NCBI RefSeq assembly: GCF_004116465.1
Contig: NZ_PDJV01000003.1
Location: 186,001-250,000, forward strand
DNA from: Arcobacter sp. F2176
GTDB lineage: Bacteria > Campylobacterota > Campylobacteria > Campylobacterales > Arcobacteraceae
DNA length: 64,000 nt
Direction of reading: 5' to 3'
Shown here: piece by piece, positions 1-64,000 of the stretch
Layout of the letters: every line of letters begins with the position of its first letter
Numbering within the stretch: position 1 is the first letter of the stretch
Notes under the pieces: generated by a model
Databases searched by the model: none
Told to the model about the DNA's origin: nothing
The model's input: only the letters and a program-made list of their open reading frames with translations
Translations under genes and position numbers: made by a program

Positions 1-584
1 GTTACTACAACTACAGTGATTCCTAGTTGTTCATTTGCACCTTTTAGTAAGTTCCAGACTACATCAGCTGAATAATCATCAAGGTTACCTGTTGGCTCAT
101 CTGCAATTATTATTTTTGGATTATGTGCTAAAGCTCGTGCTACTGCAACTCTTTGTTGTTCTCCACCACTTAGCTCATTTGGATAATAACCTTTTCTATG
201 AGAAAGTTTTACATGGTTTAGTAGTTTATTTGCTTGTTCAGCTGATATTTCATGAGAGTAACCATTTATTTTAAGAGGTAACATTATGTTTTCTTCTATT
301 GTCCACTCTTGAATTAATTTATAATCTTGAAATATAACACCTACATCTTTTCTTAGATCTCTTAGGTTTCTATTTCCTATGTGTGCTAATTCAAAATTAT
401 CAATTATAAAACTTCCATGTTTTAATGCAATATCCCCATACATTGCTTTTATTAGAGTTGACTTTCCACTTCCACTAGCTCCTCCTATAAATATAAACTC
501 TTTATGCCCTATGTGAAAAGTTCCTTTTTTTATGACAAATTTATTTTCATCATAAGCTAAATATATATTTTTAGCAGTAATCAT
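1..584 (-). CDS. ftsE: Cell-division ABC transporter ATP-binding protein FtsE (partial, C-terminus outside window)
   Basis: This is the ATPase subunit expected to pair with FtsX at the septum, where FtsEX couples ATP hydrolysis to peptidoglycan hydrolase activation. About 194 residues are visible. The sequence shows Walker A (GASGSGKST, about residues 35-43), the ABC signature [14 protein letters not shown] and Walker [13 protein letters not shown]; it runs off the window just before the switch histidine. The start overlaps the end of trmB by 14 bases, so the two are translationally linked. The order trmB-ftsE matches C. jejuni Cj1278c-Cj1277c, which favours FtsE over a LolD-type transporter. 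ftsX is predicted just outside the window. Confidence 0.85.
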
Positions 585-1773
585 TAGTTAATATCTCTTT
601 CATTTTATTGTGAGCTTTTATATTACTACTTGTTGGAATTGGTTCACCTTGATAGTAAGATATAATTCCATCTCTTATTATTAAATATTTTGATAAGGGT
701 CGGTTAAAAGAACCAAAGGTTATTTGAATAAGTCCAGAGTTTTTTTCATTTTCGATAAGGTAAAAATCTTCAATGTGGTAAAAATAATCATCAAAAATTA
801 CAGCTTTTTGTGATATGTTTTCAAAAGTTTTTATTAAGTTATTTATCTTTCCAAAAGAGAAATCTTTATTTGGTTCAATCTCTTCATCAATAGTAAAAGA
901 GTGCAAAGTTACATCATAAATATTTTTATTTTGCTTTTTCCATCTATCTTCATACTTACTAGATATTGGCAAGTCTTTATTTATATCAATTTCAATTTTT
1001 CCACTGCTTAGGTTTGTCAATAATTCAACACAAAAATCAAAATATTTTCTACTATCAGTTCTAAGTTCTAATGTTCCTGTAAACTTTAATACTCTTTTTG
1101 CTTCATATATGAAATCATTGCTATAAACTCTTCTGTGAGGTTTTTTGTCCCAAGGTACAGGGAAGTGAACAAATATTTTACCAACTGAATTTGATTTAAT
1201 AAACTCCATAAAAAGTCTAGCATCATAATTTACAATTATTATATTTCTGATATTAAGAATTTTTATTTGTTTAAGTACTTGTTCTATAGAAGGAGTATGA
1301 ATCTCTAAACCTATAAATTGAACATCAGGATTATTTTGTGCTTGATATAATAGGTGTCTTCCTGAACCAAATCCAATCTCTATTTGAATCTCATTGCTTG
1401 TTTCAAATTCATTTACAAAATATTCTATATCTTTTAAGTACTCTTTTTGAGGTTCAGCTTTTTGTGAAAAATTACTTGTATTTGAAAACAGTACATTTGC
1501 GTTTGTATGTTTTACATAAGTATTTAAAGCATCTTTTACAATTGTAACAGGAGTAACTCTTGTTATTTTATCTGCTTTTACTATTTTATTTTCTTTATTA
1601 TCTTTTAATGTTAATAAAAAATCTTTTGTCTGATTTGAAACACCTATTTTATACTCTGTTTTTTTAGGTTTTTCACTTACATTATAAGATTTTGCAATAA
1701 ACTTAAAATCAACACCATCTTTATTTGATGGTGTTATTAATTCACCATTATTATTAAATACTATGTGAGGCAT
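571..1773 (-). CDS. trmB: tRNA (guanine-N7)-methyltransferase TrmB, long epsilon-type form
   Basis: This enzyme methylates G46 of tRNA using SAM. The 400-residue protein is much longer than the roughly 240-residue E. coli enzyme. An N-terminal extension of about 120 residues precedes the Rossmann methyltransferase domain. The SAM-binding loop IEIGFGSGRH lies at 131-140 and the family motif FPVPWDKKPHRR at about 204-215. Roughly 130 residues follow the methyltransferase core. It starts 1 base after the stop of the upstream FlpA-like gene and overlaps ftsE downstream, so it sits inside a tight minus-strand operon. Similar long TrmB proteins occur in Campylobacter. The function of the two extensions is unknown. 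Confidence 0.9.
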   Translation of the reverse strand: MPHIVFNNNGELITPSNKDGVDFKFIAKSYNVSEKPKKTEYKIGVSNQTKDFLLTLKDNKENKIVKADKITRVTPVTIVKDALNTYVKHTNANVLFSNTSNFSQKAEPQKEYLKDIEYFVNEFETSNEIQIEIGFGSGRHLLYQAQNNPDVQFIGLEIHTPSIEQVLKQIKILNIRNIIIVNYDARLFMEFIKSNSVGKIFVHFPVPWDKKPHRRVYSNDFIYEAKRVLKFTGTLELRTDSRKYFDFCVELLTNLSSGKIEIDINKDLPISSKYEDRWKKQNKNIYDVTLHSFTIDEEIEPNKDFSFGKINNLIKTFENISQKAVIFDDYFYHIEDFYLIENEKNSGLIQITFGSFNRPLSKYLIIRDGIISYYQGEPIPTSSNIKAHNKMKEILTNDYC

Positions 1774-1774
1774 G

Positions 1775-3049
1775 TTATTTATCTAATAGTTTAGGTAATA
1801 CTAATAGTGTTTCATCTGTTCTTTCTGAAACAATACCATTTTCATCAACTGCTTCAACAGAATAGTTATATTCAACACCTCTTACGATATCTTTGTCTTC
1901 AAATCTTAAGTCTGTAATATTTGTATACTTTTGTTTTCTTACTTTAAAAAAACCATCTTTTATAGTTTTATATACATTGTAAGATACAGCTCTATTATCT
2001 CCTGGTTGCCAATTTAATATAGCTTTTTCACCTTGAATTTGTGCAAGAGTTAAAATAGGTTTATTAAGTTTTGTAAGTGTTATCCCCATTACTGGATTTA
2101 CTTCTTTACTACTTTCTAATCCATCCTTATCAATAGTCGTTATTTTATAAAAGTATCTTTTCCCATCTTCATTTGTAAAATCTTCATAACTAGTTGTATT
2201 TGTATTAAGTTGTTTTAATTCACTAAATGAACCATCCGGGGATGTATTTCTATAGATTTTATATCTTACAACATCAACAGAAGATGAAGGTTGCCAGTTT
2301 AATGTTATTTTTTTAGGTTGATTATTTGTAGCTGTTAAATTTTGAACACCTGCTGGTAAAGCTTTTGTTTGTGCTTTTACTATTTGACTATCTTCTGATG
2401 GTATATCTTGAAATGTATATGCAATTACTTTATATAAATAAACTACATTATCTTTTAAATCAGTATCAATATATTCAGCCTGTAGTCTACCATCTAATGT
2501 TTCTAATTTTTCCCAATCAGGGTCTTGAGGCGTTGATCTAAATATCTTATAATATTTAATTGCTTCATTTTCATGTGGTCTCCAGATTATTTTTATTTGT
2601 CTTGGAAGATTAGAAATTGCTTGAATAAATGCAATTGCTTCAGGTCTTGGTAAAGTCATAACTTGAAACATTTTTGAAGGTCTTGATTCTATGTCATTAG
2701 CTGTACCACTTGAAAAAGTATATGCATATTTTGTGTTTGGCTTTAATTCACTGTCTAAATAATGAGATGAGTATCTATTTTCAATAAATTTTATTAGTTT
2801 TAGTTTTGTACTTTCTTCATTTAAATTTGCTCTGTAAAGATTATATCCAGTAACTCTTGAATCATCAACTTTTTGCCATTCAAAGGCAACTGCTGTCATA
2901 CCTGAAATAGTTCTAATAGAATTTGAATCAATTACTTCTAATGTTTCATCAATCTTAGGTTTATTCCCTTCACCTAAATTTTTTGTACTACAACCACTAA
3001 TCAATAAAATTAAAAGCAGAGCGGATGAAATTTTTATCCATTTTGTCAT
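1775..3049 (-). CDS. flpA: FlpA-like fibronectin type III lipoprotein
   Basis: This is an outer-surface lipoprotein. A signal peptide ends in the lipobox LISGC, with Cys20 as the lipidation site. The rest is built from fibronectin type III-like units: four repeats of the core W-x-(P/x)...Y-x-(I/V/L)-Y/F-(R/K) begin near residues 56, 154, 250 and 347. C. jejuni FlpA (Cj1279c) is a fibronectin-binding adhesin in the same gene order. The start has a strong ribosome site (GGAGAC, 6 bases before ATG) and lies inside the end of the RluD-type gene, overlapping it by 53 bases. Homology to FlpA is inferred from domain type, lipobox and synteny; fibronectin binding in this organism is not shown. Confidence 0.8.
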   Translation of the reverse strand: MTKWIKISSALLLILLISGCSTKNLGEGNKPKIDETLEVIDSNSIRTISGMTAVAFEWQKVDDSRVTGYNLYRANLNEESTKLKLIKFIENRYSSHYLDSELKPNTKYAYTFSSGTANDIESRPSKMFQVMTLPRPEAIAFIQAISNLPRQIKIIWRPHENEAIKYYKIFRSTPQDPDWEKLETLDGRLQAEYIDTDLKDNVVYLYKVIAYTFQDIPSEDSQIVKAQTKALPAGVQNLTATNNQPKKITLNWQPSSSVDVVRYKIYRNTSPDGSFSELKQLNTNTTSYEDFTNEDGKRYFYKITTIDKDGLESSKEVNPVMGITLTKLNKPILTLAQIQGEKAILNWQPGDNRAVSYNVYKTIKDGFFKVRKQKYTNITDLRFEDKDIVRGVEYNYSVEAVDENGIVSERTDETLLVLPKLLDK

Positions 3050-3959
3050 TTATAGTCTCCATATTAAAGTTTTCATTTAAAAATTTATTTATATCGTTTG
3101 TTATGTTTGCTTTAAAATCCATTTTTTCATTTGTGATAGGATGGATTAAATATAAGTTAAAAGCATGTAGATAAAACCGATTTATTTTATTTAATTCGCC
3201 CTTAAAGCCATATAAATTATCACCTAATATATGTCGATTGATACTATTTAAATGAACTCTAATTTGATGTGTTCTTCCAGTAAAAAGTTTACAACAAATT
3301 AGTTCATATTTTTCATCTTTACTAATATCAATTTTTGCAAAGGCAGTTTTTGCATTTTTGCCTTTTTCAACAATTCCCATTTTTAATCTATTATTTGGAT
3401 TTCTAGCTATTGGTCTATCAATTACAATATTATCTTTTAAGGGCATATCAATTATTGCTAAATAATATCTTCCCATAGTTTTGTCTTCAAGTTGTTTTGA
3501 TAAAGCCACATGTGCTTCATTTGTTTTTGCAACAACCATAACTCCACTTGTTCCCTTATCTAATCTATGTACAATACCATGTCTTTCTTCTCCACTAATA
3601 GTAGAAAGTGATATATCTTTAGTCTTTAGCCAATCTACTAAAGTAGGTTCTTTTACACTTGCAGCTGGATGAACAACTAAATTGTAAGGTTTATTTACAA
3701 CTAAAATATGTTCATCTTCATATATTATTTCAACATCAAAGTCAACATCAAAGTTAATGCTTTCTTCAACTTCTGGAAGTTCTACTAAGATCTCTTGATT
3801 TTCTTTTAATTTATAACCTGTTTTTATGATGATTTTATCATCAACTTTCACATACTCTTTTTTTATTAGTTGTTCTATTTGATTTCTTGACTCACCAAGC
3901 TTTTCAGACAAAAATTTATCTAATCTTGATTCTTCAAAAACAATAAAGTTTTTATGCAT
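2997..3959 (-). CDS. RluD/RluC-type 23S rRNA pseudouridine synthase
   Basis: This enzyme converts uridines in 23S rRNA to pseudouridine. An S4 RNA-binding domain covers roughly residues 5-65. The catalytic domain contains the signature HRLDKGTSG, with the catalytic Asp near residue 134, and the later GRTHQIRVHL motif. The ATG at 3959 was chosen because an AAAGAG ribosome site precedes it; an in-frame ATG at 3977 and a longer frame to 3995 lack one and would overlap rodA. It is the first gene of the minus-strand operon. A GGTATAAT box at 4036-4041 on the minus strand, inside rodA, is a plausible promoter. Which uridine is modified cannot be told. Confidence 0.85.
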   Translation of the reverse strand: MHKNFIVFEESRLDKFLSEKLGESRNQIEQLIKKEYVKVDDKIIIKTGYKLKENQEILVELPEVEESINFDVDFDVEIIYEDEHILVVNKPYNLVVHPAASVKEPTLVDWLKTKDISLSTISGEERHGIVHRLDKGTSGVMVVAKTNEAHVALSKQLEDKTMGRYYLAIIDMPLKDNIVIDRPIARNPNNRLKMGIVEKGKNAKTAFAKIDISKDEKYELICCKLFTGRTHQIRVHLNSINRHILGDNLYGFKGELNKINRFYLHAFNLYLIHPITNEKMDFKANITNDINKFLNENFNMETINDKMDKNFIRSAFNFID

Positions 3960-3978
3960 ATTTTGATACTCTTTCATT

Positions 3979-5085
3979 ATGAGATTTATTGACAAAAGAA
4001 TTATTTCGCAATTTGATTATCCCTTGATTGCTTTTATTATACCATTAATAGCATTATCTTACCAATTAGTTAGTGAAATAAATGAAAATTTAGCCCAAAG
4101 ACAGCTTGGATATTATGCACTTTCTATATTTTTATTCTTAGGTGTTTTTATTTTGCCCTTAAGAAGAAACTTAAGAATTATTCCATTTCTTTATTGGCTT
4201 GGAGTTGGTCTATTATTATGTGTTAATTTATTTGGTATATCAAAACTTGGTGCTCAAAGATGGATAGAAATACCTTTTATTGATATGACAATCCAACCCT
4301 CAGAATTAATAAAACCTATATTTTTATTAATGATTGGATATTTAGTTAAAAATAGACCACCACCAATAGGGGGATATAATTTAAAAGACTTTTTGTACTT
4401 TTCAATATATATTCTAATTCCCTTTGTTTCAATAGCAAAAGAGCCAGATTTAGGTACTGCTTTGATACTTTTATTAGTAGGATATGGAGTATTATTTATT
4501 ATTGGAGTTAATTGGCGAATATGGGCAACAATAATAGTAGTTTTAGGTATTGCATCTCCTTTTATTTATAATAACATGATAAAAGATTATCAAAAGCAAA
4601 GAATTAAAGACTTTATATCAGAAGAACCTAGTTACCATGTCCAACAATCGATAATAGCAATTGGTTCAGGGGGGCTTACTGGTAAATCATCTGAAGATGC
4701 AACCCAGGCACAATTAAAATTTTTACCAATTGCAACAAGTGATTTTATATTTGCATATTTAGTTGAAAGACATGGATACATAGGAGCAATATTTCTTATA
4801 TTGATTTATATCTTACTTGTATTGCATCTGTTATCCATGAATTACTACTTTTCAGATGATTATGTAATTCGCTGTTTTGCCTCCGGAATAGCTTTATTAG
4901 TATTTTTAGATATGAGTGTAAATATTTTTATGGTTATTGGTTTTGCACCCGTTGTAGGACTGCCATTACCTTTGGTTTCATATGGTGGTAGTTCTTTTAT
5001 TAATTTTATTGTAATATTCGCAATTTTAGAAAACCTATTAGCATTTAGGTTTATGGATTTATATAATTTTGAAAGGAAACTTTAA
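3979..5085 (+). CDS. rodA: Rod-shape SEDS peptidoglycan polymerase RodA (MrdB)
   Basis: RodA is the glycosyltransferase of the elongasome and works with a class B penicillin-binding protein to build lateral-wall peptidoglycan. The 368-residue protein is almost wholly hydrophobic, with about ten membrane segments. It carries SEDS landmarks: GAQRWIEI followed by QPSELIKP, the loop with AKEPDLGTALI, and a C-terminal PLPLVSYGGSS. It starts only 19 bases from the divergent RluD-type gene, with no good ribosome site. It overlaps speB by one base (TAATG). Synteny with Cj1282 (mrdB) supports RodA over FtsW. Confidence 0.93.
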   Translation: MRFIDKRIISQFDYPLIAFIIPLIALSYQLVSEINENLAQRQLGYYALSIFLFLGVFILPLRRNLRIIPFLYWLGVGLLLCVNLFGISKLGAQRWIEIPFIDMTIQPSELIKPIFLLMIGYLVKNRPPPIGGYNLKDFLYFSIYILIPFVSIAKEPDLGTALILLLVGYGVLFIIGVNWRIWATIIVVLGIASPFIYNNMIKDYQKQRIKDFISEEPSYHVQQSIIAIGSGGLTGKSSEDATQAQLKFLPIATSDFIFAYLVERHGYIGAIFLILIYILLVLHLLSMNYYFSDDYVIRCFASGIALLVFLDMSVNIFMVIGFAPVVGLPLPLVSYGGSSFINFIVIFAILENLLAFRFMDLYNFERKL

Positions 5086-5936
5086 TGGAAGCACAAAACA
5101 GTAGTTTTATTGGCTTTGAAAATGATTACGAAGAATCAAAAGCAGTTTTATTTGGAGCACCATTTGATGGAACTACTTCATTTAAACCAGGAGCTAGATT
5201 CGCACCCCCTGCGATGAGACAAGATTCTTGGGCAATAGAGAGTTATAGCCCATATTTTGACAGTGATTTAGAAGATTTAAAATTATTTGATTATGGAGAT
5301 TTAGAATTACCCTTTGGAGATAAAAAAAATGCCTTAAGAATGATTCAAGAACATGTTCAAGAAATCATTGATGCAAATAAAATCCCAATTATGATTGGTG
5401 GGGAACATTTAGTTTCACTGGCTCCTGTAAAAGCTTTAAGTAAAAAGTATGATGATTTAAATATTATACACTTTGATGCACACACAGATTTAAGAGAAGA
5501 TTATCTTGGAGAAGCTTTAAGTCATGCAACAGTTATTAGAAGAATTTATGATCAAGTAGGTGATGGAAAAGTAAATCAATTCTGTATTCGTTCTGGATTA
5601 AAAGAGGAATTTGAATGGGCAAAAAAACACACTCATTTAGAAAAATTCACCTTTAATACTTTACCATCTTGTGTGAAAAGATTAAAAGACAAACCTGTCT
5701 ATATTACTATTGATTTAGATGTTTTAGACCCTTCTGTGATGCCAGGAACAGGAACTCCAGAACCAGGTGGAATAGATTTTCATGATATGATGAATATAAT
5801 AAAAGAGTTAAGTAAACTAAATAATGTAGTTGGGATGGATGTTGTTGAATTAAGTCCCAAATATGATGCAAGTGGAATATCTACAGCAGTTGCATGTAAA
5901 ACTTTGAGAGAACTTGTTTTAGCAACTGTAAAATAA
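5085..5936 (+). CDS. speB: Agmatinase (ureohydrolase family)
   Basis: Agmatinase hydrolyses agmatine to putrescine and urea using a dinuclear manganese site. The 283-residue protein has the three ureohydrolase motifs: GGEHLVSLAP with ligand His108, HFDAHTDL with Asp131, His133 and Asp135, and later TIDLDVLDP followed by GTGTPEPGG. The first motif has GGEH where many relatives have GGDH; the histidine ligand is kept. Its ATG overlaps the rodA stop by one base, so they are probably co-transcribed. Arginase or formiminoglutamase are alternatives; the GTGTPEPGG loop and overall length favour agmatinase. Confidence 0.85.
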   Translation: MEAQNSSFIGFENDYEESKAVLFGAPFDGTTSFKPGARFAPPAMRQDSWAIESYSPYFDSDLEDLKLFDYGDLELPFGDKKNALRMIQEHVQEIIDANKIPIMIGGEHLVSLAPVKALSKKYDDLNIIHFDAHTDLREDYLGEALSHATVIRRIYDQVGDGKVNQFCIRSGLKEEFEWAKKHTHLEKFTFNTLPSCVKRLKDKPVYITIDLDVLDPSVMPGTGTPEPGGIDFHDMMNIIKELSKLNNVVGMDVVELSPKYDASGISTAVACKTLRELVLATVK

Positions 5937-5961
5937 AAGATAGAAAATTCTATCTTTTATT
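5932..5961. terminator. Bidirectional intrinsic terminator between speB and the dehalogenase-like gene
   Basis: A 14-base-pair perfect stem (5932-5945 with 5948-5961, two-base loop) has A-rich and T-rich arms. It includes the stop codons of both convergent genes, so it can end transcription from either side. Confidence 0.75.
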
Positions 5962-6957
5962 TATAAGTTTTCTTAATGCATATACGAAACTTTCAGGACT
6001 ATCTTCTTGACTATAATGATTTACATTTGTTAATAGCTGAACATTTCCTTGTGGATAAATAGATCTCCACTTTGCAACATTTTGAGATGTCCCAAACCAA
6101 GGATCTTTCTCTCCAAAAATAAACTCTACAGGCTTATCTTTCAGTAAAGGTAATTTTGATTCTAAGTTATTTAACCAAGGTGTTGCATTTGTAATTTCTT
6201 GGGGAAAAACTAAAGTTGGGATTCTACTTTTGAGAGTAGGGAAGGGCATTTTATATGCATCTGTAATTTTTTTATTATTTTTAGATGTTTCATTTAGAAT
6301 ACTTGGCATTAATGAAGCTGAAAAATGGTTTTTTTCTAAAACTAATTTTTTCATTTTTTCTGTTTTCATAAGTTCAGAGAATTCTTTTAATTTTCCACTA
6401 GCTTCCCATGCCCAAGTATTTGAGATTACTAACCCTAATATTTTTTCTGGATTATCAGTTGCTATGGTAAGCCCAATAGGTCCACCCCAGTCTTGCACAA
6501 CCAGAATATATTTATCAAGTTTTAAATGATTATTTATTAAAGCTTTAACCCATTTCGTATGTTCTTGAGGTGTAAAATTAAAGTTTTTTGGAGTATCTGA
6601 AAAACCAAAACCTGGTAAGTCAAAAGCAATAACTCTTGCTTCCTTTGACAAGGCTTTTATAATTTTTCTATTTATAAATGACCAATCAGGATTTCCATGG
6701 GTTAAAACAATTGGAATCCCTTCTCCTTCATCAATATAATGCATTGAAGTTCCATCTTTTTCAAACCAATTACTTTTAAAAGGGTATTCTTCCTTATCTA
6801 CAATAAAAGGTCTTTGTTTTTTATTTTTTGTATCTTTATTAAAAATAATTGGGTCAGCTTTTTGTTTATATATGTCAGTTTGCCCATAACTATTACTTGG
6901 TAAAGTTAATATTGAAATACTTGCCACTAGAAGTGATGAAAAAAGTTTTTTCTTCAT
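5950..6957 (-). CDS. Exported alpha/beta hydrolase, haloalkane dehalogenase-like
   Basis: This probably hydrolyses carbon-halogen or ester bonds. Residues 1-25 form a Sec signal peptide (MKKKLFSSLLVAS... ending SYGQ). The fold has the haloalkane dehalogenase set: HGNPDW at 87-92 (oxyanion and halide region), nucleophile Asp156 followed by Trp157 in VVQDWGGPIG, acid Asp285 in FGEKDPWFG and base His314 in NHYSQEDSPE. The DW pair after the oxyanion loop is typical of haloalkane dehalogenases, while fluoroacetate dehalogenases and epoxide hydrolases differ there. A TetR gene lies just upstream, with two operator-like boxes between them, so inducible control is likely. The substrate is unknown; a signal peptide is unusual for this family. 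Confidence 0.75.
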   Translation of the reverse strand: MKKKLFSSLLVASISILTLPSNSYGQTDIYKQKADPIIFNKDTKNKKQRPFIVDKEEYPFKSNWFEKDGTSMHYIDEGEGIPIVLTHGNPDWSFINRKIIKALSKEARVIAFDLPGFGFSDTPKNFNFTPQEHTKWVKALINNHLKLDKYILVVQDWGGPIGLTIATDNPEKILGLVISNTWAWEASGKLKEFSELMKTEKMKKLVLEKNHFSASLMPSILNETSKNNKKITDAYKMPFPTLKSRIPTLVFPQEITNATPWLNNLESKLPLLKDKPVEFIFGEKDPWFGTSQNVAKWRSIYPQGNVQLLTNVNHYSQEDSPESFVYALRKLINKR

Positions 6958-6986
6958 ATTTTGTCCTTTTTTTTAATTAAAATATA

Positions 6987-7000
6987 ATACCAGCTAGTAT
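6987..7000. promoter_or_regulatory. TetR operator candidate, copy 1
   Basis: The sequence ATACCAGCTAGTAT fits ATACC-N4-AGTAT, a near-palindrome also found at 7022-7035 and 7666-7679. It lies about 30 bases before the dehalogenase-like gene start, where a repressor could block its promoter. Confidence 0.65.
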
Positions 7001-7021
7001 TTTAATATTTACTTAAATTTA

Positions 7022-7035
7022 ATACCGATTAGTAT
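7022..7035. promoter_or_regulatory. TetR operator candidate, copy 2
   Basis: The sequence ATACCGATTAGTAT is 35 bases from copy 1, measured start to start, and shares its outer half-sites. Two boxes upstream of the regulated gene suggest cooperative repression. Binding is inferred from position and symmetry. Confidence 0.65.
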
Positions 7036-7061
7036 CTTAATTAAAAGTTATAAGGAAGTTT

Positions 7062-7661
7062 TTATTTAAAATTCGAAAAAGCAAGAGTTAGCATATCTTT
7101 TACCATTAGAACATCCATTCCATTATATACTCTTGTCATGGCTATACTTACTTGTGCATCAATATAATTAACAGCAAGTTCTGTGGAGATATTTTTAGAA
7201 AATTCATTTTGATTTTTTGATTTCTCTATCCATTTTGTAAAAGATTTTATGTATTCATTTTGCATAAGTTCAATTTGTTTTTTACTATCTTTTCCTAATG
7301 GATAGTTTAAATCCCTTGATCTTAAAAAAAGGCAACCATTTAGATTTTGACTTTTAGTTGTTAATATTAAAATAAACTCATCTAGAATTTTTCTAAAAGG
7401 TTTATTTTGTAAAAAAATTTTGTGGATCTCTCTTATTACTTGATTATGATAATGTTTTAGTACAGCAGTAATTAACCCATCATCGCTTCCAAATTCACGA
7501 TAAATTCCCGGTTTAGAAACTTTTGCTCTTTTGCAAATCTCATTTAAAGAAATATTTTCTATTCCTTCTTCCCAGTAAGCATTCATTCCTATATTTAAAA
7601 TATTGTCTTTATTAAGTGTTTTGGGACGACCTCTTGTCCTCTTTTTTTCTTCTATGCTCAT
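7062..7661 (-). CDS. TetR/AcrR-family transcriptional regulator
   Basis: This is a one-component repressor of 199 residues. The N-terminal helix-turn-helix spans about residues 20-60 and includes the typical stretch ISLNEICKRAKVSKPGIYREFGS. The all-helical C-terminal half (about 70-199) would bind the inducer; it is not diagnostic of a ligand. The start has a GAAGG ribosome site 7 bases upstream, and an operator-like box overlaps that site, suggesting autorepression. The next gene downstream on the same strand is the dehalogenase-like gene, preceded by two copies of the same box, so that gene is the likely target. Confidence 0.9.
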   Translation of the reverse strand: MSIEEKKRTRGRPKTLNKDNILNIGMNAYWEEGIENISLNEICKRAKVSKPGIYREFGSDDGLITAVLKHYHNQVIREIHKIFLQNKPFRKILDEFILILTTKSQNLNGCLFLRSRDLNYPLGKDSKKQIELMQNEYIKSFTKWIEKSKNQNEFSKNISTELAVNYIDAQVSIAMTRVYNGMDVLMVKDMLTLAFSNFK

Positions 7662-7665
7662 TTTT

Positions 7666-7679
7666 ATACCTTCAAGTAT
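7666..7679. promoter_or_regulatory. TetR operator candidate, copy 3 (autoregulatory)
   Basis: The sequence ATACCTTCAAGTAT fits the same ATACC-N4-AGTAT pattern as the two boxes near 7000. It overlaps the ribosome site of the tetR gene, so a bound repressor would also shut off its own expression. Confidence 0.6.
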
Positions 7680-7751
7680 AATTATATTTTTTTGCAGGTT
7701 AAGGTGAGTTTAAAGTAAGACTTAAGTTAAAATAGTTAAGCCTTATTCTTA

Positions 7752-8672
7752 TTAGTTTTCTTCCATTATTTTTTTTACTTCATGAAGTAATTCAATCGAA
7801 GCCTCAATCTCTTCTTTTCTGATTGCTACACTTTCAACATTACAGCCAATTGGAATACCTCTATCTCTTCCAAAAGTATAAAGTTCTCTAAAGATATCAA
7901 CACAAAGTTTCATAGAATCATGTAAGATATTTCCAGAAGCTTTCAAATCCTCTTCTAAATAGTTTGGAATACTAATACCAAGCCATTTCATAAAATCAAG
8001 TGTTTTTGCACTTCCACAAGGTGTTAATGTAAATATGATTGGTACAACTTCTTTTTCATTATCTTTTGCATACTTTGCATAATCAGTTAAAAATATTTTT
8101 GATGCTTCAAGGTTATATACACATTGTGTTATGAAGTATTCACAAGAGTTATCAATTTTAGAAAATACTCTTAAATGCTCATCATGTTTTACCATGTGTC
8201 GTTCTGGAATAGCAATTCCACCCATACAAAGGTTATTATTAACTTCTTTTTTTAATCTATATGCCTCTTTTAGAGTCATTGGCTTTTTTTGCTCTCTTGA
8301 AGCAGCTCCTACAAAGACTGAATGAACTTGATTCTCTTTTGTTAATTCTAACCAAACTGGAAAAGTCTTTTCATCATAATTTCCTACAGCTCTATAAACA
8401 ACCCTTGGAATAACTAAATCTTTTAAATAAGTTCTTGAATACTCACAAGGGTCTAATGTCTTAATAAAAGGAAAAGGTCTTTTTTCATCTGTTCTATCTG
8501 ATTCATCTTGGATATCATAAAGGACTAAGCCATCAATTGGAAGATTGGAAATCCTTTCAATATGTTTTTGGGCTATTGCTTGTATTTCTTCTTCAGTATG
8601 TTTTATTTTTGGGGGAGTAATACCATATAATAGTATTCCACTGTTTTTATTTCGTATTTTATCAGTTAACAT
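7752..8672 (-). CDS. Methylenetetrahydrofolate reductase-family protein (TIM barrel)
   Basis: This 306-residue protein resembles the MTHFR superfamily, which uses flavin to reduce methylenetetrahydrofolate. Visible landmarks are LYGITPPK near the N-terminus, VLYDIQDESDRT (about residues 50-62) and GGIAIPERH (about 150-158), which resembles the MTHFR stretch that ends in PEGH. The segment with NVESVAIRKEEI near the C-terminus is shared with atypical MTHFR-like proteins. It is not a close match to classical MetF. It follows tonB on the minus strand after a 48-base gap, with an AAGAGA ribosome site. The reaction is uncertain. Confidence 0.55.
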   Translation of the reverse strand: MLTDKIRNKNSGILLYGITPPKIKHTEEEIQAIAQKHIERISNLPIDGLVLYDIQDESDRTDEKRPFPFIKTLDPCEYSRTYLKDLVIPRVVYRAVGNYDEKTFPVWLELTKENQVHSVFVGAASREQKKPMTLKEAYRLKKEVNNNLCMGGIAIPERHMVKHDEHLRVFSKIDNSCEYFITQCVYNLEASKIFLTDYAKYAKDNEKEVVPIIFTLTPCGSAKTLDFMKWLGISIPNYLEEDLKASGNILHDSMKLCVDIFRELYTFGRDRGIPIGCNVESVAIRKEEIEASIELLHEVKKIMEEN

Positions 8673-8720
8673 AATTCTCTTTTAAATAAATAATTTTTGC
8701 ATATTCTACAAAGATTTTTA

Positions 8721-9527
8721 TTAATAAATGGTATAAGTTACATAGATTCTAATTTTTGTGGGTTCTTTTGGTCTAGGATAATCTTTATAGGCTATTTCTA
8801 TAGTTTTAATGGTATTTGCATCTAATGCTTCATATCCTGATGAGCTTGTAATTATAGGATGAGTTATGTCACCATTTGGGTATAAAGTAAACTCAATTAT
8901 ATTCATGCCACTTTGTCTTGTTCTTACAGAAATATCTGGATATCTTAAGTATTTTTCAGTAATTTTTCCTATATCTTTTAGGTTTTTTTGTAAAAATACT
9001 TTTTGAATTTTTGTAAATGAATTATACTCTTCTCCATATAGCTTTATATAACTTTGGGTGAGTTCATCTAACATTTTTACATCTTTTACAGGTGTTAATA
9101 AATAATCTTCTAAAGTATCTTTTTGAAGTTTTGTAGGGTTTAGTTTTGTGTAGTTTGGAGTAACTTCACTTTTTTTAGTTGGTTTGGGAATTGTTTTTTT
9201 TACTTCTTCTTTTTTTGCTTCTCTTTTTTTTGCAACATTAATATTATTCTTTTTAACTTTTTTATAAATGGGTTTCTCTTTTAGAAGCTTTTTTATAGGC
9301 TCTTTCTTTTCAACTTTTTCTTTAGCGATTTCTTTTTTAGGTTCAGTTTTTTTAGGTTCTACTTTTTTTGCTATTGATTTTAAAACTACATATTTAATAT
9401 CTGATTTTTTTGGATTTTTAGTACTCGAAGGATTGTCTTTAACTACATTATCTTTTATCTTATATGTTTTAAAAATTAACAGATGTAAAAAGATTGATAA
9501 AATTAACGCAGGAATAATGTACTTCAT
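8721..9527 (-). CDS. tonB: TonB-family energy-transducing protein
   Basis: TonB carries proton-motive energy from the inner membrane to outer-membrane receptors. This 268-residue protein has an N-terminal membrane anchor (about residues 4-20), then a Lys/Glu/Pro-rich spacer (about 35-125) that would span the periplasm, then a C-terminal TonB domain (about 190-268) with FTLYPNGDI and PRPKEPTKIRIYVTY. No exbB, exbD or receptor gene is nearby. No ribosome site is evident, and a TATACT box lies close to the start, so the message may be nearly leaderless. It is divergent from hemL. Confidence 0.85.
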   Translation of the reverse strand: MKYIIPALILSIFLHLLIFKTYKIKDNVVKDNPSSTKNPKKSDIKYVVLKSIAKKVEPKKTEPKKEIAKEKVEKKEPIKKLLKEKPIYKKVKKNNINVAKKREAKKEEVKKTIPKPTKKSEVTPNYTKLNPTKLQKDTLEDYLLTPVKDVKMLDELTQSYIKLYGEEYNSFTKIQKVFLQKNLKDIGKITEKYLRYPDISVRTRQSGMNIIEFTLYPNGDITHPIITSSSGYEALDANTIKTIEIAYKDYPRPKEPTKIRIYVTYTIY

Positions 9528-9540
9528 AATTGTATTGTAG

Positions 9541-9546
9541 TATAAT
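9541..9546 (+). promoter_or_regulatory. -10 box for hemL
   Basis: A TATAAT hexamer lies 44 bases before the hemL start and 29 bases before its ribosome site. No clear -35 was seen, as is common in this phylum. Confidence 0.5.
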
Positions 9547-9584
9547 ATTGCTTTTAATTTAAAATAAAATATTTAGGAATGTAC

Positions 9585-10865
9585 ATGTTTGAAAAATCAA
9601 TAAATGCTTATGAAGATGCAAAAAAAGTAATCCCTGGTGGAGTTGATTCTCCCGTTCGTGCTTTTAATAGTGTAGGTGGAACTCCTCCGTTTATAGCAAG
9701 AGGTGAAGGTGCTTATTTAATTGATATTGATGGTAATAGGTATTTAGATTTTATTCAAAGTTGGGGACCACTTATTTTTGGACACTGTGATAAAGATATA
9801 GAAGAAGCAGTTATAAGAACTGTAATGGATGGTTTATCATTTGGAGCTCCAAGTGTTTTAGAAACAGAACTTGCTCGTGAAATAGTTGAGATGTATGATA
9901 ATCTTGATAAAGTTAGATTTGTGAGTAGCGGAACTGAAGCTACTATGAGTGCTATTAGATTGGCAAGAGGTGTTACTGGTAAAAATGACATCTTAAAATT
10001 TGAAGGTTGTTATCATGGTCACTCTGATTCACTTTTAGTACAAGCTGGATCTGGTATGGCAACATTTGGAACACCTAGCTCTCCTGGAGTTCCTGCTGAC
10101 TTAACTAAACATACACTTTTATGTGAATATAACAATATTGAAAATCTTAAAAAGTGTTTTGAACAAAGCTCGGATATAGCTTGTATAATCATTGAACCAA
10201 TTGCTGGGAATATGGGTTTTATTCCAGCAGATATTGAGTTTTTGAAAGCTTGTAGAGAGCTTTGTGATGAAAATAATACTTTACTTATTTATGATGAAGT
10301 TATGACAGGATTTAGAACTAGTTTAAAAGGTACTAGTGGAATAGTAGAACCTCAAGCTGATATTATTACTTTTGGAAAAGTAATAGGTGCTGGTATGCCA
10401 GTAGGTGCTTTTGCATCAAGTAGAGAAATTATGGCACACTTAAGTCCAGATGGTGCAGTTTATCAAGCAGGAACTTTAAGTGGAAATCCAGTTGCAATGG
10501 CAGCAGGACTTACAAGTTTAAGAAAACTAAAAGCCAATCCAGCTATTTATGATGATTTAAATGCTAAAGCAGTTAGGTTAACACGTGGTTTAAAGGAAGT
10601 GGCTGATAAATATAATATTCCATTTCAAGTAAATACAAGAGGAAGTATGTTCGGATTTTTCTTTTGTGATATAGATCCTAGAAACTTCAAAGAAGTAGGA
10701 ACTTGTAATTTTGATAGATTTGCAGCTTTTCACCATGGTATGTTAAAAAGAGGTTTTTATTTTGCTTGTAGTCAATATGAAGCAGGATTTATCTCAACTG
10801 TTATGACAAATGATGATATTGATGCTTGTATAAAAGCAGCAGATGAAATCATGAAAGATATGTAA
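9585..10865 (+). CDS. hemL: Glutamate-1-semialdehyde 2,1-aminomutase
   Basis: HemL makes 5-aminolevulinate from glutamate-1-semialdehyde in C5-pathway haem synthesis. It is a PLP enzyme of the class III aminotransferase fold. Residues seen include [13 protein letters not shown] near the start, the [10 protein letters not shown] phosphate-binding region, YDEVMTGFR, and [16 protein letters not shown] with PLP Lys265. The ATG at 9585 was chosen over one at 9579 because AGGA (9575-9578) gives a 6-base spacing to 9585 but abuts 9579. It heads a run with ppnP and atpZ at 8-9-base gaps. Confidence 0.96.
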
Positions 10866-10874
10866 GGATAAAAA

Positions 10875-11189
10875 ATGGATATTTTTAAAAGTGTTGATTT
10901 AGTAAAAAAAGCAAATATTTATTTTGATGGAAATGTTACAAGTAGAAGTTTTGTTGATAGTGATGGTGAGAGAAAATCATTAGGCATAATGATGCCAGGA
11001 ACTTATAATTTTGGAACAGCAGCAGCTGAAATTATGGAAATAGTAAGCGGTGAATGTGAAGTTAAATTAAATGGTTCAACTGAGTGGAAAACATATACAA
11101 GCGATACAACTTTTCAAGTTCCAGCAAATTCTAATTTTGATATTAAAGTTAAAACTGTAACTGATTATTGTTGTTCATATATTAAATAA
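10875..11189 (+). CDS. ppnP: Pyrimidine/purine nucleoside phosphorylase (PpnP/YaiE, DUF1255)
   Basis: PpnP splits nucleosides with phosphate to give free base and ribose-1-phosphate. The 104-residue length and cupin-like sequence match the family: [15 protein letters not shown], then [28 protein letters not shown], and a late [13 protein letters not shown]. It sits 9 bases after hemL and 8 bases before atpZ, so it is probably in the same transcript. Confidence 0.88.
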
Positions 11190-11197
11190 GGAATATT

Positions 11198-11509
11198 ATG
11201 GAAGATAATACAAATAGTAATAAACCAAAACACGAATCAAAATTAATGGCCTTGGATAATTTATCTTTAGGTATTTCAATGGTTGTTGCTGTATTTATTG
11301 GGTTTGCTATTGGATATGGCTTAAAACAATGGACAGGTTATACTTGGACTTTATGGCTAGGATTATTTTTAGGAATTGCAGCAGCTATTTTAAATGTATA
11401 TAAGGCATATAAAAGAGCCCAAAAAGAGTATGAGGGAATGGAAAATGACCCAAGATATTCTTATAGAGCAAAACATGGGGATAGCTCATACGACGAATAT
11501 GATATTTAA
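11198..11509 (+). CDS. AtpZ/AtpI-family membrane protein
   Basis: This 103-residue protein has two predicted membrane helices (about residues 26-45 and 52-70) separated by a short GLKQWTGYTWTL loop, as in AtpZ/AtpI proteins linked to F-type ATP synthase assembly or Mg/Ca uptake. The C-terminal third is charged and cytoplasmic. No ATP synthase genes are in the window. Its end overlaps the next membrane gene by 11 bases, so they are likely translated in sequence. Confidence 0.7.
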   Translation: MEDNTNSNKPKHESKLMALDNLSLGISMVVAVFIGFAIGYGLKQWTGYTWTLWLGLFLGIAAAILNVYKAYKRAQKEYEGMENDPRYSYRAKHGDSSYDEYDI

Positions 11510-12029
11510 AAAATTTGCAAAACTATTTTTTATAATAAATTTTATAGTAGTTCTTTTTTGTATTTTGTCAAATAATTATATTTGGCTTTTTAATACTCAA
11601 GTTGCTTTTATATCTTCTATGTTTATCTCACTTGCAACATTTCTTTCATATAAAAGAAATGTTAGCAAGAGATTAGAAAATATTGATTATGATTCAGAAC
11701 TTTCAAATGATAGAGATGATATTGATAAAATTGATGATCCTTATGATTTATATGATGAAGAAGAAATAAATCAGAAAAAAGAATTCACAGCACTTGAAAT
11801 TAAAAATATAATAAAAGAAGAAAAGTCTAAAGTAAAACAAAATACATTTAAAAATACAATTTACAGTACTACTAGTTTTATATCAATATATAGAGTTTTA
11901 GGATATGTAGTACTTATATTTGGTTTTTTTATCTTAAATAATAATGGGATGTTTCATGTAGTTTCATATCTAGCAGGACTTTTTATTGTCCCACTAGCAA
12001 TGCTATGTTCAAAAGTTATTTTAAAATAA
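11499..12029 (+). CDS. Four-helix membrane protein of unknown function
   Basis: No family was recognised. The 176-residue protein has two membrane helices near the N-terminus, an acidic cytoplasmic middle rich in Asp and Glu (about residues 65-110), and two more helices at the C-terminus ending SKVILK. The ATG at 11499 was chosen because it overlaps the atpZ stop by 11 bases; an ATG at 11475 is also possible. Its last 14 bases overlap the end of the convergent gene downstream, in a perfect palindrome. Confidence 0.6.
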   Translation: MIFKKFAKLFFIINFIVVLFCILSNNYIWLFNTQVAFISSMFISLATFLSYKRNVSKRLENIDYDSELSNDRDDIDKIDDPYDLYDEEEINQKKEFTALEIKNIIKEEKSKVKQNTFKNTIYSTTSFISIYRVLGYVVLIFGFFILNNNGMFHVVSYLAGLFIVPLAMLCSKVILK

Positions 12030-12708
12030 GAGGTAAGTCTATGATTGCTTTTTCTTTTTCTAAAGTTAAAATCATAGAACTTCTATTTTTATCGTGTTTT
12101 ATTGCATCCACATTATACTCATAAATATCAGCATAAATCTCTATAGTAACTAAAGAGTGTTTTCTATCATTAAGTTTTATATATTCACCTGTTTTCAATT
12201 TCACTGAGGTATTTATTATTTTACATTTATCATCAAATGCATCATAAATACTATTTAATAGTTTCAAAAAATCAGAAGCAACCATTAAAAACTCAGGAAT
12301 AGAAGGATCATAGTTTTTTATAAATTTTATGTCTGATTTTGTTTTTCTAGTAGATATAGTTAAGTCAACGAGAGTAAAAATATTTGTCTTAGAAGTATTC
12401 TTTGGAGCATATTTTTTATCTTGTTTTACACTTGTACTTTTGTATAATTTCATATGAATCTCATCATCATTTTCATAAGTAATGGAAATGGCATAAAAAA
12501 TATAATTATGAAATGTTAAATTAATATATGTCGTTTCAAAGCCATAATTTGCAGGTGCATATTTTAGAGCTAAATCATAAAGTTGCTCTTTTTTTACTCT
12601 ATTAAGTAAAAATTGAGCTTCTTGATTTGTATGTATTATTTTACCTTGAGAAGAGAAAGATAAAATAGGATTTAAATCTTGCTCTACCCAATTGTCATTG
12701 ATAGTCAT
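12016..12708 (-). CDS. PAS-like domain protein of unknown function, downstream of rpoD
   Basis: The N-terminal 110 residues resemble a PAS sensor fold (NPILSFSSQGKIIHTNQEA, typical of the first strands of PAS domains). The C-terminal part (about 120-230) has no recognised domain and ends PLILK. There is no kinase or cyclase domain. It begins 6 bases after the rpoD stop on the same strand, so it is probably co-transcribed with the main sigma factor. Assignment of the PAS fold is by pattern only. Confidence 0.55.
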   Translation of the reverse strand: MTINDNWVEQDLNPILSFSSQGKIIHTNQEAQFLLNRVKKEQLYDLALKYAPANYGFETTYINLTFHNYIFYAISITYENDDEIHMKLYKSTSVKQDKKYAPKNTSKTNIFTLVDLTISTRKTKSDIKFIKNYDPSIPEFLMVASDFLKLLNSIYDAFDDKCKIINTSVKLKTGEYIKLNDRKHSLVTIEIYADIYEYNVDAIKHDKNRSSMILTLEKEKAIIDLPLILK

Positions 12709-12714
12709 TAATTA

Positions 12715-14595
12715 TTAGCTTTCTACATAATTCTTAAGGTTTTTTCCAACTTTTGGATGTTTTAATTTTTTAATTGCACTTGATTCGATTTGTCTTACTC
12801 TTTCTCTTGTAACACTTAACTCTTTTCCAATCTCTTCAAGAGTTCTATCACTAGCATCATCCATAAGACCAAATCTCATTCTAACAACTGCTTGTTCTCT
12901 TTCATTTAGTTGAGCTAATATTTGGTCAATTTGATTTTGTAAATCTTCTTTCATAATATTATCAACTGGTGTTGGAGCTTTATCATCAGGTACAAAATCT
13001 CCAAATTTACCATCTTCATCAGATCCAATAGGAGCTTCTAAAGATACTGGTTCTTTTGTGATTTTAATAACTTGTTTTACTTTATCAACAGGTAATCCAA
13101 CTTCTTTTGCGATTTCATCCACATTTGGCTCTTTCCCATTTTCTTGAATACCTTTTCTGATAATCTTATTGATTCTATTGATAGTTTCAATCATATGAAT
13201 TGGAATTCTAATAGTTCTAGCTTGGTCAGCAATGGCTCTTGAAATTGCTTGTCTAATCCACCATGTTGCATAAGTAGAGAATTTATAACCTTTTTTATAC
13301 TCAAACTTATCAACAGCCTTCATAAGACCAATGTTTCCTTCTTGGATTAAGTCTAAGAAAGGTAAACCTCTATTTGTGTATCTTTTTGCAATAGATACAA
13401 CAAGTCTAAGGTTTGATTTCGCCATTCTTGTTTTTGCTTCATCTGTGATTTTTTTACCACGCTTTATTTGTTCTAAAACATCTAATAACTCTTCAGGTAA
13501 TAAATCAAATCCACCCTTAGAAGCTTCTGCTGTTTGGAAAAGCTTTTTGATTTCCATGTAAGTAGAAACCATAGTTGCTTCTGGAACCATTGATGTAATT
13601 TGAACTTTAGATAAATTAATAATATTTTCTAAAAGTTTTTCATGGTTTTTCTTCAAAGTATCATTAAAAAGAGGTAATTTATATTCTAGTCTTTTTAATT
13701 CAGAGTCAAAACCTGTATCTGATTTAAGTGCTGTTTCCATAGCTTTTACGATTTCTGTAATAAGTTTAGAAGTTGGTCCTAAATCAATCAATGCTTGTTT
13801 TAATACTTGTTTTTTAAATGCAGTAGATAAATTAAATGTAATAACATCAAATTCATCATCTGATTTTGCTGTTTCTTTTGATTGGAATTTTATCCAGTCT
13901 TTTTTTGCTTTTTCTAATATTTTAAATGCAGCAATAATAGTTTCAGCTCTTTTATCTAGTTTCTTTTGTTTTTTCCCACTAGTTTCTTCTTCTGTCTCTT
14001 CAACTTCTTCTGAATCATCACTTGAAGTATCATCAGTATCATCATCGTCTGAATCATTATCATTGTCTTCGTCATCGAAGTTTCTAAAAAGCTCTTTAAC
14101 TTTTCTTTCTCTATTTACTAAAGGTTCTTTATATTCTAAAATAAAGTCAACTAAATATGGGACAAAACAAATAGCATCAAGAATTATATCTTCTCCCATC
14201 TCAATTTTTTTAGAGATTTCTATTTCTTCTTCTTTTGTAAGTAATGGAATTTGTCCCATTTCTCTTAAGTACATTCTAACAGGAGAATCAGATCTTGACC
14301 ACTCCAAAAGTTCTTTGTTTTTTAGTAAGTCATAAACACTATCCTCACCACCATCAATCATTTTATTTCGTTGGTCTTCTCTTCTTTTAGCTTCAGCAGC
14401 ATTCATAACTTTTGCTTGCTCTTGAGATGTCATCATGTTTACATTATATAATTGCATTAAAGCAATTAATTTTTTTATATTTTGACTTGAGGGAGCTTTA
14501 GGAAAAAGTTTAATAACTTTTTCAAAAGTTAATGTAGAATCTTTGTACTCTTTTGCTAATTTTTCAATTTCTTTATTTAAATCTTTTGCACTCAT
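12715..14595 (-). CDS. rpoD: Primary RNA polymerase sigma factor RpoD (sigma-70)
   Basis: RpoD directs RNA polymerase to housekeeping promoters. The 626-residue protein has region 1.1 at the N-terminus and region 1.2 with DSPVRMYLREMGQIPLL (about 103-119). The non-conserved region has a strongly acidic run of Asp, Glu and Ser (about 173-205). Region 2 includes NLRLVVSIAKRYTNRGLPF, DLIQEGNIGLMKAVDKFEY and YATWWIRQAI. Region 4 carries the helix-turn-helix LEEIGKELSVTRERVRQIE. Group 1 identity is clear from the long N-terminus. It is divergent from leuD with a 204-base AT-rich gap. Confidence 0.97.
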   Translation of the reverse strand: MSAKDLNKEIEKLAKEYKDSTLTFEKVIKLFPKAPSSQNIKKLIALMQLYNVNMMTSQEQAKVMNAAEAKRREDQRNKMIDGGEDSVYDLLKNKELLEWSRSDSPVRMYLREMGQIPLLTKEEEIEISKKIEMGEDIILDAICFVPYLVDFILEYKEPLVNRERKVKELFRNFDDEDNDNDSDDDDTDDTSSDDSEEVEETEEETSGKKQKKLDKRAETIIAAFKILEKAKKDWIKFQSKETAKSDDEFDVITFNLSTAFKKQVLKQALIDLGPTSKLITEIVKAMETALKSDTGFDSELKRLEYKLPLFNDTLKKNHEKLLENIINLSKVQITSMVPEATMVSTYMEIKKLFQTAEASKGGFDLLPEELLDVLEQIKRGKKITDEAKTRMAKSNLRLVVSIAKRYTNRGLPFLDLIQEGNIGLMKAVDKFEYKKGYKFSTYATWWIRQAISRAIADQARTIRIPIHMIETINRINKIIRKGIQENGKEPNVDEIAKEVGLPVDKVKQVIKITKEPVSLEAPIGSDEDGKFGDFVPDDKAPTPVDNIMKEDLQNQIDQILAQLNEREQAVVRMRFGLMDDASDRTLEEIGKELSVTRERVRQIESSAIKKLKHPKVGKNLKNYVES

Positions 14596-14799
14596 ATTTT
14601 TTGTACGTTCCTTGCTTGAAAGATAAGTCAGATATTATATCCAAAATTGCTAAAATAACTATTAATTTTTGATGTTTAATCTATTATTTCTAAATTTTTA
14701 GATAAAATTCGACTTTGTAAGAAGATAAAAATTATTAAAAGAAAAATAAAATTTGATCATTATGTATCATTTATTTTTTAATTTTGAAGGACTAAAAAC

Positions 14800-15300
14800 A
14801 TGAGTAAAATTACTGGTAAAGTATGGAATTTTGGGGCGAATATTGATACTGATATCATTATTGCAGCAAGATATTTAAATAGCTCAGATCCAGAGCATTT
14901 AGCTAAATATATTATGGAAGATGCAGACCCAGAATTTCCAAAAAAGTTACAAAAGGGTGACATCATTGTTGCTGGAGAGAACTTTGGGTGTGGAAGTTCA
15001 AGAGAACATGCTCCTATTGCTTTAAAAGCTGCTGGAGTTGCTGCAGTTGTTGCTCCATCTTTTGCTAGAATTTTTTATAGAAATGCATTTAATATGGGAT
15101 TACCAATTTTTGAATTGCCTGAATCATTAGAAATAAAAGAGGGTGAAGAGATTTCAATTGATCTAGATAATGGTGAAATAACAAATAATACACAAAATAA
15201 AACATATAAATTTACAGCTATTCCTCCTTTTATGCAAGAACTAATTGCAACAGGTGGATTAATCAATTATGCTAAAGCTGAAATGAATAAGGAAAAATAA
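14800..15300 (+). CDS. leuD: 3-isopropylmalate dehydratase small subunit
   Basis: LeuD is the swivelling subunit that completes the isopropylmalate isomerase with LeuC in leucine synthesis. The 166-residue protein has the short, archaeal/epsilon-type form, with [17 protein letters not shown] near the start and [14 protein letters not shown] in the middle (about 59-72). An AAGGA ribosome site precedes the ATG. leuB follows after 2 bases. leuC is not in the window. Confidence 0.94.
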
Positions 15301-15302
15301 TA

Positions 15303-16370
15303 ATGAAGACATATAATATTTCAGTAATAAAAGGTGATGGTATAGGTCCTGAGATAGTTGATGAAGCTATAAAGGTATTAGATACAGTATCTTATAATTG
15401 TGGATTTCAACTAGAGTATAAAGAGTACTTAATGGGCGGAATTGCTATTGATATGACTGGTGTTCCACTTCCTGAAGAAACTGTGCAAGGTGTTCTAAAC
15501 TCTGATGCTTGTTTATTTGGTGCAATTGGTGGAGAAAAATGGGATACATTGCCAAGAGACCTTAGACCTGAAACTGGACTTTTAAAGTTCAGAGAAGCAA
15601 TGGGTGTTTATGCAAACTTAAGACCTGCTATTATTTATGATGAACTTGTAAATGCTTCAACATTAAAACCTGAAGTTATTGAAGGTGTTGATATTATGGT
15701 TGTAAGAGAGCTTATTGGTGGTATTTATTTTGGACAGCCAAGAGCAAATGATGGTTTTAAAGCATATAATACTATGGTTTATACAAAACCAGAAATTGAA
15801 AGAATAGGTAAAACTGCATTTGAATTAGCTATGAAAAGAGATAAAAGATTATGCTCAGTAGATAAAGCAAATGTTCTTGAAGTTTCTCAACTATGGAGAG
15901 ATACTATGGAAGAAATAGCTAAAGATTATCCAGAAGTACAATTATCTCATATGTATGTTGATAATGCAGCTATGCAACTTGTAAGAAATCCAAAACAATT
16001 TGATGTAATAGTAACTGGAAATATTTTCGGCGATATTTTATCTGATACTGCATCTATGGTAGTAGGTTCTATTGGATTATTACCAAGTGCTAGTACAGGT
16101 GATAAAACAGCTATTTATGAGCCAATTCATGGCTCAGCTCCTGATATTGCAGGACAAGGAATTGCAAATCCTATTGCAACAATTGAAAGTGCTGGTATGA
16201 TGCTAAGATACTCTTTTGGAGAAACAGAAGCAGCTGATTTAATTGATGGCGCTATTAAAAAAGCATTGAAAGATGGTTTTAGAACAAAAGATTTAGCAGC
16301 TTATGATGCTAAAGAAGTGGTTACTACATCTGAAATGGGTGATATAATTGCAAATAATTTAAGAAAATAG
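15303..16370 (+). CDS. leuB: 3-isopropylmalate dehydrogenase
   Basis: LeuB oxidises and decarboxylates 3-isopropylmalate with NAD in leucine synthesis. The 355-residue length is typical. Landmarks are [15 protein letters not shown] at the N-terminus, the substrate-binding [12 protein letters not shown] (which contains the LeuB-type loop), [19 protein letters not shown] (metal ligands) and [14 protein letters not shown] (NAD site). It is in an operon with leuD. Confidence 0.96.
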
Positions 16371-16440
16371 TAACTAAAATATTTCTTATTTATAATTAAA
16401 ATGTTAGAATTAAAAAAATAATTTTTTAAAGGTATCTTTA

Positions 16441-17370
16441 ATGGGTGAAAAAAAATATAGATTAATTACAAGAAGTGATATGGATGGATTAGTGTGTGGT
16501 ACACTACTTACATATCTTGATTTGATTGATGATATTTTATTTGTTCATCCTAAAGATATGCAAGATGGACTTATTAAAGTAAGTTCAAATGATATAACTA
16601 CAAACTTACCTTATGTGGAAGGTGTACATTTAGCTTTTGACCATCACTTTAGTGAAACTCTTAGAAATGGAAAAAAAGATAATCATATTATAAATCCTGA
16701 TGCTCCTAGTGCTGCACAAGTTGTGTATGATTATTATGGTGGAGATGAAGTATATCCTATGAGGTTTATTGGTATGATGAATGGTGCCAATAAAGCTGAT
16801 AGTGCTGATTTTACTATGGAAGACATTTTAGAACCAAGAGCTTGGGCACTGTTGAGTTTTATTATGGATTCAAGAACAGGACTTGGTAGATTTAAAGATT
16901 TTGAAACTTCAAATAAACAATTGATGAGAAATCTAATTGATTATTGTGCTAAACATAACATCGATGAAATTTTAGAAATTGATGAAGTAAAACAAAGAGT
17001 TGATCTTTATTTTAAATATGAAGAAGAGTTTCATGAGCAACTAAAAAAATGTACAACAATACATGATAATGTTGCAGTTATAGATTATAAAGATGAAGAA
17101 ATAATTTATCCAGGGAATAGATTTTTAGTATATGCTATGTATCCAGAGATAAATGTCTCTATTCATGTTAGTTATACTTTTGATAGGGATAAATTAGTTT
17201 ATTCAACTGGTAAATCAATTATAAATAAAACATCAAATACAAATGTTGGTGAACTTATGCTTAAATATGGTGGCGGTGGTCACAAAGCTGCTGGTGGATG
17301 TCAAATACCTTTAGCAGATGCTCCTAGAGTACTTGAAGAGATAATAGCTAAGTTAAATCAAGATAACTAA
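16441..17370 (+). CDS. DHH-family phosphoesterase
   Basis: This 309-residue protein has the two-domain DHH/DHHA1 plan. The first domain has SDMDG (motif I, metal Asp residues) and the family-defining DHH triad in LAFDHHFSE (about residues 74-82). The C-terminal DHHA1 domain shows LKYGGGGHKAAGGCQIP (about 279-295), the substrate-binding loop. Relatives cleave oligonucleotides, cyclic dinucleotides or phosphate esters; no membrane or PAS/GGDEF part is present, so it is not GdpP-like. A TATAAT-type box lies about 50 bases upstream. The exact substrate cannot be assigned. Confidence 0.8.
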   Translation: MGEKKYRLITRSDMDGLVCGTLLTYLDLIDDILFVHPKDMQDGLIKVSSNDITTNLPYVEGVHLAFDHHFSETLRNGKKDNHIINPDAPSAAQVVYDYYGGDEVYPMRFIGMMNGANKADSADFTMEDILEPRAWALLSFIMDSRTGLGRFKDFETSNKQLMRNLIDYCAKHNIDEILEIDEVKQRVDLYFKYEEEFHEQLKKCTTIHDNVAVIDYKDEEIIYPGNRFLVYAMYPEINVSIHVSYTFDRDKLVYSTGKSIINKTSNTNVGELMLKYGGGGHKAAGGCQIPLADAPRVLEEIIAKLNQDN

Positions 17371-17373
17371 AAC

Positions 17374-17396
17374 TTAGAAGAATTGACTTCTTCTAA
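17374..17396. terminator. Stem-loop after the DHH gene, weak terminator
   Basis: TTAGAAGAA and TTCTTCTAA form a 9-base-pair stem with a 5-base loop directly after the stop codon. No T-run follows, so termination is uncertain. Confidence 0.4.
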
Positions 17397-17481
17397 AACT
17401 TCTTAAATTATTCTTAAACAATAAAACTACTATATTTAAGTTAAAACTAATTAAAATTCGCTTTCTTATTTATTATTTTAA

Positions 17482-17498
17482 TAAATAAATAAATAAAT
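17482..17498 (+). repeat. Tetranucleotide repeat (TAAA)4 before the ABC transporter gene
   Basis: Four tandem TAAA units lie immediately before the ribosome site of the ATP-binding subunit. Such tracts can change length by slippage. Confidence 0.6.
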
Positions 17499-17511
17499 TA
17501 ATGAGGTGAAA

Positions 17512-18270
17512 ATGATCAATGTAAAACATTTAAATATGAATTTTGGAGAAAAGCAAGTTTTAAAAGACATCAATATAGAAATTAAAAAAGGTGAAGTTGT
17601 TGCTTTAATTGGTCCTTCTGGTTCAGGAAAATCAACATTACTTCGTTGTCTTAATTTTCTTGTCAATCCAACAAGTGGTGAAATAATAATAGATGATATT
17701 AAAGTAGATGTAAAAAAAGTTTCAAAAAAAGATATTTTTAAATTGCGTCAAAAAACAGCTATGGTTTTTCAAAATTACAATTTACTTAAAAATATGACAG
17801 CAATAGAAAATATAATGGAACCTATGGTAACTGTTCAAAAAATATCGAAAAATCAAGCTGAAAATGTTGCTTTAGATTTACTTAAAAAAGTTGGATTGGT
17901 TGATAATAAAAACTCTTATCCAAGTGAGTTATCAGGAGGACAACAACAAAGAGTTGGTATAGCAAGAGCTATGGCTGTTAATAGTAATGTTATTTTATTT
18001 GATGAACCAACATCTTCTTTGGATCCTGAATTAGTGGGTGATGTATTAGAAGTAATAAAAACTCTTGCAATGCAAACTCAAAAAACAATGTTAATTGTTA
18101 CGCATGAAATGAAATTTGCAAAAGAAGTAGCAGATAAAATAGTCTTTTTAGAAAATGGTTCCATAACGACCATTGGAACATCTAATGAAATATTTGTTGA
18201 GTGCAAAAATAAAAGAGTTTCTAATTTTGTAAATAAAATGACTGAAAATATTTTGGAGATAAATAAATGA
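17512..18270 (+). CDS. Polar amino acid ABC transporter ATP-binding protein
   Basis: This is the energy subunit of a GlnQ/TcyN-type importer. The 252-residue protein has Walker A GPSGSGKST (about residues 34-42), the Q-loop MVFQNYNLL, signature LSGGQQQRVGIARAMA, Walker B VILFDEPTSSLDPE and the switch His in VTHEMKF. The ATG at 17512 was chosen over GTG at 17506 because GAGG (17503-17506) is a proper ribosome site for it. It overlaps the permease gene by 4 bases (ATGA). The substrate is most likely a polar amino acid; cystine is one possibility. Confidence 0.9.
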   Translation: MINVKHLNMNFGEKQVLKDINIEIKKGEVVALIGPSGSGKSTLLRCLNFLVNPTSGEIIIDDIKVDVKKVSKKDIFKLRQKTAMVFQNYNLLKNMTAIENIMEPMVTVQKISKNQAENVALDLLKKVGLVDNKNSYPSELSGGQQQRVGIARAMAVNSNVILFDEPTSSLDPELVGDVLEVIKTLAMQTQKTMLIVTHEMKFAKEVADKIVFLENGSITTIGTSNEIFVECKNKRVSNFVNKMTENILEINK

Positions 18271-18932
18271 ATTTTGATTTTGTATGGTTTTTTAATCTTT
18301 TCCCTATTGTTCTTCCTGCCTTGAAATTAACGATTTCAATTGCATTGATTTCATTGTTTTTAACTTTGTGTTTATCTATTCTCATTGCAATAATAAGATA
18401 TTATAAAGTAAAAGGTTTATATCACATCTTTGGATTATATATTACATTTTTTAGAGCAACACCTCTTGTTGCACAATTGTTTATATTATATTTTGGTCTT
18501 CCTAGTATTTTTCCATTTTTAGAATCAATGAGCGCTTATGAAGCCACAATTATAGCACTTACATTAAACACATCTTCTTTTATGGCAGAAGACTTAAGAG
18601 GGGCTTTAGAATCAATTGATAATGGGCAAAATGAAGCATGCTATTCAATGGGTATGACAAAGTTTCAGACAATGAAGCGTGTTATTTTACCTCAAGCTTT
18701 CATTTTTGCACTTCCTTCAATAGGGAATAGATTTATTGGTATTATAAAAGGTACTGCTCTTGGTTTTACAGTAGGACTTGCAGATATTATGGCAAAATCA
18801 AAAATAGAAGCTGCTCTTAGCTTGCGTTTTTTTGAAGCATATTTATGTGTTACCCTTATATATTTGGTATTAGTTATTATAGTAGAAAGAACTCTAAAAT
18901 ATATTGAGAAAAGAGTAGAAAAAGTTTATTAA
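18267..18932 (+). CDS. Polar amino acid ABC transporter permease
   Basis: This is the membrane subunit of the importer. The 221-residue protein has about five membrane helices and the HisM/GlnP-type TM domain features: FRATPLVAQLFILYFGLP, LTLNTSSFMAEDLRGALESI and the coupling helix EACYSMGMTKFQTMKRVILPQA, which contacts the ATPase. The gene overlaps the ATPase gene by 4 bases. One permease suggests a homodimeric channel. The binding protein gene follows after a 298-base structured gap. Confidence 0.9.
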   Translation: MNFDFVWFFNLFPIVLPALKLTISIALISLFLTLCLSILIAIIRYYKVKGLYHIFGLYITFFRATPLVAQLFILYFGLPSIFPFLESMSAYEATIIALTLNTSSFMAEDLRGALESIDNGQNEACYSMGMTKFQTMKRVILPQAFIFALPSIGNRFIGIIKGTALGFTVGLADIMAKSKIEAALSLRFFEAYLCVTLIYLVLVIIVERTLKYIEKRVEKVY

Positions 18933-19230
18933 ATAATTATATGTTATTCAGTTTTTAGGTACTTTATTAAATCTTTATTAATTATAATAATTTTTATTTG
19001 TATATAAGCTAACTTTAATTAAAATTTCAACCTTTAAACTATGATAAGTTAAGTTTAGTACTTAATTTACTGTTGCAGTCTTTAAAATAGATTGAAAAAG
19101 AGTTAAATAACTCTGTTAATAGATCCGTCATGTTCAGTTGAACACTTCTAGTTATCATAATCAAAATTCTCTTAATCATAAATTTTAAGTGCAAAATATT
19201 AAAGATTTTACAAATTTTAAAAGGAAAAAA
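18933..19230 (+). other. 298-base structured intergenic region before the binding-protein gene
   Basis: No gene was found. The first 100 bases are AT-rich with TATAAT-like and TATATA boxes. From 19040 to 19159 several inverted repeats are nested (listed separately). The last 70 bases lead to an AAGGA ribosome site for the binding protein. Confidence 0.6.
19040..19159 (+). ncRNA. Candidate structured leader RNA or operator cluster before the amino acid binding protein
   Basis: TATGATAA (19040-19047) and TTATCATA (19152-19159) can close a domain. Inside are a TTAAG/CTTAA hairpin (19049-19065), an ACTG/CAGT hairpin (19069-19079), the palindrome AGAGTTAAATAACTCT (19099-19114) and the palindrome TGTTCAGTTGAACA (19131-19144). 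Whether this acts as RNA or as DNA binding sites is not known. It matches no riboswitch I recognise. Confidence 0.35.
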
Positions 19231-20028
19231 ATGAAAAAATTATTCAAACTATTAGTTGCTGGAATTTTTATTCCGCTTATGAGTCTAAATGCAAGTGAAA
19301 GTCCTACAAATATAGTAGTAGCTTCTGGTTCAACATCGATTCCAAATTCTTACATAATTCATGGTAAACACACAGGCCATGAAGTAGATATTTGGAATGA
19401 AATTTCTAAAAAAACAGGATTAAAAGTTAAGTTTATTACAGGTGAATTTAATACACTATTTGGTTATCTTGACTCAAAAAAAGCTGATACTGTAGGAAAT
19501 ACAATTACAGTAAATAAAAGAAGATTAGAAAAATATGATTTTTCAGAACCTTATGCTTATATTCCAGAAAAATTAGTTGTTCATAAAGATAGAACAGATA
19601 TTAAAAAACTTAAAGATATTGAAGGTATGACTTGTGGTTTCTCAGCTGGTTCTAATGGTGGAAATTTATTTGAACAAATTGCAAAGAAACAAGGTATTAA
19701 AATAAATATGGTATCTTATGATAGTAGTGAACTATTAAATGAAGCATTTAGAAGAGGAAAAGTTGATGTTATGATTTTTTCAGGCGCTGAAGTTGCGTAT
19801 AAAATCAAAATTGGTTTTATAAAAGCAAGAATGGTTGAGGAAAATATTGCAGTTGGTGCAAAAGCATATCCATTTGTTAAAAATAATGAGCGATCTAAAG
19901 AATTAAGAATTATTGTTTCAAAAGCTATTAATGAAATGAAAAAAGATGGTTCATTGGCAAAAATCTATGAGAAATGGTATGGAATGGATTTTGGTCATAA
20001 ACCAAAGAGCATGGCAGTTGCAAAATAA
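19231..20028 (+). CDS. Polar amino acid ABC transporter substrate-binding protein
   Basis: This periplasmic receptor delivers the amino acid to the transporter encoded just upstream. The start at 19231 (MKKLFKLLVAGIF) has AAGGA 7 bases upstream; a 20-residue-class Sec signal peptide ends near LNAS. The mature part is a bilobed SBP_bac_3 domain with HTGHEVDIWNEISKKTGL, TITVNKRRLEKYDFSEPY and a C-terminal GSLAKIYEKWYGMDF. It is separated from the permease by a structured gap and may be expressed at a higher level from its own promoter. The ligand is not predictable; cystine-type or glutamine-type receptors are nearest in pattern. Confidence 0.88.
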   Translation: MKKLFKLLVAGIFIPLMSLNASESPTNIVVASGSTSIPNSYIIHGKHTGHEVDIWNEISKKTGLKVKFITGEFNTLFGYLDSKKADTVGNTITVNKRRLEKYDFSEPYAYIPEKLVVHKDRTDIKKLKDIEGMTCGFSAGSNGGNLFEQIAKKQGIKINMVSYDSSELLNEAFRRGKVDVMIFSGAEVAYKIKIGFIKARMVEENIAVGAKAYPFVKNNERSKELRIIVSKAINEMKKDGSLAKIYEKWYGMDFGHKPKSMAVAK

Positions 20029-20136
20029 TTTATCATAAAAATTAAAAAGAGGATATATCATATTATCAATTGTGATATATCTTCTTTAAACAAATAAACT
20101 TATTAAAATCATTTAAAACTCACATTAGGACTTCAT

Positions 20137-21543
20137 ATGTTATTTACTAGTATATTAGAAAATATGAAAGATGAAATTATCAATAAATCTCAAGAACTTA
20201 TCCAAATAAAGAGTGTAGAAACTACTGCAAAACCTGGCATGCCTTTTGGCGAAGGTGTTAATGAAGCCTTGGAATATACACTAAAACTTTGTGATGAATT
20301 AGGTTTTAAGACAAAAAATGTAGATGGATATGCAGGACATGCTGACTTAGGTGATGGGGATGAAATGATAGGAATTCTTGTTCATTTAGATGTAGTCCCA
20401 GAAGGTGATTTGAAAAAGTGGACATATCCACCATATAGTGCAACTATTAAAAATAATCGCATTTATGGAAGAGGAACTATTGATGATAAAGGCCCAACAA
20501 TTGCAGCTATTTATGCTATGAAAGCATTAAAAGATAGTGGGGTTTTATTAAAAAAGAAAATTAGAATTATATTTGGTACAGATGAAGAGAGTGGTTGGGA
20601 ATGTATGCGTTATTATTTAATTAAAGAAAAAGTGCCTAAGATTGCTTTTACCCCAGATGCAAACTTCCCAGTTATATATGGAGAAAAAGGAATTATTACT
20701 CTTAAATTAAAACAAGAGTTTAATATCTCTTCACTTTCAAATATAAATATAAAATATATAAAAGGTGGAGAACTATCTAATATAGTTCCAAATTATTGCG
20801 AAGCTTTACTTTACATAATTGATGAGCCAAAAAATGTTTATGAAAAATGTTTAAATATAATAAAAAAAGAAAATTATTCAATTGATTTATACTTAGATAA
20901 TAATAATCTTTATTTAAAATCTCATGGAATATCTGCACATGCAATGGCACCTCAAAAAGGTAAAAATGCAATTTCACAATTAATGCAAGTATTAAAACTA
21001 CTTAATTTAGAAGCTACTCAAATGAGTAGTTTTATTGATTTTTATAATATTAAAATCAATACACAAACAAATGGAAAATCTCTTGATTGTCAAATGAAGG
21101 ATGAACACTCTGGTGAACTTACACTTAATGTTGGAGTAATTAATTTTGATGAAAAGAAAGTTGAATTAATATTAAATATTCGTTATCCAATTACAAAAAA
21201 AGATACAAATGTGATTGATAAAATTAATGATAATCTTACTAATAGTAATATAAAAATGGAAATTATAAATAATATGCCTCCTTTATATATGCCAAAAGAT
21301 AGTAAACTTGTTCAAACCTTGACTAATGTATATAAAAAGATGACAAATGATGATACTCAGCCACAAACATTTGGTGGGGGTACCTATGCAAGAGCATTGG
21401 AAAATGCTGTTGCTTTTGGTCCTGTTTTCCCTGGACAAGTAAATTTAGCTCATCAAGCTGATGAATATATAGAAATTGATGACTTAATGAAAAATGCACA
21501 AATTATGGCACAGGCAATTTATGAGCTTAATTTATTAGATTGA
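20137..21543 (+). CDS. M20-family dipeptidase (PepV/Sapep-like)
   Basis: This cytosolic zinc dipeptidase cleaves short peptides. The 468-residue length suits PepV. Metal and catalytic motifs are LVHLDVVPEGD (about residues 82-92, first His and Asp), GRGTIDDKGPTIAA (about 112-125, bridging Asp) and GTDEESGWEC (about 148-157, catalytic and metal Glu). A lid/dimerisation insertion lies at about 190-310, and a C-terminal His in LAHQADE is the last ligand. AGGA precedes the ATG. It lies 108 bases after the binding protein, suggesting that imported compounds or their peptides are processed by it. Confidence 0.87.
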   Translation: MLFTSILENMKDEIINKSQELIQIKSVETTAKPGMPFGEGVNEALEYTLKLCDELGFKTKNVDGYAGHADLGDGDEMIGILVHLDVVPEGDLKKWTYPPYSATIKNNRIYGRGTIDDKGPTIAAIYAMKALKDSGVLLKKKIRIIFGTDEESGWECMRYYLIKEKVPKIAFTPDANFPVIYGEKGIITLKLKQEFNISSLSNINIKYIKGGELSNIVPNYCEALLYIIDEPKNVYEKCLNIIKKENYSIDLYLDNNNLYLKSHGISAHAMAPQKGKNAISQLMQVLKLLNLEATQMSSFIDFYNIKINTQTNGKSLDCQMKDEHSGELTLNVGVINFDEKKVELILNIRYPITKKDTNVIDKINDNLTNSNIKMEIINNMPPLYMPKDSKLVQTLTNVYKKMTNDDTQPQTFGGGTYARALENAVAFGPVFPGQVNLAHQADEYIEIDDLMKNAQIMAQAIYELNLLD

Positions 21544-21562
21544 TAAATCGTATTAAAAATTT

Positions 21563-21925
21563 TTAATTCTCAAGTTCTTTTACCAATTCTTTATAAAATT
21601 TTTCAAAAGAGGGCAATACTAGCTTTGCTTGTCTTTGTTTTTTTCCCCACATAGGTTCAGGAAAATATGAATCATCTTTAAATCTTGCCATTACATGAAA
21701 GTGTACATGGGGAACATAATTCCCAAAAGAAGCAATATTTATCTTCTCTGGATTAAAATAATTTATCATCTTTTTTTCTATAATGTCCAAGACTCTTAAT
21801 ATTTCCATTTTAGTTTCGCTATCACATTGACTAAATTCTTTTAAATTTTTTTGAGTAAAAATTTTCAACCAAGGTATTTCACTTTTTTCAATTTCTACTT
21901 TTATTAAACTATTTTCATAAATCAT
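21563..21925 (-). CDS. HIT-family nucleotide hydrolase/transferase
   Basis: HIT proteins hydrolyse or transfer nucleotidyl groups. The 120-residue protein carries the histidine triad HVHFHVM (about residues 74-80), and FGNYVPHVHFHVM is typical of bacterial HIT enzymes. It starts 8 bases after the MBL-GAF-HD-GYP gene stop, so the two form a two-gene operon. A link to nucleotide signal breakdown is inferred from that. The gene is convergent with the dipeptidase gene. Confidence 0.88.
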   Translation of the reverse strand: MIYENSLIKVEIEKSEIPWLKIFTQKNLKEFSQCDSETKMEILRVLDIIEKKMINYFNPEKINIASFGNYVPHVHFHVMARFKDDSYFPEPMWGKKQRQAKLVLPSFEKFYKELVKELEN

Positions 21926-21933
21926 ATTTCCCC

Positions 21934-24348
21934 TTATATATTTTCAAAATCAACTGTGATTTCATCCATTTGTTCTTCACTTAAATATTTATTTGCATAA
22001 TCTAAGTGAAGATTATTATCAACAAAAAACTTAACTATATCTCTATCTAAATGTTGATCTTTTATCATAAATGATAAAATTCTAAGTGAAGTATTAAGTG
22101 AATTTGCTTTTTTGTATGGTCTATCATTTGCAGTTAGTGCTTCAAATACATCTGCAACTGCAAGTATTTTATCCTCTATTGTCATAGGTAAATCAAGAAT
22201 TTCAGGAGCAGAATAACCACCACCTTTTACCATTTTGTGATGAGAACCAGCGATTACAGGAACCCTTTTTAGTTTTTTAGGAAAAGGCATAGTCTCTAAC
22301 ATTTTATAAGATACTGTAACATGGTTGTTTATTATATCCCTTTCTTCATCTGTTAAAGTACCTTTTTTGATGCATAAATTATATACTTCATCTTCACTAA
22401 GTAAGTTTGTATCTTCACCATTTATTTTAAGTTTTTGTTTTGCAATCTCTTTTATTCTTTCAATTTTTTTATCTTCCATGAACTCACCACCTGTGTTACA
22501 TGAAATAACAAAATCAAGATCTTCCTCTAAAGAAGTAATTTTATTTTGAAAAGCTATTCTTAATTGTTCTTTTTCTTTTATAGATGAAGTGTTTGAGATT
22601 TCTTTGTAATATTCCAATTCATAATCTTTTTTTACAATTTCAAATTTTGCTTTTACAGTATTTACTCTATCATAAATTGTTTCTAGCTTTTTACCTTTAT
22701 CTACAACATATTCAGGTGTAACAATTTTACCAATGTCATGAAGCCAAGCAGCTCTACTCATCTGTTTTATTTCATCTGGTGTAAAATTAATATCTTTAAA
22801 TACTGTTTTGTCATTATTTATTGCTTTTGTTAGAGTTTCTGCTATCTCTGCAACTCTATTAATATGACCACCTGTATATTCAGATTTTTCACCAATAGCT
22901 GTCGCAATTGATTTAATAAAAGAGTCCAATAAGTTTTCTAATTCAGTTATTAATCTATTATTAGTAATTGAAACAGCAGCTTGTGATGCCATTGATTCTA
23001 TTAATTGTTTGTCTTCATTTGTAAATGTTATAGCATTCCCATTATCATCCATTTTATTTAATAATTGAAGTACTCCTATTACATCATCTTCATGGTTTTT
23101 CATGGGAATTACAAGCATTGATTTTGTTCTATAACCGGTTGTTTTATCAAACTTTTTTGTACCTTCAAAATTAAAATCTTTTGTTTCATAAACATCAGGG
23201 ATATTAATTAGTTTACCTTCTAGAGCACAAAGAGCTGCTACCATATGTTCGTTTGGCTTGCCATCTTCTTTATATAAAGGTAACTCCGGCCAAATGATTT
23301 TGCCTTCAGTTCCTCCCATTTTAATACTTAATGAGTCCGTTTGCACAACTTGAAACTTCAACCTTTTTTCATCTTCTGTTACTAAATAAAGTGTTCCTCC
23401 ATCAGCATCAGAAAACTCTTTCGCCCCTAAAAGTATCTTTTCCATTAGAACATCAAAGTTTTTTTCACTTGTAAGTGATTTACCAATATCAATTAATTTT
23501 TTAATCTCTTTTTTATTTATATTAGTTCTATTTGTATTGTATGCTAAGTATTCATTAGATAATGAAATTACATCACCATCGTCTAATATTTTACCTTCAT
23601 TAAGAAGTAAGTCATAGTCTTGAATCTCTTTTCTTAAAATTTTTTCATATGCAGGTTTTATGTGATTTATGTAAATTCTTAAATCATCTCTTTTTAATTT
23701 TTTTAATTGCTCACTTAGCAAGGCAGGAGTTAAGTGCTTACTATCAAAAGCTAATTGTTTGAATTTTGAGGGAAACGATACATCTATTATTGCAGCTTTG
23801 ATATTTAAATTATTATTTATAGTTTCCCAAATAGAATCGCAACAATAAGTATCTGATGAAAAGAGTAAGGAGTTTTGATTTTTTGTAATAATATAACCAC
23901 AACTTGAATTTGTATGATTATTTTTTATTGCAGTGATTTTTGTATCATCATCTAAAATAATTGTTTCATTTATATTTATTGGTTTGAAAACAATAGCTTT
24001 AGATTTTTTATTAAGCAATTCAATTTCAGAAAAATCAGGCCAAATTTCCCAGTTTAAGATATATTTTCGTAAGTTTTCTAAGGTTTTACTTGTTCCATAG
24101 ATAGTAATCGGTTTTTTTCTTTTTTCAAAAAAGATATCAAGTATATATGGTATATCGTTTAAGTGATCTAAATGGGAATGGGTTAAAAAAATATTATCAA
24201 TGTATTGAGCATCAATTCCTAAACCTTTTACAATGTTGCCAGCATCAATTACACTATTTTGATTTATTTGTATACAAGTTGTACTAAAGTCTAAACTTTT
24301 ACTACCATATGCACCTAGTACTTTTATCGAATTTTTCATTACTTTCAT
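21934..24348 (-). CDS. Fusion of metallo-beta-lactamase-fold phosphodiesterase, GAF and HD-GYP domains
   Basis: An 804-residue signalling protein with three modules. Residues 1-260 are an MBL fold with metal motif HSHLDH (57-62), like class II cAMP phosphodiesterases and RNase Z. Residues about 280-450 are a GAF sensor domain. The C-terminal half is HD-GYP, with HDIGK near 536, a later H (NHV), then HHKMVKGGGY near 702 and VADVFEALTANDRPYKK. Two points differ from the HHExxDGxGYP consensus: HHK replaces HHE and GYS replaces GYP. About 100 charged coiled-coil residues (near 552-655) are inserted inside the HD-GYP domain. Cyclic nucleotides are the likely substrates. It is followed by a HIT gene. 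Confidence 0.85.
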   Translation of the reverse strand: MKVMKNSIKVLGAYGSKSLDFSTTCIQINQNSVIDAGNIVKGLGIDAQYIDNIFLTHSHLDHLNDIPYILDIFFEKRKKPITIYGTSKTLENLRKYILNWEIWPDFSEIELLNKKSKAIVFKPININETIILDDDTKITAIKNNHTNSSCGYIITKNQNSLLFSSDTYCCDSIWETINNNLNIKAAIIDVSFPSKFKQLAFDSKHLTPALLSEQLKKLKRDDLRIYINHIKPAYEKILRKEIQDYDLLLNEGKILDDGDVISLSNEYLAYNTNRTNINKKEIKKLIDIGKSLTSEKNFDVLMEKILLGAKEFSDADGGTLYLVTEDEKRLKFQVVQTDSLSIKMGGTEGKIIWPELPLYKEDGKPNEHMVAALCALEGKLINIPDVYETKDFNFEGTKKFDKTTGYRTKSMLVIPMKNHEDDVIGVLQLLNKMDDNGNAITFTNEDKQLIESMASQAAVSITNNRLITELENLLDSFIKSIATAIGEKSEYTGGHINRVAEIAETLTKAINNDKTVFKDINFTPDEIKQMSRAAWLHDIGKIVTPEYVVDKGKKLETIYDRVNTVKAKFEIVKKDYELEYYKEISNTSSIKEKEQLRIAFQNKITSLEEDLDFVISCNTGGEFMEDKKIERIKEIAKQKLKINGEDTNLLSEDEVYNLCIKKGTLTDEERDIINNHVTVSYKMLETMPFPKKLKRVPVIAGSHHKMVKGGGYSAPEILDLPMTIEDKILAVADVFEALTANDRPYKKANSLNTSLRILSFMIKDQHLDRDIVKFFVDNNLHLDYANKYLSEEQMDEITVDFENI

Positions 24349-24648
24349 TATTCACTCCAATATTCTTGATAGATTATATCAAATAATTTTTAAAACAATT
24401 TTCTTTTTGATATTTATCTCCTTAAGTAAGGTATAATTAATTAATAAAATCTTAAGCTAACTTTAAATATAATCCAATTCCATTTTTCAACCACAAAAGA
24501 GTTTTTTATAAAAATTTTGTGTTTTATAAAGAGTTGGTAGGAAGAGCGCAAGTGGACATAAGTATTATATATAAGTGAAGCAGTTCACTTTTTATTCACG
24601 CTTCTTGCCTGTTGAAAATGTGGATAATAAACACAAAGGAAAGCAACT
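24349..24648 (+). promoter_or_regulatory. Alpha-operon promoter region and structured leader
   Basis: No gene was found. TATAAT boxes lie at 24432-24437 (with TTGATA 19 bases before) and at 24468-24473. The region 24536-24609 can fold: GGTA-GGAAG-CG (24536-24548) pairs with 24599-24609 with a two-base bulge, and inside it AAGTGAA/TTCACTT (24573-24590) forms a perfect 7-base-pair hairpin with a GCAG loop followed by TTTTT. It may be a ribosomal-protein-binding leader or attenuator; it differs from the E. coli alpha operon, where rpsM is first. Confidence 0.5.
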
Positions 24649-24762
24649 ATGAAAGTTAGAGCTTCGGTAAAAAAAATGTGTGACAAATGTAAAGTTGTCA
24701 AAAGAAGAGGGATCGTAAGAGTAATTTGCGAGAACAAAAAACACAAACAAAGACAAGGATAA
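24649..24762 (+). CDS. rpmJ: 50S ribosomal protein L36 (zinc form)
   Basis: A 37-residue protein beginning [20 protein letters not shown]. The four zinc ligands are kept (C11, C14, C27 and H32), so this is the zinc-binding C+ type. AAAGGA precedes the start. It heads the alpha operon and ends 2 bases before rpsM. Confidence 0.97.
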
Positions 24763-24764
24763 TC

Positions 24765-25127
24765 ATGGCAAGAATTGCGGGTGTTGATTTACCAAACAAG
24801 AAAAGAATGGAATACGCATTAACGTATATTTTTGGAATAGGGTTATTTAACTCAAGATTAATCCTTGATGCTACTGGAATTTCTTATGACAAAAGAGCTC
24901 ATGAGTTAACAGAAGATGAAGCAGCAGCTATCAGACTAGAGATCCAAAAAAACTACCAAGTTGAGGGTGATCTTAGAAAAAAAGTAGCTATGGATATTAA
25001 ATCACTTATGGACTTAGGTTCTTATAGAGGATTAAGACATAGAAAAGGTTTACCGTGTAGAGGGCAAAAGACTAAGACTAATGCTCGAACTAGAAAAGGT
25101 AAAAAAAGAACTGTTGGTGCAGCGTAA
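24765..25127 (+). CDS. rpsM: 30S ribosomal protein S13
   Basis: A 120-residue head protein of the small subunit that contacts the P-site tRNA and the B1 bridges. It begins [20 protein letters not shown], as in other bacteria, and has the helix-two-turn-helix stretch [20 protein letters not shown] and a basic C-terminus. The ATG at 24765 was chosen because AGGA precedes it and the family starts there. It lies 2 bases after rpmJ and 9 before rpsK. Confidence 0.98.
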
Positions 25128-25136
25128 GGATAAACA

Positions 25137-25529
25137 ATGGCAAAAAGAAAAGTAACTAGAAAAAAAGTAGTAAAAAAGAATATTGCTGATGGTATCGTTC
25201 ATATTGCGGCATCATTTAACAATACTATGGTAACAATAACTGATAGAGCTGGAAATGCAATCGCATGGAGTTCTGCTGGAAACTTAGGTTTCAAAGGTAG
25301 TAAAAAATCTACTCCTTTTGCTGCTCAAGCTGCAGTAGAAGATGCAATGGCAAAAGCAATTGAACACGGTGTCAAAAATGTTGGTATCAAAATTCAAGGA
25401 CCAGGTTCAGGTAGAGATACAGCTGTTAAAGCTGTAGGAGCTATGGAAGGCATCAGAGTTTCATGGTTAAAGGACGTTACACCGTTACCACATAATGGTT
25501 GTAGAGCTCCTAAGAGAAGAAGAGTGTAA
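25137..25529 (+). CDS. rpsK: 30S ribosomal protein S11
   Basis: A 130-residue platform protein of the small subunit. The sequence is strongly conserved: [37 protein letters not shown] and the C-terminal [21 protein letters not shown] precedes the start. It is the third gene of the alpha operon. Confidence 0.98.
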
Positions 25530-25539
25530 GGAGTAGTAC

Positions 25540-26166
25540 ATGGCAAGATATAGAGGACCAGTAGAAAAAATCGAGAGAAGACTTGATGCAGACCTTGGAT
25601 TAAAAGGTGAAAGAAGACTTAACGGAAAATCTGCATTAGAAAAAAGACCATTCGCTCCAGGACAACACGGACAAAGAAGAACTAAACTTTCTGAGTACGG
25701 TTTACAACTAAGAGAGAAACAAAAAGCTAAATTTATGTACGGTGTATCTGAAAAACAATTCAGAAAATACTTTAAAGAAGCAGCAAGAAGAGAAGGTAAT
25801 ACAGGATCTAACTTAATTACTTTAATCGAACAAAGATTAGACAATGTTGTTTATAGAATGGGATTTGCTACAACTAGAGCAAATGCTAGACAATTTACAA
25901 CTCATGGTCATATCTTAGTAGATGGACAAAAAGTTGATATCCCTTCTTTCGTAGTAAAACCAGGGCAAAAAATTGAGATTAAAGAGAAATCTAAAACTAA
26001 TCCTCAAATAGTAAGAGCTTTAGAATTAACTAATCAAACAGGAATGGTTGAATGGGTTGATGTTGATAAAGACAAAGCATTTGGTATTTTTACTAGAATT
26101 CCTACTAGAGAAGAAGTAGTTATTCCTGTTGAAGAAAGATTAATCGTAGAGTTATATTCTAAATAA
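25540..26166 (+). CDS. rpsD: 30S ribosomal protein S4
   Basis: S4 nucleates assembly of the small subunit and, in E. coli, represses this operon by binding its leader. The 208-residue protein starts [20 protein letters not shown], has [10 protein letters not shown], and an S4 RNA-binding domain at about 98-160 ([20 protein letters not shown]). No Cys zinc knuckle is present near the N-terminus, so it is a zinc-free form. It is a possible ligand of the leader structure upstream of rpmJ. Confidence 0.98.
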
Positions 26167-26185
26167 TAAATAAAGGTAGCAGCGT

Positions 26186-27184
26186 ATGAAAAAATTTGCA
26201 GACACTCCATTTTTACCAACAGAAGTTGAAATCGAAGCAATCAGTGAAACTGAAGCTAAGATTTCTGCATATCCATTTGAAAGTGGTTTTGCAATTACAT
26301 TAGCGCACCCATTAAGAAGACTTCTTCTATCTAGCTCAGTTGGATACTCTCCAATTGCAGTTAAAATAGAAGGGGCAAGCCACGAGTTTGATTCTTTAAG
26401 AGGTATGCTAGAAGATATTGCTATTTTTATTATCAATCTTAAAAATATTAAATTTAAAATTCTAAGTGATGAAAGTCAAGTAGAAGTTGAATATTCTTTT
26501 AACGGACCAAAAGAAATTAAAGGTTCTGATTTAGTAAACTCTGATGTTGAAATTGTAAGTCCAGAAGCTCACTTAGCTACAATCAATGCTGATTGTAACT
26601 TAACTTTCTCTGTTATTATTCAAAAAGGTATTGGTTATATGCCTTCAGAAGATATTAGAGATATGGTTTCTAGTGATTATATTCCACTTGATGCTTTCTT
26701 TACTCCAGTAAAAAAAGTTGTTTATGATATTGAAAAAATGCTAGTAGAAGACAACCCTAACTTTGAAAAAGCTGTATTTACAGTTCAAACAAATGGGCAA
26801 ATTACACCAATCAATGCTTTTAAAGAAGCTGTTTCTGTAATGTATTCTCAAATGTCAGTATTCAATAAAGTATTCGATTTATCTGAAGTAACAGTTAGTG
26901 ATTCAACTGAAGAACCTGTAGAATTAAAAGATTTAATTGTTAAAATTGACGATTTAAATTTAAGTGCTAGAAGTTTTAACTCTCTTGATAGAGCAGGGTT
27001 AAAATACTTAGGTGAATTAGTACTTATGAGTGAAGTAGAAGTTAAAAATATTAAAAACTTAGGAAAAAAATCTTATGACGAGATTGCTGATAAATTAGCA
27101 TCTTTAGGATTCCCAGTTGAAAATACACTTCCAGAAAATATTGCATCAGCTTTAAGAAGAAAGCTAGAGCAGTTTAAAGCATAA
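26186..27184 (+). CDS. rpoA: DNA-directed RNA polymerase subunit alpha
   Basis: The 332-residue alpha subunit dimerises to start polymerase assembly and contacts activators and UP elements. The N-terminal domain has FAITLAHPLRRLLLSSSVGYSP. The C-terminal domain (about 245-325) has LKDLIVKIDDLNLSARSFNSL and a late LASLGFPVE. It begins 19 bases after rpsD, with AAGG before the ATG. It is encoded between rpsD and rplQ as is usual. Confidence 0.98.
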   Translation: MKKFADTPFLPTEVEIEAISETEAKISAYPFESGFAITLAHPLRRLLLSSSVGYSPIAVKIEGASHEFDSLRGMLEDIAIFIINLKNIKFKILSDESQVEVEYSFNGPKEIKGSDLVNSDVEIVSPEAHLATINADCNLTFSVIIQKGIGYMPSEDIRDMVSSDYIPLDAFFTPVKKVVYDIEKMLVEDNPNFEKAVFTVQTNGQITPINAFKEAVSVMYSQMSVFNKVFDLSEVTVSDSTEEPVELKDLIVKIDDLNLSARSFNSLDRAGLKYLGELVLMSEVEVKNIKNLGKKSYDEIADKLASLGFPVENTLPENIASALRRKLEQFKA

Positions 27185-27196
27185 AAAAGGTAAATT

Positions 27197-27547
27197 ATGA
27201 GACATAAGCACGGATATAGAAAGTTAAGTAGAACTTCTTCTCATAGAAAAGCATTGTTAAAAAACATGGCAATAGCTTTAATAGAGAGAGAAAAAATTGA
27301 AACTACAGTTCCTAAAGCAAAAGAACTTAGAAGATATATTGAGAAATTAATTACAGTTTCAAGAGAAGCTGATTTAAATACTCATAGATTTGTATTTGCT
27401 TCATTACAAGATAAAGAAGCTACAAAAAAATTAATTAATGAAATTGCACCAAAATATGTAGGTAGAAATGGTGGATATACTTCAATAATTAAAACAAGAA
27501 TTAGAAGAGGTGATGCTACACCTATGGCATTCATTTCATTAGTATAA
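27197..27547 (+). CDS. rplQ: 50S ribosomal protein L17
   Basis: A 116-residue large-subunit protein near the exit tunnel. It begins [20 protein letters not shown], the family's usual N-terminus, and ends with [18 protein letters not shown]. It is the last gene of the alpha operon and is followed by a strong terminator. Confidence 0.98.
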
Positions 27548-27569
27548 TTGCTAATTAAACTTGTTTGTC

Positions 27570-27608
27570 AAAAAGGGAAGGAGAGCATTGCTCTTCTTCC
27601 CTTTTTTT
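27570..27608 (+). terminator. Intrinsic terminator of the alpha operon
   Basis: GGGAAGGAGAGC and GCTCTTCTTCCC form a 12-base-pair stem (one G-T pair) with an ATT loop, flanked by AAAAA and seven T. It is the clearest rho-independent terminator in the window. Confidence 0.92.
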
Positions 27609-27694
27609 ATATAATACAATTAAAAATTATTTTTAGAATTTAATCAATTTTTTTGTATAATCACGATATTTTTACAATTGATTAGGAGTAATAG

Positions 27695-29056
27695 TTGATA
27701 ACATTAAAAGAAGCACTTTTATTAACAAATGACGAGATAACTAAATTAAGAAACGAACTAACTGATAAAATAAGAAATAATAGCATTGGTGCCTATGTAG
27801 AACAATTAACTAATACAGATATAAATATTTCAGGTTCTGGAATACCAATAGCAATAAAAGATATTATTAATGTAAAAGATTGGAATATAACTTGTTGTAG
27901 TAATATTTTAAAAGGGTATGTATCTCCTTATGATGCAACTGTAATCAAAAATTTAAAAGAAGCAGGATTAAGTCCATTTGGAAGAGCAAATATGGATGAG
28001 TTTGCTATGGGAAGTTCAACTGATACTTCTTGTTATGGTAAGACTTTAAATCCTCATAATCCAAATAAAACAGCTGGTGGAAGTTCAGGTGGTAGTGCTG
28101 CTGCTGTTGCTGCAGGTATTGCCATTGCTGCACTTGGGACTGATACTGGTGGGTCAGTGAGACAACCAGCTGCTTATTGTGGTGTTGTAGGTATGAAACC
28201 AACTTATGGAAGAGTTTCAAGATATGGTATTACAGCATACTCATCTTCTCTTGACCAATGTGGACCTATTACTCAAAATGTAGAAGATGCAGCAATTTTA
28301 TATGACATTATTTCAGGATATGATTCAATGGATTCTACATCTGCCAATGTAGAATATAATGCAGTAGCTCCAAAACTTAACAGTGAAAGAAAACTAACAA
28401 TTGCAGTAATTGATAACTTTGTATCACAAGCAAGTCCTGCAATACAAGAAGCTTTTGAAAAAGCTGTAAAAGTTTTAGAAGAAGCTGGTCATAAAATTAT
28501 TCATAAAAACATGTTAGATACAGATAAAATTCTATCATCTTACTATATTGTTGCAACAGCAGAAGCTAGTGCAAACTTAGCTAGATTTGATGGTGTTAGA
28601 TTTGGAAATAGACAAGGTGATGCTGGCTTAAAAGATATGTATGTTCAAACAAAATCAAAAGGTTTTGGTGAAGAAGTACAAAAAAGAATCATGCTTGGTT
28701 CTTTTGTTTTAAGTTCAGGATATTATGATGCTTATTATATAAAAGCACAAAAAGTTAGACATTTGATAAAAGATGAATATGAAGAGATTTTTAATGAGGC
28801 TGATTTAATTTTATCTCCAGTTGCTCCAACAACTGCCCCAGAGTTTGGAAGCTTTAAATCATCTTTAGAGATGTATTTAAGCGATATTTATACAATATCA
28901 ATAAACTTAGCAGGACTACCAGCTATATCTTTACCTGTCGATAAAGATGAAGATGGTATGCCAGTTGGTTTACAGTTGATTGGAAAAGCATATGATGAGC
29001 AAACAGTCTTTGATGGCGCTTTATCACTAGAAAAAGCAGTAAATTATAAAAAGTAA
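27695..29056 (+). CDS. gatA: Glutamyl/aspartyl-tRNA amidotransferase subunit A
   Basis: GatA releases ammonia from glutamine to amidate Glu-tRNA(Gln) or Asp-tRNA(Asn) with GatB and GatC. The 453-residue amidase shows the Ser-cisSer-Lys triad: Lys55 in IPIAIKDIINV, and serines in AGGSSGGSAAAVAAG and GTDTGGSVRQPAA (about 130 and 154). The start is TTG at 27695; AGGAG lies 6 bases before it and the family begins there (ITLKEALLL). gatB and gatC are not in the window. guaB follows after 15 bases. Confidence 0.95.
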   Translation: MITLKEALLLTNDEITKLRNELTDKIRNNSIGAYVEQLTNTDINISGSGIPIAIKDIINVKDWNITCCSNILKGYVSPYDATVIKNLKEAGLSPFGRANMDEFAMGSSTDTSCYGKTLNPHNPNKTAGGSSGGSAAAVAAGIAIAALGTDTGGSVRQPAAYCGVVGMKPTYGRVSRYGITAYSSSLDQCGPITQNVEDAAILYDIISGYDSMDSTSANVEYNAVAPKLNSERKLTIAVIDNFVSQASPAIQEAFEKAVKVLEEAGHKIIHKNMLDTDKILSSYYIVATAEASANLARFDGVRFGNRQGDAGLKDMYVQTKSKGFGEEVQKRIMLGSFVLSSGYYDAYYIKAQKVRHLIKDEYEEIFNEADLILSPVAPTTAPEFGSFKSSLEMYLSDIYTISINLAGLPAISLPVDKDEDGMPVGLQLIGKAYDEQTVFDGALSLEKAVNYKK

Positions 29057-29068
29057 AGAATAGGATAA

Positions 29069-30517
<1,449 letters not shown>

Positions 30518-30521
30518 AAAT

Positions 30522-30536
30522 ATGCTTTTATAGCAT
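30522..30536 (+). terminator. Short hairpin after guaB
   Basis: ATGCT and AGCAT form a 5-base-pair stem with loop TTTAT, 5 bases after the guaB stop, followed by CATCTTTT. The structure is weak and termination is uncertain. Confidence 0.35.
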
Positions 30537-30541
30537 CATCT

Positions 30542-30620
30542 TTTAAATTCACTCTGCGTTAAAGAGTGAATTTAAATGCTCACGTACTGCGTGTACGCTC
30601 CGCTTTAAATTAACTCTTTG
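30542..30620. repeat. REP-like repeat with two alternative hairpins
   Basis: TTTAAATTCACTCT (30542-30555) pairs perfectly with 30563-30576, a 14-base-pair stem. The same middle segment can instead pair with 30602-30619 (17 pairs, one mismatch and one bulge), enclosing a CGTAC/GTACG hairpin (30583-30597). The segment between has higher GC than its surroundings. It looks like a dispersed palindromic repeat. Confidence 0.6.
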
Positions 30621-30716
30621 CCTTGATTGACTTCAAAATCTAATACTCTAAAAACATATTTAATATATTATTAAGTTAATTCATATAATATAAAAACTTA
30701 TTAAAAGGTTGAATTT

Positions 30717-31010
30717 ATGAAAAAACATAGTTTCTTAGATTTTATATTTGCAGTTTTTCTTGTATTATTCTCTTTAGTTATTATTTCTTCTGCAATTATA
30801 TTTAAAAATATTGACATGGGATATAGAGGTTATGGGTATGTTGTTAGTTTTGATACTAATCCTATAATTTTTTCTTTATTATTGATATTTACAATTTCTT
30901 TATTTTTTTATTCATTGAAATCAATAATTCAGTATTTTAGATTTCTAATAAATAATTTAAAAAAGCAAATAAAAAGTCAAAAAGAATTTGATTGGGAAAA
31001 TATTGATTAG
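30717..31010 (+). CDS. Small two-helix membrane protein, unknown
   Basis: Not recognised. The 97-residue protein has a membrane helix at about residues 8-30, a short loop containing MGYRGYGYVV, a second helix at about 50-68, and a basic C-terminal tail (KKQIKSQKEFDW). AAGG lies 8 bases before the ATG. It lies in the accessory stretch after guaB and has no obvious partner. Confidence 0.5.
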   Translation: MKKHSFLDFIFAVFLVLFSLVIISSAIIFKNIDMGYRGYGYVVSFDTNPIIFSLLLIFTISLFFYSLKSIIQYFRFLINNLKKQIKSQKEFDWENID

Positions 31011-31135
31011 TTGTTATATATGGATAGAAAATTATGTGGGAGATAGTAATTAATTAATATTTTTTACATTATTTTATATTTTTAATTAAAAATTAATATT
31101 AAAAATTTAATATTTTATGCAAAAAGGAAATATTT

Positions 31136-31528
31136 ATGTTAACAACTTCATTTTATGTCTCATCTTTCGTAATCTTTTCTCAAAATGCTTTAAAGTATAA
31201 AAAAATTAACTTAAATAATAAGTTCTATATTTCTATTATTTGTACAATACATTTTTTAACTATAATAAATTTGCTAAAAGAATATAAAATAATAACTTAT
31301 AATTTGTATTGTTATGATGGTTGTAGCAGACTTTTTAATTCCTTTATTATGTTACCAAGTTTTATAATTGATTCTTCATCAGCATTTATAGAATGTTTAA
31401 CTCTATTATTATGTTGTATATTTGTTCTTTTTTTTAGGAAACCAATATTTTGGATAGCTTTATTAGAATATTCATATTATATATTATATAAGATCTATTT
31501 GCTAATAAATTGTATAAAAATTAAATAG
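31136..31528 (+). CDS. Hydrophobic membrane protein, unknown
   Basis: Not recognised. The 130-residue protein is very hydrophobic, with about four membrane helices, and it has several cysteines (CYDGCSRLF near 62-71, ECLTLLLCC near 90-98). AAGGA precedes the ATG. It is extremely AT-rich. It could be a genuine small membrane protein or an orphan gene in a variable region. Confidence 0.45.
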   Translation: MLTTSFYVSSFVIFSQNALKYKKINLNNKFYISIICTIHFLTIINLLKEYKIITYNLYCYDGCSRLFNSFIMLPSFIIDSSSAFIECLTLLLCCIFVLFFRKPIFWIALLEYSYYILYKIYLLINCIKIK

Positions 31529-31610
31529 AAAAGTTTACCTAATCTTATAGTAAAATAGTAATAAAAATAAAAGTTAACATTATCGACAGGAATTAAAAAC
31601 AGATTTTTCG

Positions 31611-31640
31611 GTTACTTATTTTATTGTTGTAAAAAGTAAC
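31611..31640. repeat. Inverted repeat GTTACTT / AAGTAAC
   Basis: Two perfect 7-base arms are separated by 16 bases in the gap between a membrane gene and mazF. Similar hairpins commonly mark gene ends. The rest of the gap shows nothing coding. Confidence 0.45.
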
Positions 31641-31729
31641 AAAGCGTGACCCTGAAAGAGTACAAGAGAGATTATTTATAAGTAGTTTTTAGAGTATTAG
31701 GAGATAGGTTATAAATTTTCACTATTTAT

Positions 31730-32065
31730 TTAAAATATAATACTCTCAGTTATTCCCAACACTTTATTCAAACTCTCTTCATCGAGTTTTTCTACGAACT
31801 TTACTTGTCTAGCATTATAATCTATTGATTTGATTTGCTCGGTCATTATGTAGCCTGTTAGGTTTTTACTTTTTACTTCTACGTGAAATGGGAAGTTTCT
31901 GTCGGTGTTTGTTATGGGGCAGGCTATTGCTAAGCCTAGGGCTTTGTTGAAGGCTTCGTTGCTTATTATTAGGGCTGGTCGTCTTCCTTTTTGTTCGTGT
32001 CCTGCTGATGGATCGAAGCTTAGGATTACTAGGTCACCTTTTTTTGGAATGTAGTTTTTTACCAT
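31730..32065 (-). CDS. mazF: MazF-type toxin (mRNA interferase)
   Basis: MazF cuts mRNA and rRNA at short motifs when the antitoxin is lost. The 111-residue PemK/MazF domain has VILSFDPSAGHEQKGRRPAL at the N-terminus (about 13-32), which carries the conserved Arg, and ALGLAIACPITNT, with a C-terminal EQIKSID. The ATG overlaps mazE by 7 bases, as expected of the pair. Unlike its neighbours the gene uses many C-ending codons and is locally less AT-rich, a hint of transfer. Confidence 0.93.
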   Translation of the reverse strand: MVKNYIPKKGDLVILSFDPSAGHEQKGRRPALIISNEAFNKALGLAIACPITNTDRNFPFHVEVKSKNLTGYIMTEQIKSIDYNARQVKFVEKLDEESLNKVLGITESIIF

Positions 32066-32304
32066 TCTTCTTTGCCTATTTTTTCATTGAATTCTTCATT
32101 TGCTTTGTAGTTATTTGGTACTTGCGATACTAAGTCATTTAGGTTATATTTCGGTCTATCTTTTTTTATTGCTTCAATGATAACTTTGCCATTTTCTATT
32201 TTTATATCTACATTATCTCCGATATTTAGATTTAATGTATCCATGATATCTTTTGGTACTCTAAGACCTTGTGAATTTCCCCATTTTGATATTTTAGCAG
32301 TCAT
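32059..32304 (-). CDS. mazE: MazE-type antitoxin (AbrB fold)
   Basis: MazE binds and neutralises MazF and represses the operon. The 81-residue protein has an N-terminal swapped-hairpin AbrB/MazE domain (KISKWGNSQGLRVPKDIM, about residues 4-21) and a flexible C-terminus that would wrap the toxin. AAAGGAG precedes the ATG. Its promoter region carries two GTATATC repeats 11 bases apart that could be the operator. Confidence 0.93.
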   Translation of the reverse strand: MTAKISKWGNSQGLRVPKDIMDTLNLNIGDNVDIKIENGKVIIEAIKKDRPKYNLNDLVSQVPNNYKANEEFNEKIGKEEW

Positions 32305-32322
32305 TTTGACTCCTTTGTTAAT

Positions 32323-32340
32323 GTATATCCAAAGTATATC
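32323..32340. promoter_or_regulatory. mazEF operator candidate (GTATATC direct repeats)
   Basis: GTATATC at 32323-32329 and again at 32334-32340 are one helical turn apart and overlap the -10 box. This suits cooperative binding by MazE or MazEF. Confidence 0.5.
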
Positions 32341-32361
32341 ATTTCATATATTTCTTGTCAA
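32333..32361 (-). promoter_or_regulatory. Consensus sigma-70 promoter of mazEF
   Basis: On the minus strand TTGACA (32356-32361) is 17 bases from TATACT (32333-32338), an almost perfect promoter 28 bases before the mazE start. Confidence 0.85.
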
Positions 32362-32421
32362 TATAGTATAAATATAAAATCAAAGTAAAATTTAAAAGAG
32401 GATATGTGAAATATACACCTC

Positions 32422-32450
32422 TTGACAAGTCGTACGGTATTAAGTACAAT
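32422..32450 (+). promoter_or_regulatory. Consensus sigma-70 promoter of yefM-yoeB
   Basis: TTGACA (32422-32427) is 17 bases from TACAAT (32445-32450). Repeated GTAC cores between the boxes (GTACGG, AAGTAC) are a candidate operator for the antitoxin. Confidence 0.85.
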
Positions 32451-32477
32451 ATTGAAAATTAACTATTAAGGACAGAT

Positions 32478-32723
32478 ATGACAAGAACTATGTCAGTAAG
32501 TCAAGTTAGAGCAGATATATATAATGTCATGGATGAAACGGCACAAACACATGAACCGATACTTATAACAGGGAAAAGAAATAATGTTGTTATGCTTTCC
32601 CAAGAAGATTGGAATGCTATAGAGGAGACATTGTATTTAAATAATATACCAAATATGGTATCTTCGATACAAGACTCAATGAATGAACCAGATAGTGAGT
32701 TTAGTGAAGATATTGAATGGTAG
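32478..32723 (+). CDS. yefM: YefM/Phd-type antitoxin
   Basis: This 81-residue protein should bind the operator and block the YoeB toxin. It has the Phd/YefM N-terminal domain (MSVSQVRADIYNVMDET, then EPILITGKRNNVVMLSQEDW, residues 5-46) and an acidic C-terminal tail. AGGAC precedes the ATG. Its last 7 bases overlap yoeB, so they are translated together. Confidence 0.92.
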   Translation: MTRTMSVSQVRADIYNVMDETAQTHEPILITGKRNNVVMLSQEDWNAIEETLYLNNIPNMVSSIQDSMNEPDSEFSEDIEW

Positions 32724-32986
32724 AATATAAAATACTCTATAGTAAACTAGCATTAAAAGATGCTAAAAAACTATCGAGTGCTAATTTGAGCCAAAAGGCT
32801 AAAGAATTAATTGAGATAATTAAAAAAAATCCATTTCAAAATCCTCCCCCTTATGAAAAACTAGTTGGTAATTTAAGTGGTACATATTCTAGAAGAATAA
32901 ATATACAACACAGATTAGTCTACGAAGTAAGAGAAATTGATAACATAGTACGAATCCATAGAATGTGGTCACATTATGGAGAATAA
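32717..32986 (+). CDS. yoeB: YoeB/Txe-type toxin (mRNA endoribonuclease)
   Basis: YoeB cleaves mRNA in the ribosomal A site. The 89-residue RelE-fold protein has the family's core RRINIQHRLVYEV (about residues 54-66) and ends with HRMWSHYGE, containing the C-terminal His-Tyr pair that acts in catalysis. It overlaps yefM by 7 bases. The two form a complete module next to mazEF. Confidence 0.93.
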   Translation: MVEYKILYSKLALKDAKKLSSANLSQKAKELIEIIKKNPFQNPPPYEKLVGNLSGTYSRRINIQHRLVYEVREIDNIVRIHRMWSHYGE

Positions 32987-33295
32987 TGCAAGCGTTTAAT
33001 CTTCAGGGATATAGGATACCTATCAATAAAATAATTAATATTATAAAAGATTCTGGGGACAATCTCTGATCTGGCTACACTAAGCCATCTTTCAAGACAT
33101 GAATAGGGTCAGACCCCAAATGAAAACTTTTCTTAAATTTGATTAAGTTTCAATATATTTAATTTGAAATAATAGTAAATTATTAGGAGAAAGTACTTAT
33201 TTATATAGGTATTCATCTTATATTCATATTCACTTCATGTTGAATTCATAATAATAGTCTAAAATCTCTCTAAATTATTATTTTAGGAGACGATG
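32987..33295. other. Gene-free region with remnants of a REP/RAYT-type repeat
   Basis: No gene was found. It contains ATAGG-ATA-CCTAT (33011-33023), a CTGGGGACAATCT stretch (33053-33065), and GGGTC-A-GACCCC (33106-33117) in the context AATAGGGTCAGACCCC. These phrases resemble repeats that flank REP-associated Y1 transposases in many proteobacteria. No transposase remains. Confidence 0.5.
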
Positions 33296-33742
33296 ATGAG
33301 TAAAGGTAAGGTTATTTTAGGGATAGCTGTTGTAGCTGTTTTAATTCAATTTATTCCTTATGGAAAGGATTATACAAATCCACCAGTTGTAAAGGAGCCT
33401 CAATGGGATTCAATGCAAACAAAGGTGTTATTTGATAAAGCTTGTGCTAATTGTCACTCAAACAAGACAGTTTATCCATGGTATAGTAAAGTTGCACCTA
33501 TTTCTTGGCTAATTGCACATGATGTTAAAGAGGGTAGAGAACATTTAAATGTTTCTATGTGGGGTTTACAAAAAAGAAATAAAGGAGATGAGGCTGCAGA
33601 AGAGCTAAAAGGAGGTGATATGCCACCTTTATATTATCTTCCAACACATCCTGAAGCTAAACTTACTCAAAATGAAACTCAACAACTTATTTTAGGTTTA
33701 GATAAAACATTTGGTAGTAAAGAAAAACATCACAAAGATTAA
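33296..33742 (+). CDS. Haem-binding (c-type) domain protein
   Basis: A 148-residue membrane-anchored haem protein. An N-terminal signal/anchor (about residues 5-20) is followed by the haem c motif CANCH (50-54) in LFDKACANCHSNKTVYPWYSKV, then WLIAHDVKEGREHLN, as in the Haem_bd family (PF14376). Late PPLYYLPTHPEAKL may hold distal residues. The ATG at 33296 was chosen over 33293 because AGGAG is 6 bases away. Such proteins act in the periplasm in electron transfer or redox sensing; the partner is unknown. Confidence 0.8.
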   Translation: MSKGKVILGIAVVAVLIQFIPYGKDYTNPPVVKEPQWDSMQTKVLFDKACANCHSNKTVYPWYSKVAPISWLIAHDVKEGREHLNVSMWGLQKRNKGDEAAEELKGGDMPPLYYLPTHPEAKLTQNETQQLILGLDKTFGSKEKHHKD

Positions 33743-33816
33743 GAATGATAATATATTAAGTGATTTCTTTAGCTAGTTTATTTATAATGTATTACTAACA
33801 AATAAGTAGAAAAACT

Positions 33817-34362
33817 ATGACTAGATACATCTCCATAATTACCATGTTATTTATTATCTCTGCAAAAGCTGAGGATTTTAACTCATGTGGATATATTCAT
33901 AAGAATACAAATCTATATGAGTTATTTGATAACTGTGCTTCCTACAAAGATAGTGAGCTAAAGATTTCAAAAGAGCACATGAAAAATCTGAATTTCGATA
34001 AGTTTGGTACGGCTAGTTTTTTTACTTCTGGGCAATATTTTTATATAAAACCTGATGGAAGATTTCTCCCTGTCCTTTTTTACGATAATGGAGCAGATTA
34101 CTTTCAAGAAGGTCTTACCCGCTCATTAAAAAATGGAAAAATAGAGTATTACAATACAGACTTAGAACTTGTACTCTCCCCAGATTATGATTGGGCTTGG
34201 CCTTTTGGTGAAGGTAAGGCACTAGTTTGTAATGGTTGTGTATTGACTTCTCTTGAAGATGGTCACAAAGCTTTAAAAGGAGGTTTGTGGGGCTATATAA
34301 ATAAAGAGGGAAAAGAAATCGTTCCTATCAAATATAAGGCTTCAAATCTTCCTGAAAAATAA
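33817..34362 (+). CDS. Exported WG-repeat-like protein
   Basis: A 181-residue protein with an N-terminal signal peptide (ISIITMLFIISAKA). The body carries WG-repeat-like beta units, most clearly GGLWGYINKEGKEIVPIKY at the C-terminus (about 157-175), with earlier weaker copies near YFYIKPDGRFLPVLFYDNG and FGEGKALVCNG. It has several cysteines (SCGYIH, DNCASY, CNGCVL) that could form disulphides in the periplasm. The function is unknown. Confidence 0.6.
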   Translation: MTRYISIITMLFIISAKAEDFNSCGYIHKNTNLYELFDNCASYKDSELKISKEHMKNLNFDKFGTASFFTSGQYFYIKPDGRFLPVLFYDNGADYFQEGLTRSLKNGKIEYYNTDLELVLSPDYDWAWPFGEGKALVCNGCVLTSLEDGHKALKGGLWGYINKEGKEIVPIKYKASNLPEK

Positions 34363-34488
34363 CCTTCTGTTTTGATTGATTAGAATTTGTTTATTATATA
34401 ATAATTGAACTTTTCCTAATAATAAAGTATATTGATATTGTATATGCTGTATGATAAACTAAGATTAGGAAATACAAATGGAAATAAT

Positions 34489-34752
34489 ATGATAAAAGAT
34501 AAGATTGTAAAATATTATAAATTATTAAAAGTAAAAAAAGTAGATAAATATTTGATTCTAATAGGAATTATTGGTGTTATTATTGGTTTGTTTTTTGGTA
34601 TTCCAATTATAAATCAAATATTTGTATGGCCAGTTTTATTGGGTGTTTGTATAAGATTATATGATTTTACAGAGAAAATAGAAAGAGAAATAGTTCCTTA
34701 TGATTTTAATAGATTATTACCACCACCAAAAAAAAAGAGTGATAAAAGTTAA
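34489..34752 (+). CDS. Small two-helix membrane protein, unknown
   Basis: Not recognised. From ATG at 34489 (GGA 6 bases upstream) the protein has 87 residues: a basic N-terminus, one long or two short membrane helices (about 23-55), and a cytoplasmic C-terminus ending [11 protein letters not shown] longer frame starts at 34432 without a ribosome site. It overlaps the GIY-YIG gene by one base (TAATG), so the two are likely translated together. Confidence 0.5.
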
Positions 34753-35018
34753 TGTCATATTTTGTTTATATTCTTGAGTGTTGCGATGGGAGTTTATATA
34801 CTGGAATTACTACAGATGTAACAAAACGATTGGATGAGCACAACTCTTCTGATAAGGGTGCAAAGTATACAAAAGCTAGGCGTCCTGTTAAGTTGCTTTA
34901 TGAAGAATCATCAAGTGATAGGAGTAGTGCTTCTAAGCGTGAATATGCTATTAAAAAACTTACAAGAATCAAAAAACTTCAATTGATAAATGAGCCTTCT
35001 AAGAAAGAAGGTCATTAG
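34752..35018 (+). CDS. GIY-YIG nuclease-domain protein (YhbQ/UPF0213-like)
   Basis: A single-domain 88-residue protein with [22 protein letters not shown] (the GIY-YIG motif is VYI/YTG here), followed by [21 protein letters not shown] with the catalytic Arg, and a late Glu in [10 protein letters not shown]. The family includes YhbQ, implicated in DNA damage response, but its substrate is not established. It overlaps the upstream membrane protein gene by one base and is convergent with fldA. Confidence 0.85.
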
Positions 35019-35031
35019 CTTTTTTTAGAAG
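34996..35031. terminator. Stem-loop between convergent GIY-YIG and fldA genes
   Basis: CTTCTAA (34996-35002) pairs with TTAGAAG (35025-35031) and the stem extends with a bulge; seven T's lie in the right arm. It covers the end of both genes. Confidence 0.45.
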
Positions 35032-35519
35032 TGTTCTTCAATATCTTTAACCCAAGCTTCGATTCGCTCTTTGCTTAGTTCGCTTTGATTGTCTTCATCT
35101 AATACTAAACCTACAAATTTACCATCAACTACTGCTGTTGATTCATCAAATTCATAACCATCTATTGAAGTAAATCCTACTACATTTCCTTCTTTTACAT
35201 AACTGTATAAGTGACCTAGGGCGTTACAAAAGGTATCTTCGTATCCTTCTTGATCTCCTACACCTATTAGCGCTATTGTTTTATTGCTGAAGTTTATCTT
35301 TTCTAAGTTAGCTTCAAAGTCTTCCCAATCAGCTTGTAAATCCCCATCACCCCAAGTTGATGATGCTAAGATAAGTTTGTCGTATTGTTCAATTTCTTCT
35401 TTTGTTGCTTTTGCAATATCATGTAATGTAATTTCTTTTGAAAATGTGTTTTTTACTTCAATTACAATCTCTTCAGTAGCACCTGTGTCACTACCGTAAA
35501 ATAATCCTATAGAATTCAT
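35025..35519 (-). CDS. fldA: Flavodoxin
   Basis: Flavodoxin is a small FMN electron carrier. The 164-residue protein has the FMN phosphate loop GSDTGATEE (about 9-17), LILASSTWGDGDLQADWEDF (about 51-70, isoalloxazine loop) and GVGDQEGYEDTFCNA (about 96-110). The size fits long-chain flavodoxins. In Campylobacterota flavodoxin is the electron carrier for pyruvate and 2-oxoglutarate oxidoreductases. Its upstream gap, shared with a SufT-like gene, holds a palindromic operator candidate. Confidence 0.95.
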   Translation of the reverse strand: MNSIGLFYGSDTGATEEIVIEVKNTFSKEITLHDIAKATKEEIEQYDKLILASSTWGDGDLQADWEDFEANLEKINFSNKTIALIGVGDQEGYEDTFCNALGHLYSYVKEGNVVGFTSIDGYEFDESTAVVDGKFVGLVLDEDNQSELSKERIEAWVKDIEEHF

Positions 35520-35567
35520 ATATATTCCTTTAATATTTAATAAAGAGGAAATATAACATATAAAATC

Positions 35568-35596
35568 TTAAATAGGATAAAAATACTCCTATTTAA
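35568..35596. promoter_or_regulatory. Inverted repeat in the fldA / SufT-like divergent promoter
   Basis: TTAAATAGGA and TCCTATTTAA are perfect 10-base arms with a 9-base spacer, sited between two divergently transcribed redox or iron-sulfur genes. It may be an operator for both. Confidence 0.6.
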
Positions 35597-35680
35597 ATTA
35601 AAATTTTTTATCTTTTTAAGTTTAAAGAGAAAATCAATTTTAGAAAAGATAGAATTTATAATAAAACTCAAGGAAGAAGC

Positions 35681-36028
35681 ATGGAAATATTTAATAAAGA
35701 TGAAATAATTCAAAAAGTAATTGAAAAATTAAAAACAATACAAGACCTTGAACTTCCAATAAATATTTATGATTTGGGGCTAATTTATAAAACTAATGTA
35801 GAAGATAATAATGATAAAGTGCAAGTAAATATTGAAATGACTTTAATAAATTCGAGATGCAATAGTACAAAGTCTTTTACTGATGAGATTATAAGTATGG
35901 TTCAAAGTGTAGATGAAGTAGATATTTGTAGTGTAAAGTATGTATTTTCTCCTAAATGGGAAGTTACAATGATAAGCCCTGAAGGATTAGAACAGTTAAG
36001 AAATGCAAATTTAAATAAAAAAGATTAA
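35681..36028 (+). CDS. MIP18/SufT-like iron-sulfur assembly protein (DUF59)
   Basis: A 115-residue DUF59 protein. LPINIYDLGLIYKTNV (about residues 26-41) matches the family core, and the conserved cysteine is kept in MTLINSRCNST (about 62-72). The usual SPGCP is SRCN here. SufT/MIP18 proteins help mature iron-sulfur proteins. A TATAAT box is at 35657-35662 and AAGGAAG precedes the ATG. It is divergent from fldA, and its last 4 bases overlap the convergent VOC gene. Confidence 0.8.
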   Translation: MEIFNKDEIIQKVIEKLKTIQDLELPINIYDLGLIYKTNVEDNNDKVQVNIEMTLINSRCNSTKSFTDEIISMVQSVDEVDICSVKYVFSPKWEVTMISPEGLEQLRNANLNKKD

Positions 36029-36669
36029 TATCTTATTATCAAATTAGCAAATTTACAACTATAAGCTTTATTTTGCTTGTTTTTATCAAAACAAAGTTCT
36101 ACATATGGGAAATCACTAATTTTAAAATTAGCACTATCTTTTAAAAGCTTTATAAGTTCTGCATCTTTATTTTTTATTCCAAAAGTTATACTTGTGAGTT
36201 CTTTTATATTATTGTCATGTATTATTGGCTCATTTTTGTTATTTGTTTGAGTTAAACCTTCCCATCTAAAAGTCCATGGTAGGGAAAGATTGTCCTCAAA
36301 GGATAAAACATCTATAGCCATATCATTTGGTAAATATTCAGCTTTGTATTTATGGGCATTTTTAAATAATTTTTCAAATTTCTTTTTATCAAATAAACAT
36401 ATTCCAAAGGGTGAGGCTTGATTTTGATTATAATAGGCTCGTCTTGTAAGTCCACTTTTTAAACATATATCTTTTTTGATTTCTTGTTCATTACTTATAT
36501 ATATTAATTCTATAAAGAAGTTTTCAAAATATATTTTTCTATTACTTGTACCTTGACCTTTATGTACACGATTACTGCCTTCTTTAAATCCAAGGGTTAA
36601 AAGTTCTTGTATTAAATCATCTATATTATTAGTAAAAATAAATAAGTGATGTATATCAATATTTTCCAT
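36025..36669 (-). CDS. VOC/glyoxalase-like domain protein
   Basis: The 214-residue protein resembles the Glyoxalase_3 type of the vicinal oxygen chelate superfamily. IDIHHLFIFTNNIDDLIQEL at the N-terminus matches the first beta-alpha unit, FFIELIYISNEQE the second, and the C-terminal half (about 130-214) is a second VOC-like unit with ELTSITFGIKNKD. No substrate can be assigned. It ends beyond the SufT-like stop (4-base overlap) and follows DedA by 6 bases on the minus strand. Confidence 0.65.
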   Translation of the reverse strand: MENIDIHHLFIFTNNIDDLIQELLTLGFKEGSNRVHKGQGTSNRKIYFENFFIELIYISNEQEIKKDICLKSGLTRRAYYNQNQASPFGICLFDKKKFEKLFKNAHKYKAEYLPNDMAIDVLSFEDNLSLPWTFRWEGLTQTNNKNEPIIHDNNIKELTSITFGIKNKDAELIKLLKDSANFKISDFPYVELCFDKNKQNKAYSCKFANLIIRY

Positions 36670-36675
36670 TATTAT

Positions 36676-37257
36676 TTATCTTAATTTTTGAATATTTAAT
36701 TTTCTCTGTTTATATTTCACAACTAAAATAATAGTAACTACAACTATAATAAGTACAGGAATAGCTAAATACCAATGCTCTTTTGCAATAGCAATCAAAG
36801 ATAAAATTTTATCACCAAAGTACCAAACTGGTATTATAATTATACTACTCCAAAAAAGTGCAGAGATAAAGTTGATTATTGCGAAGATTTTTGGTGAGTA
36901 ATTCATTAAACCAACACAAAGTGGAATAATAGTTCTTAGTCCATAAAGATATCTTTGTATAAATATTATAAACCAACCATATTTTCTTAGTAAAAATTTT
37001 ACATAGGCTATTTTTGATTTTTGTTTTGATAGTTTTTTTATGACATATTTCTTTTTAAATCTGCCAAGATAGAAGTAAATTTGGTCGCCTACAAAGGCTC
37101 CAACACCTGCTGTTATTATAGCCCAAGCTAAGACCATATCACCTGTATGTACAAAAAGACCTGCCATTATAAGGCCAGTTTCACCTTCTAGTATACTCCA
37201 GAAAAAAAGAATAATATATCCATACTCTTTCATTAAATCAATTAAATTAAAATCCAT
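36676..37257 (-). CDS. DedA-family membrane protein
   Basis: A 193-residue SNARE-associated/DedA protein with about five membrane helices, in which undecaprenyl-phosphate or phospholipid flipping is the known role of relatives. Landmarks are FFWSILEGETGLIMAGLF, GAFVGDQIYFYLGRFKKKY and FIQRYLYGLRTIIPLCVGL. It starts an operon with the VOC gene downstream. Confidence 0.85.
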   Translation of the reverse strand: MDFNLIDLMKEYGYIILFFWSILEGETGLIMAGLFVHTGDMVLAWAIITAGVGAFVGDQIYFYLGRFKKKYVIKKLSKQKSKIAYVKFLLRKYGWFIIFIQRYLYGLRTIIPLCVGLMNYSPKIFAIINFISALFWSSIIIIPVWYFGDKILSLIAIAKEHWYLAIPVLIIVVVTIILVVKYKQRKLNIQKLR

Positions 37258-37380
37258 TACATTTATACTTTATATTTGTCTTGCGCAATGATACTCTAAA
37301 GTGCCTGATATATTTAAATAAAAATAGTATATGACTTGTATTTATAGCTATTCATAAATTATATTATATTAATATGTTGT

Positions 37381-38316
37381 ATGATTAAAAAAATACTACT
37401 AATACTTATACTATTTGATTGCTCTTTTGCTCAATATGAAAAAGTAAAAATCGGTAAAATAGATAAGTATTATAAAGACAAAGTATCATATATACAATTA
37501 GAAAATATGATAAAAGATATTGAAAGAAACTTTGAAACTACTTTACATATGAATATCTTCGATTATTCAAAAGATGGTAAACCAATTGATCTTATGCATA
37601 TTACACCATCAAGTATGGAAAAAAGAATAGCAAGACTTGAAGAAAAAATAATTAATAAAAATGCAAAAGTAAAAAGCAGATTTAGCTCATTTAAAAGTCT
37701 AGAAGAAGAATTAAAAGTTTTAAAAACAAAATATGATTCATTAAATGAAGTTTTCATTAAACAAAATAATGAGTTAAATGATTACATAAAAGCAAAAAAT
37801 GAAAAGAAAAAATTACCACCAAAAGAGTATGAAGAGACAAAAAAATTTATAAAAGAAAAAAAGGCAACTTTAGATATTAAATTAAAACAGTTAAAAAAAC
37901 TCTATAAAGATTTTAATCGTAGAGTGCTAAGTTACAATAATAAAGTGCAGTTTTATAATAATGATATAAGAAATATATATAGCCTAAGTAAAGAGTTAGA
38001 ATCTTTGAGAAGAGCCTTTAAAAAAATCAAAGGTAAAACTTTTGGGCAAAAAGAAATCACACTTAAAACATACTATAAAGATGGAAAAAAAATAAGTGAA
38101 AGAAAGATAAATCAAAGTATGAACAAAATAGAGATTTATGCTTTTGATAGTTTAGATGAATTAAAAGTTATCTTAGCACATGAAATAGCTCATTTAGTTG
38201 GAATTCCTCATATTGATGTAAAGAATGCACTTATGAATCCAATCTTGCAAAAAAATCAAATAAAACACTTAGAACTAACAAAAAAAGATATTATAAATTT
38301 TAAAAAGAATTTTTAG
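37381..38316 (+). CDS. Metzincin-type zinc protease with coiled-coil domain
   Basis: A predicted exported protease of 311 residues. It has a signal peptide (KKILLILILFDCSFAQ). A long, charged, helical coiled-coil region spans about residues 70-225. The C-terminal domain contains the zinc motif HEIAHLVGIPH (267-277) followed by ALMNP, a good Met-turn, as in matrixins. There is little ribosome-site signal before the ATG. The gene stands alone between DedA and the DUF1328 cluster. Substrate is unknown; the coiled coil may set spacing to a target or form a dimer. Confidence 0.75.
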   Translation: MIKKILLILILFDCSFAQYEKVKIGKIDKYYKDKVSYIQLENMIKDIERNFETTLHMNIFDYSKDGKPIDLMHITPSSMEKRIARLEEKIINKNAKVKSRFSSFKSLEEELKVLKTKYDSLNEVFIKQNNELNDYIKAKNEKKKLPPKEYEETKKFIKEKKATLDIKLKQLKKLYKDFNRRVLSYNNKVQFYNNDIRNIYSLSKELESLRRAFKKIKGKTFGQKEITLKTYYKDGKKISERKINQSMNKIEIYAFDSLDELKVILAHEIAHLVGIPHIDVKNALMNPILQKNQIKHLELTKKDIINFKKNF

Positions 38317-38372
38317 CATAATTTATACTTGATTATAGCCCTTTTATAGGGCACATATTAATTAATACACTC

Positions 38373-38420
38373 AAACGAATAATAAACAGATATACTTATT
38401 TATTGTCTATTCGTTTTTTA
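38373..38420 (+). terminator. Terminator after the metzincin gene
   Basis: AAACGAATA (38373-38381) pairs with TATTCGTTT (38408-38416), with inner AT pairing, and is followed by a run of T. Confidence 0.55.
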
Positions 38421-38528
38421 GTTTTTTATACTTGCTTAAAGTATTTTTGGAGTAAACCTTAAACAGAAAATAAACTAATTGGTATCTTGTTGTTTCACTA
38501 ATTTTATTTACTTAAAAAGGATTAAAAA

Positions 38529-38699
38529 ATGCTATCATGGTCAATTACTTTCTTGCTTTTAGCAATAGTAGCAGGAGTATTAGGTTTTTCGGGTATAGCA
38601 GGCGCTGCTACAAGTATTGCAAAAATATTATTCTTTATATTTTTAGTATTGCTTATAGTCTCAGCAGTTTCAAGAGCACTTAAGGGTAAAAGACCCTAA
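38529..38699 (+). CDS. DUF1328-family small membrane protein (YtjA-like)
   Basis: A 56-residue protein, [20 protein letters not shown] followed by [16 protein letters not shown] and a second hydrophobic stretch ending SRALKGKRP. This matches DUF1328, which is linked in many bacteria to envelope stress genes. AAGGA lies upstream of the ATG. It is followed after 26 bases by a LEA-like lipoprotein gene, which suggests a shared stress transcript. Confidence 0.85.
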
Positions 38700-38725
38700 G
38701 TATATTTTATAAAAAAAGGACAAAA

Positions 38726-39082
38726 GTGAAAAAGTTATTATTATTAATACCTTTTATTTTTTTTATGTTACAAGGTTGTGGTGACAAAAAAGTTGAAGAT
38801 AAAATGAACAGTGTAAAAGAGACTATCCAAGATAAAACTGAAGATGTTTCTGATAAAACAGAGGATGTTGTAAATAAAGCTGAAGACGCAATAGAAGATA
38901 GTGTTGATAAAACAAAAGATGCTATGGGTGAAATGAAAGATGATGTTACAGAAAAAACAGAAGATATCATTGAAAAAAGTGAAGATACATTAAATGATGC
39001 AAGTGATAAAGTAGAAGATGCTATGGATAATGCTAAAGATAGTGTTGAAGAAAAAATGAGTGACGAAAAAGATAGTAAATAA
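38726..39082 (+). CDS. LEA-like repetitive lipoprotein (paralog 1)
   Basis: A 118-residue protein beginning at GTG with AAGGA 5 bases upstream. The signal peptide ends with the lipobox LQGC, so Cys18 is probably lipidated. The mature part is highly charged and helical, built from imperfect 11-residue-type units of the form D-K-T/A-E-D-V/A, resembling late embryogenesis abundant and apolipoprotein-type repeats. A second copy lies at 39706-40053. It may protect membranes or periplasmic proteins during desiccation or osmotic stress; this is inference from composition. Confidence 0.75.
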   Translation: MKKLLLLIPFIFFMLQGCGDKKVEDKMNSVKETIQDKTEDVSDKTEDVVNKAEDAIEDSVDKTKDAMGEMKDDVTEKTEDIIEKSEDTLNDASDKVEDAMDNAKDSVEEKMSDEKDSK

Positions 39083-39108
39083 TAAACTTTTTAACAAAAG
39101 GATATAAG

Positions 39109-39390
39109 ATGAAAAAAAATGCATATGTAGAAAAAGCACAAGCGCAACTTGATGAGTTGAGTGGGAAAATTAAAGTATTAAAAGCTAAAGCACAAGGTAC
39201 TCAAGCTAGTGCAAAAATTGAGTACGAAAAAAGAATAGAAGAATTAAATACTTTAAAAGAAACAACAATGAAGAAACTTGAAGAAATCAAGAATTCTACG
39301 GATGATGCATGGGAAAAGACAAAAACCGGTTTTGAAAAATCGGTAAAATCTATTGAAGAAAAAATAAAATCTACAATATCTAAGTTCTAA
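39109..39390 (+). CDS. Small coiled-coil protein, unknown
   Basis: A 93-residue, soluble, entirely helical protein, Lys/Glu-rich with heptad-like spacing (YVEKAQAQLDELSGKIKVLK). It contains DDAWEKTKTGFEKSVKSIEEK near the C-terminus, a pattern seen in stress-associated coiled-coil proteins such as the sll1863-like family. It sits 26 bases after the LEA-like lipoprotein, with AAGGA before the ATG. No catalytic features were seen. Confidence 0.7.
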   Translation: MKKNAYVEKAQAQLDELSGKIKVLKAKAQGTQASAKIEYEKRIEELNTLKETTMKKLEEIKNSTDDAWEKTKTGFEKSVKSIEEKIKSTISKF

Positions 39391-39413
39391 AATAAATTAG
39401 TTCAATCACTTTT

Positions 39414-39444
39414 AAGAGTAAAAATAGTGCCTATTTTTACTCTT
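39414..39444. terminator. Intrinsic terminator after the coiled-coil gene
   Basis: AAGAGTAAAAATAG and CTATTTTTACTCTT form a 14-base-pair stem with a TGC loop. It separates the first three genes of the cluster from the second lipoprotein. Confidence 0.75.
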
Positions 39445-39666
39445 TAGTTACAAATTACAATTACAATCAAAAGAATTATGATTATTATTCTGTCTATCTC
39501 TAAGAACGATAAATCCATTCATTGAGTTAGTATTTAATAATATTTAATGTACTAAAATAACTTTTATTAAGAATAAAATAAGTTTAATATGTTACCTTTA
39601 TTTGTCGCAAAAGGGTATTTAAATTATTTTTTAATATAAAAAATAACTTATTTTGTAACAATAAAG

Positions 39667-39679
39667 AGGTAATTTACCT
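39667..39679. promoter_or_regulatory. Palindrome AGGTAA-T-TTACCT before the second LEA-like lipoprotein
   Basis: A perfect 6-base inverted repeat about a single T lies 26 bases before the ATG. It may be an operator or part of the leader. Confidence 0.4.
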
Positions 39680-39705
39680 TTAATAATTAATAAAAAGGAA
39701 AATAA

Positions 39706-40053
39706 ATGAAAAAAATATTACTATTAATACCTTTCATGTTTTTTGTATTCCAAGGTTGTACAGATGATAAGGTAGAAGACAAAGTTAACACGGTAAAAGA
39801 ATCTGTACAAGATACAAGTGAAGATGTTTCTGATAAAGCAGAGGATGTTGCAGATAAAGCAGAAGATGTAGTGGATAAAAGTGAAGATTCATTAGAAAAT
39901 GCTACTGATAAAACAAAAGAAGTTTTGGAAGATGCTAAAGAAAATACAGAAGATGCATTAGAGGCTGCTAGTGACAAAACAGAAGATGCAGTTAATAAAG
40001 CTAAAGAAAAAGTTGAAGAGGGATATGACAAAGTAAAAGAAACTGTTAAATAA
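39706..40053 (+). CDS. LEA-like repetitive lipoprotein (paralog 2)
   Basis: A 115-residue paralog of the lipoprotein at 38726. The first 45 residues are closely alike, with lipobox FQGC, followed by D-K-A-E-D-V-type repeats. It starts with ATG after AAAAGGA. It lies outside the terminator of the first cluster, so it has its own promoter, and its palindrome may allow separate control. Two copies within 1 kb suggest local duplication. Confidence 0.75.
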   Translation: MKKILLLIPFMFFVFQGCTDDKVEDKVNTVKESVQDTSEDVSDKAEDVADKAEDVVDKSEDSLENATDKTKEVLEDAKENTEDALEAASDKTEDAVNKAKEKVEEGYDKVKETVK

Positions 40054-40172
40054 AGTTTTAACTTTAAAAAGTCATTAAAAATTGAAGAAAATATAATAAA
40101 ATTTATACAGTTATTTTTGCACTAGCATCAAATTTTCAGTACTAAAAAAGAAGGTGGAAATATAAATTATTT

Positions 40173-40469
40173 TCACTCTTCTTCGATATTATTTTGTGAA
40201 AAATCATAATTACTTACATGATTATCTATATGTTCTGCTAACGCCAATTTATATTCATTTACAAAATACTCTATTATTTTATCTTTTTCATTTGCCATAT
40301 CTTGGGCATTTGCAAATGAAGTTGATGCTATCCAAGCATTAAATCTTGCAGCACCATACATAAATGAAGCACTTACTTCACCTTGAGTTATCTCTTGTTC
40401 TAATTGTTTATTTGCTAGAGATATATGTTCATCTGCTCTTTTTAAAAATCCATTATTTTTTGTAGCCAT
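40173..40469 (-). CDS. DUF3144-family protein
   Basis: A 98-residue helical protein matching DUF3144: FLKRADEHISLANKQL and GEVSASFMYGAARFNAW are the family's signature stretches. The ATG at 40469 was chosen because AAGGA precedes it by 6 bases; a frame reaching 40502 has no such site. The function is unknown. Confidence 0.8.
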   Translation of the reverse strand: MATKNNGFLKRADEHISLANKQLEQEITQGEVSASFMYGAARFNAWIASTSFANAQDMANEKDKIIEYFVNEYKLALAEHIDNHVSNYDFSQNNIEEE

Positions 40470-40576
40470 ATTTTTTCCTTCATTTTTTTGCATTATATTC
40501 AAATTTTACTTCTAGTTATATTTTTCACTCTTTATGCTGTATACTGTTTGAAATATTTAATAAGGCTTCTTCTTAT

Positions 40577-41677
40577 ATGACAAATTCTTCACAAACCAGT
40601 GATTTTAAATCTCTTGTTTTATCCAAGACTCCTCTAATAGATGTTAGAGCTCCAATTGAATTTAAAAAGGGCTCTTTCCCTCATGCTGTAAATTTGCCTC
40701 TTATTACAGATGAAGAGAGACATTTAATTGGAATCAAATATAAAAATTATGGAAATAAAGAAGCTGTTACACTTGGGCATAAACTTGTTTCTGGTGAAAT
40801 AAAAGAAAATAGAATTAATGCTTGGCTTGATTTTAAAAAAGATAACCCAAGTGCTATATTGTATTGTTTTAGAGGAGGGCAGCGTTCAAAGATTGCCCAA
40901 GAGTGGATAAGTGAATATATCCCAGAAATTAAAAGATTAAAAGGTGGATATAAAGCTTTTAGAAATTATTTGATGAATGAAATAGATAATTCACCAAAAT
41001 ATTTCAAACCTCTTATTTTAGGAGGTCATACTGGTAGTGGGAAAACTATTCTTTTAAATAAAATCCAAAACTCTATTGACTTAGAAGGTTTAGCAAACCA
41101 CAGAGGTTCAACATTTGGCAAACAAATAAGTGCCCAACCTGCACAAATAGATTTTGAAAATTCTTTAGCATATAAACTGATTGAAAAAGTCAATAAAGGT
41201 TTTTCCTATTTATTATTTGAAGATGAAGGTAAATATATTGGAAGTATTTATATTCCGAAGAATTTTGCGCAGTATTTATCAAATGCTTCAATAATAGTTC
41301 TTGAAACTTCTTTTGAAGAAAGAATAAATATCACTTTTGATGAATATATTTTAAAAGCTCAAATAAATTACAAAAGAGAGTTTGGAAAAGATTATTTTGT
41401 TTTTTGGATTAATGACATGAAAAATGCCATGGAAAGAATAGAAAAAAGACTAGGAAGTATGAGACACAAAGTTTTAAAAGAGTTGTTTTCTGATGCTATT
41501 AAAGTACAAGAAGAAACTGAAAGTTTAGAAGAATACAAATACTGGATAGCATATCTTTTAAAAGAGTATTATGATCCTATGTATAAATATCAACTTGATA
41601 AAAACAAAGACAAGATATTATTTAAAGGCTCTGCAAGTGAGATTATAAATTATTTAGAAACTCTTAAAAATCCCTAA
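40577..41677 (+). CDS. selU: tRNA 2-selenouridine/geranyl-2-thiouridine synthase
   Basis: SelU (MnmH) replaces sulfur by selenium in 2-thiouridine at the wobble base of tRNAs for Lys, Glu and Gln, through a geranylated intermediate. The 366-residue length is right. An N-terminal rhodanese domain has LIDVRAPIEFKKGSF and active-site Cys96 in LYCFRGGQRS. A P-loop domain follows with GGHTGSGKT (about 149-157). selD, needed for the selenophosphate donor, is not in this window. It ends in a bidirectional terminator. Confidence 0.93.
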   Translation: MTNSSQTSDFKSLVLSKTPLIDVRAPIEFKKGSFPHAVNLPLITDEERHLIGIKYKNYGNKEAVTLGHKLVSGEIKENRINAWLDFKKDNPSAILYCFRGGQRSKIAQEWISEYIPEIKRLKGGYKAFRNYLMNEIDNSPKYFKPLILGGHTGSGKTILLNKIQNSIDLEGLANHRGSTFGKQISAQPAQIDFENSLAYKLIEKVNKGFSYLLFEDEGKYIGSIYIPKNFAQYLSNASIIVLETSFEERINITFDEYILKAQINYKREFGKDYFVFWINDMKNAMERIEKRLGSMRHKVLKELFSDAIKVQEETESLEEYKYWIAYLLKEYYDPMYKYQLDKNKDKILFKGSASEIINYLETLKNP

Positions 41678-41699
41678 TCTGCTTAAAATTAGGGATTTT
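41667..41699. terminator. Bidirectional terminator between selU and the NDH-2-like gene
   Basis: AAAATCCCTAAT (41667-41678) pairs with ATTAGGGATTTT (41688-41699) with a 9-base loop and flanking A/T runs. The selU stop codon lies inside the stem. Confidence 0.8.
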
Positions 41700-41700
41700 A

Positions 41701-42900
41701 TTATATTTTTTTTAGCTTTTTATAACCATCTGTAATAAGTTTTAAAAGTGGTTTTCTATAAGAATCAAATACAAATCTTTTGATTTCATATGCAATTCTC
41801 CCTTTCACATGAAATAATCCATAAATACTTCCCGCAGCATATTTACCACCAAGAGCTATTAAAATTCCTTCAAGTTTTGGACTAGCACTTTGAAGTTTCT
41901 TTTTATTTATTAGGTTTAATATGTTTTTACCTGCATTTATACCACTGATTTTTGCAATAGTAACATTAGGGGGCATTATTTCATCTTTTTTATTTTTGAT
42001 TACAGCAACATCTCCAATAGCAAAGATATTTTCATATTTATTAGTTTGCATGTATTCATTTACTATGATTTGTCCTTTTTGATTTTTTTCAACATCAAGA
42101 GCTGTAGTTATTTTAGATGCTTCAACTCCACCTGTAAAAATTAAAAAAGAATGATCTAGTTTAGTTCCATTTGAAAAGTATGCTAGGTTACCTTCACACT
42201 TTTCTAATTTTGTATTTGTAATGACATTAATACCCAATGATTTAAGTCTCTCTTGTGAAAAGGCAATTAGTTTAGAATCTAGCCCTGGTAATATAGTATC
42301 TGCACTACTTACTAAAGAGATTTTTAAGTTATCACAAGTAAAGTTTCCTCTTTTGAAGAACATTTTTGAGTTATAAGCCATCTCGGCAGCTATTTCAACT
42401 CCTGATAATCCAGCACCTACAACTAAAATATGAGTATTTTCACTCTTTTTTGCTTCATCTTCAATTTTTTTGAAAAGTTGATTTTCAAAACTTTGCTTGA
42501 AATATACTGCCCATTTTAATTTTTTGATGTCATGTGCATTATTCAATCCTGGAATACTAGGAGGAAAATATGTTCTTGTCCCTGCTGCCATAATAAGATA
42601 ATCAAACTCAACAATCTCTTTTTCTTCTGTATATATTTTTTTCTTTTGAGAGTCTATTTGGGTTACTTTTAAATTTTTATATTCTAAATAACTATGTCTT
42701 AACCCTACACATAAAGTAGTCAGATCAATAGTTACATCAGCAATATTAGACTTATTTGCGATTAAGTCATAAATCTCTGGCTGTAAATTATGAAAGGTAT
42801 TAGTATCTATTAGTGTGATTTTGATATTTTTACTTTTAACTAGTTCTCGTAAGGCGTATATACCAGCATATCCACCACCGATAATTACTATTTTTTCCAT
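41701..42900 (-). CDS. NAD(P)/FAD-dependent oxidoreductase, NDH-2-like
   Basis: A 399-residue flavoprotein. The FAD-binding Rossmann motif GGGYAGIYALREL lies near the N-terminus and the NADH motif VVGAGLSGVEIAAEMAY at about 160-176. It includes GTRTYFPPSIPGL and IFAIGDVAVIKNK, typical of type II NADH dehydrogenases and sulfide:quinone-like enzymes. No catalytic Cys pair of sulfide:quinone reductase is evident. There are no membrane helices apart from an amphipathic C-terminus. Quinone reduction is likely. Confidence 0.8.
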   Translation of the reverse strand: MEKIVIIGGGYAGIYALRELVKSKNIKITLIDTNTFHNLQPEIYDLIANKSNIADVTIDLTTLCVGLRHSYLEYKNLKVTQIDSQKKKIYTEEKEIVEFDYLIMAAGTRTYFPPSIPGLNNAHDIKKLKWAVYFKQSFENQLFKKIEDEAKKSENTHILVVGAGLSGVEIAAEMAYNSKMFFKRGNFTCDNLKISLVSSADTILPGLDSKLIAFSQERLKSLGINVITNTKLEKCEGNLAYFSNGTKLDHSFLIFTGGVEASKITTALDVEKNQKGQIIVNEYMQTNKYENIFAIGDVAVIKNKKDEIMPPNVTIAKISGINAGKNILNLINKKKLQSASPKLEGILIALGGKYAAGSIYGLFHVKGRIAYEIKRFVFDSYRKPLLKLITDGYKKLKKI

Positions 42901-43136
42901 ATTTTTTCCTCTTTATTTACTATGCTAATTTATTTTGTATTGTATAAAAAGATTTTTTCCTTTTGGCTTAAAAATTATTTAAATTTTGATATTTATGGGT
43001 ATTATATACACAAAATTTATATATTTATTTAATTTTATTACTAATTAATATTTTTTTAAGAAATATACAAATTATATATTTAATAATTTTTTTTTAGATA
43101 TAATTCAAAAAATATAAATTTATCAGGAAATAAAAA

Positions 43137-43889
43137 ATGAAAATAGCGATTTTGTCAGATATACACTCAAATATTTACGCTTTGCAAGCAGTTATAAATG
43201 ATGCAAAGAGCAAAAGTGTAGATTTGATGATAAATGCAGGTGACTCTTTTTATGGTCCAATAGAACCAAGAGCTACATATGAATTATTAAGAGAGAACAA
43301 CTTTGTAAATATCTGTGGAAATCAAGATAGAGAAATATTAGAAGCTTCTTTAGAACAATTAGAAAATAATCCTACTTTAAAATATGCCTACGAGCAACTA
43401 GGTGAAGAGGTTTTATATTGGATACAAGATTTGCCCTTTGAAAAATTTTTAGGAAAAGATTTGTATGTAACTCACGGCACACAACATGATGATAGTGTTT
43501 ATTTACTTGAAGATCTAAGTACTGGGAAACCAGTTTTAAGAGATGAAAATAAGATAATTGAACTTCTTGATGATGTAGAATCTAGATTTGTAGTTTGTGG
43601 ACATTCCCATACTCCAAGATGTGTAAATTTAAGTACAGGACAAGTGGTGATAAATCCTGGTTCAGTGGGCTTACAAGCTTATAAAGAAAATCAACCAAAT
43701 GAACATATCATAGAAAATGCTTATTGCGATGCCACATATATAATACTTGATGTAAATTCAAGTGAATATAATATAGAGTTGGTAAAAGTTGTTTATGATT
43801 ATGAACAAGCAGCTTTAAAGGCTGAATCTAATGGAAGAGAAGATTGGGCTTATACTCTTAGAACTGGAAAGATACTCCCAAATTCATGA
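43137..43889 (+). CDS. Calcineurin-like metallophosphoesterase
   Basis: A 250-residue phosphoesterase of the YfcE/MJ0936 type. Metal motifs in order are DIHSN (D8, H10), NAGDS, GNQDRE, VTHGTQ and GHSHTP. Relatives are broad-specificity phosphodiesterases or Ap4A hydrolases. TATAAT lies about 40 bases upstream. The stop overlaps the DCC gene start by 4 bases (ATGA). Confidence 0.87.
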   Translation: MKIAILSDIHSNIYALQAVINDAKSKSVDLMINAGDSFYGPIEPRATYELLRENNFVNICGNQDREILEASLEQLENNPTLKYAYEQLGEEVLYWIQDLPFEKFLGKDLYVTHGTQHDDSVYLLEDLSTGKPVLRDENKIIELLDDVESRFVVCGHSHTPRCVNLSTGQVVINPGSVGLQAYKENQPNEHIIENAYCDATYIILDVNSSEYNIELVKVVYDYEQAALKAESNGREDWAYTLRTGKILPNS

Positions 43890-44239
43890 AAAAGAGCGTA
43901 AATCTATATTTTGATAAAGAGTGCCCATTTTGTAATTATTATGCAAATTATAATTTAGTAAAAACTAATCATAATCTTAACCTTTATAATGCAAGGGAAT
44001 ATCCTCAAAAAATAAAACTTTTAAGAGAAAAGGGCTTTGATATTAATAATGGAATTATTATTGAAGTTGATGAAAAGATATTTCAAGGTTCAGATGCTAT
44101 AAAGCAATTAAACCAACTATCTACTAAAGAAGTAAAAGTATTGAATACAAAGTTTTTTTCTGCATTTTTATATCCATTTATAAAATCATTTAGAAAAGTA
44201 GTTCTTTTTATATTAAATAAAAATTCTCATATTAAATAA
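43886..44239 (+). CDS. DCC-family thiol-disulfide oxidoreductase (DUF393)
   Basis: A 117-residue thioredoxin-like protein with the DxxCxxC motif YFDKECPFC (Cys13, Cys16), followed by the DCC helix. It overlaps the upstream phosphoesterase gene by 4 bases. The target disulphide is not known. A family of the LOG type follows after 64 bases. Confidence 0.85.
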   Translation: MKKSVNLYFDKECPFCNYYANYNLVKTNHNLNLYNAREYPQKIKLLREKGFDINNGIIIEVDEKIFQGSDAIKQLNQLSTKEVKVLNTKFFSAFLYPFIKSFRKVVLFILNKNSHIK

Positions 44240-44303
44240 AACAAACAATTGACTTTAGATATAATATCTACTATTTAAATATATAAAAATAAGGAATCAG
44301 ATA

Positions 44304-44861
44304 ATGAGAATTGCAGTTTTTTGTGGATCAAGTGCTGGTAATAATATAGAATACATAAATGCTACAAAACGATTAGGTAAATATTTTGCCCAAAATAATA
44401 TAGATGTAGTTTATGGTGGTGGAAATGTTGGACTTATGGGTGCAATTGCAGATTCAGTTATGGAAAATGGTGGAAAAGTTTATGGAGTAATTCCTGAAAA
44501 ACTAAAAGAAAAAGAGTTAGCTCATACAGGAATAACTGACTTAAAAGTTGTTTCAAATATGCATGAAAGAAAAGCTGCAATGGCAGAGATGGCTGATGCT
44601 TTTGTAGTACTTCCAGGAGGTGCTGGAACATTGGAAGAGACTTTTGAGGTTTGGACTTGGGCTTTACTTGGTTTTCATAATAAACCTTGTGCTTTTTTTA
44701 ATATAGATGGATTTTATAATAAATTATTTGAGATGATAGATAATATGTGTGAAGCAGAATTTTTAAAAAAAGAGTACTCAGATATGCTTATTAAAACAGA
44801 CAATCAAGAAGAGCTATTAAAAGCTATAAAAGAGTACATACCACCAAAACAAAAGTGGTAA
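44304..44861 (+). CDS. LOG-family nucleotide 5'-monophosphate phosphoribohydrolase
   Basis: A 185-residue Rossmann-like protein of the TIGR00730 (LOG) family. The signature PGGAGTLEE (104-112) forms the catalytic loop, and the N-terminal GSSAGNN and VYGGGNVGLMG bind phosphate. LOG proteins release free base from nucleoside monophosphates, AMP being the general substrate, with cytokinin nucleotides in some bacteria. It precedes an adenosine/adenine deaminase gene by 18 bases, which fits adenine salvage. Confidence 0.88.
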   Translation: MRIAVFCGSSAGNNIEYINATKRLGKYFAQNNIDVVYGGGNVGLMGAIADSVMENGGKVYGVIPEKLKEKELAHTGITDLKVVSNMHERKAAMAEMADAFVVLPGGAGTLEETFEVWTWALLGFHNKPCAFFNIDGFYNKLFEMIDNMCEAEFLKKEYSDMLIKTDNQEELLKAIKEYIPPKQKW

Positions 44862-44879
44862 ATAAAATTTGGAAAAAGA

Positions 44880-45884
44880 ATGATAGAACTAATAAAAAAG
44901 ATACCAAAAGCAGAATTACATTTACATATTGAAGGCTCACTGGAGCCTGAACTTATGTTTGAGCTTGCAAAAAGAAATAATATAAAGATACCTTACGATT
45001 CAATTGAAGAAATAAAGGCAGCATACGATTTCACAAACTTACAATCTTTTTTGGATATTTATTATACAGGAGCTAATGTACTTATTCATAAAAAAGATTT
45101 TTATGATTTGACTTGGGCTTATGTTTTAAAGTGTGTACAAAACAATATAATCCATACAGAAATATTTTTTGACCCACAAACACACACTTTAAGAGGTGTA
45201 TCTTTTGATACGATTATTTTAGGAATAAGTGAAGCTTTAGAAGATGCTAAAGAGAAGTTTGGAATTAGCTCAAATATTATTATGTGTTTTTTAAGACATT
45301 TAAGTCAAGAAGAAGCTTTAAAAACTTTTGAAGAGTCTTTACCTTTTAAAGATAAGATAATAGGGATTGGACTTGATTCTTCAGAACTTGGTCATCCTCC
45401 TTCTAAATTTAAAGAAGTGTTTAAAAAAGCAAAAGAAGCAGGATTTAAACTTGTGGCTCACGCAGGAGAAGAGGCTGATTATTCTTATATTTATGAAGCT
45501 TTGGATTTATTGGATATTCAAAGAATCGACCATGGAGTACAAGCAGTTCATTCAAATGAACTAATGGAAAGATTAAAAAAAGAGCAAATACCTTTAACAG
45601 TGTGTCCAAACTCAAATATTGAGTTAAAAGTTTTTGAAAACTACAAACAACACAATGTAAAGCAACTTTTAGATTATGGCTTAAATGTCACAATAAACTC
45701 TGATGATCCAGCATATTTTAGAGGTTATTTAAATGATAACTTTATAAATTTATATGAAAATATTGATTTGACAAAAGAAGATATTATAAAACTTGTTAGA
45801 AACTCTTTTAACTCTTCTTTTATAACAGATGAACTAAAAAATGAATACCTAACAAAACTTGATAATTTTGTAGAAAATAAATAG
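44880..45884 (+). CDS. add: Adenosine/adenine deaminase family protein
   Basis: A 334-residue amidohydrolase. Zinc ligands and catalytic residues occur in HLHIEGS (H14, H16), LVAHAGEE, DHGVQA and NSDDPAYF. The segment LQSFLDIYYTGANVLIHKKDFYDL resembles the PA0148-type bacterial adenine deaminases more than classical adenosine deaminase, so adenine to hypoxanthine is the more likely reaction. It follows a LOG gene, which would supply adenine. mmuM follows after 8 bases. Confidence 0.83.
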   Translation: MIELIKKIPKAELHLHIEGSLEPELMFELAKRNNIKIPYDSIEEIKAAYDFTNLQSFLDIYYTGANVLIHKKDFYDLTWAYVLKCVQNNIIHTEIFFDPQTHTLRGVSFDTIILGISEALEDAKEKFGISSNIIMCFLRHLSQEEALKTFEESLPFKDKIIGIGLDSSELGHPPSKFKEVFKKAKEAGFKLVAHAGEEADYSYIYEALDLLDIQRIDHGVQAVHSNELMERLKKEQIPLTVCPNSNIELKVFENYKQHNVKQLLDYGLNVTINSDDPAYFRGYLNDNFINLYENIDLTKEDIIKLVRNSFNSSFITDELKNEYLTKLDNFVENK

Positions 45885-45892
45885 GACAAATT

Positions 45893-46825
45893 ATGAATAA
45901 AATCAAAGAGATATTAAAAAATCAAAAAATAGTAATAATAGATGGGGCAACAGGAACAGAGCTGGAGAGAAAAGGTTATGACATCAATGATTCACTTTGG
46001 TCAGCTAAATTTTTGATGGAAAATCCAAAAGCAATTTCTGAAGTTCATAAAGACTATTTAGAAGCTGGAAGTGATTGTATTACAACTTTAAGTTATCAAG
46101 CTACATTTGAAGGCTTTAAAGAGCGAGGGCTAAATGAAGTCCAAGCAAAAGAGCTTTTGCAATCTTCTATTAAACTAGCCATAGAAGTAAGGGATGAGTT
46201 TTGGGCAAGCAATGAATCAAATAAGAGAATTAAACCTCTTGTAGCAGCTTCTGTTGGTCCTTATGGGGCATATTTAGCAGATGGTTCAGAGTTTAGAGGT
46301 AATTATGGACTAAGCCAAGAAGAACTTGTAAACTTTCATAGAAAAAGAATGCAAGCTTTGATTGAAGCAAAACCTGATTTATTGGCTTGTGAAACAGTTC
46401 CTTGTCTAATAGAAGCAAAAGCATATGTAAAACTTTTAGAAGAGTTTCCTTCAACCCAAGCTTGGATAACTTTTAGTGCAAAAGATGGAAAACATATAAA
46501 TAGTGGTGAAAGCATAAAAGAGTGTGCAAAGTTTTTAGATGATAAAGAACAAATTGTAGCTATTGGTATAAATTGCACAGCACCACAATATGTTGAATCT
46601 TTAATCTCAGAGATTAAAGAAGTCTCAACAAAACCAATTATTGTATATCCAAACGGAGGAGCTGCTTATGATGGAGCAACTAAAACTTGGAGTACACAAG
46701 CTAATACAAAAGATTATGGGAAGATGTCACATATGTGGTATGAAAAGGGAGCAAGTGTTATAGGTGGATGTTGTCAAACAACACCTGATGATATAAAACA
46801 AATCTCTTCTTGGGTTAGAAGCTAA
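45893..46825 (+). CDS. mmuM: Homocysteine S-methyltransferase
   Basis: MmuM transfers a methyl group from S-methylmethionine or SAM to homocysteine, giving methionine. The 310-residue barrel has DGATGTELERKGYDI near the N-terminus. The three zinc cysteines are seen in GINCTAP (about 227) and GGCCQTTPDDI (about 292-293). It sits in an operon with add and ends in a strong hairpin. With LOG and deaminase upstream, the cluster serves purine and methionine salvage. Confidence 0.88.
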   Translation: MNKIKEILKNQKIVIIDGATGTELERKGYDINDSLWSAKFLMENPKAISEVHKDYLEAGSDCITTLSYQATFEGFKERGLNEVQAKELLQSSIKLAIEVRDEFWASNESNKRIKPLVAASVGPYGAYLADGSEFRGNYGLSQEELVNFHRKRMQALIEAKPDLLACETVPCLIEAKAYVKLLEEFPSTQAWITFSAKDGKHINSGESIKECAKFLDDKEQIVAIGINCTAPQYVESLISEIKEVSTKPIIVYPNGGAAYDGATKTWSTQANTKDYGKMSHMWYEKGASVIGGCCQTTPDDIKQISSWVRS

Positions 46826-46846
46826 AGTTTAGCTTTTTTCTAACCC
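46812..46846 (+). terminator. Intrinsic terminator after mmuM
   Basis: AAGCTAAA-G-TTTAGCTT (46819-46835) is followed by TTTT, and an outer GGGTTAGA/TCTAACCC arm encloses it. It overlaps the last mmuM codons. Confidence 0.78.
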
Positions 46847-46897
46847 CTCTCTTACTAATTTTTTTATATAATACAAAATCTCAAAATAGGTTAAACA

Positions 46898-47125
46898 ATG
46901 TCAAAAAGTTTAAATACAAATAGTGTAAAAAGTGTAAAATCAGAAAAAATAGCAGCAACAGCAAATCAAAATAAAAATCCAGTAAAAGTTGGATTCTCAC
47001 AAGATAGATACGAAAATGAACAAGTTGTAAATGCTAGAAAAGCTGCAACTTTGGCTTTAGCAAAAGAAAAAGCGAAGAAAAAAGCAAAGATGGCAAAAGC
47101 TTCTAAGAAGAAAAACAAAAAATAA
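46898..47125 (+). CDS. Small lysine-rich protein, unknown
   Basis: A 75-residue, strongly basic protein. The first 50 residues are polar and low in complexity (KSVKSEKIAATANQNK). The C-terminal third is a run of Ala/Lys/Met ending KMAKASKKKNKK, reminiscent of histone H1-like tails. Nucleic-acid or ribosome binding is likely but not shown. The ATG is preceded by an AGG site. A bidirectional terminator follows. Confidence 0.6.
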   Translation: MSKSLNTNSVKSVKSEKIAATANQNKNPVKVGFSQDRYENEQVVNARKAATLALAKEKAKKKAKMAKASKKKNKK

Positions 47126-47151
47126 AGTATAGAACCTAAATTCTATACTTT
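47124..47151. terminator. Bidirectional terminator
   Basis: AAAGTATAGAA and TTCTATACTTT form an 11-base-pair perfect stem with loop CCTAAA, serving the convergent Lys-rich and Panacea-type genes. Confidence 0.75.
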
Positions 47152-47638
47152 AGATAATAACTTCACCTTTTTCTTTTGCTCTATATTCATCTATTTTAAA
47201 GGTATCATTTGCAATAACTCTTGGAGTGGCTTCTTTGTATTGATTTACTAATTTATTGATAGTTTTTAACTCATCATCATCGAATAAATCTTCATCATAA
47301 TCTATACCAATTTCTACAAAGTGAAGTTCTGTAAAATTTTCTCGCTCGATAATATCAATGTCCATATTATCAAGTAACTCTTGAATAAAGAAAACTCTAT
47401 CATCTTCATCTTCTAATACTTCTTCTGTTGCTATTATTTCAAAAAGTTCTGATAGTATCTTTGGTTCAGGACTTCTAGAACCTTTTATATACTCATCACC
47501 AAATATTTTTTTACCACAATATTTAAGATGGTTATAATCCATCAAAAAAAGAAGAATTGATAACTTTTTATCATTTAACAGTTTTACTTGTTTGTGTAAC
47601 ATATATAAAATTACATTTGCTACTTTTGTCATATCCAT
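47150..47638 (-). CDS. Panacea-domain (DUF4065/SocA-like) protein
   Basis: A 162-residue protein. KVANVILYMLHKQVKLLNDKKL (about 5-25) followed by LKYCGKKIFGDEYIKGSRSPEP (about 38-59) follows the pattern of DUF4065/Panacea domains, which act as antitoxins or proteolysis adaptors. The C-terminal half is acidic (DEDDRVF, DDDEL). No toxin gene is adjacent, so it would be an orphan or serve another role. AAGGA precedes the ATG. The assignment rests on pattern only. Confidence 0.55.
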   Translation of the reverse strand: MDMTKVANVILYMLHKQVKLLNDKKLSILLFLMDYNHLKYCGKKIFGDEYIKGSRSPEPKILSELFEIIATEEVLEDEDDRVFFIQELLDNMDIDIIERENFTELHFVEIGIDYDEDLFDDDELKTINKLVNQYKEATPRVIANDTFKIDEYRAKEKGEVII

Positions 47639-47694
47639 TTTCGAACAGTCCTTTTATTTAATTATCGAAGTATACAAAATAAAACATAAAGATA

Positions 47695-48309
47695 TTAAAT
47701 CTTCCAATGCTTTAATTTACTATTATTTACATTTTCTTTGACTTTATTGCAAAGTTGTGGAAAAAACAGTAAAAAATCTTCTTCTATTTCATCTATATTT
47801 TCAGAAACTATTTCAAAGTATCTACTTACATTATCCCTTTTTAAAACTCTCATAGAGATTCTTCTATCGACTCTGTTAAATGATTGGTTTAAGTGCTCTA
47901 AGGTTTGGTATTTATTTAATAAGTCAAATTCTATTAGGCTTTTTAGCTTTTGTTTTGCTTCATCTGGCAAAGTATGCATATTTGCATTTGCTTTTATGTA
48001 AAAGTCATCTAAAAACTTATCAAGAGTTATATTTGAGTATCTGTGCCAGTTTTTTGTGAGTAAATAATCGTATGTCAAGTCAATAACAACAGCCTTTAGT
48101 AAACCACTATTCCCAAGTCTATTTTTACTTTGTTTGAAAGTAGGGTGACTATCTGTATATGAGTCTATTAGTTTATGTATTTCCATTGCTTTTTTTATAT
48201 CTTCATTTGCACCTTCCCATGCTTTTGCTTTTAAAGGGTCAGCTAAATAATTGCCAATTTGAAAATCTATATTGTGTTCTGATAAAAATATATGTGCAAG
48301 CCAGTTCAT
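47695..48309 (-). CDS. acpH: Acyl carrier protein phosphodiesterase (DUF479)
   Basis: AcpH removes the phosphopantetheine group from acyl carrier protein. The 204-residue HD-like fold begins MNWLAHIFLSEHNIDFQIGN, with YLADPLKAKAWEG and IHKLIDSYTDSHPTFKQSK, which match the family and hold the predicted metal residues. The gene lies 59 bases downstream of yedE on the same strand, separated by a perfect stem-loop. Confidence 0.85.
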   Translation of the reverse strand: MNWLAHIFLSEHNIDFQIGNYLADPLKAKAWEGANEDIKKAMEIHKLIDSYTDSHPTFKQSKNRLGNSGLLKAVVIDLTYDYLLTKNWHRYSNITLDKFLDDFYIKANANMHTLPDEAKQKLKSLIEFDLLNKYQTLEHLNQSFNRVDRRISMRVLKRDNVSRYFEIVSENIDEIEEDFLLFFPQLCNKVKENVNNSKLKHWKI

Positions 48310-48320
48310 AAGAGTAGGTT

Positions 48321-48355
48321 ACAAAAGTTTACTTAAATAAAAAGTAAACTTTTGT
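48321..48355. other. Perfect stem-loop between yedE and acpH
   Basis: ACAAAAGTTTACTT and AAGTAAACTTTTGT form a 14-base-pair stem with a 7-base loop (AAATAAA). No T-run follows on the minus strand, so it may be a processing or stability element instead of a simple terminator. Confidence 0.5.
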
Positions 48356-48368
48356 GATTAGAAATTTT

Positions 48369-49448
48369 TTAAATATTATAATCAGGTGGAGTATCATTCC
48401 ACTCAAAGATAAAACACATAGGAAGTTTTCCAGATTTGTTTAGTATCTTAGCAGTTATTACACCTGAGATAAATATTGAAGCAATGGCTAAAAATGATGC
48501 AAAAGCTAATGTTGACATTCCTGTTAGTCCTTGTCCAATGGTACAACCAATAGACAAAATACCTCCAACACCCATCAATGCACCACCAATCATATTATAA
48601 GTAACTCTATTAACTTTTTGTGTTGCAGTACATCCAAAGCTATATTTTTTATTGAAAAATGACATAGAAAAAGAACCTAATATTACCCCACATAATAAGG
48701 CAATAGGGAAAGTGAAATAATTTACTTGATAAAACATAAATAACTCTAAACTCTTAGAAGTAGGATAAACAAAACTAATACCAGAAAGATCAATAAGTCT
48801 TTCCATACTATCTTGTCCCATTACTCCTGTTATTGTCCAGGCAGCAGCTATAATTAATCCAATTAAAAAACCGTCTATTAAAGTAAATATTCTTTTTACT
48901 TTTTTTGCTAAGAATAATAAAATTACAAATAAAATTCCTACTACAACATATATATTCATAGTACTATTTTCTATCATTGAAGAGAGTTCTAAAAGGGTTT
49001 TATTCTGTGTAAATGGAGTTAAAAAACCTTGAATAAGACCTTTTGCAGTTGCAAATCCAAAGATTCCTATAAATATTAAAGTAATAAGTGATTTTGAATC
49101 ACCTTGTCCAAACTTGATTAGGTGTCTATTACTACAACCATCAGCTATCATCATTCCTGTACCAAATAATAAACCACCAAATATAATAATAAAGTAGTTA
49201 ACATCTTGTTTGTAATAAACTGTTTTTGTAAAATCTAAGTCAAAATAAGAGCCTACGATTTTAGTAGAGATTATGGCAACAATCATTGCAAATACAACAG
49301 AAGCACCTCTTCTTGTAGATTTTAATAAGATATAATCTTTGATTGAGCCACTAAAGCAGAATTGATTTTTTTGAGCTATCATTCCAAATAGCATTCCAAG
49401 ACCAAGACCTAAGATATTTATTATTTCATATATTTCTAAATCGAACAT
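48369..49448 (-). CDS. YeeE/YedE-family sulfur transporter
   Basis: A 359-residue polytopic membrane protein with about nine to ten helices, of the YeeE/YedE (TsuA-like) family that imports thiosulfate or related sulfur species. Conserved cysteines occur in DGCSNRHLI, FGCTATQKV and SIGCTIGQGLTG, as in the family's relay sites. No TusA-like partner is adjacent. The start has AGGGGA nearby, and an unusual 74-base inverted repeat surrounds the promoter. Confidence 0.82.
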   Translation of the reverse strand: MFDLEIYEIINILGLGLGMLFGMIAQKNQFCFSGSIKDYILLKSTRRGASVVFAMIVAIISTKIVGSYFDLDFTKTVYYKQDVNYFIIIFGGLLFGTGMMIADGCSNRHLIKFGQGDSKSLITLIFIGIFGFATAKGLIQGFLTPFTQNKTLLELSSMIENSTMNIYVVVGILFVILLFLAKKVKRIFTLIDGFLIGLIIAAAWTITGVMGQDSMERLIDLSGISFVYPTSKSLELFMFYQVNYFTFPIALLCGVILGSFSMSFFNKKYSFGCTATQKVNRVTYNMIGGALMGVGGILSIGCTIGQGLTGMSTLAFASFLAIASIFISGVITAKILNKSGKLPMCFIFEWNDTPPDYNI

Positions 49449-49454
49449 TGTTCC

Positions 49455-49528
49455 CCTAACTTATAATTATAGTTTATCTTTCTAATAAAGGGCGATTATA
49501 TTAAATATAAACTATAAAATAAGTTAGG
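49455..49528. repeat. Long inverted repeat around the yedE promoter
   Basis: CCTAACTTAT-AATT-ATAGTTTAT (49455-49477) is matched in reverse by ATAAACTAT-AAA-ATAAGTTAGG (49507-49528), separated by 29 bases. Minus-strand TATAAT boxes lie in the loop (49495-49500) and in the near arm (49466-49471), and the near arm reaches the yedE ribosome site. Confidence 0.6.
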
Positions 49529-49567
49529 CAGAATAATTAGATAAATATATACGGGAATTTTTTAAAT

Positions 49568-49831
49568 TTAAATCTCTTGATTATCAGTTTTCATATCTTC
49601 TAATCCCTCAAGAATATCACTAGCTTGATCTTGTGTGATAGTTTTATTTTCTATATCAAGTAAAACATCGTCAAAGTATTTTTTTACTTCTTTCATGTAT
49701 TTTAATTCATCTTTCAACTCTTTAGAGTTTTTCTTTTTCTCTAAATTTGTTTCAAGTTCTTTTATATTTTCAGTTACTTCTACTAATACATCAGTTTTTA
49801 GTAAATTTTCTAAATCTTTTATATAATCCAT
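49568..49831 (-). CDS. Small acidic coiled-coil protein, unknown
   Basis: Not recognised. The 87-residue protein is helical and charged, with heptad-like spacing (DLENLLKTDVLVEVTENIKELE) and no signal peptide or membrane segment. AAAAGG precedes the ATG. It follows YhcH by 18 bases on the minus strand and so is probably the last gene of the dctP-yhcH transcript. Confidence 0.55.
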   Translation of the reverse strand: MDYIKDLENLLKTDVLVEVTENIKELETNLEKKKNSKELKDELKYMKEVKKYFDDVLLDIENKTITQDQASDILEGLEDMKTDNQEI

Positions 49832-49849
49832 TTTTTAACCTTTTATATA

Positions 49850-50323
49850 TTAATTATTTGTAGATATTTTTATTACTACTTTATAAATTTGTTCTGTCTT
49901 ATCAACTTTTATACAAGGCTGATGTCCATCACTTGGATAAAAAATAGCTAACTCTTTTTCTTTTATGTGTAAAGATGAAAATGCATTTTTTGTGTTGTAT
50001 TTTGTAAAATCTTTTTCTTCATTGTAAGCTTCAATGATTTGAAGATCATCTATATGTGATACATCCATAATTTCAGAGCCTTTTACTATATATTGAATAT
50101 CAATATATTTTTTATGTGATTCAAAAAAACACTCACTTCTAGGCTTTGAAAAATATGTTTGTTTTAAAACAAACATATTTTCATTGATAAGCTCTTTTAC
50201 ACATTCACCATTTTTTATTTCAAAAATATCATTAGATATATTTTCTAAATAATTAAATGCCAATTGGAAATTATCCTTTTTTATTTGATTTTTAATACAG
50301 TCCAATTTCCCAAATATTGCCAT
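49850..50323 (-). CDS. YhcH/YjgK/YiaL-family protein (DUF386)
   Basis: A 157-residue cupin-like protein starting MAIFGKLDCIKNQIKKDNFQ, with FFESHKKYIDIQYIVKGSE (about 68-86), matching the family's metal-binding core, and IFYPSDGHQPCIKV. Relatives include sugar anomerases such as NanQ and EbgC. The gene is 11 bases downstream of dctP, so a link to import of a sugar or sialic-like acid is plausible. Confidence 0.83.
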   Translation of the reverse strand: MAIFGKLDCIKNQIKKDNFQLAFNYLENISNDIFEIKNGECVKELINENMFVLKQTYFSKPRSECFFESHKKYIDIQYIVKGSEIMDVSHIDDLQIIEAYNEEKDFTKYNTKNAFSSLHIKEKELAIFYPSDGHQPCIKVDKTEQIYKVVIKISTNN

Positions 50324-50334
50324 TTATTATCCTT

Positions 50335-51396
50335 TTATAAATTATCTTTTAAATATAAATAATCAGACATCTTACTCCACTCTCTTACTTTTTTCATATA
50401 AGCATCTTGAGAATCTAAAATCTCTTTTAATAGTGGATTTTTAGCACTTAAATCAACTCTTAATTCTTTATTTGCTTTTTTTAATGCAACCATAACATCT
50501 TTTGGAAGAGTTTTAACTTTTATATTTGGATACTCTTTTTTCATCTCTTGCCAAGCTGTGGCATTTAAATCATAGTCTTGAATATACATATCATATGCTG
50601 CAACTCTCATAGCAACTACTAATATTTTTTGTAAATCTTTTGGTAATTTATTAAAAGAATCTTTATTTACCATAAATTGCATTTCACTTGCTGGTTCATG
50701 CCATCCTGTGTAATAAAATGGTGCAACTTTATGAAATCCCATTTTTATATCCATAGATGGTCCAACCCATTCAAGTGCATCAATTGAGTTTCTCTCTAGT
50801 GCCATAAAAAGTTCAGCAGGTGCTATATTTGTAACTTCAACTCCCACTTTTGCCATTATTTCACCTGCAAAACCTGGAATTCTCATTTTAAGACCTTTTA
50901 AATCAGCAACAGATTTGATTTCTTTTTTAAACCAACCACCCATTTGAACACCAGTATTTCCACCTGGGAATGAGTACATACCATATTTAGAATAAGCTTT
51001 TTGCATCAATTCTAATCCTCCACCATAATAAAACCAAGCGTATTGTTCCGGAGCTGTAAGACCAAAAGGCATAGAAGTAAATGGTAAAAGATTAATATCT
51101 TTACCTTTCCAATAATATGAAGCACTATGTCCTATATCATATTGACCAGCTTTTACCATGTCAAAAACCCCAAAAGGTGCTTTGTGCTTATTTGCTGCAT
51201 CAACTCTGATTTTTAATCTTCCATTTGACATCTCTTCTGCAATTTTTGCCATATTTTTTGATGTATCAATTAGTGGAGATAGAGTTGGTCCCCAAGTAGT
51301 TGCCATTTTAAGTTTATATACTTTTTCATTGGCAAAAAGTTGTGTTGATAATAATAATGCAAGTAAAAATATTACAATATTCTTCAAATTTCTCAT
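50335..51396 (-). CDS. TRAP transporter substrate-binding protein (DctP family)
   Basis: This periplasmic receptor binds organic acids for a TRAP importer. The 353-residue protein has a signal peptide (KNIVIFLLALLLSTQLFAN) and the DctP fold: LKMATTWGPTLSPLID, KGLKMRIPGFAGE (with the key Arg), ALEWVGPSMDIKMGFHKV and GWHEPASEMQFMVNKDSF. DctQ and DctM membrane subunits are not adjacent, so it is an orphan receptor. YhcH follows after 11 bases. Substrate is unknown. Confidence 0.88.
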   Translation of the reverse strand: MRNLKNIVIFLLALLLSTQLFANEKVYKLKMATTWGPTLSPLIDTSKNMAKIAEEMSNGRLKIRVDAANKHKAPFGVFDMVKAGQYDIGHSASYYWKGKDINLLPFTSMPFGLTAPEQYAWFYYGGGLELMQKAYSKYGMYSFPGGNTGVQMGGWFKKEIKSVADLKGLKMRIPGFAGEIMAKVGVEVTNIAPAELFMALERNSIDALEWVGPSMDIKMGFHKVAPFYYTGWHEPASEMQFMVNKDSFNKLPKDLQKILVVAMRVAAYDMYIQDYDLNATAWQEMKKEYPNIKVKTLPKDVMVALKKANKELRVDLSAKNPLLKEILDSQDAYMKKVREWSKMSDYLYLKDNL

Positions 51397-51514
51397 TCTT
51401 TTCCTTTTTTATAGTAAAATTCGTCGCATATTATACACAAAACTTCTCTTCTAATAAGCTTATAAACTCCCCTTGCGTATAATCCTTTTTTAATTAAGTA
51501 AGAAAGAAGAATAT

Positions 51515-53347
51515 ATGATAGAACTTTCAAATGTCTCAAAGAGCTTTGGTAAACAAACACTATTCAATGAAGTAACCTTTAGATTAAATTCTGGGGATAA
51601 GATTGGATTAGTAGGAAGAAATGGTAGTGGTAAATCTACGCTATTTAAATTGATTTTAGATGAAGAACATCCAGATGCTGGTGAAATATTACAACCTAAA
51701 AATTATAAAATTGGTGCTTTGAAACAACATTTGGTATTTACAGAAAAAACTATAACAGATGAAGCAGCACTTGCACTTAGTGAAGAACACAAATACGATA
51801 TTTATAAAGTTGAGAAAATACTTTTTGGTCTAGGGTTTTCACAAGAAGATTTATTAAAAGATCCCTTATCTTTTTCAGGTGGATATCAAATCAGAATAAA
51901 TCTAGCAAAACTACTTTTGACAGAACCAAATCTGTTACTTTTAGATGAGCCTACAAACTACCTTGATATTGTTTCATTAAGATGGCTAAAAGTATTTTTG
52001 AAAAACTTTGATGGTGAAGTAATTATCATCACCCATGATAGAGATTTTATGGATGCAGTTACAACTCACACTATGGGATTAGTACGAAAAAATCTAAAAG
52101 TAGTAAAAGGTGATACTCACAAGTTTTATGAAAAACTAAAAGAAGAAGATGAACATCACGAGAAACAAAAAGCTTCTCAAGATAAAAAAGTAAAACAATT
52201 AGAAGAGTTTATTGCTAAAAATAAAGCAAGAGCATCAACCGCTAACTTAGCCCAATCAAAGGTTAAACAACTTGAAAAGATGGATATCTTAGAAGATTTA
52301 AATTTTGATTCAACACTGAAATTTGATTTTAACTATAAAGATACACCAGCAAAAGTTTTACTTGATGTAAAAGATTTATCATTTGGATATACAAAAGATA
52401 ACATACTTTTCAAAGATATTTCATTTACTCTACAAAAGGGTGAAACACTTGGAATCATAGGAAAAAATGGTAAAGGTAAATCAACACTTCTAAATACTAT
52501 TGCAGGTGAATTAAAAGCTTTACATGGAGTTACAGAACTACATACAAGTACAACCTTTGGACACTTTGGACAAACAAATATTTCACATCTAAATCCAGAT
52601 AATACAATCATGGATGAAATCTATTTATCAAACAATAAATTGGGTGAAGGAACTGTGAGAAGTATTTGTGGGGGTATGATGTTTTCAGGTGATGATGCTA
52701 AGAAAAAAGTAACTTTACTTTCAGGTGGTGAAAAAAGTAGGGTAATGCTAGGTAAGATTTTAGCAAAAGAAGTAAACCTTCTCTTCCTAGATGAGCCTAC
52801 AAACCACCTTGATATGAGTTCAATAGAAGCACTTACCGTTGCTATTAAAAACTTTGAAGGTTCTTGTATCATCGTAACGCATAGTGAAGAATTACTTCGA
52901 GCTGTTTGTGATAGATTGATTATTTTCTCAAATGGAAGCGCTGATTATTTTGATGGAAAATATGATGAGTTCTTAGAAAAAATTGGTTGGGAAGATGAAG
53001 ATGATGCTCCGAAGAAGAAATCAAAACCAAAAGTAAATAAAAAAGAGAGCAAAAGATTAAGAGCTTTACTAGTACAAGAAAAAAGTAAGATAGTAAGTCC
53101 TATCAAAAAAGAGATTGATTCTTTAGAAAAAAAGATTATAGAAATAGAAACGACAATAGAAAAGAAAAAAGATGAATTAGTAGATGTTACAAATAAAGGT
53201 GACAATAGCAAAGTAATGGAACTATCAAAAGAGATAGCAATACTAGAAAAAGAAGCTGAAACTAAATTTGAATCTTTAGAAATCTCTCAAACAAAACTTG
53301 ATACTATTAATGATGAATATCAAATTAAATTAGAAGAGTTGATGTAA
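51515..53347 (+). CDS. ABC-F family ATPase (Uup/YheS-like)
   Basis: A 610-residue cytosolic protein with two ABC modules. Module one has Walker A GRNGSGKST (about 35-43) and LDEPTNYLD; module two has GKNGKGKST (about 320-330), LLSGGEKSRVML and LDEPTNHLD. A linker with an EEFIAKNKARASTA-type stretch lies between (about 230-245), and a C-terminal coiled coil (about 505-605) suggests Uup type. ABC-F proteins bind the ribosome E site and relieve stalled elongation. It ends 2 bases before the phosphatase-like gene. Confidence 0.92.
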   Translation: MIELSNVSKSFGKQTLFNEVTFRLNSGDKIGLVGRNGSGKSTLFKLILDEEHPDAGEILQPKNYKIGALKQHLVFTEKTITDEAALALSEEHKYDIYKVEKILFGLGFSQEDLLKDPLSFSGGYQIRINLAKLLLTEPNLLLLDEPTNYLDIVSLRWLKVFLKNFDGEVIIITHDRDFMDAVTTHTMGLVRKNLKVVKGDTHKFYEKLKEEDEHHEKQKASQDKKVKQLEEFIAKNKARASTANLAQSKVKQLEKMDILEDLNFDSTLKFDFNYKDTPAKVLLDVKDLSFGYTKDNILFKDISFTLQKGETLGIIGKNGKGKSTLLNTIAGELKALHGVTELHTSTTFGHFGQTNISHLNPDNTIMDEIYLSNNKLGEGTVRSICGGMMFSGDDAKKKVTLLSGGEKSRVMLGKILAKEVNLLFLDEPTNHLDMSSIEALTVAIKNFEGSCIIVTHSEELLRAVCDRLIIFSNGSADYFDGKYDEFLEKIGWEDEDDAPKKKSKPKVNKKESKRLRALLVQEKSKIVSPIKKEIDSLEKKIIEIETTIEKKKDELVDVTNKGDNSKVMELSKEIAILEKEAETKFESLEISQTKLDTINDEYQIKLEELM

Positions 53348-53349
53348 AA

Positions 53350-53799
53350 ATGAAAACTGAAGCTATTTTAAACTACATAAAAATCAATGACAATATCTCA
53401 ACAGCTGGTCAGCCCAAAGAGGCTGAACTAGAAATATTAGCAAATGATGGTTTTGAAGTAGTGATAAATCTTGCTTTATCAAGTGCAACAAATGCCTTAG
53501 AAAATGAAGATAAAATAGTTTCAACGCTAGGTATGACTTATATTCATCTTCCTGTGGATTTTGAATATCCTACAAAAGATGATTTAAAACTTTTTTTAAC
53601 TCTTTTATCTTCCCTTGAGGGCAAAAAAGTGTTTGTACATTGTGCTTTAAATTATAGAGTAAGTGCTTTTATGTATGTTTATCATAAATACTTTTTAAAA
53701 ACTCCTTTTGATGAGATAGATTTATCTCTTCTCGAAGAATGGAAACCTTCTCCTATCTGGCAAGATATTTTAAAAATAGAGTTTGAAGAGCTAAGCTAA
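53350..53799 (+). CDS. Protein tyrosine phosphatase-like protein with a shortened active loop
   Basis: A 149-residue single-domain protein of the small phosphatase fold (DUF442-like start IKINDNISTAGQPKEAELE). The P-loop reads VHCALNYRVSAF, with Cys98 and Arg103. The usual HC-x5-R is HC-x4-R here, one residue shorter. Whether it has phosphatase activity is uncertain; it may be a related, non-classical enzyme or an inactive binder. It lies 2 bases after the ABC-F gene and ends in a terminator. Confidence 0.7.
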   Translation: MKTEAILNYIKINDNISTAGQPKEAELEILANDGFEVVINLALSSATNALENEDKIVSTLGMTYIHLPVDFEYPTKDDLKLFLTLLSSLEGKKVFVHCALNYRVSAFMYVYHKYFLKTPFDEIDLSLLEEWKPSPIWQDILKIEFEELS

Positions 53800-53816
53800 G
53801 AAAAATTTCCTAGCTT
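53793..53816. terminator. Bidirectional terminator
   Basis: AAGCTA...TAGCTT with an inner GAAA/TTTC and one mismatch spans the ends of the phosphatase-like and dienelactone hydrolase genes and is followed by TATTTT. Confidence 0.6.
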
Positions 53817-54546
53817 ATTTTAAAGTAGATTCTAAGATCTCTGTAAATCTTCTCCATGATTTTTCATCTGCAACTTTGTGATATCTACTTGAACCAATGA
53901 CAGAAAAGGCATGTGGTGCACCACTATATGTTGTCATTTCGTGAGTTATTCCATTCTCTTCTAACTCCATAGCCAAATTAGCGAACTCCTGTAAACTAAC
54001 AGCTTTGTCAGCACTTCCATGAAATACTACAATAGAACCTTTTGTATTGGAATAATTTTCACCAATAGGAGTTTGTAATCCTCCATGAAAAGTGATAAAT
54101 GATTTTAAATCTCCACCATTTCTAGCAAATTCCAAAATAGCAGCTCCCCCAAAACAATATCCTACTCCAACGGCATTTGATACATTTGCTCCTAATTTTT
54201 TAGCTTCATTATATCCTGCATAAAGAAGTCTTTTCATTTTTGCTCTATTTTGATAAAGTTCATTTGTTAGTTTTTTCTTGTCTTCTGTTTGGGTTGGTCT
54301 TATACCTTTTCCATATAAATCAACTGCAAATGTTGCATAACCCAAATCATAAAGCATCTTTGCTCTTTTTACTTCATAATCAGTAACTCCATCCCAATCA
54401 TGAACCATATAGATAAGTGGTGCATCTTTTGAAGGAGAACTATAATACCCTTCATACTCTTTTCCATCGATATTATATGTAACAAAGCCACTATTTGCAA
54501 AAGCAAAACCACTTAAAACAAATATCAACATAATTATCTTTTTCAT
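53815..54546 (-). CDS. Exported dienelactone hydrolase-family protein
   Basis: A 243-residue alpha/beta hydrolase. The N-terminus is a signal peptide (KKIIMLIFVLSGFAFA). The nucleophile is Cys131 in GVGYCFGGAA, as in dienelactone hydrolases, and the remaining triad members are likely in GSADKAV and APHAFSV. A substrate is not evident; most relatives act on lactones or esters. It is divergent from metX. Confidence 0.85.
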   Translation of the reverse strand: MKKIIMLIFVLSGFAFANSGFVTYNIDGKEYEGYYSSPSKDAPLIYMVHDWDGVTDYEVKRAKMLYDLGYATFAVDLYGKGIRPTQTEDKKKLTNELYQNRAKMKRLLYAGYNEAKKLGANVSNAVGVGYCFGGAAILEFARNGGDLKSFITFHGGLQTPIGENYSNTKGSIVVFHGSADKAVSLQEFANLAMELEENGITHEMTTYSGAPHAFSVIGSSRYHKVADEKSWRRFTEILESTLK

Positions 54547-54656
54547 TGTAATTCCTTTGTTGTGATAAAAAATCTTACTAAATCTTATACATAGTAAACT
54601 TAAATATTTATATTAATAATTTCTTTATTTTAATAGAAATAATTATTTTAGAATTC

Positions 54657-54682
54657 TTTAGTTAGAATACACACTAACTAAA
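54657..54682 (+). promoter_or_regulatory. Inverted repeat over the metX promoter
   Basis: TTTAGTTAG and CTAACTAAA are perfect 9-base arms with an 8-base spacer. They overlap a TAGAAT -10-like box and end 15 bases before the start codon, so an operator or leader hairpin is likely. Confidence 0.55.
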
Positions 54683-54697
54683 TAAAATGGACTTTTT

Positions 54698-55804
54698 TTG
54701 AAAATAGAGACTAAAATAGCTAAATTTACGACTCCTTTACACCTAGAAAGTGGACGAATTTTAGAACCTTATGAAATAAAATACGAAACCTACGGAGAAT
54801 TAAACCAAGATAAATCAAATGTAATCGTTATCTGTCATGCTTTAAGTGGCTCTCATCATGCAGCTGGAAGATATGAAAATGAAGCGAAACCGGGTTGGTG
54901 GGATAATTTTATAGGTGATGGCAAAACTATTGATACTACAAAATACTTTGTAATCTGTACAAATAATCTTGGCTCTTGTTTTGGTTCAACTTCGCCAATG
55001 AGTCCTATGAATAAAGCAGGAGAAGCATACAGACTTAAATTCCCAGTTTTGGCCATAACAGATATCGTAAAAGCTCAAAAAAGACTTTTTACTTCCCTTG
55101 GTATAGAACATGTAAAAGCAGTTATTGGTGGAAGTATGGGTGGTATGCAAGCACTTTGTTATTCTATTGAGTATCCAGATTTTGCAGATACAATTATAGC
55201 TATGGCAACAACAGCATACACAAGACCTTGGGCAATAGCAGTAAATAAAATAGCAATGGAATCCATAAGAAATGATCCAGCTTTTAAAAATGGAAACTAC
55301 ACAAAAGGTGACCTTATAGCAAATGGTTTACCAGGACTTGCAATTGGTAGGATGGCAGGACTGATTGCCTATGTGGGACCAAACTCTATGAATAATAAAT
55401 TTGGTAGAAATTATGTAGAAACAGATGGTCTTTATGAACTTTTTGGTAGATTTGAAGTTGAGAGATATTTAGAATACAATGCTTACAATTTTCCAAAGAT
55501 ATTTGACCCCTTATCATATTTGTATGTTTGTAAGACTATGAATATTTTCGATGCAGCAAGGGGAACAGATAAGTTGCCAGATGCCTTATCAAAGATAAAA
55601 TGTGACCTTCATCTTATCTCTTTTTCTGATGATGTTTTATTTTTCCCACAAGAGATGGAAGAGATTTATAATATAATGAGAGATATGAATATGGAAAATG
55701 TAAAGTATAAAATGATAGAATCTACACATGGACATGATTCATTTTTGGTGGAACTTGATAAGTTCAAAGATTATGTAGTCGATATATTGGAGAAAAAAAT
55801 ATGA
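54698..55804 (+). CDS. metX: Homoserine O-acetyltransferase
   Basis: MetX acetylates homoserine for methionine synthesis. The 368-residue alpha/beta hydrolase has CHALSGSHHAAG, the nucleophile elbow GGSMGGMQAL with Ser146, and C-terminal STHGHDSFLVE with the catalytic His. The start is TTG at 54698; no ATG fits in frame and the family begins at this point (IETKIAKFTTPLHLESG). The ribosome site is weak (TGGA). The TTG start and inverted repeat just upstream suggest low or regulated translation. It overlaps xseB by 4 bases. Confidence 0.92.
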   Translation: MKIETKIAKFTTPLHLESGRILEPYEIKYETYGELNQDKSNVIVICHALSGSHHAAGRYENEAKPGWWDNFIGDGKTIDTTKYFVICTNNLGSCFGSTSPMSPMNKAGEAYRLKFPVLAITDIVKAQKRLFTSLGIEHVKAVIGGSMGGMQALCYSIEYPDFADTIIAMATTAYTRPWAIAVNKIAMESIRNDPAFKNGNYTKGDLIANGLPGLAIGRMAGLIAYVGPNSMNNKFGRNYVETDGLYELFGRFEVERYLEYNAYNFPKIFDPLSYLYVCKTMNIFDAARGTDKLPDALSKIKCDLHLISFSDDVLFFPQEMEEIYNIMRDMNMENVKYKMIESTHGHDSFLVELDKFKDYVVDILEKKI

Positions 55805-56001
55805 GTGAAGAAATAAAAGAAGAATTAAGTTTCGAAGAAAAAGTTGAAAATGCAAAAGAATTATTAGAAAAGTTAGCAAATCCAGATATAACATTGAGTT
55901 CATCTGTAGAGATATATAAAAATGGTATGAAAGAACTTGATGATGCCCAAAAACTTTTAGAAACTTCAAAACTTCAATTCAAAGAACTATCTGAAAAATA
56001 A
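55801..56001 (+). CDS. xseB: Exodeoxyribonuclease VII small subunit
   Basis: XseB complexes with XseA to degrade single-stranded DNA. The 66-residue helical protein has the family core LSFEEKVENAKELLEKLANP followed by LSSSVEIYKNGMKELDDAQK. Its ATG overlaps the metX stop by 4 bases (ATGA). xseA is not in the window. Confidence 0.88.
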   Translation: MSEEIKEELSFEEKVENAKELLEKLANPDITLSSSVEIYKNGMKELDDAQKLLETSKLQFKELSEK

Positions 56002-56078
56002 AAATATAACAATTTGATATATTTTTTGTAACTATAAAAAATATTTGATAAACTTTTCTTACTATTTAGGAGAAGTTT

Positions 56079-56741
56079 ATGAAAACCATATCACAACTAC
56101 AATCATTAGATAAACCAAGGGAAAGACTTTTAAAGTATGGTACTAGTGCTTTAAAAAACTACGAACTAATAGCTGTACTACTAGGAAGTGGAGTAAAAGG
56201 CAAAGATATCATAAAACTTTCACATGAAATAGAAAAGTTCTTTGATTCAAATTTTGAAAATATAGATTTAAAAACCCTACTTAAAATACACGGACTAGGA
56301 ACTGCAAAAGCTAGTCAAATAATATCTGCAATAGAACTGTCAAAAAGATACCTAATAGATACTCAAAATTATAAAATAAACTCTGCTAGTGATGTATACG
56401 AAGAACTAAAACCCTACAAAAACAAACGCCAAGAATACTTCCTAACTCTATATTTAGATGGAGCAAACAATCTAATCGAAACCAAAATCATCACAATAGG
56501 AACACTAAACCAAAGCCTAGTGCACCCAAGAGAAGTATTTTCCCACGCCATAGAAAAAAGATGCGCCAGCATAATTGTAGCCCACAATCACCCAAGTGGC
56601 ATACTAAAACCAAGCAGTGAAGATATCAATGTAACACAAAGATTAAAAGAATCAGGAAAGATTTTAGGTATAGAACTTTTAGATCATGTAATATTTACAA
56701 ATGAGGGGTTTGTCAGTTTGAATGAAGAGGGCGTGTTGTGA
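56079..56741 (+). CDS. radC: RadC-family JAB/MPN metalloprotein
   Basis: A 220-residue protein. The N-terminal helix-hairpin-helix region (IHGLGTAKASQII, about 70-82) is followed by a JAB1/MPN metal domain with VAHNHPSGILKPSSEDI (H169, H171, D182). A repair function was assumed historically but is not established. AGGAG precedes the ATG. The 3' half (about 56390-56640) uses many C-ending and CTA codons, unlike the first half. Confidence 0.88.
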   Translation: MKTISQLQSLDKPRERLLKYGTSALKNYELIAVLLGSGVKGKDIIKLSHEIEKFFDSNFENIDLKTLLKIHGLGTAKASQIISAIELSKRYLIDTQNYKINSASDVYEELKPYKNKRQEYFLTLYLDGANNLIETKIITIGTLNQSLVHPREVFSHAIEKRCASIIVAHNHPSGILKPSSEDINVTQRLKESGKILGIELLDHVIFTNEGFVSLNEEGVL

Positions 56742-56838
56742 TAGAATTGTATTAAATAAAATTCTTAGATAATTGTTGTAAAATAGGTACTTTAATAAAA
56801 AGTACGAGATACAAATTAAAAAATTGTGGAGGTACAAT

Positions 56839-57672
56839 ATGGATGATAAAAATAGTATAAAAATATTTGAAGATAAAAAAGTAAGAACTCTTTGGGATGA
56901 AGAAAAAGAGCAGTGGTTTATTTCAATTATTGATGTGATTGAAGTACTAACCCAAAGTGATAGACCCAGAAAGTATTGGAGTGACTTAAAAGCTAAGTTA
57001 AAAAAAGAGGGAAGTGAGTTGTCCGAAAAAATCGGACAACTGAAAATGAAATCTTCTGATGGAAAATTTTACAAAACAGATGTAGCCACAACTGAGCAAC
57101 TTTTTAGACTCATTCAATCAATCCCCTCACCAAAAGCTGAGCCATTTAAACTTTGGTTGGCAAAGTTAGGACAAGAGCGACTTGATGAGATGAGTGATCC
57201 TGAACTTAGTATCGATAGAGCTTTGAAACAATATTTAGAATTAGGTTATAGTGAGAATTGGATAAATCAAAGACTAAAAAGTATCGAAATACGAAAAGAG
57301 CTTACCGATGAGTGGAAAAGTATAGGCTTAAAAGAGGGATTTGAATTTGCTACCTTGACGGACATCATCACAAAAACTTGGTCAGAAAAAACCACCAAAG
57401 AGTACAAAATACTCAAAGGGCTTAAAAAAGAGAATTTAAGAGACAATATGACAAATACGGAGCTTATTTTAAATATGTTGGCAGAAGCTTCTACCAAAGA
57501 TATATCACAAGTAACCAATCCAAAAGATTTAGAAGAAAGTAAAATAGTAGCTTCACAAGGTGGTAATGTAGCCAAAGTAGCAAGAGAAGCACTTGAATCA
57601 AAAACAGGTAAAAAAGTTGTCACAAGTAAAAATGCGAAAAATATCTTAGAGAATCAAAAGAAAATAGAGTGA
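56839..57672 (+). CDS. Bro-N domain protein next to type I restriction genes
   Basis: A 277-residue protein with a Bro-N-type N-terminal domain (KKVRTLWDEEKEQWFISIIDVIEVL, broken here; the core WFISIIDVIEVLTQSDRPRKYW occupies about 25-47). Bro-N proteins are DNA-binding, seen in phage antirepressors and next to restriction systems. The middle has KLWLAKLGQERLDEMSDPEL. The C-terminal part (about 150-277) is helical and unassigned. The ATG at 56839 was chosen since GGAGG is 6 bases upstream. A terminator follows, so it is probably its own transcript. Confidence 0.75.
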   Translation: MDDKNSIKIFEDKKVRTLWDEEKEQWFISIIDVIEVLTQSDRPRKYWSDLKAKLKKEGSELSEKIGQLKMKSSDGKFYKTDVATTEQLFRLIQSIPSPKAEPFKLWLAKLGQERLDEMSDPELSIDRALKQYLELGYSENWINQRLKSIEIRKELTDEWKSIGLKEGFEFATLTDIITKTWSEKTTKEYKILKGLKKENLRDNMTNTELILNMLAEASTKDISQVTNPKDLEESKIVASQGGNVAKVAREALESKTGKKVVTSKNAKNILENQKKIE

Positions 57673-57933
57673 TGAAAAAATACAGAAGAAATTGTGATTT
57701 GCTTTCAAATAAAACTCATTAAGATATGCTCCCAGCATATCTCTTTACATTCAAACACAGTTATTTGAGGATTACGCAAATCAAAATCAACAATTTAACG
57801 ATTGCAGATGTTGAATATAAGGGATTAGGACATTTCATTTTTTGATTTATAAAAACTATTTTATATTTTAGCCGTATCACTACTATGTTTTAGTAAAATA
57901 ATATTCTTAAATTTATGATACCTTGGAAAATAA
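57673..57933. other. Intergenic region before hsdR
   Basis: No full gene was found. A terminator lies at 57722-57746. From 57765 (TTG) a 26-codon open frame reads LRITQIKINNLTIADVEYKG and ends at 57845; it may be a gene remnant. AT-rich promoter-like sequence precedes hsdR. Confidence 0.45.
57722..57746 (+). terminator. Terminator after the Bro-N gene
   Basis: AGATATGCT-CCC-AGCATATCT forms a perfect 9-base-pair stem followed by CTTT. Confidence 0.7.
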
Positions 57934-60900
57934 ATGAAATACAATGAAGATACAAGAGTAAAAATACCATCTATATTGCATCTTACACGATTAGGATATA
58001 AGTATTTATCTTTGAAAAATTCCGAATGGGATATAAATACAAATATTTTTACAGATATCTTTAAATCTAGTATTGAAAGAATTAATAAAACAATAAATGA
58101 TTTAGATTTAAATAAAGTTTACGAAGAGGTTTTTTTATTACTTGATTATGAAGATTTCGGTCAAGCTTTTTATCTAAGAATTATTGAAAAGTCTGGCATA
58201 AAACTTATAGATTTTGAAAACTTTGAAAACAACTCTTTTCACATAGTTACAGAACTTCCATGTAAAAATGGTGATGAAGAGTTTAGACCTGATATTACAC
58301 TTTTAATTAATGGTATGCCATTGGTTTTTATAGAGGTTAAAAAACCAAATAATAAAGATGGTGTATTAGCAGAAAGAGAGAGAATAAATGTTAGGTTTTC
58401 AAATGATAGATTTAGAAAATTTATCAATATAACACAAATTATGGTATTTTCAAACAATATGGAATATGATGATAATTCTATTGAACCAATAGAGGGTGCA
58501 TTTTATGCTACACCATCAAAAAATCCTATATTTAACTATTTTAGAGAAGAAGAAAAATTAAATTTAGCACAACTTTTAAATGATTTGGATAATAATACAG
58601 AAAATGAGATATTAAAAGACAATAATCTTGAAGTAATAAAAAACAATGCAGAGTTTATTACAAATAAATCACCTAACACTCCAACAAACAGATTGAGTAC
58701 TTCGTTGTTTTCAAAAGACAGATTAAAGTTTTTGTTAGAGTTTGGAATTGCTTATGTAAAATCAAAAGATGGTCTACAAAAACATATCATGCGATACCCT
58801 CAAATATTTGCAACAAGAGCGATTGAAAGTAAACTTGATGAAGGTATAAAAAAAGGTATTATTTGGCATACACAAGGTAGTGGTAAAACAGCACTTGCTT
58901 TTTATAATGTCAGATATTTAACAAGCTATTTTCAAACTAAAAAAATCATTCCAAAGTTTTATTTTATTGTTGATAGATTAGATTTATTAACCCAAGCAAA
59001 AAAAGAGTTTACAGCAAGAGGTTTAAAAGTTCATACTATAGCAAGCCGTGAAGATTTTGCAAAAGATATTAAAAAAACTACTGCTATTCACAACGATAGA
59101 GGTGAATATGAAATTACAGTAGTAAATATTCAAAAATTTGAAGATGACCCTAATGTTATCTCTATTGTAGATTATGATATTAACATTCAAAGAGTATATT
59201 TCTTAGATGAAGTTCATAGAAGCTATAACCCAAAAGGAAATTTTTTAGCTAACTTAGAGACCTCTGATAAAAATGCAATAAAAATAGGACTAACAGGAAC
59301 ACCTCTTTTAGGAGAAGATACAAGCTCAAAATTATTGTTTGGTGATTATATTCACAAGTATTATTATAACTCTTCTATTGCTGATGGTTATACATTGAGA
59401 CTTATAAGAGAAGAGATAGAGACAACTTATAAATTACAACTTCAAAAAGCTATTGAAGATATAGAAATCTTACAAGGTAACTTAAAAAAAGAAGAGGTTT
59501 ATTCTCACAAAAAGTTTGTAGAACCAATGTTAGCTTATATTGTAAATGATTTTAAAAATAGTAAAGTAAGATTTGATGATGATTCTATAGGTGCAATGGT
59601 TATTTGTGATAGTTCAGCACAAGCTAAAAAAATGTATGAGATATTTCAGTTAAAATATGCAAAATTAGAAGCAATAAATAATGAAAACTTGTTAGAAAAA
59701 CTTGTCTCTGAACCTCAAACTACTTATGGAATAAATGATACTGGAGTAAAAAGAGGAGACTTAACAGGTAAAATTATTCTACACGATACTGGAACTATAC
59801 AAGAAAGAAAAGATTGGGTAGAAGAGTTTAAAGATGGTAAGATAGATATTTTATTTGTTGACAGAATGCTTCTCACAGGATTTGATGCTCCAAGACTTAA
59901 AAAACTATATCTGGGTAGAATCATAAGAAAACATGGCTTATTACAAGCTCTTACAAGGGTAAATCGTACATACAAAAAGTTCAAATATGGTTTTGTAGTA
60001 GATTTTGCAGATATTAGCAAGGAGTTTGATGCAACCAATAAAGCTTATTTTGAAGAGTTACAAAATGAACTTGGCAATGAGATAGAATCTTACTCTTCTC
60101 TTTTTAAATCAAAAGAAGAAATAGAAGAAGAGATAGAAAATATAAAAGATATATTGTTTGAATATGATACTTTAGATGCAGAAATATTTTCACAGCAAAT
60201 ATCTAAAATCCAAGATATTAAAAAGATGCAAGAGATAAAAAAAGTACTTGAAAATGCAAAAAGTCTATATAATCTTATAAGACTTTTTGGGCATTCAGAA
60301 TTACTCGAAAAAATAGATTTTAGAAAATTAAATCTACTTTATAGAGAAGCTTCAAATCATCTAGATCTTTTAAATCAAAAATTAGCTTTAGAAAAAGGTG
60401 ATGAAAATACAAATATAATAAATCTAGCTTTAGAAGATATAATTTTTAAATTTACAAAGATAAGTGAAGAAGAACTTATATTAGCAGATAAATTAAAAAA
60501 TACTCTTAGAAAAACAAGAGAAGCTTTTCAAAATAATTTTGATAAAAAAGACCCTGAGTATATCACTTTAAAAGAAGAACTTGAAAGACTGTTTAAAAAC
60601 AAAAATTTTAGTGAGATAACCCAAGATGAGATGAATGAAAATATTGGTGAACTCAAAAAAATAGATGAGAAAATAAGAGAGTTAAACAGACAAAATGACC
60701 TCTTAAAAGATAAGTACAAAGGTGATAGAAAATATGCAAGGATGCATAAAAGAATTAAGCAAAACAATATAACAGATAAGCAAAGTAGGATTTTTAATGC
60801 ATTAGAGAAGATAAAAATACAGCTTGATGAAAAAGTTTTAAATAATAGTGCAATATTAAAACATGAAAACTTTTTTATAGCAGAAACTCAACCTATAGTA

Positions 60901-61017
60901 GATGTAGAGTTTGAAGATAACAATAAAATAGAATTGAATGATGAATCTTTTAGATACATTAACACTATGATAGCAACAGAATATCTAAATGAATACAACG
61001 GAGTAAACAATTGGTAA
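57934..61017 (+). CDS. hsdR: Type I restriction endonuclease subunit R
   Basis: HsdR drives ATP-dependent DNA translocation and cleaves distant DNA when the target is unmethylated. The 1027-residue protein has an N-terminal PD-(D/E)xK nuclease with RPD120 and FIEVKKPN (E134, K136). SF2 helicase motifs follow: Walker A TQGSGKT (about 312-318), FLDEVHRSY (motif II), LTGTPL and GFDAPRLKKLYLGR. A helical C-terminal region (about 730-1027) contacts HsdM. A weak ribosome site precedes the ATG. It overlaps hsdM by 7 bases. Confidence 0.96.
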   Translation: MKYNEDTRVKIPSILHLTRLGYKYLSLKNSEWDINTNIFTDIFKSSIERINKTINDLDLNKVYEEVFLLLDYEDFGQAFYLRIIEKSGIKLIDFENFENNSFHIVTELPCKNGDEEFRPDITLLINGMPLVFIEVKKPNNKDGVLAERERINVRFSNDRFRKFINITQIMVFSNNMEYDDNSIEPIEGAFYATPSKNPIFNYFREEEKLNLAQLLNDLDNNTENEILKDNNLEVIKNNAEFITNKSPNTPTNRLSTSLFSKDRLKFLLEFGIAYVKSKDGLQKHIMRYPQIFATRAIESKLDEGIKKGIIWHTQGSGKTALAFYNVRYLTSYFQTKKIIPKFYFIVDRLDLLTQAKKEFTARGLKVHTIASREDFAKDIKKTTAIHNDRGEYEITVVNIQKFEDDPNVISIVDYDINIQRVYFLDEVHRSYNPKGNFLANLETSDKNAIKIGLTGTPLLGEDTSSKLLFGDYIHKYYYNSSIADGYTLRLIREEIETTYKLQLQKAIEDIEILQGNLKKEEVYSHKKFVEPMLAYIVNDFKNSKVRFDDDSIGAMVICDSSAQAKKMYEIFQLKYAKLEAINNENLLEKLVSEPQTTYGINDTGVKRGDLTGKIILHDTGTIQERKDWVEEFKDGKIDILFVDRMLLTGFDAPRLKKLYLGRIIRKHGLLQALTRVNRTYKKFKYGFVVDFADISKEFDATNKAYFEELQNELGNEIESYSSLFKSKEEIEEEIENIKDILFEYDTLDAEIFSQQISKIQDIKKMQEIKKVLENAKSLYNLIRLFGHSELLEKIDFRKLNLLYREASNHLDLLNQKLALEKGDENTNIINLALEDIIFKFTKISEEELILADKLKNTLRKTREAFQNNFDKKDPEYITLKEELERLFKNKNFSEITQDEMNENIGELKKIDEKIRELNRQNDLLKDKYKGDRKYARMHKRIKQNNITDKQSRIFNALEKIKIQLDEKVLNNSAILKHENFFIAETQPIVDVEFEDNNKIELNDESFRYINTMIATEYLNEYNGVNNW

Positions 61018-62630
61018 TAGTAGAGTTTGAAAGAGAAACAAAAAAGTTAATAGATAGTTTAAAAGCAGTATGTGCAAATTTTGGACTTGGAAATGATGGA
61101 AATGAGTTCAAAATCATCACCCAAGTCTTTTTATACAAGTTTTTAAATGATAAATTTGCTTATGAGATTAAAAAAATAGATGAAAATATAAAAAATGCTC
61201 CAAGTTGGGAAGAATACTATACAAACTTAAGCCAAGAACAAAGAAACAAAATATTAAGACGAATAGGAGCAAAAGCAGCAAAGTTAAAACCAGAGTATCT
61301 TATAACACATCTGTTTAATATACAAGATAGTCCTGATTTTGCACAAACTTTTGATGATACCTTACATCAAATCTCTATAGAAAACAACGACATCTTTTCA
61401 GTAAAAACAGAAGGTGGAGCAAAAATAGAGCTTTTTGATACTTTGAGCAAATATATTATTGATGATAAAGATGCTTTTTTTAAAGCGATTATCAATAAGC
61501 TAGTAGCTTTTAGTTTTGAAAATATCTTTAATCAAAAGTATGATTTCTATGCAACTATATTTGAATACCTAATCAAAGATTATAACAGTGATAGTGGTGG
61601 AAAGTATGCAGAGTATTATACTCCCCATGCCGTTGCAAAAATCATGGCGGCTATTATGGTGGATGAAGGTGTTGCAAATGTAACTTGCTATGACCCAAGT
61701 GCAGGGAGTGGAACACTTTTGATGAATATAGCTCACGCCATAGGTGAAGATAGATGTAGTATCTACTCACAAGATATATCTCAAAAATCATCAAGTCTTT
61801 TACGACTAAATTTGATTTTAAATAACCTTGTGCACTCTATATCAAATGTGATTAAAGGAAATACTCTTTTAAGTCCATATCACAAAGAGGGTGACAGTTT
61901 ACAAAAGTTTGATTATATCGTTTCAAATCCACCTTTTAAAACTGATTTTAGTGATTATAGAGATGATTTAGACTCTAAAGAAAATCACGATAGATTTTTT
62001 GCAGGTATTCCAAAAGTACCAGCAAAGAAAAAAGAGTCAATGGCTATTTATAGTATGTTTTTACAGCATATTATACATTCACTAAAAAAAGGTGGGAAAG
62101 CAGCAGTTGTAGTGCCAACTGGATTTATAACAGCTCAAAGTGGTATCGATAAAAAGATTAGAGAACATCTAATTGAAAAGAAAATGTTAGGTGGTGTTGT
62201 TTCAATGCCAAGTAATATCTTTGCTACAACAGGTACAAATGTATCTATTATATTTATAGATGATACAAATAAAGAAAATGTAGTGTTAATTGATGCTTCA
62301 AATCTAGGAAAAACTGTAAAAGATGGCAAGAATCAAAAAACAGTTTTACAAGAAGAGGAAGAACAAAAAATTATAGATACTTTTAATGATAAAAAAGTAG
62401 TTGATGATTTTTCTGTAGTTGTTTCTTATGATGATATAAAAGTTAAAAACTACTCATTTAGTGCAGGTCAATATTTTGATGTAAAGATTGAATATGTGGA
62501 TATATCTAAAGATGAGTTTGATAATAAGATGAAAGGCTTTAGTGATAATCTTAAAGTTATGTTTAGAGAATCTAAAGTCTTGGAAGATGAGATAAAAAAG
62601 CAACTGTTGGGATTGGTTTATGAAGACTGA
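61011..62630 (+). CDS. hsdM: Type I restriction-modification methyltransferase subunit M
   Basis: HsdM methylates adenine (N6) in the target sequence set by HsdS. The 539-residue protein has an N-terminal HsdM_N domain, the SAM motif YDPSAGSGTLLMNIA (about 226-240) and catalytic NPPF in VSNPPFKTDF (about 303-312). The TTG at 61011 was chosen since GGAG lies 7 bases upstream and the reading frame overlaps the hsdR stop by 7 bases. It overlaps hsdS by 11 bases. Confidence 0.95.
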   Translation: MVIVEFERETKKLIDSLKAVCANFGLGNDGNEFKIITQVFLYKFLNDKFAYEIKKIDENIKNAPSWEEYYTNLSQEQRNKILRRIGAKAAKLKPEYLITHLFNIQDSPDFAQTFDDTLHQISIENNDIFSVKTEGGAKIELFDTLSKYIIDDKDAFFKAIINKLVAFSFENIFNQKYDFYATIFEYLIKDYNSDSGGKYAEYYTPHAVAKIMAAIMVDEGVANVTCYDPSAGSGTLLMNIAHAIGEDRCSIYSQDISQKSSSLLRLNLILNNLVHSISNVIKGNTLLSPYHKEGDSLQKFDYIVSNPPFKTDFSDYRDDLDSKENHDRFFAGIPKVPAKKKESMAIYSMFLQHIIHSLKKGGKAAVVVPTGFITAQSGIDKKIREHLIEKKMLGGVVSMPSNIFATTGTNVSIIFIDDTNKENVVLIDASNLGKTVKDGKNQKTVLQEEEEQKIIDTFNDKKVVDDFSVVVSYDDIKVKNYSFSAGQYFDVKIEYVDISKDEFDNKMKGFSDNLKVMFRESKVLEDEIKKQLLGLVYED

Positions 62631-64000
62631 ATATTTTAAAAATATTGTATTAAGAGAACATATTGATACAATTACTGATTATCATGCCAATGGAGCATAC
62701 GAAAAGTTAAAAGAAAATATAACATTAAAATATAAACCTAGCTATGCAATTATGATTAGAACTTTAAACTTTGAATCAAATAACTTTGACAGTAATTTAA
62801 TATATATAGATCAAAATGAATATGAATATCTTTCAAAGTCAAAAGTTTATTCTAATGATATTATAATGAATAAAATAGCTAATCCCGGTTCTGTTTATAT
62901 AATGCCATATTTAAAACAGCCTGTGTCTTTGGCAATGAATTTATTTCTAATTAGATTCAAATGTACATTAAATCAAAGATTTATGTATTATTTAATGAAA
63001 TATAACGAAAGTTATATAAAACAATTTGCAAATGGCACTACAACTAAGACTATAACAAAAGATTCAGTTAGAAATTTAAAATTTTATGTTCCAGAGAAAC
63101 AATATCAAGATAAAATAGCAAATATTCTATCTTCTCTTGATTCAAAGATAGAAATAAACAATAGAATTAATAAAGAATTAGAAGCTATGGCAAAAACTCT
63201 TTATGATTATTGGTTTGTGCAGTTTGATTTTCCTGATGTTAATGGAAAACCTTATAAATCATCAGGTGGAAAAATGGTTTATAATCAAGAGTTAAAAAGA
63301 GAGATTCCTGAGAGATGGGAAGCCAAAACAATTGCACAATTTATTGGAAATAATAAAGGTGGAGATTGGGGAAAAGAAAAAGAAGAAGGGAATTACACTC
63401 AAAAGGTTTCTTGTGTTAGAGGTGCTGATTTAAATGGATTAAATGGTTTAGGAAGTGTAAATCCACCTGAAAGATTTATTTTAGAAAAAAATTCAAATAA
63501 AATTTTAGAATCTCATGATTTGATTGTTGAAATATCAGGAGGTAGTCCAACTCAATCAACGGGAAGAATTTCATTTGTTATTGATGAAACTATAAAAAGG
63601 TTTGAAAATCCTCTAGTATGTTCAAATTTTTGCAAATCATTTTCTTTAGAAAACCAAAAATATCTTTATTATTTCATTTATATGTGGAATAATTTATATG
63701 ATAACCGCGTGTTATTTGGTTGGGAGGGAAAAACAAGTGGTATAAAAAATTTATTATTTGATTCTTTAACACAAAAATATTTTATTATTGTTCCCAATGA
63801 AAATATAAATCTAAAGTTTTATGAAAAAATGGATTCTTTTCATAAGATGAAACAAAGAAATTTAAAAGAAAATCAAGAACTAGCAAAATTAAGAGATTGG
63901 CTTCTTCCAATGCTTATGAATGGACAAGTAAGTGTGAAAGATAGTGAGTATAAAAACAGTCAAAATGACTTATTAGTAGCCCAACCAAAACCAGAGTATA
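62620..64000 (+). CDS. hsdS: Type I restriction-modification specificity subunit S (partial, runs off the end)
   Basis: HsdS selects the two-part DNA target. About 460 residues are visible without a stop. The first target-recognition domain spans about 1-165. The first conserved helical region follows (YQDKIANILSSLDSKIEINN and ELEAMAKTLYDYWFVQFDF, about 160-205), then a second recognition domain (about 225-400) and the second helical spacer with ENQELAKLRDWLLPMLMNGQ (about 415-440). It starts at ATG 62620, overlapping hsdM by 11 bases. Target bases cannot be read from sequence. Confidence 0.93.
   Translation, partial: MKTEYFKNIVLREHIDTITDYHANGAYEKLKENITLKYKPSYAIMIRTLNFESNNFDSNLIYIDQNEYEYLSKSKVYSNDIIMNKIANPGSVYIMPYLKQPVSLAMNLFLIRFKCTLNQRFMYYLMKYNESYIKQFANGTTTKTITKDSVRNLKFYVPEKQYQDKIANILSSLDSKIEINNRINKELEAMAKTLYDYWFVQFDFPDVNGKPYKSSGGKMVYNQELKREIPERWEAKTIAQFIGNNKGGDWGKEKEEGNYTQKVSCVRGADLNGLNGLGSVNPPERFILEKNSNKILESHDLIVEISGGSPTQSTGRISFVIDETIKRFENPLVCSNFCKSFSLENQKYLYYFIYMWNNLYDNRVLFGWEGKTSGIKNLLFDSLTQKYFIIVPNENINLKFYEKMDSFHKMKQRNLKENQELAKLRDWLLPMLMNGQVSVKDSEYKNSQNDLLVAQPKPEY

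Follow-up and report, generated by a model that had tools for sequence, protein, structure and literature searches.

An 804-residue protein encoded in the window (the 64,000-nucleotide stretch of the 3.27-Mb Arcobacter sp. F2176 genome that was analysed) joins an MBL domain, a GAF domain and an HD-GYP-type domain in one chain. Judged from its sequence, this fusion is probably a two-messenger enzyme, which would turn over both cAMP and c-di-GMP within a signalling module built on CHASE2 adenylate cyclases. A dual phosphodiesterase had been proposed in a first-pass annotation. The proposal, in which catalysis is a prediction, gains from the completeness of both sets of metal ligands, from the membership of the MBL domain in the class-II phosphodiesterase family, from the coupling to a cyclase and from the repeated joining of the two domains. 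The annotation had also reported two adjacent genes, for the fusion and for a HIT protein, and had read in the fusion an HSHLDH site, a GAF domain and the letters HHK and GYS. All of these are present, as follows:

21934-24348, minus strand: MBL-GAF-HD-GYP-type fusion, 804 residues (open reading frame, Pfam domains, AlphaFold2 model)
23554-24348, minus strand: class-II cyclic-nucleotide phosphodiesterase-like MBL domain, residues 1-265 (PF02112, yeast PDE1 profile match, AlphaFold2)
24163-24180, minus strand: HSHLDH metal motif, H57, H59, D61 and H62 (alignment)
24034-24057, minus strand: LNWEIWPD signature, residues 98-105; FNDLIWPD in yeast PDE1 (alignment to PDE1)
22948-23511, minus strand: GAF domain, residues 280-467 (PF01590, 8.9e-11; phmmer; VIA)
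21979-22941, minus strand: HD-GYP-type domain, residues 470-790 (PF13487, 9.9e-29; homology clear)
22378-22701, minus strand: HdiD-type insertion, residues 550-657 (alignments, AlphaFold2 topology)
22210-22242, minus strand: HHKMVKGGGYS loop, residues 703-713, instead of HHExxDGxGYP (alignment)
21563-21925, minus strand: HIT-family protein (HVHFH), 120 residues (PF01230, 1.9e-7)

Domains of the fusion protein

Pfam matches cover residues 34-219 (Lactamase_B_2 / PDEase_II), 299-461 (GAF) and 494-569 and 653-771 (HD and HD_5). Every domain is confidently predicted in the AlphaFold2 model (mean pLDDT 89.8); their placement relative to each other is less sure (pTM 0.58). The MBL-GAF-HD-GYP layout, for which the annotation had suggested a domain-architecture search, is found across Campylobacterota families, with essentially invariant metal ligands, which argues that the layout is not due to chance. 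A plasmid search with the fusion yielded GAF-HD-GYP relatives alone, and coverage of the query stayed below 80% in every case.

The isolated MBL domain matches PF02112 with 41.3 bits (cut-off 23.7; E 1.3e-10), and all 26 family relatives compared match it too. Among solved structures, the best sequence match of the family profile is yeast PDE1 (2.6e-15), a class-II cAMP phosphodiesterase (PF02112; structure 4ojv). Together with the HSHLDH motif, residues H145, D166 and H229 complete the seven standard metal ligands of the putative site, which are kept in 99 to 101 of 101 aligned MBL domains. The near-invariant FNxxIWPD and HL(T/S)P segments of the family align to the same segments of PDE1. Within LNWEIWPD, N99 and W103 are found in all 101 domains, P104 in 100 and D105 in 99. 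The predicted fold (pLDDT 93.5) superimposes well on 4ojv (VIA Z 24.6). This fold is common to RNase Z, YhfI, Apyc1 and PhnP, so the substrate does not follow from it. Moreover, the fold scores of PDE1, YhfI and RNase Z are tied (Z about 25), and the substrate argument therefore rests on sequence and context. We infer that the MBL domain belongs to the class-II cyclic-nucleotide phosphodiesterase family, with cAMP hydrolysis as its predicted activity.

The closest PDB match over the GAF and HD parts together is PmGH (4mcw; VIA Z 24.9). The full standard set of seven HD-GYP ligands is present (H495, H537, D538, H676, H703, H704 and D733). As far as the letters tell, neither of the two findings by which the annotation would have held its proposal refuted, an incomplete ligand set in the MBL domain and an HD-GYP site that fails to bind metals, is seen. 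The seven ligands are kept in 38/38 fusions and 34/34 standalone relatives, and the lysine of the HD motif is likewise invariant in these 72 sequences. Tyr491, within a Y-T-G triplet, takes the place of the eighth PmGH ligand, E185. Bellini and colleagues set a Y/F group apart from the trinuclear E/D-T-G group (PMC4159591), and Y491 places the window domain in the former. The two-metal kind of HD-GYP domain has been linked to one-step cleavage (PMC8177086). Since the carboxylate for a third metal is absent, pGpG is the probable product. Two further positions differ from PmGH: S489 and E736 replace D183 and D308, which PmGH needs for activity (PMC4159591), and Ser and Glu are found there in all 72 relatives. 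With 32 GGDEF matches in the window genome, c-di-GMP can be expected there.

The window copy departs from the HHExxDGxGYP signature, and we therefore term it an HD-GYP-derived domain. HHE and GYP are found in 28 of the 38 fused and in all 34 standalone relatives. HHK occurs with GYS or GYG in 10 of the 38 aligned fusions (window, L037, L117, L118, L120, L121, L123, L124, L127 and L130), and mixed cases with HHE/GYP were not seen. In a tree of HD domains, those HHK members that were included (window copy, L037, L121, L130 and L123) group as one clade. No HHK-type fusion stands beside a cyclase in the neighbourhoods mapped. GYP-to-Ala mutants of PmGH keep activity, P286A among them (PMC4159591), and GYS alone is thus no argument against activity. 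The HHK/GYS change is possibly an altered substrate loop of one clade. Decay was considered as another cause and is not supported, because no metal ligand has been lost and the clade conserves its HHK loop.

The HD-GYP-type domain also contains an insertion of about 105-110 residues, located between the HD motif and the helices that come after it. The annotation had described a coiled coil of roughly 100 residues and suggested structure prediction. The insertion is indeed present and two long helices are predicted (559-586 and 590-618), but the AlphaFold2 model adds short helices and a beta-hairpin (639-648), so that it is not a pure coiled coil. It corresponds to the HdiD subdomain, named in January 2026 (PMC12943098; LIC_11189). 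Standalone GAF-HD-GYP proteins of several phyla carry an insertion of 97-124 residues at the same place, and the alignment to a Leptospira relative spans it. We therefore rejected the idea that the insertion is a novelty of the window protein.

The GAF domain is PDE5/PmGH-like. Its nearest solved relatives include the GAF domain of PDE5 (phmmer about 1e-25; VIA Z 21.5 to the PDE5A GAF). In the window copy the NKF(x3)D motif reads NK...F(x3)DK, the final E of NKFDE being replaced by K. The complete NKFDE motif, which alone does not prove ligand binding, is found in 36 of 45 fusions and in 3 of 18 standalone proteins of the insert type. A cAMP-activated GAF-HD-GYP protein (Tlr0485) and a cAMP-responsive GAF-GGDEF protein (Lcd1) are published precedents (PMC8846402). 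From the resemblance to PDE5, the retention of NKFDE in fusions and these precedents, we propose that the GAF domain is possibly a cAMP sensor gating c-di-GMP hydrolysis. This is the weakest step of the proposal.

Genomic context and repeated joining

The informative partner of the fusion family is the CHASE2 adenylate cyclase. A cluster recurs among 37 other family loci, with the order aminotransferase, cation efflux, fusion, CHASE2 class-III cyclase, TPR and FecR. In 21 of these loci the fusion lies beside the cyclase, mostly within 20 bases and on the same strand. A class-wide sample of 397 genomes, from which we excluded weak matches, contained strong MBL homologues in 92 genomes, class-III cyclases in 77 and both in 75. 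The MBL family is thus found in 75/77 genomes with a cyclase and in 17/320 without one (Fisher 2e-61, not corrected for ancestry). The association is tighter for the fused form, with a cyclase in 58/59 genomes versus 17/30 for MBL alone. Outside Arcobacteraceae, the two genes lie within 6 kb of each other in 41 of the 54 genomes having both. Some genomes (G002, G006 and G083) keep the fusion with no class-III cyclase detected. The cyclases carry the metal Asp residues, the Lys/Thr pair and the Asn/Arg pair. In class-III cyclases, a Lys/Thr pair is expected for ATP.

The window lineage is arranged differently. Its fusion gene has left the cyclase locus; it adjoins the rpsM-rpsK-rpsD-rpoA-rplQ operon and is followed by the HIT gene. 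Another contig of the window genome carries the aminotransferase, cation efflux and cyclase genes without the fusion (L116). The juxtaposition of phosphodiesterase and CHASE2 cyclase genes therefore does not hold in the window genome, whose cyclases are at C5, C8 and C18. This genome encodes a HAMP class-III cyclase of another kind (G000:C5:69538; L114 2288-4219) and two CHASE2 cyclases. It also has 8 cNMP-binding matches.

The cluster itself is already known. Mo et al. described a CHASE2 cyclase / cAMP phosphodiesterase / FecR / TPR cluster of Campylobacterota in 2022 and reported its phosphodiesterase to be able to hydrolyse cAMP (PMC9239204). From its position and the co-clustered genes, this phosphodiesterase is very likely the MBL fusion family.

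The HIT gene lies about 9 bases after the fusion gene on the same strand. A consensus scan found no terminator between the two genes, and promoter-like matches were not above chance; in the window, the two genes are probably cotranscribed. The annotation had cast the HIT protein as a partner that processes the linear products. In favour of this, 6 related genomes from three genera have the HIT gene on the strand of the fusion, either 9-14 bases downstream or overlapping it. However, a HIT homologue is present in 96/104 family genomes, including most of those without the fusion, and adjoins the fusion only in these 6, which belong to the lineage with the fusion gene at a different locus. Where the fusion occupies the cyclase locus, the HIT gene is elsewhere in the genome. 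On this distribution the HIT protein is not supported as a functional partner, and we give a role in the pathway almost no credence.

Three fused layouts exist in Campylobacterota: MBL-GAF-HD with HdiD, as in the window, MBL-GAF-HD without HdiD, and GAF-HD-MBL. In the MBL tree, the campylobacterotal domains form one clade (98% SH-aLRT). In the HD tree, their partners fall into two deeply separated groups, and the E-T-G triplet is found only in the insertless partners (L181-L187, L191). One MBL clade with two HD lineages means that the union was made at least twice. This repeated union is the strongest argument that both activities belong together.

The permuted GAF-HD-GYP-MBL proteins are insertless, have about 650 residues and carry E-T-G. 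They are encoded beside or near a CHASE2 cyclase (L181 6791-8749, L182 2895-4853, L183 2873-4813 and L191 7058-8995). At L132 (5009-9681) the form is split: separate MBL and GAF-HD-GYP genes flank a cyclase gene. At L187 (4071-5611) two MBL family genes stand in tandem behind a GAF-HD-GYP gene. In one genus (L128 and L129; genomes G082 and G078) several species have lost the HD-GYP half, leaving an MBL protein of ~300 residues, and some of these MBL-only species are without any class-III cyclase. The fusion gene of L131 is in two frames (402 and 380 residues) in one genome, by frameshift or sequencing error.

In Beta- and Gammaproteobacteria, separate genes encode MBL and GAF-HD-GYP. They often share a cluster with genes for a cNMP-binding protein, a GAF-MshEN-T2SSE ATPase and a CHASE2 cyclase. 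The order CHASE2 cyclase, class-II phosphodiesterase-like MBL, cNMP-binding/rhodanese, GAF-MshEN-T2SSE ATPase, GAF-HD-GYP is conserved at L043 (617-5674), L045 (3-6608), L061 and L073. There, turnover of cAMP and c-di-GMP adjoins a secretion/pilus ATPase with a potentially c-di-GMP-binding MshEN. The 800-residue GAF protein of the betaproteobacterial clusters was considered as the CHASE2 cyclase; it is this ATPase, and another neighbouring gene encodes the cyclase.

Proposed mechanism and alternatives

The two-messenger enzyme could work as follows. The membrane CHASE2 class-III cyclase, whose catalytic residues are intact, would make cAMP. Binding of cAMP to the GAF domain may turn on the HD-GYP-type domain, which would linearise c-di-GMP, probably to pGpG. 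The N-terminal class-II phosphodiesterase domain would then terminate the signal and reset the switch by hydrolysing cAMP to AMP. We tentatively suggest, as a possibility of lower rank, that the protein is a self-resetting switch: GAF-bound cAMP would start the destruction of c-di-GMP, the fused phosphodiesterase would destroy the same cAMP, and the protein itself would set the length of the pulse. Such a switch would have been built at least twice from different HD-GYP lineages, in both domain orders.

Several features speak against the two-messenger reading, namely Ser and Glu for D183 and D308, the HHK/GYS loop, the NKFDE motif ending in K, the fusion genomes without a cyclase and the location of the window cyclases on other contigs. 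Some of them would suit a protein under reverse control: the MBL domain would be active as a cAMP phosphodiesterase, and cAMP breakdown would be regulated by c-di-GMP bound to the HD-GYP domain, which would serve as a receptor or have very weak activity. Ser and Glu occupy the D183 and D308 positions throughout, and HHK and GYS/GYG characterise the window's clade. In addition, two V. cholerae proteins that differ at a single critical residue each, VC2497 and VC2340, showed no activity (PMC4212101), and the HD-GYP domain DvhD serves c-di-GMP sensing in Desulfovibrio (PMC13090378; 9rbz). We nevertheless consider a receptor unlikely. A domain that only binds its ligand would not usually keep seven metal ligands and the HD-motif lysine invariant in 72 relatives. 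VCA0681 lacks a D308 equivalent and is active (PMC4212101), and PmGH tolerates loss of its GYP residues (PMC4159591).

Alternatively, both domains could be active and uncoupled. Their joining would then reflect no more than a shared place of action near one membrane cyclase complex, and the GAF domain would serve dimerisation. The PmGH dimer is indeed formed by the GAF domain and its long helix (PMC4159591), the NKFDE motif of the window protein is incomplete, and Beta- and Gammaproteobacteria encode the parts separately. The origin of the fusion at least twice, in both orders, and its tracking of the cyclase (58/59) make this arrangement less likely still than a receptor. Far less probable is a substrate of the MBL domain other than a cyclic mononucleotide, such as the ends of RNA or the linear pGpG that the HD-GYP domain would release. 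The fold is the same as in RNase Z and PhnP, and RNase Z is also the best NCBIfam resemblance, far under the cut-off of that model. Against this stand the PDEase_II membership, the PDE1-like FNxxIWPD segment and the co-occurrence with a cAMP cyclase, which extends to other phyla, where MBL-alone genes stand beside cyclases. We therefore retain the two-messenger enzyme as the favoured reading. If it is true, a conserved protein with both degradation sites, tied class-wide to the enzyme that makes cAMP, would be a direct hard-wired link between the two messengers, and cAMP signalling in Campylobacterota would become testable with one purified protein.

Comparison with known systems

The literature searched, which covered few subscription papers, contains no report of a class-II cAMP phosphodiesterase and an HD-GYP domain in one protein, and the dual-enzyme fusion is undescribed there. 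The main text of Mo et al. does not mention MBL, GAF or a fused HD-GYP (PMC9239204), and the window gene lies outside their cluster.

The MBL domain shares with class-II phosphodiesterases (PF02112; PDE1, 4ojv) the HxHLDH motif, the other ligands, the FNxxIWPD and HL(T/S)P segments and the fold. It differs from PDE1 by its fusion to GAF and HD-GYP domains and by low identity (24%), and its substrate is predicted from sequence. The atypical class-II enzymes Rv1339 and YhfI and the phage protein Apyc1 have the same MBL fold, and activity on cyclic mononucleotides has been reported or proposed for them. Their profile match is weaker than that of PDE1, they have no GAF or HD-GYP parts, and YhfI has a gap at the IWPD segment.

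Tlr0485, a cAMP-activated GAF-HD-GYP protein that we liken by description only, and Bd1971, a cAMP-activated EAL protein, likewise couple cAMP to c-di-GMP breakdown within one protein. Published descriptions present both as cAMP sensors and report no destruction of cAMP by either. PmGH (4mcw) has in common with the window protein the layout of GAF, long helix and HD-GYP and seven of its eight metal ligands. Unlike PmGH, the window protein carries an additional MBL domain and an HdiD insertion; in its HD-GYP part, Tyr stands for the E185 ligand, Ser for D183 and Glu for D308, and the loop is of the HHK/GYS type. Finally, the HdiD subdomain of LIC_11189 is at the same place and has the same make-up of two long helices, short helices and a beta-hairpin, in a protein that carries a REC domain where the window protein carries the MBL domain.
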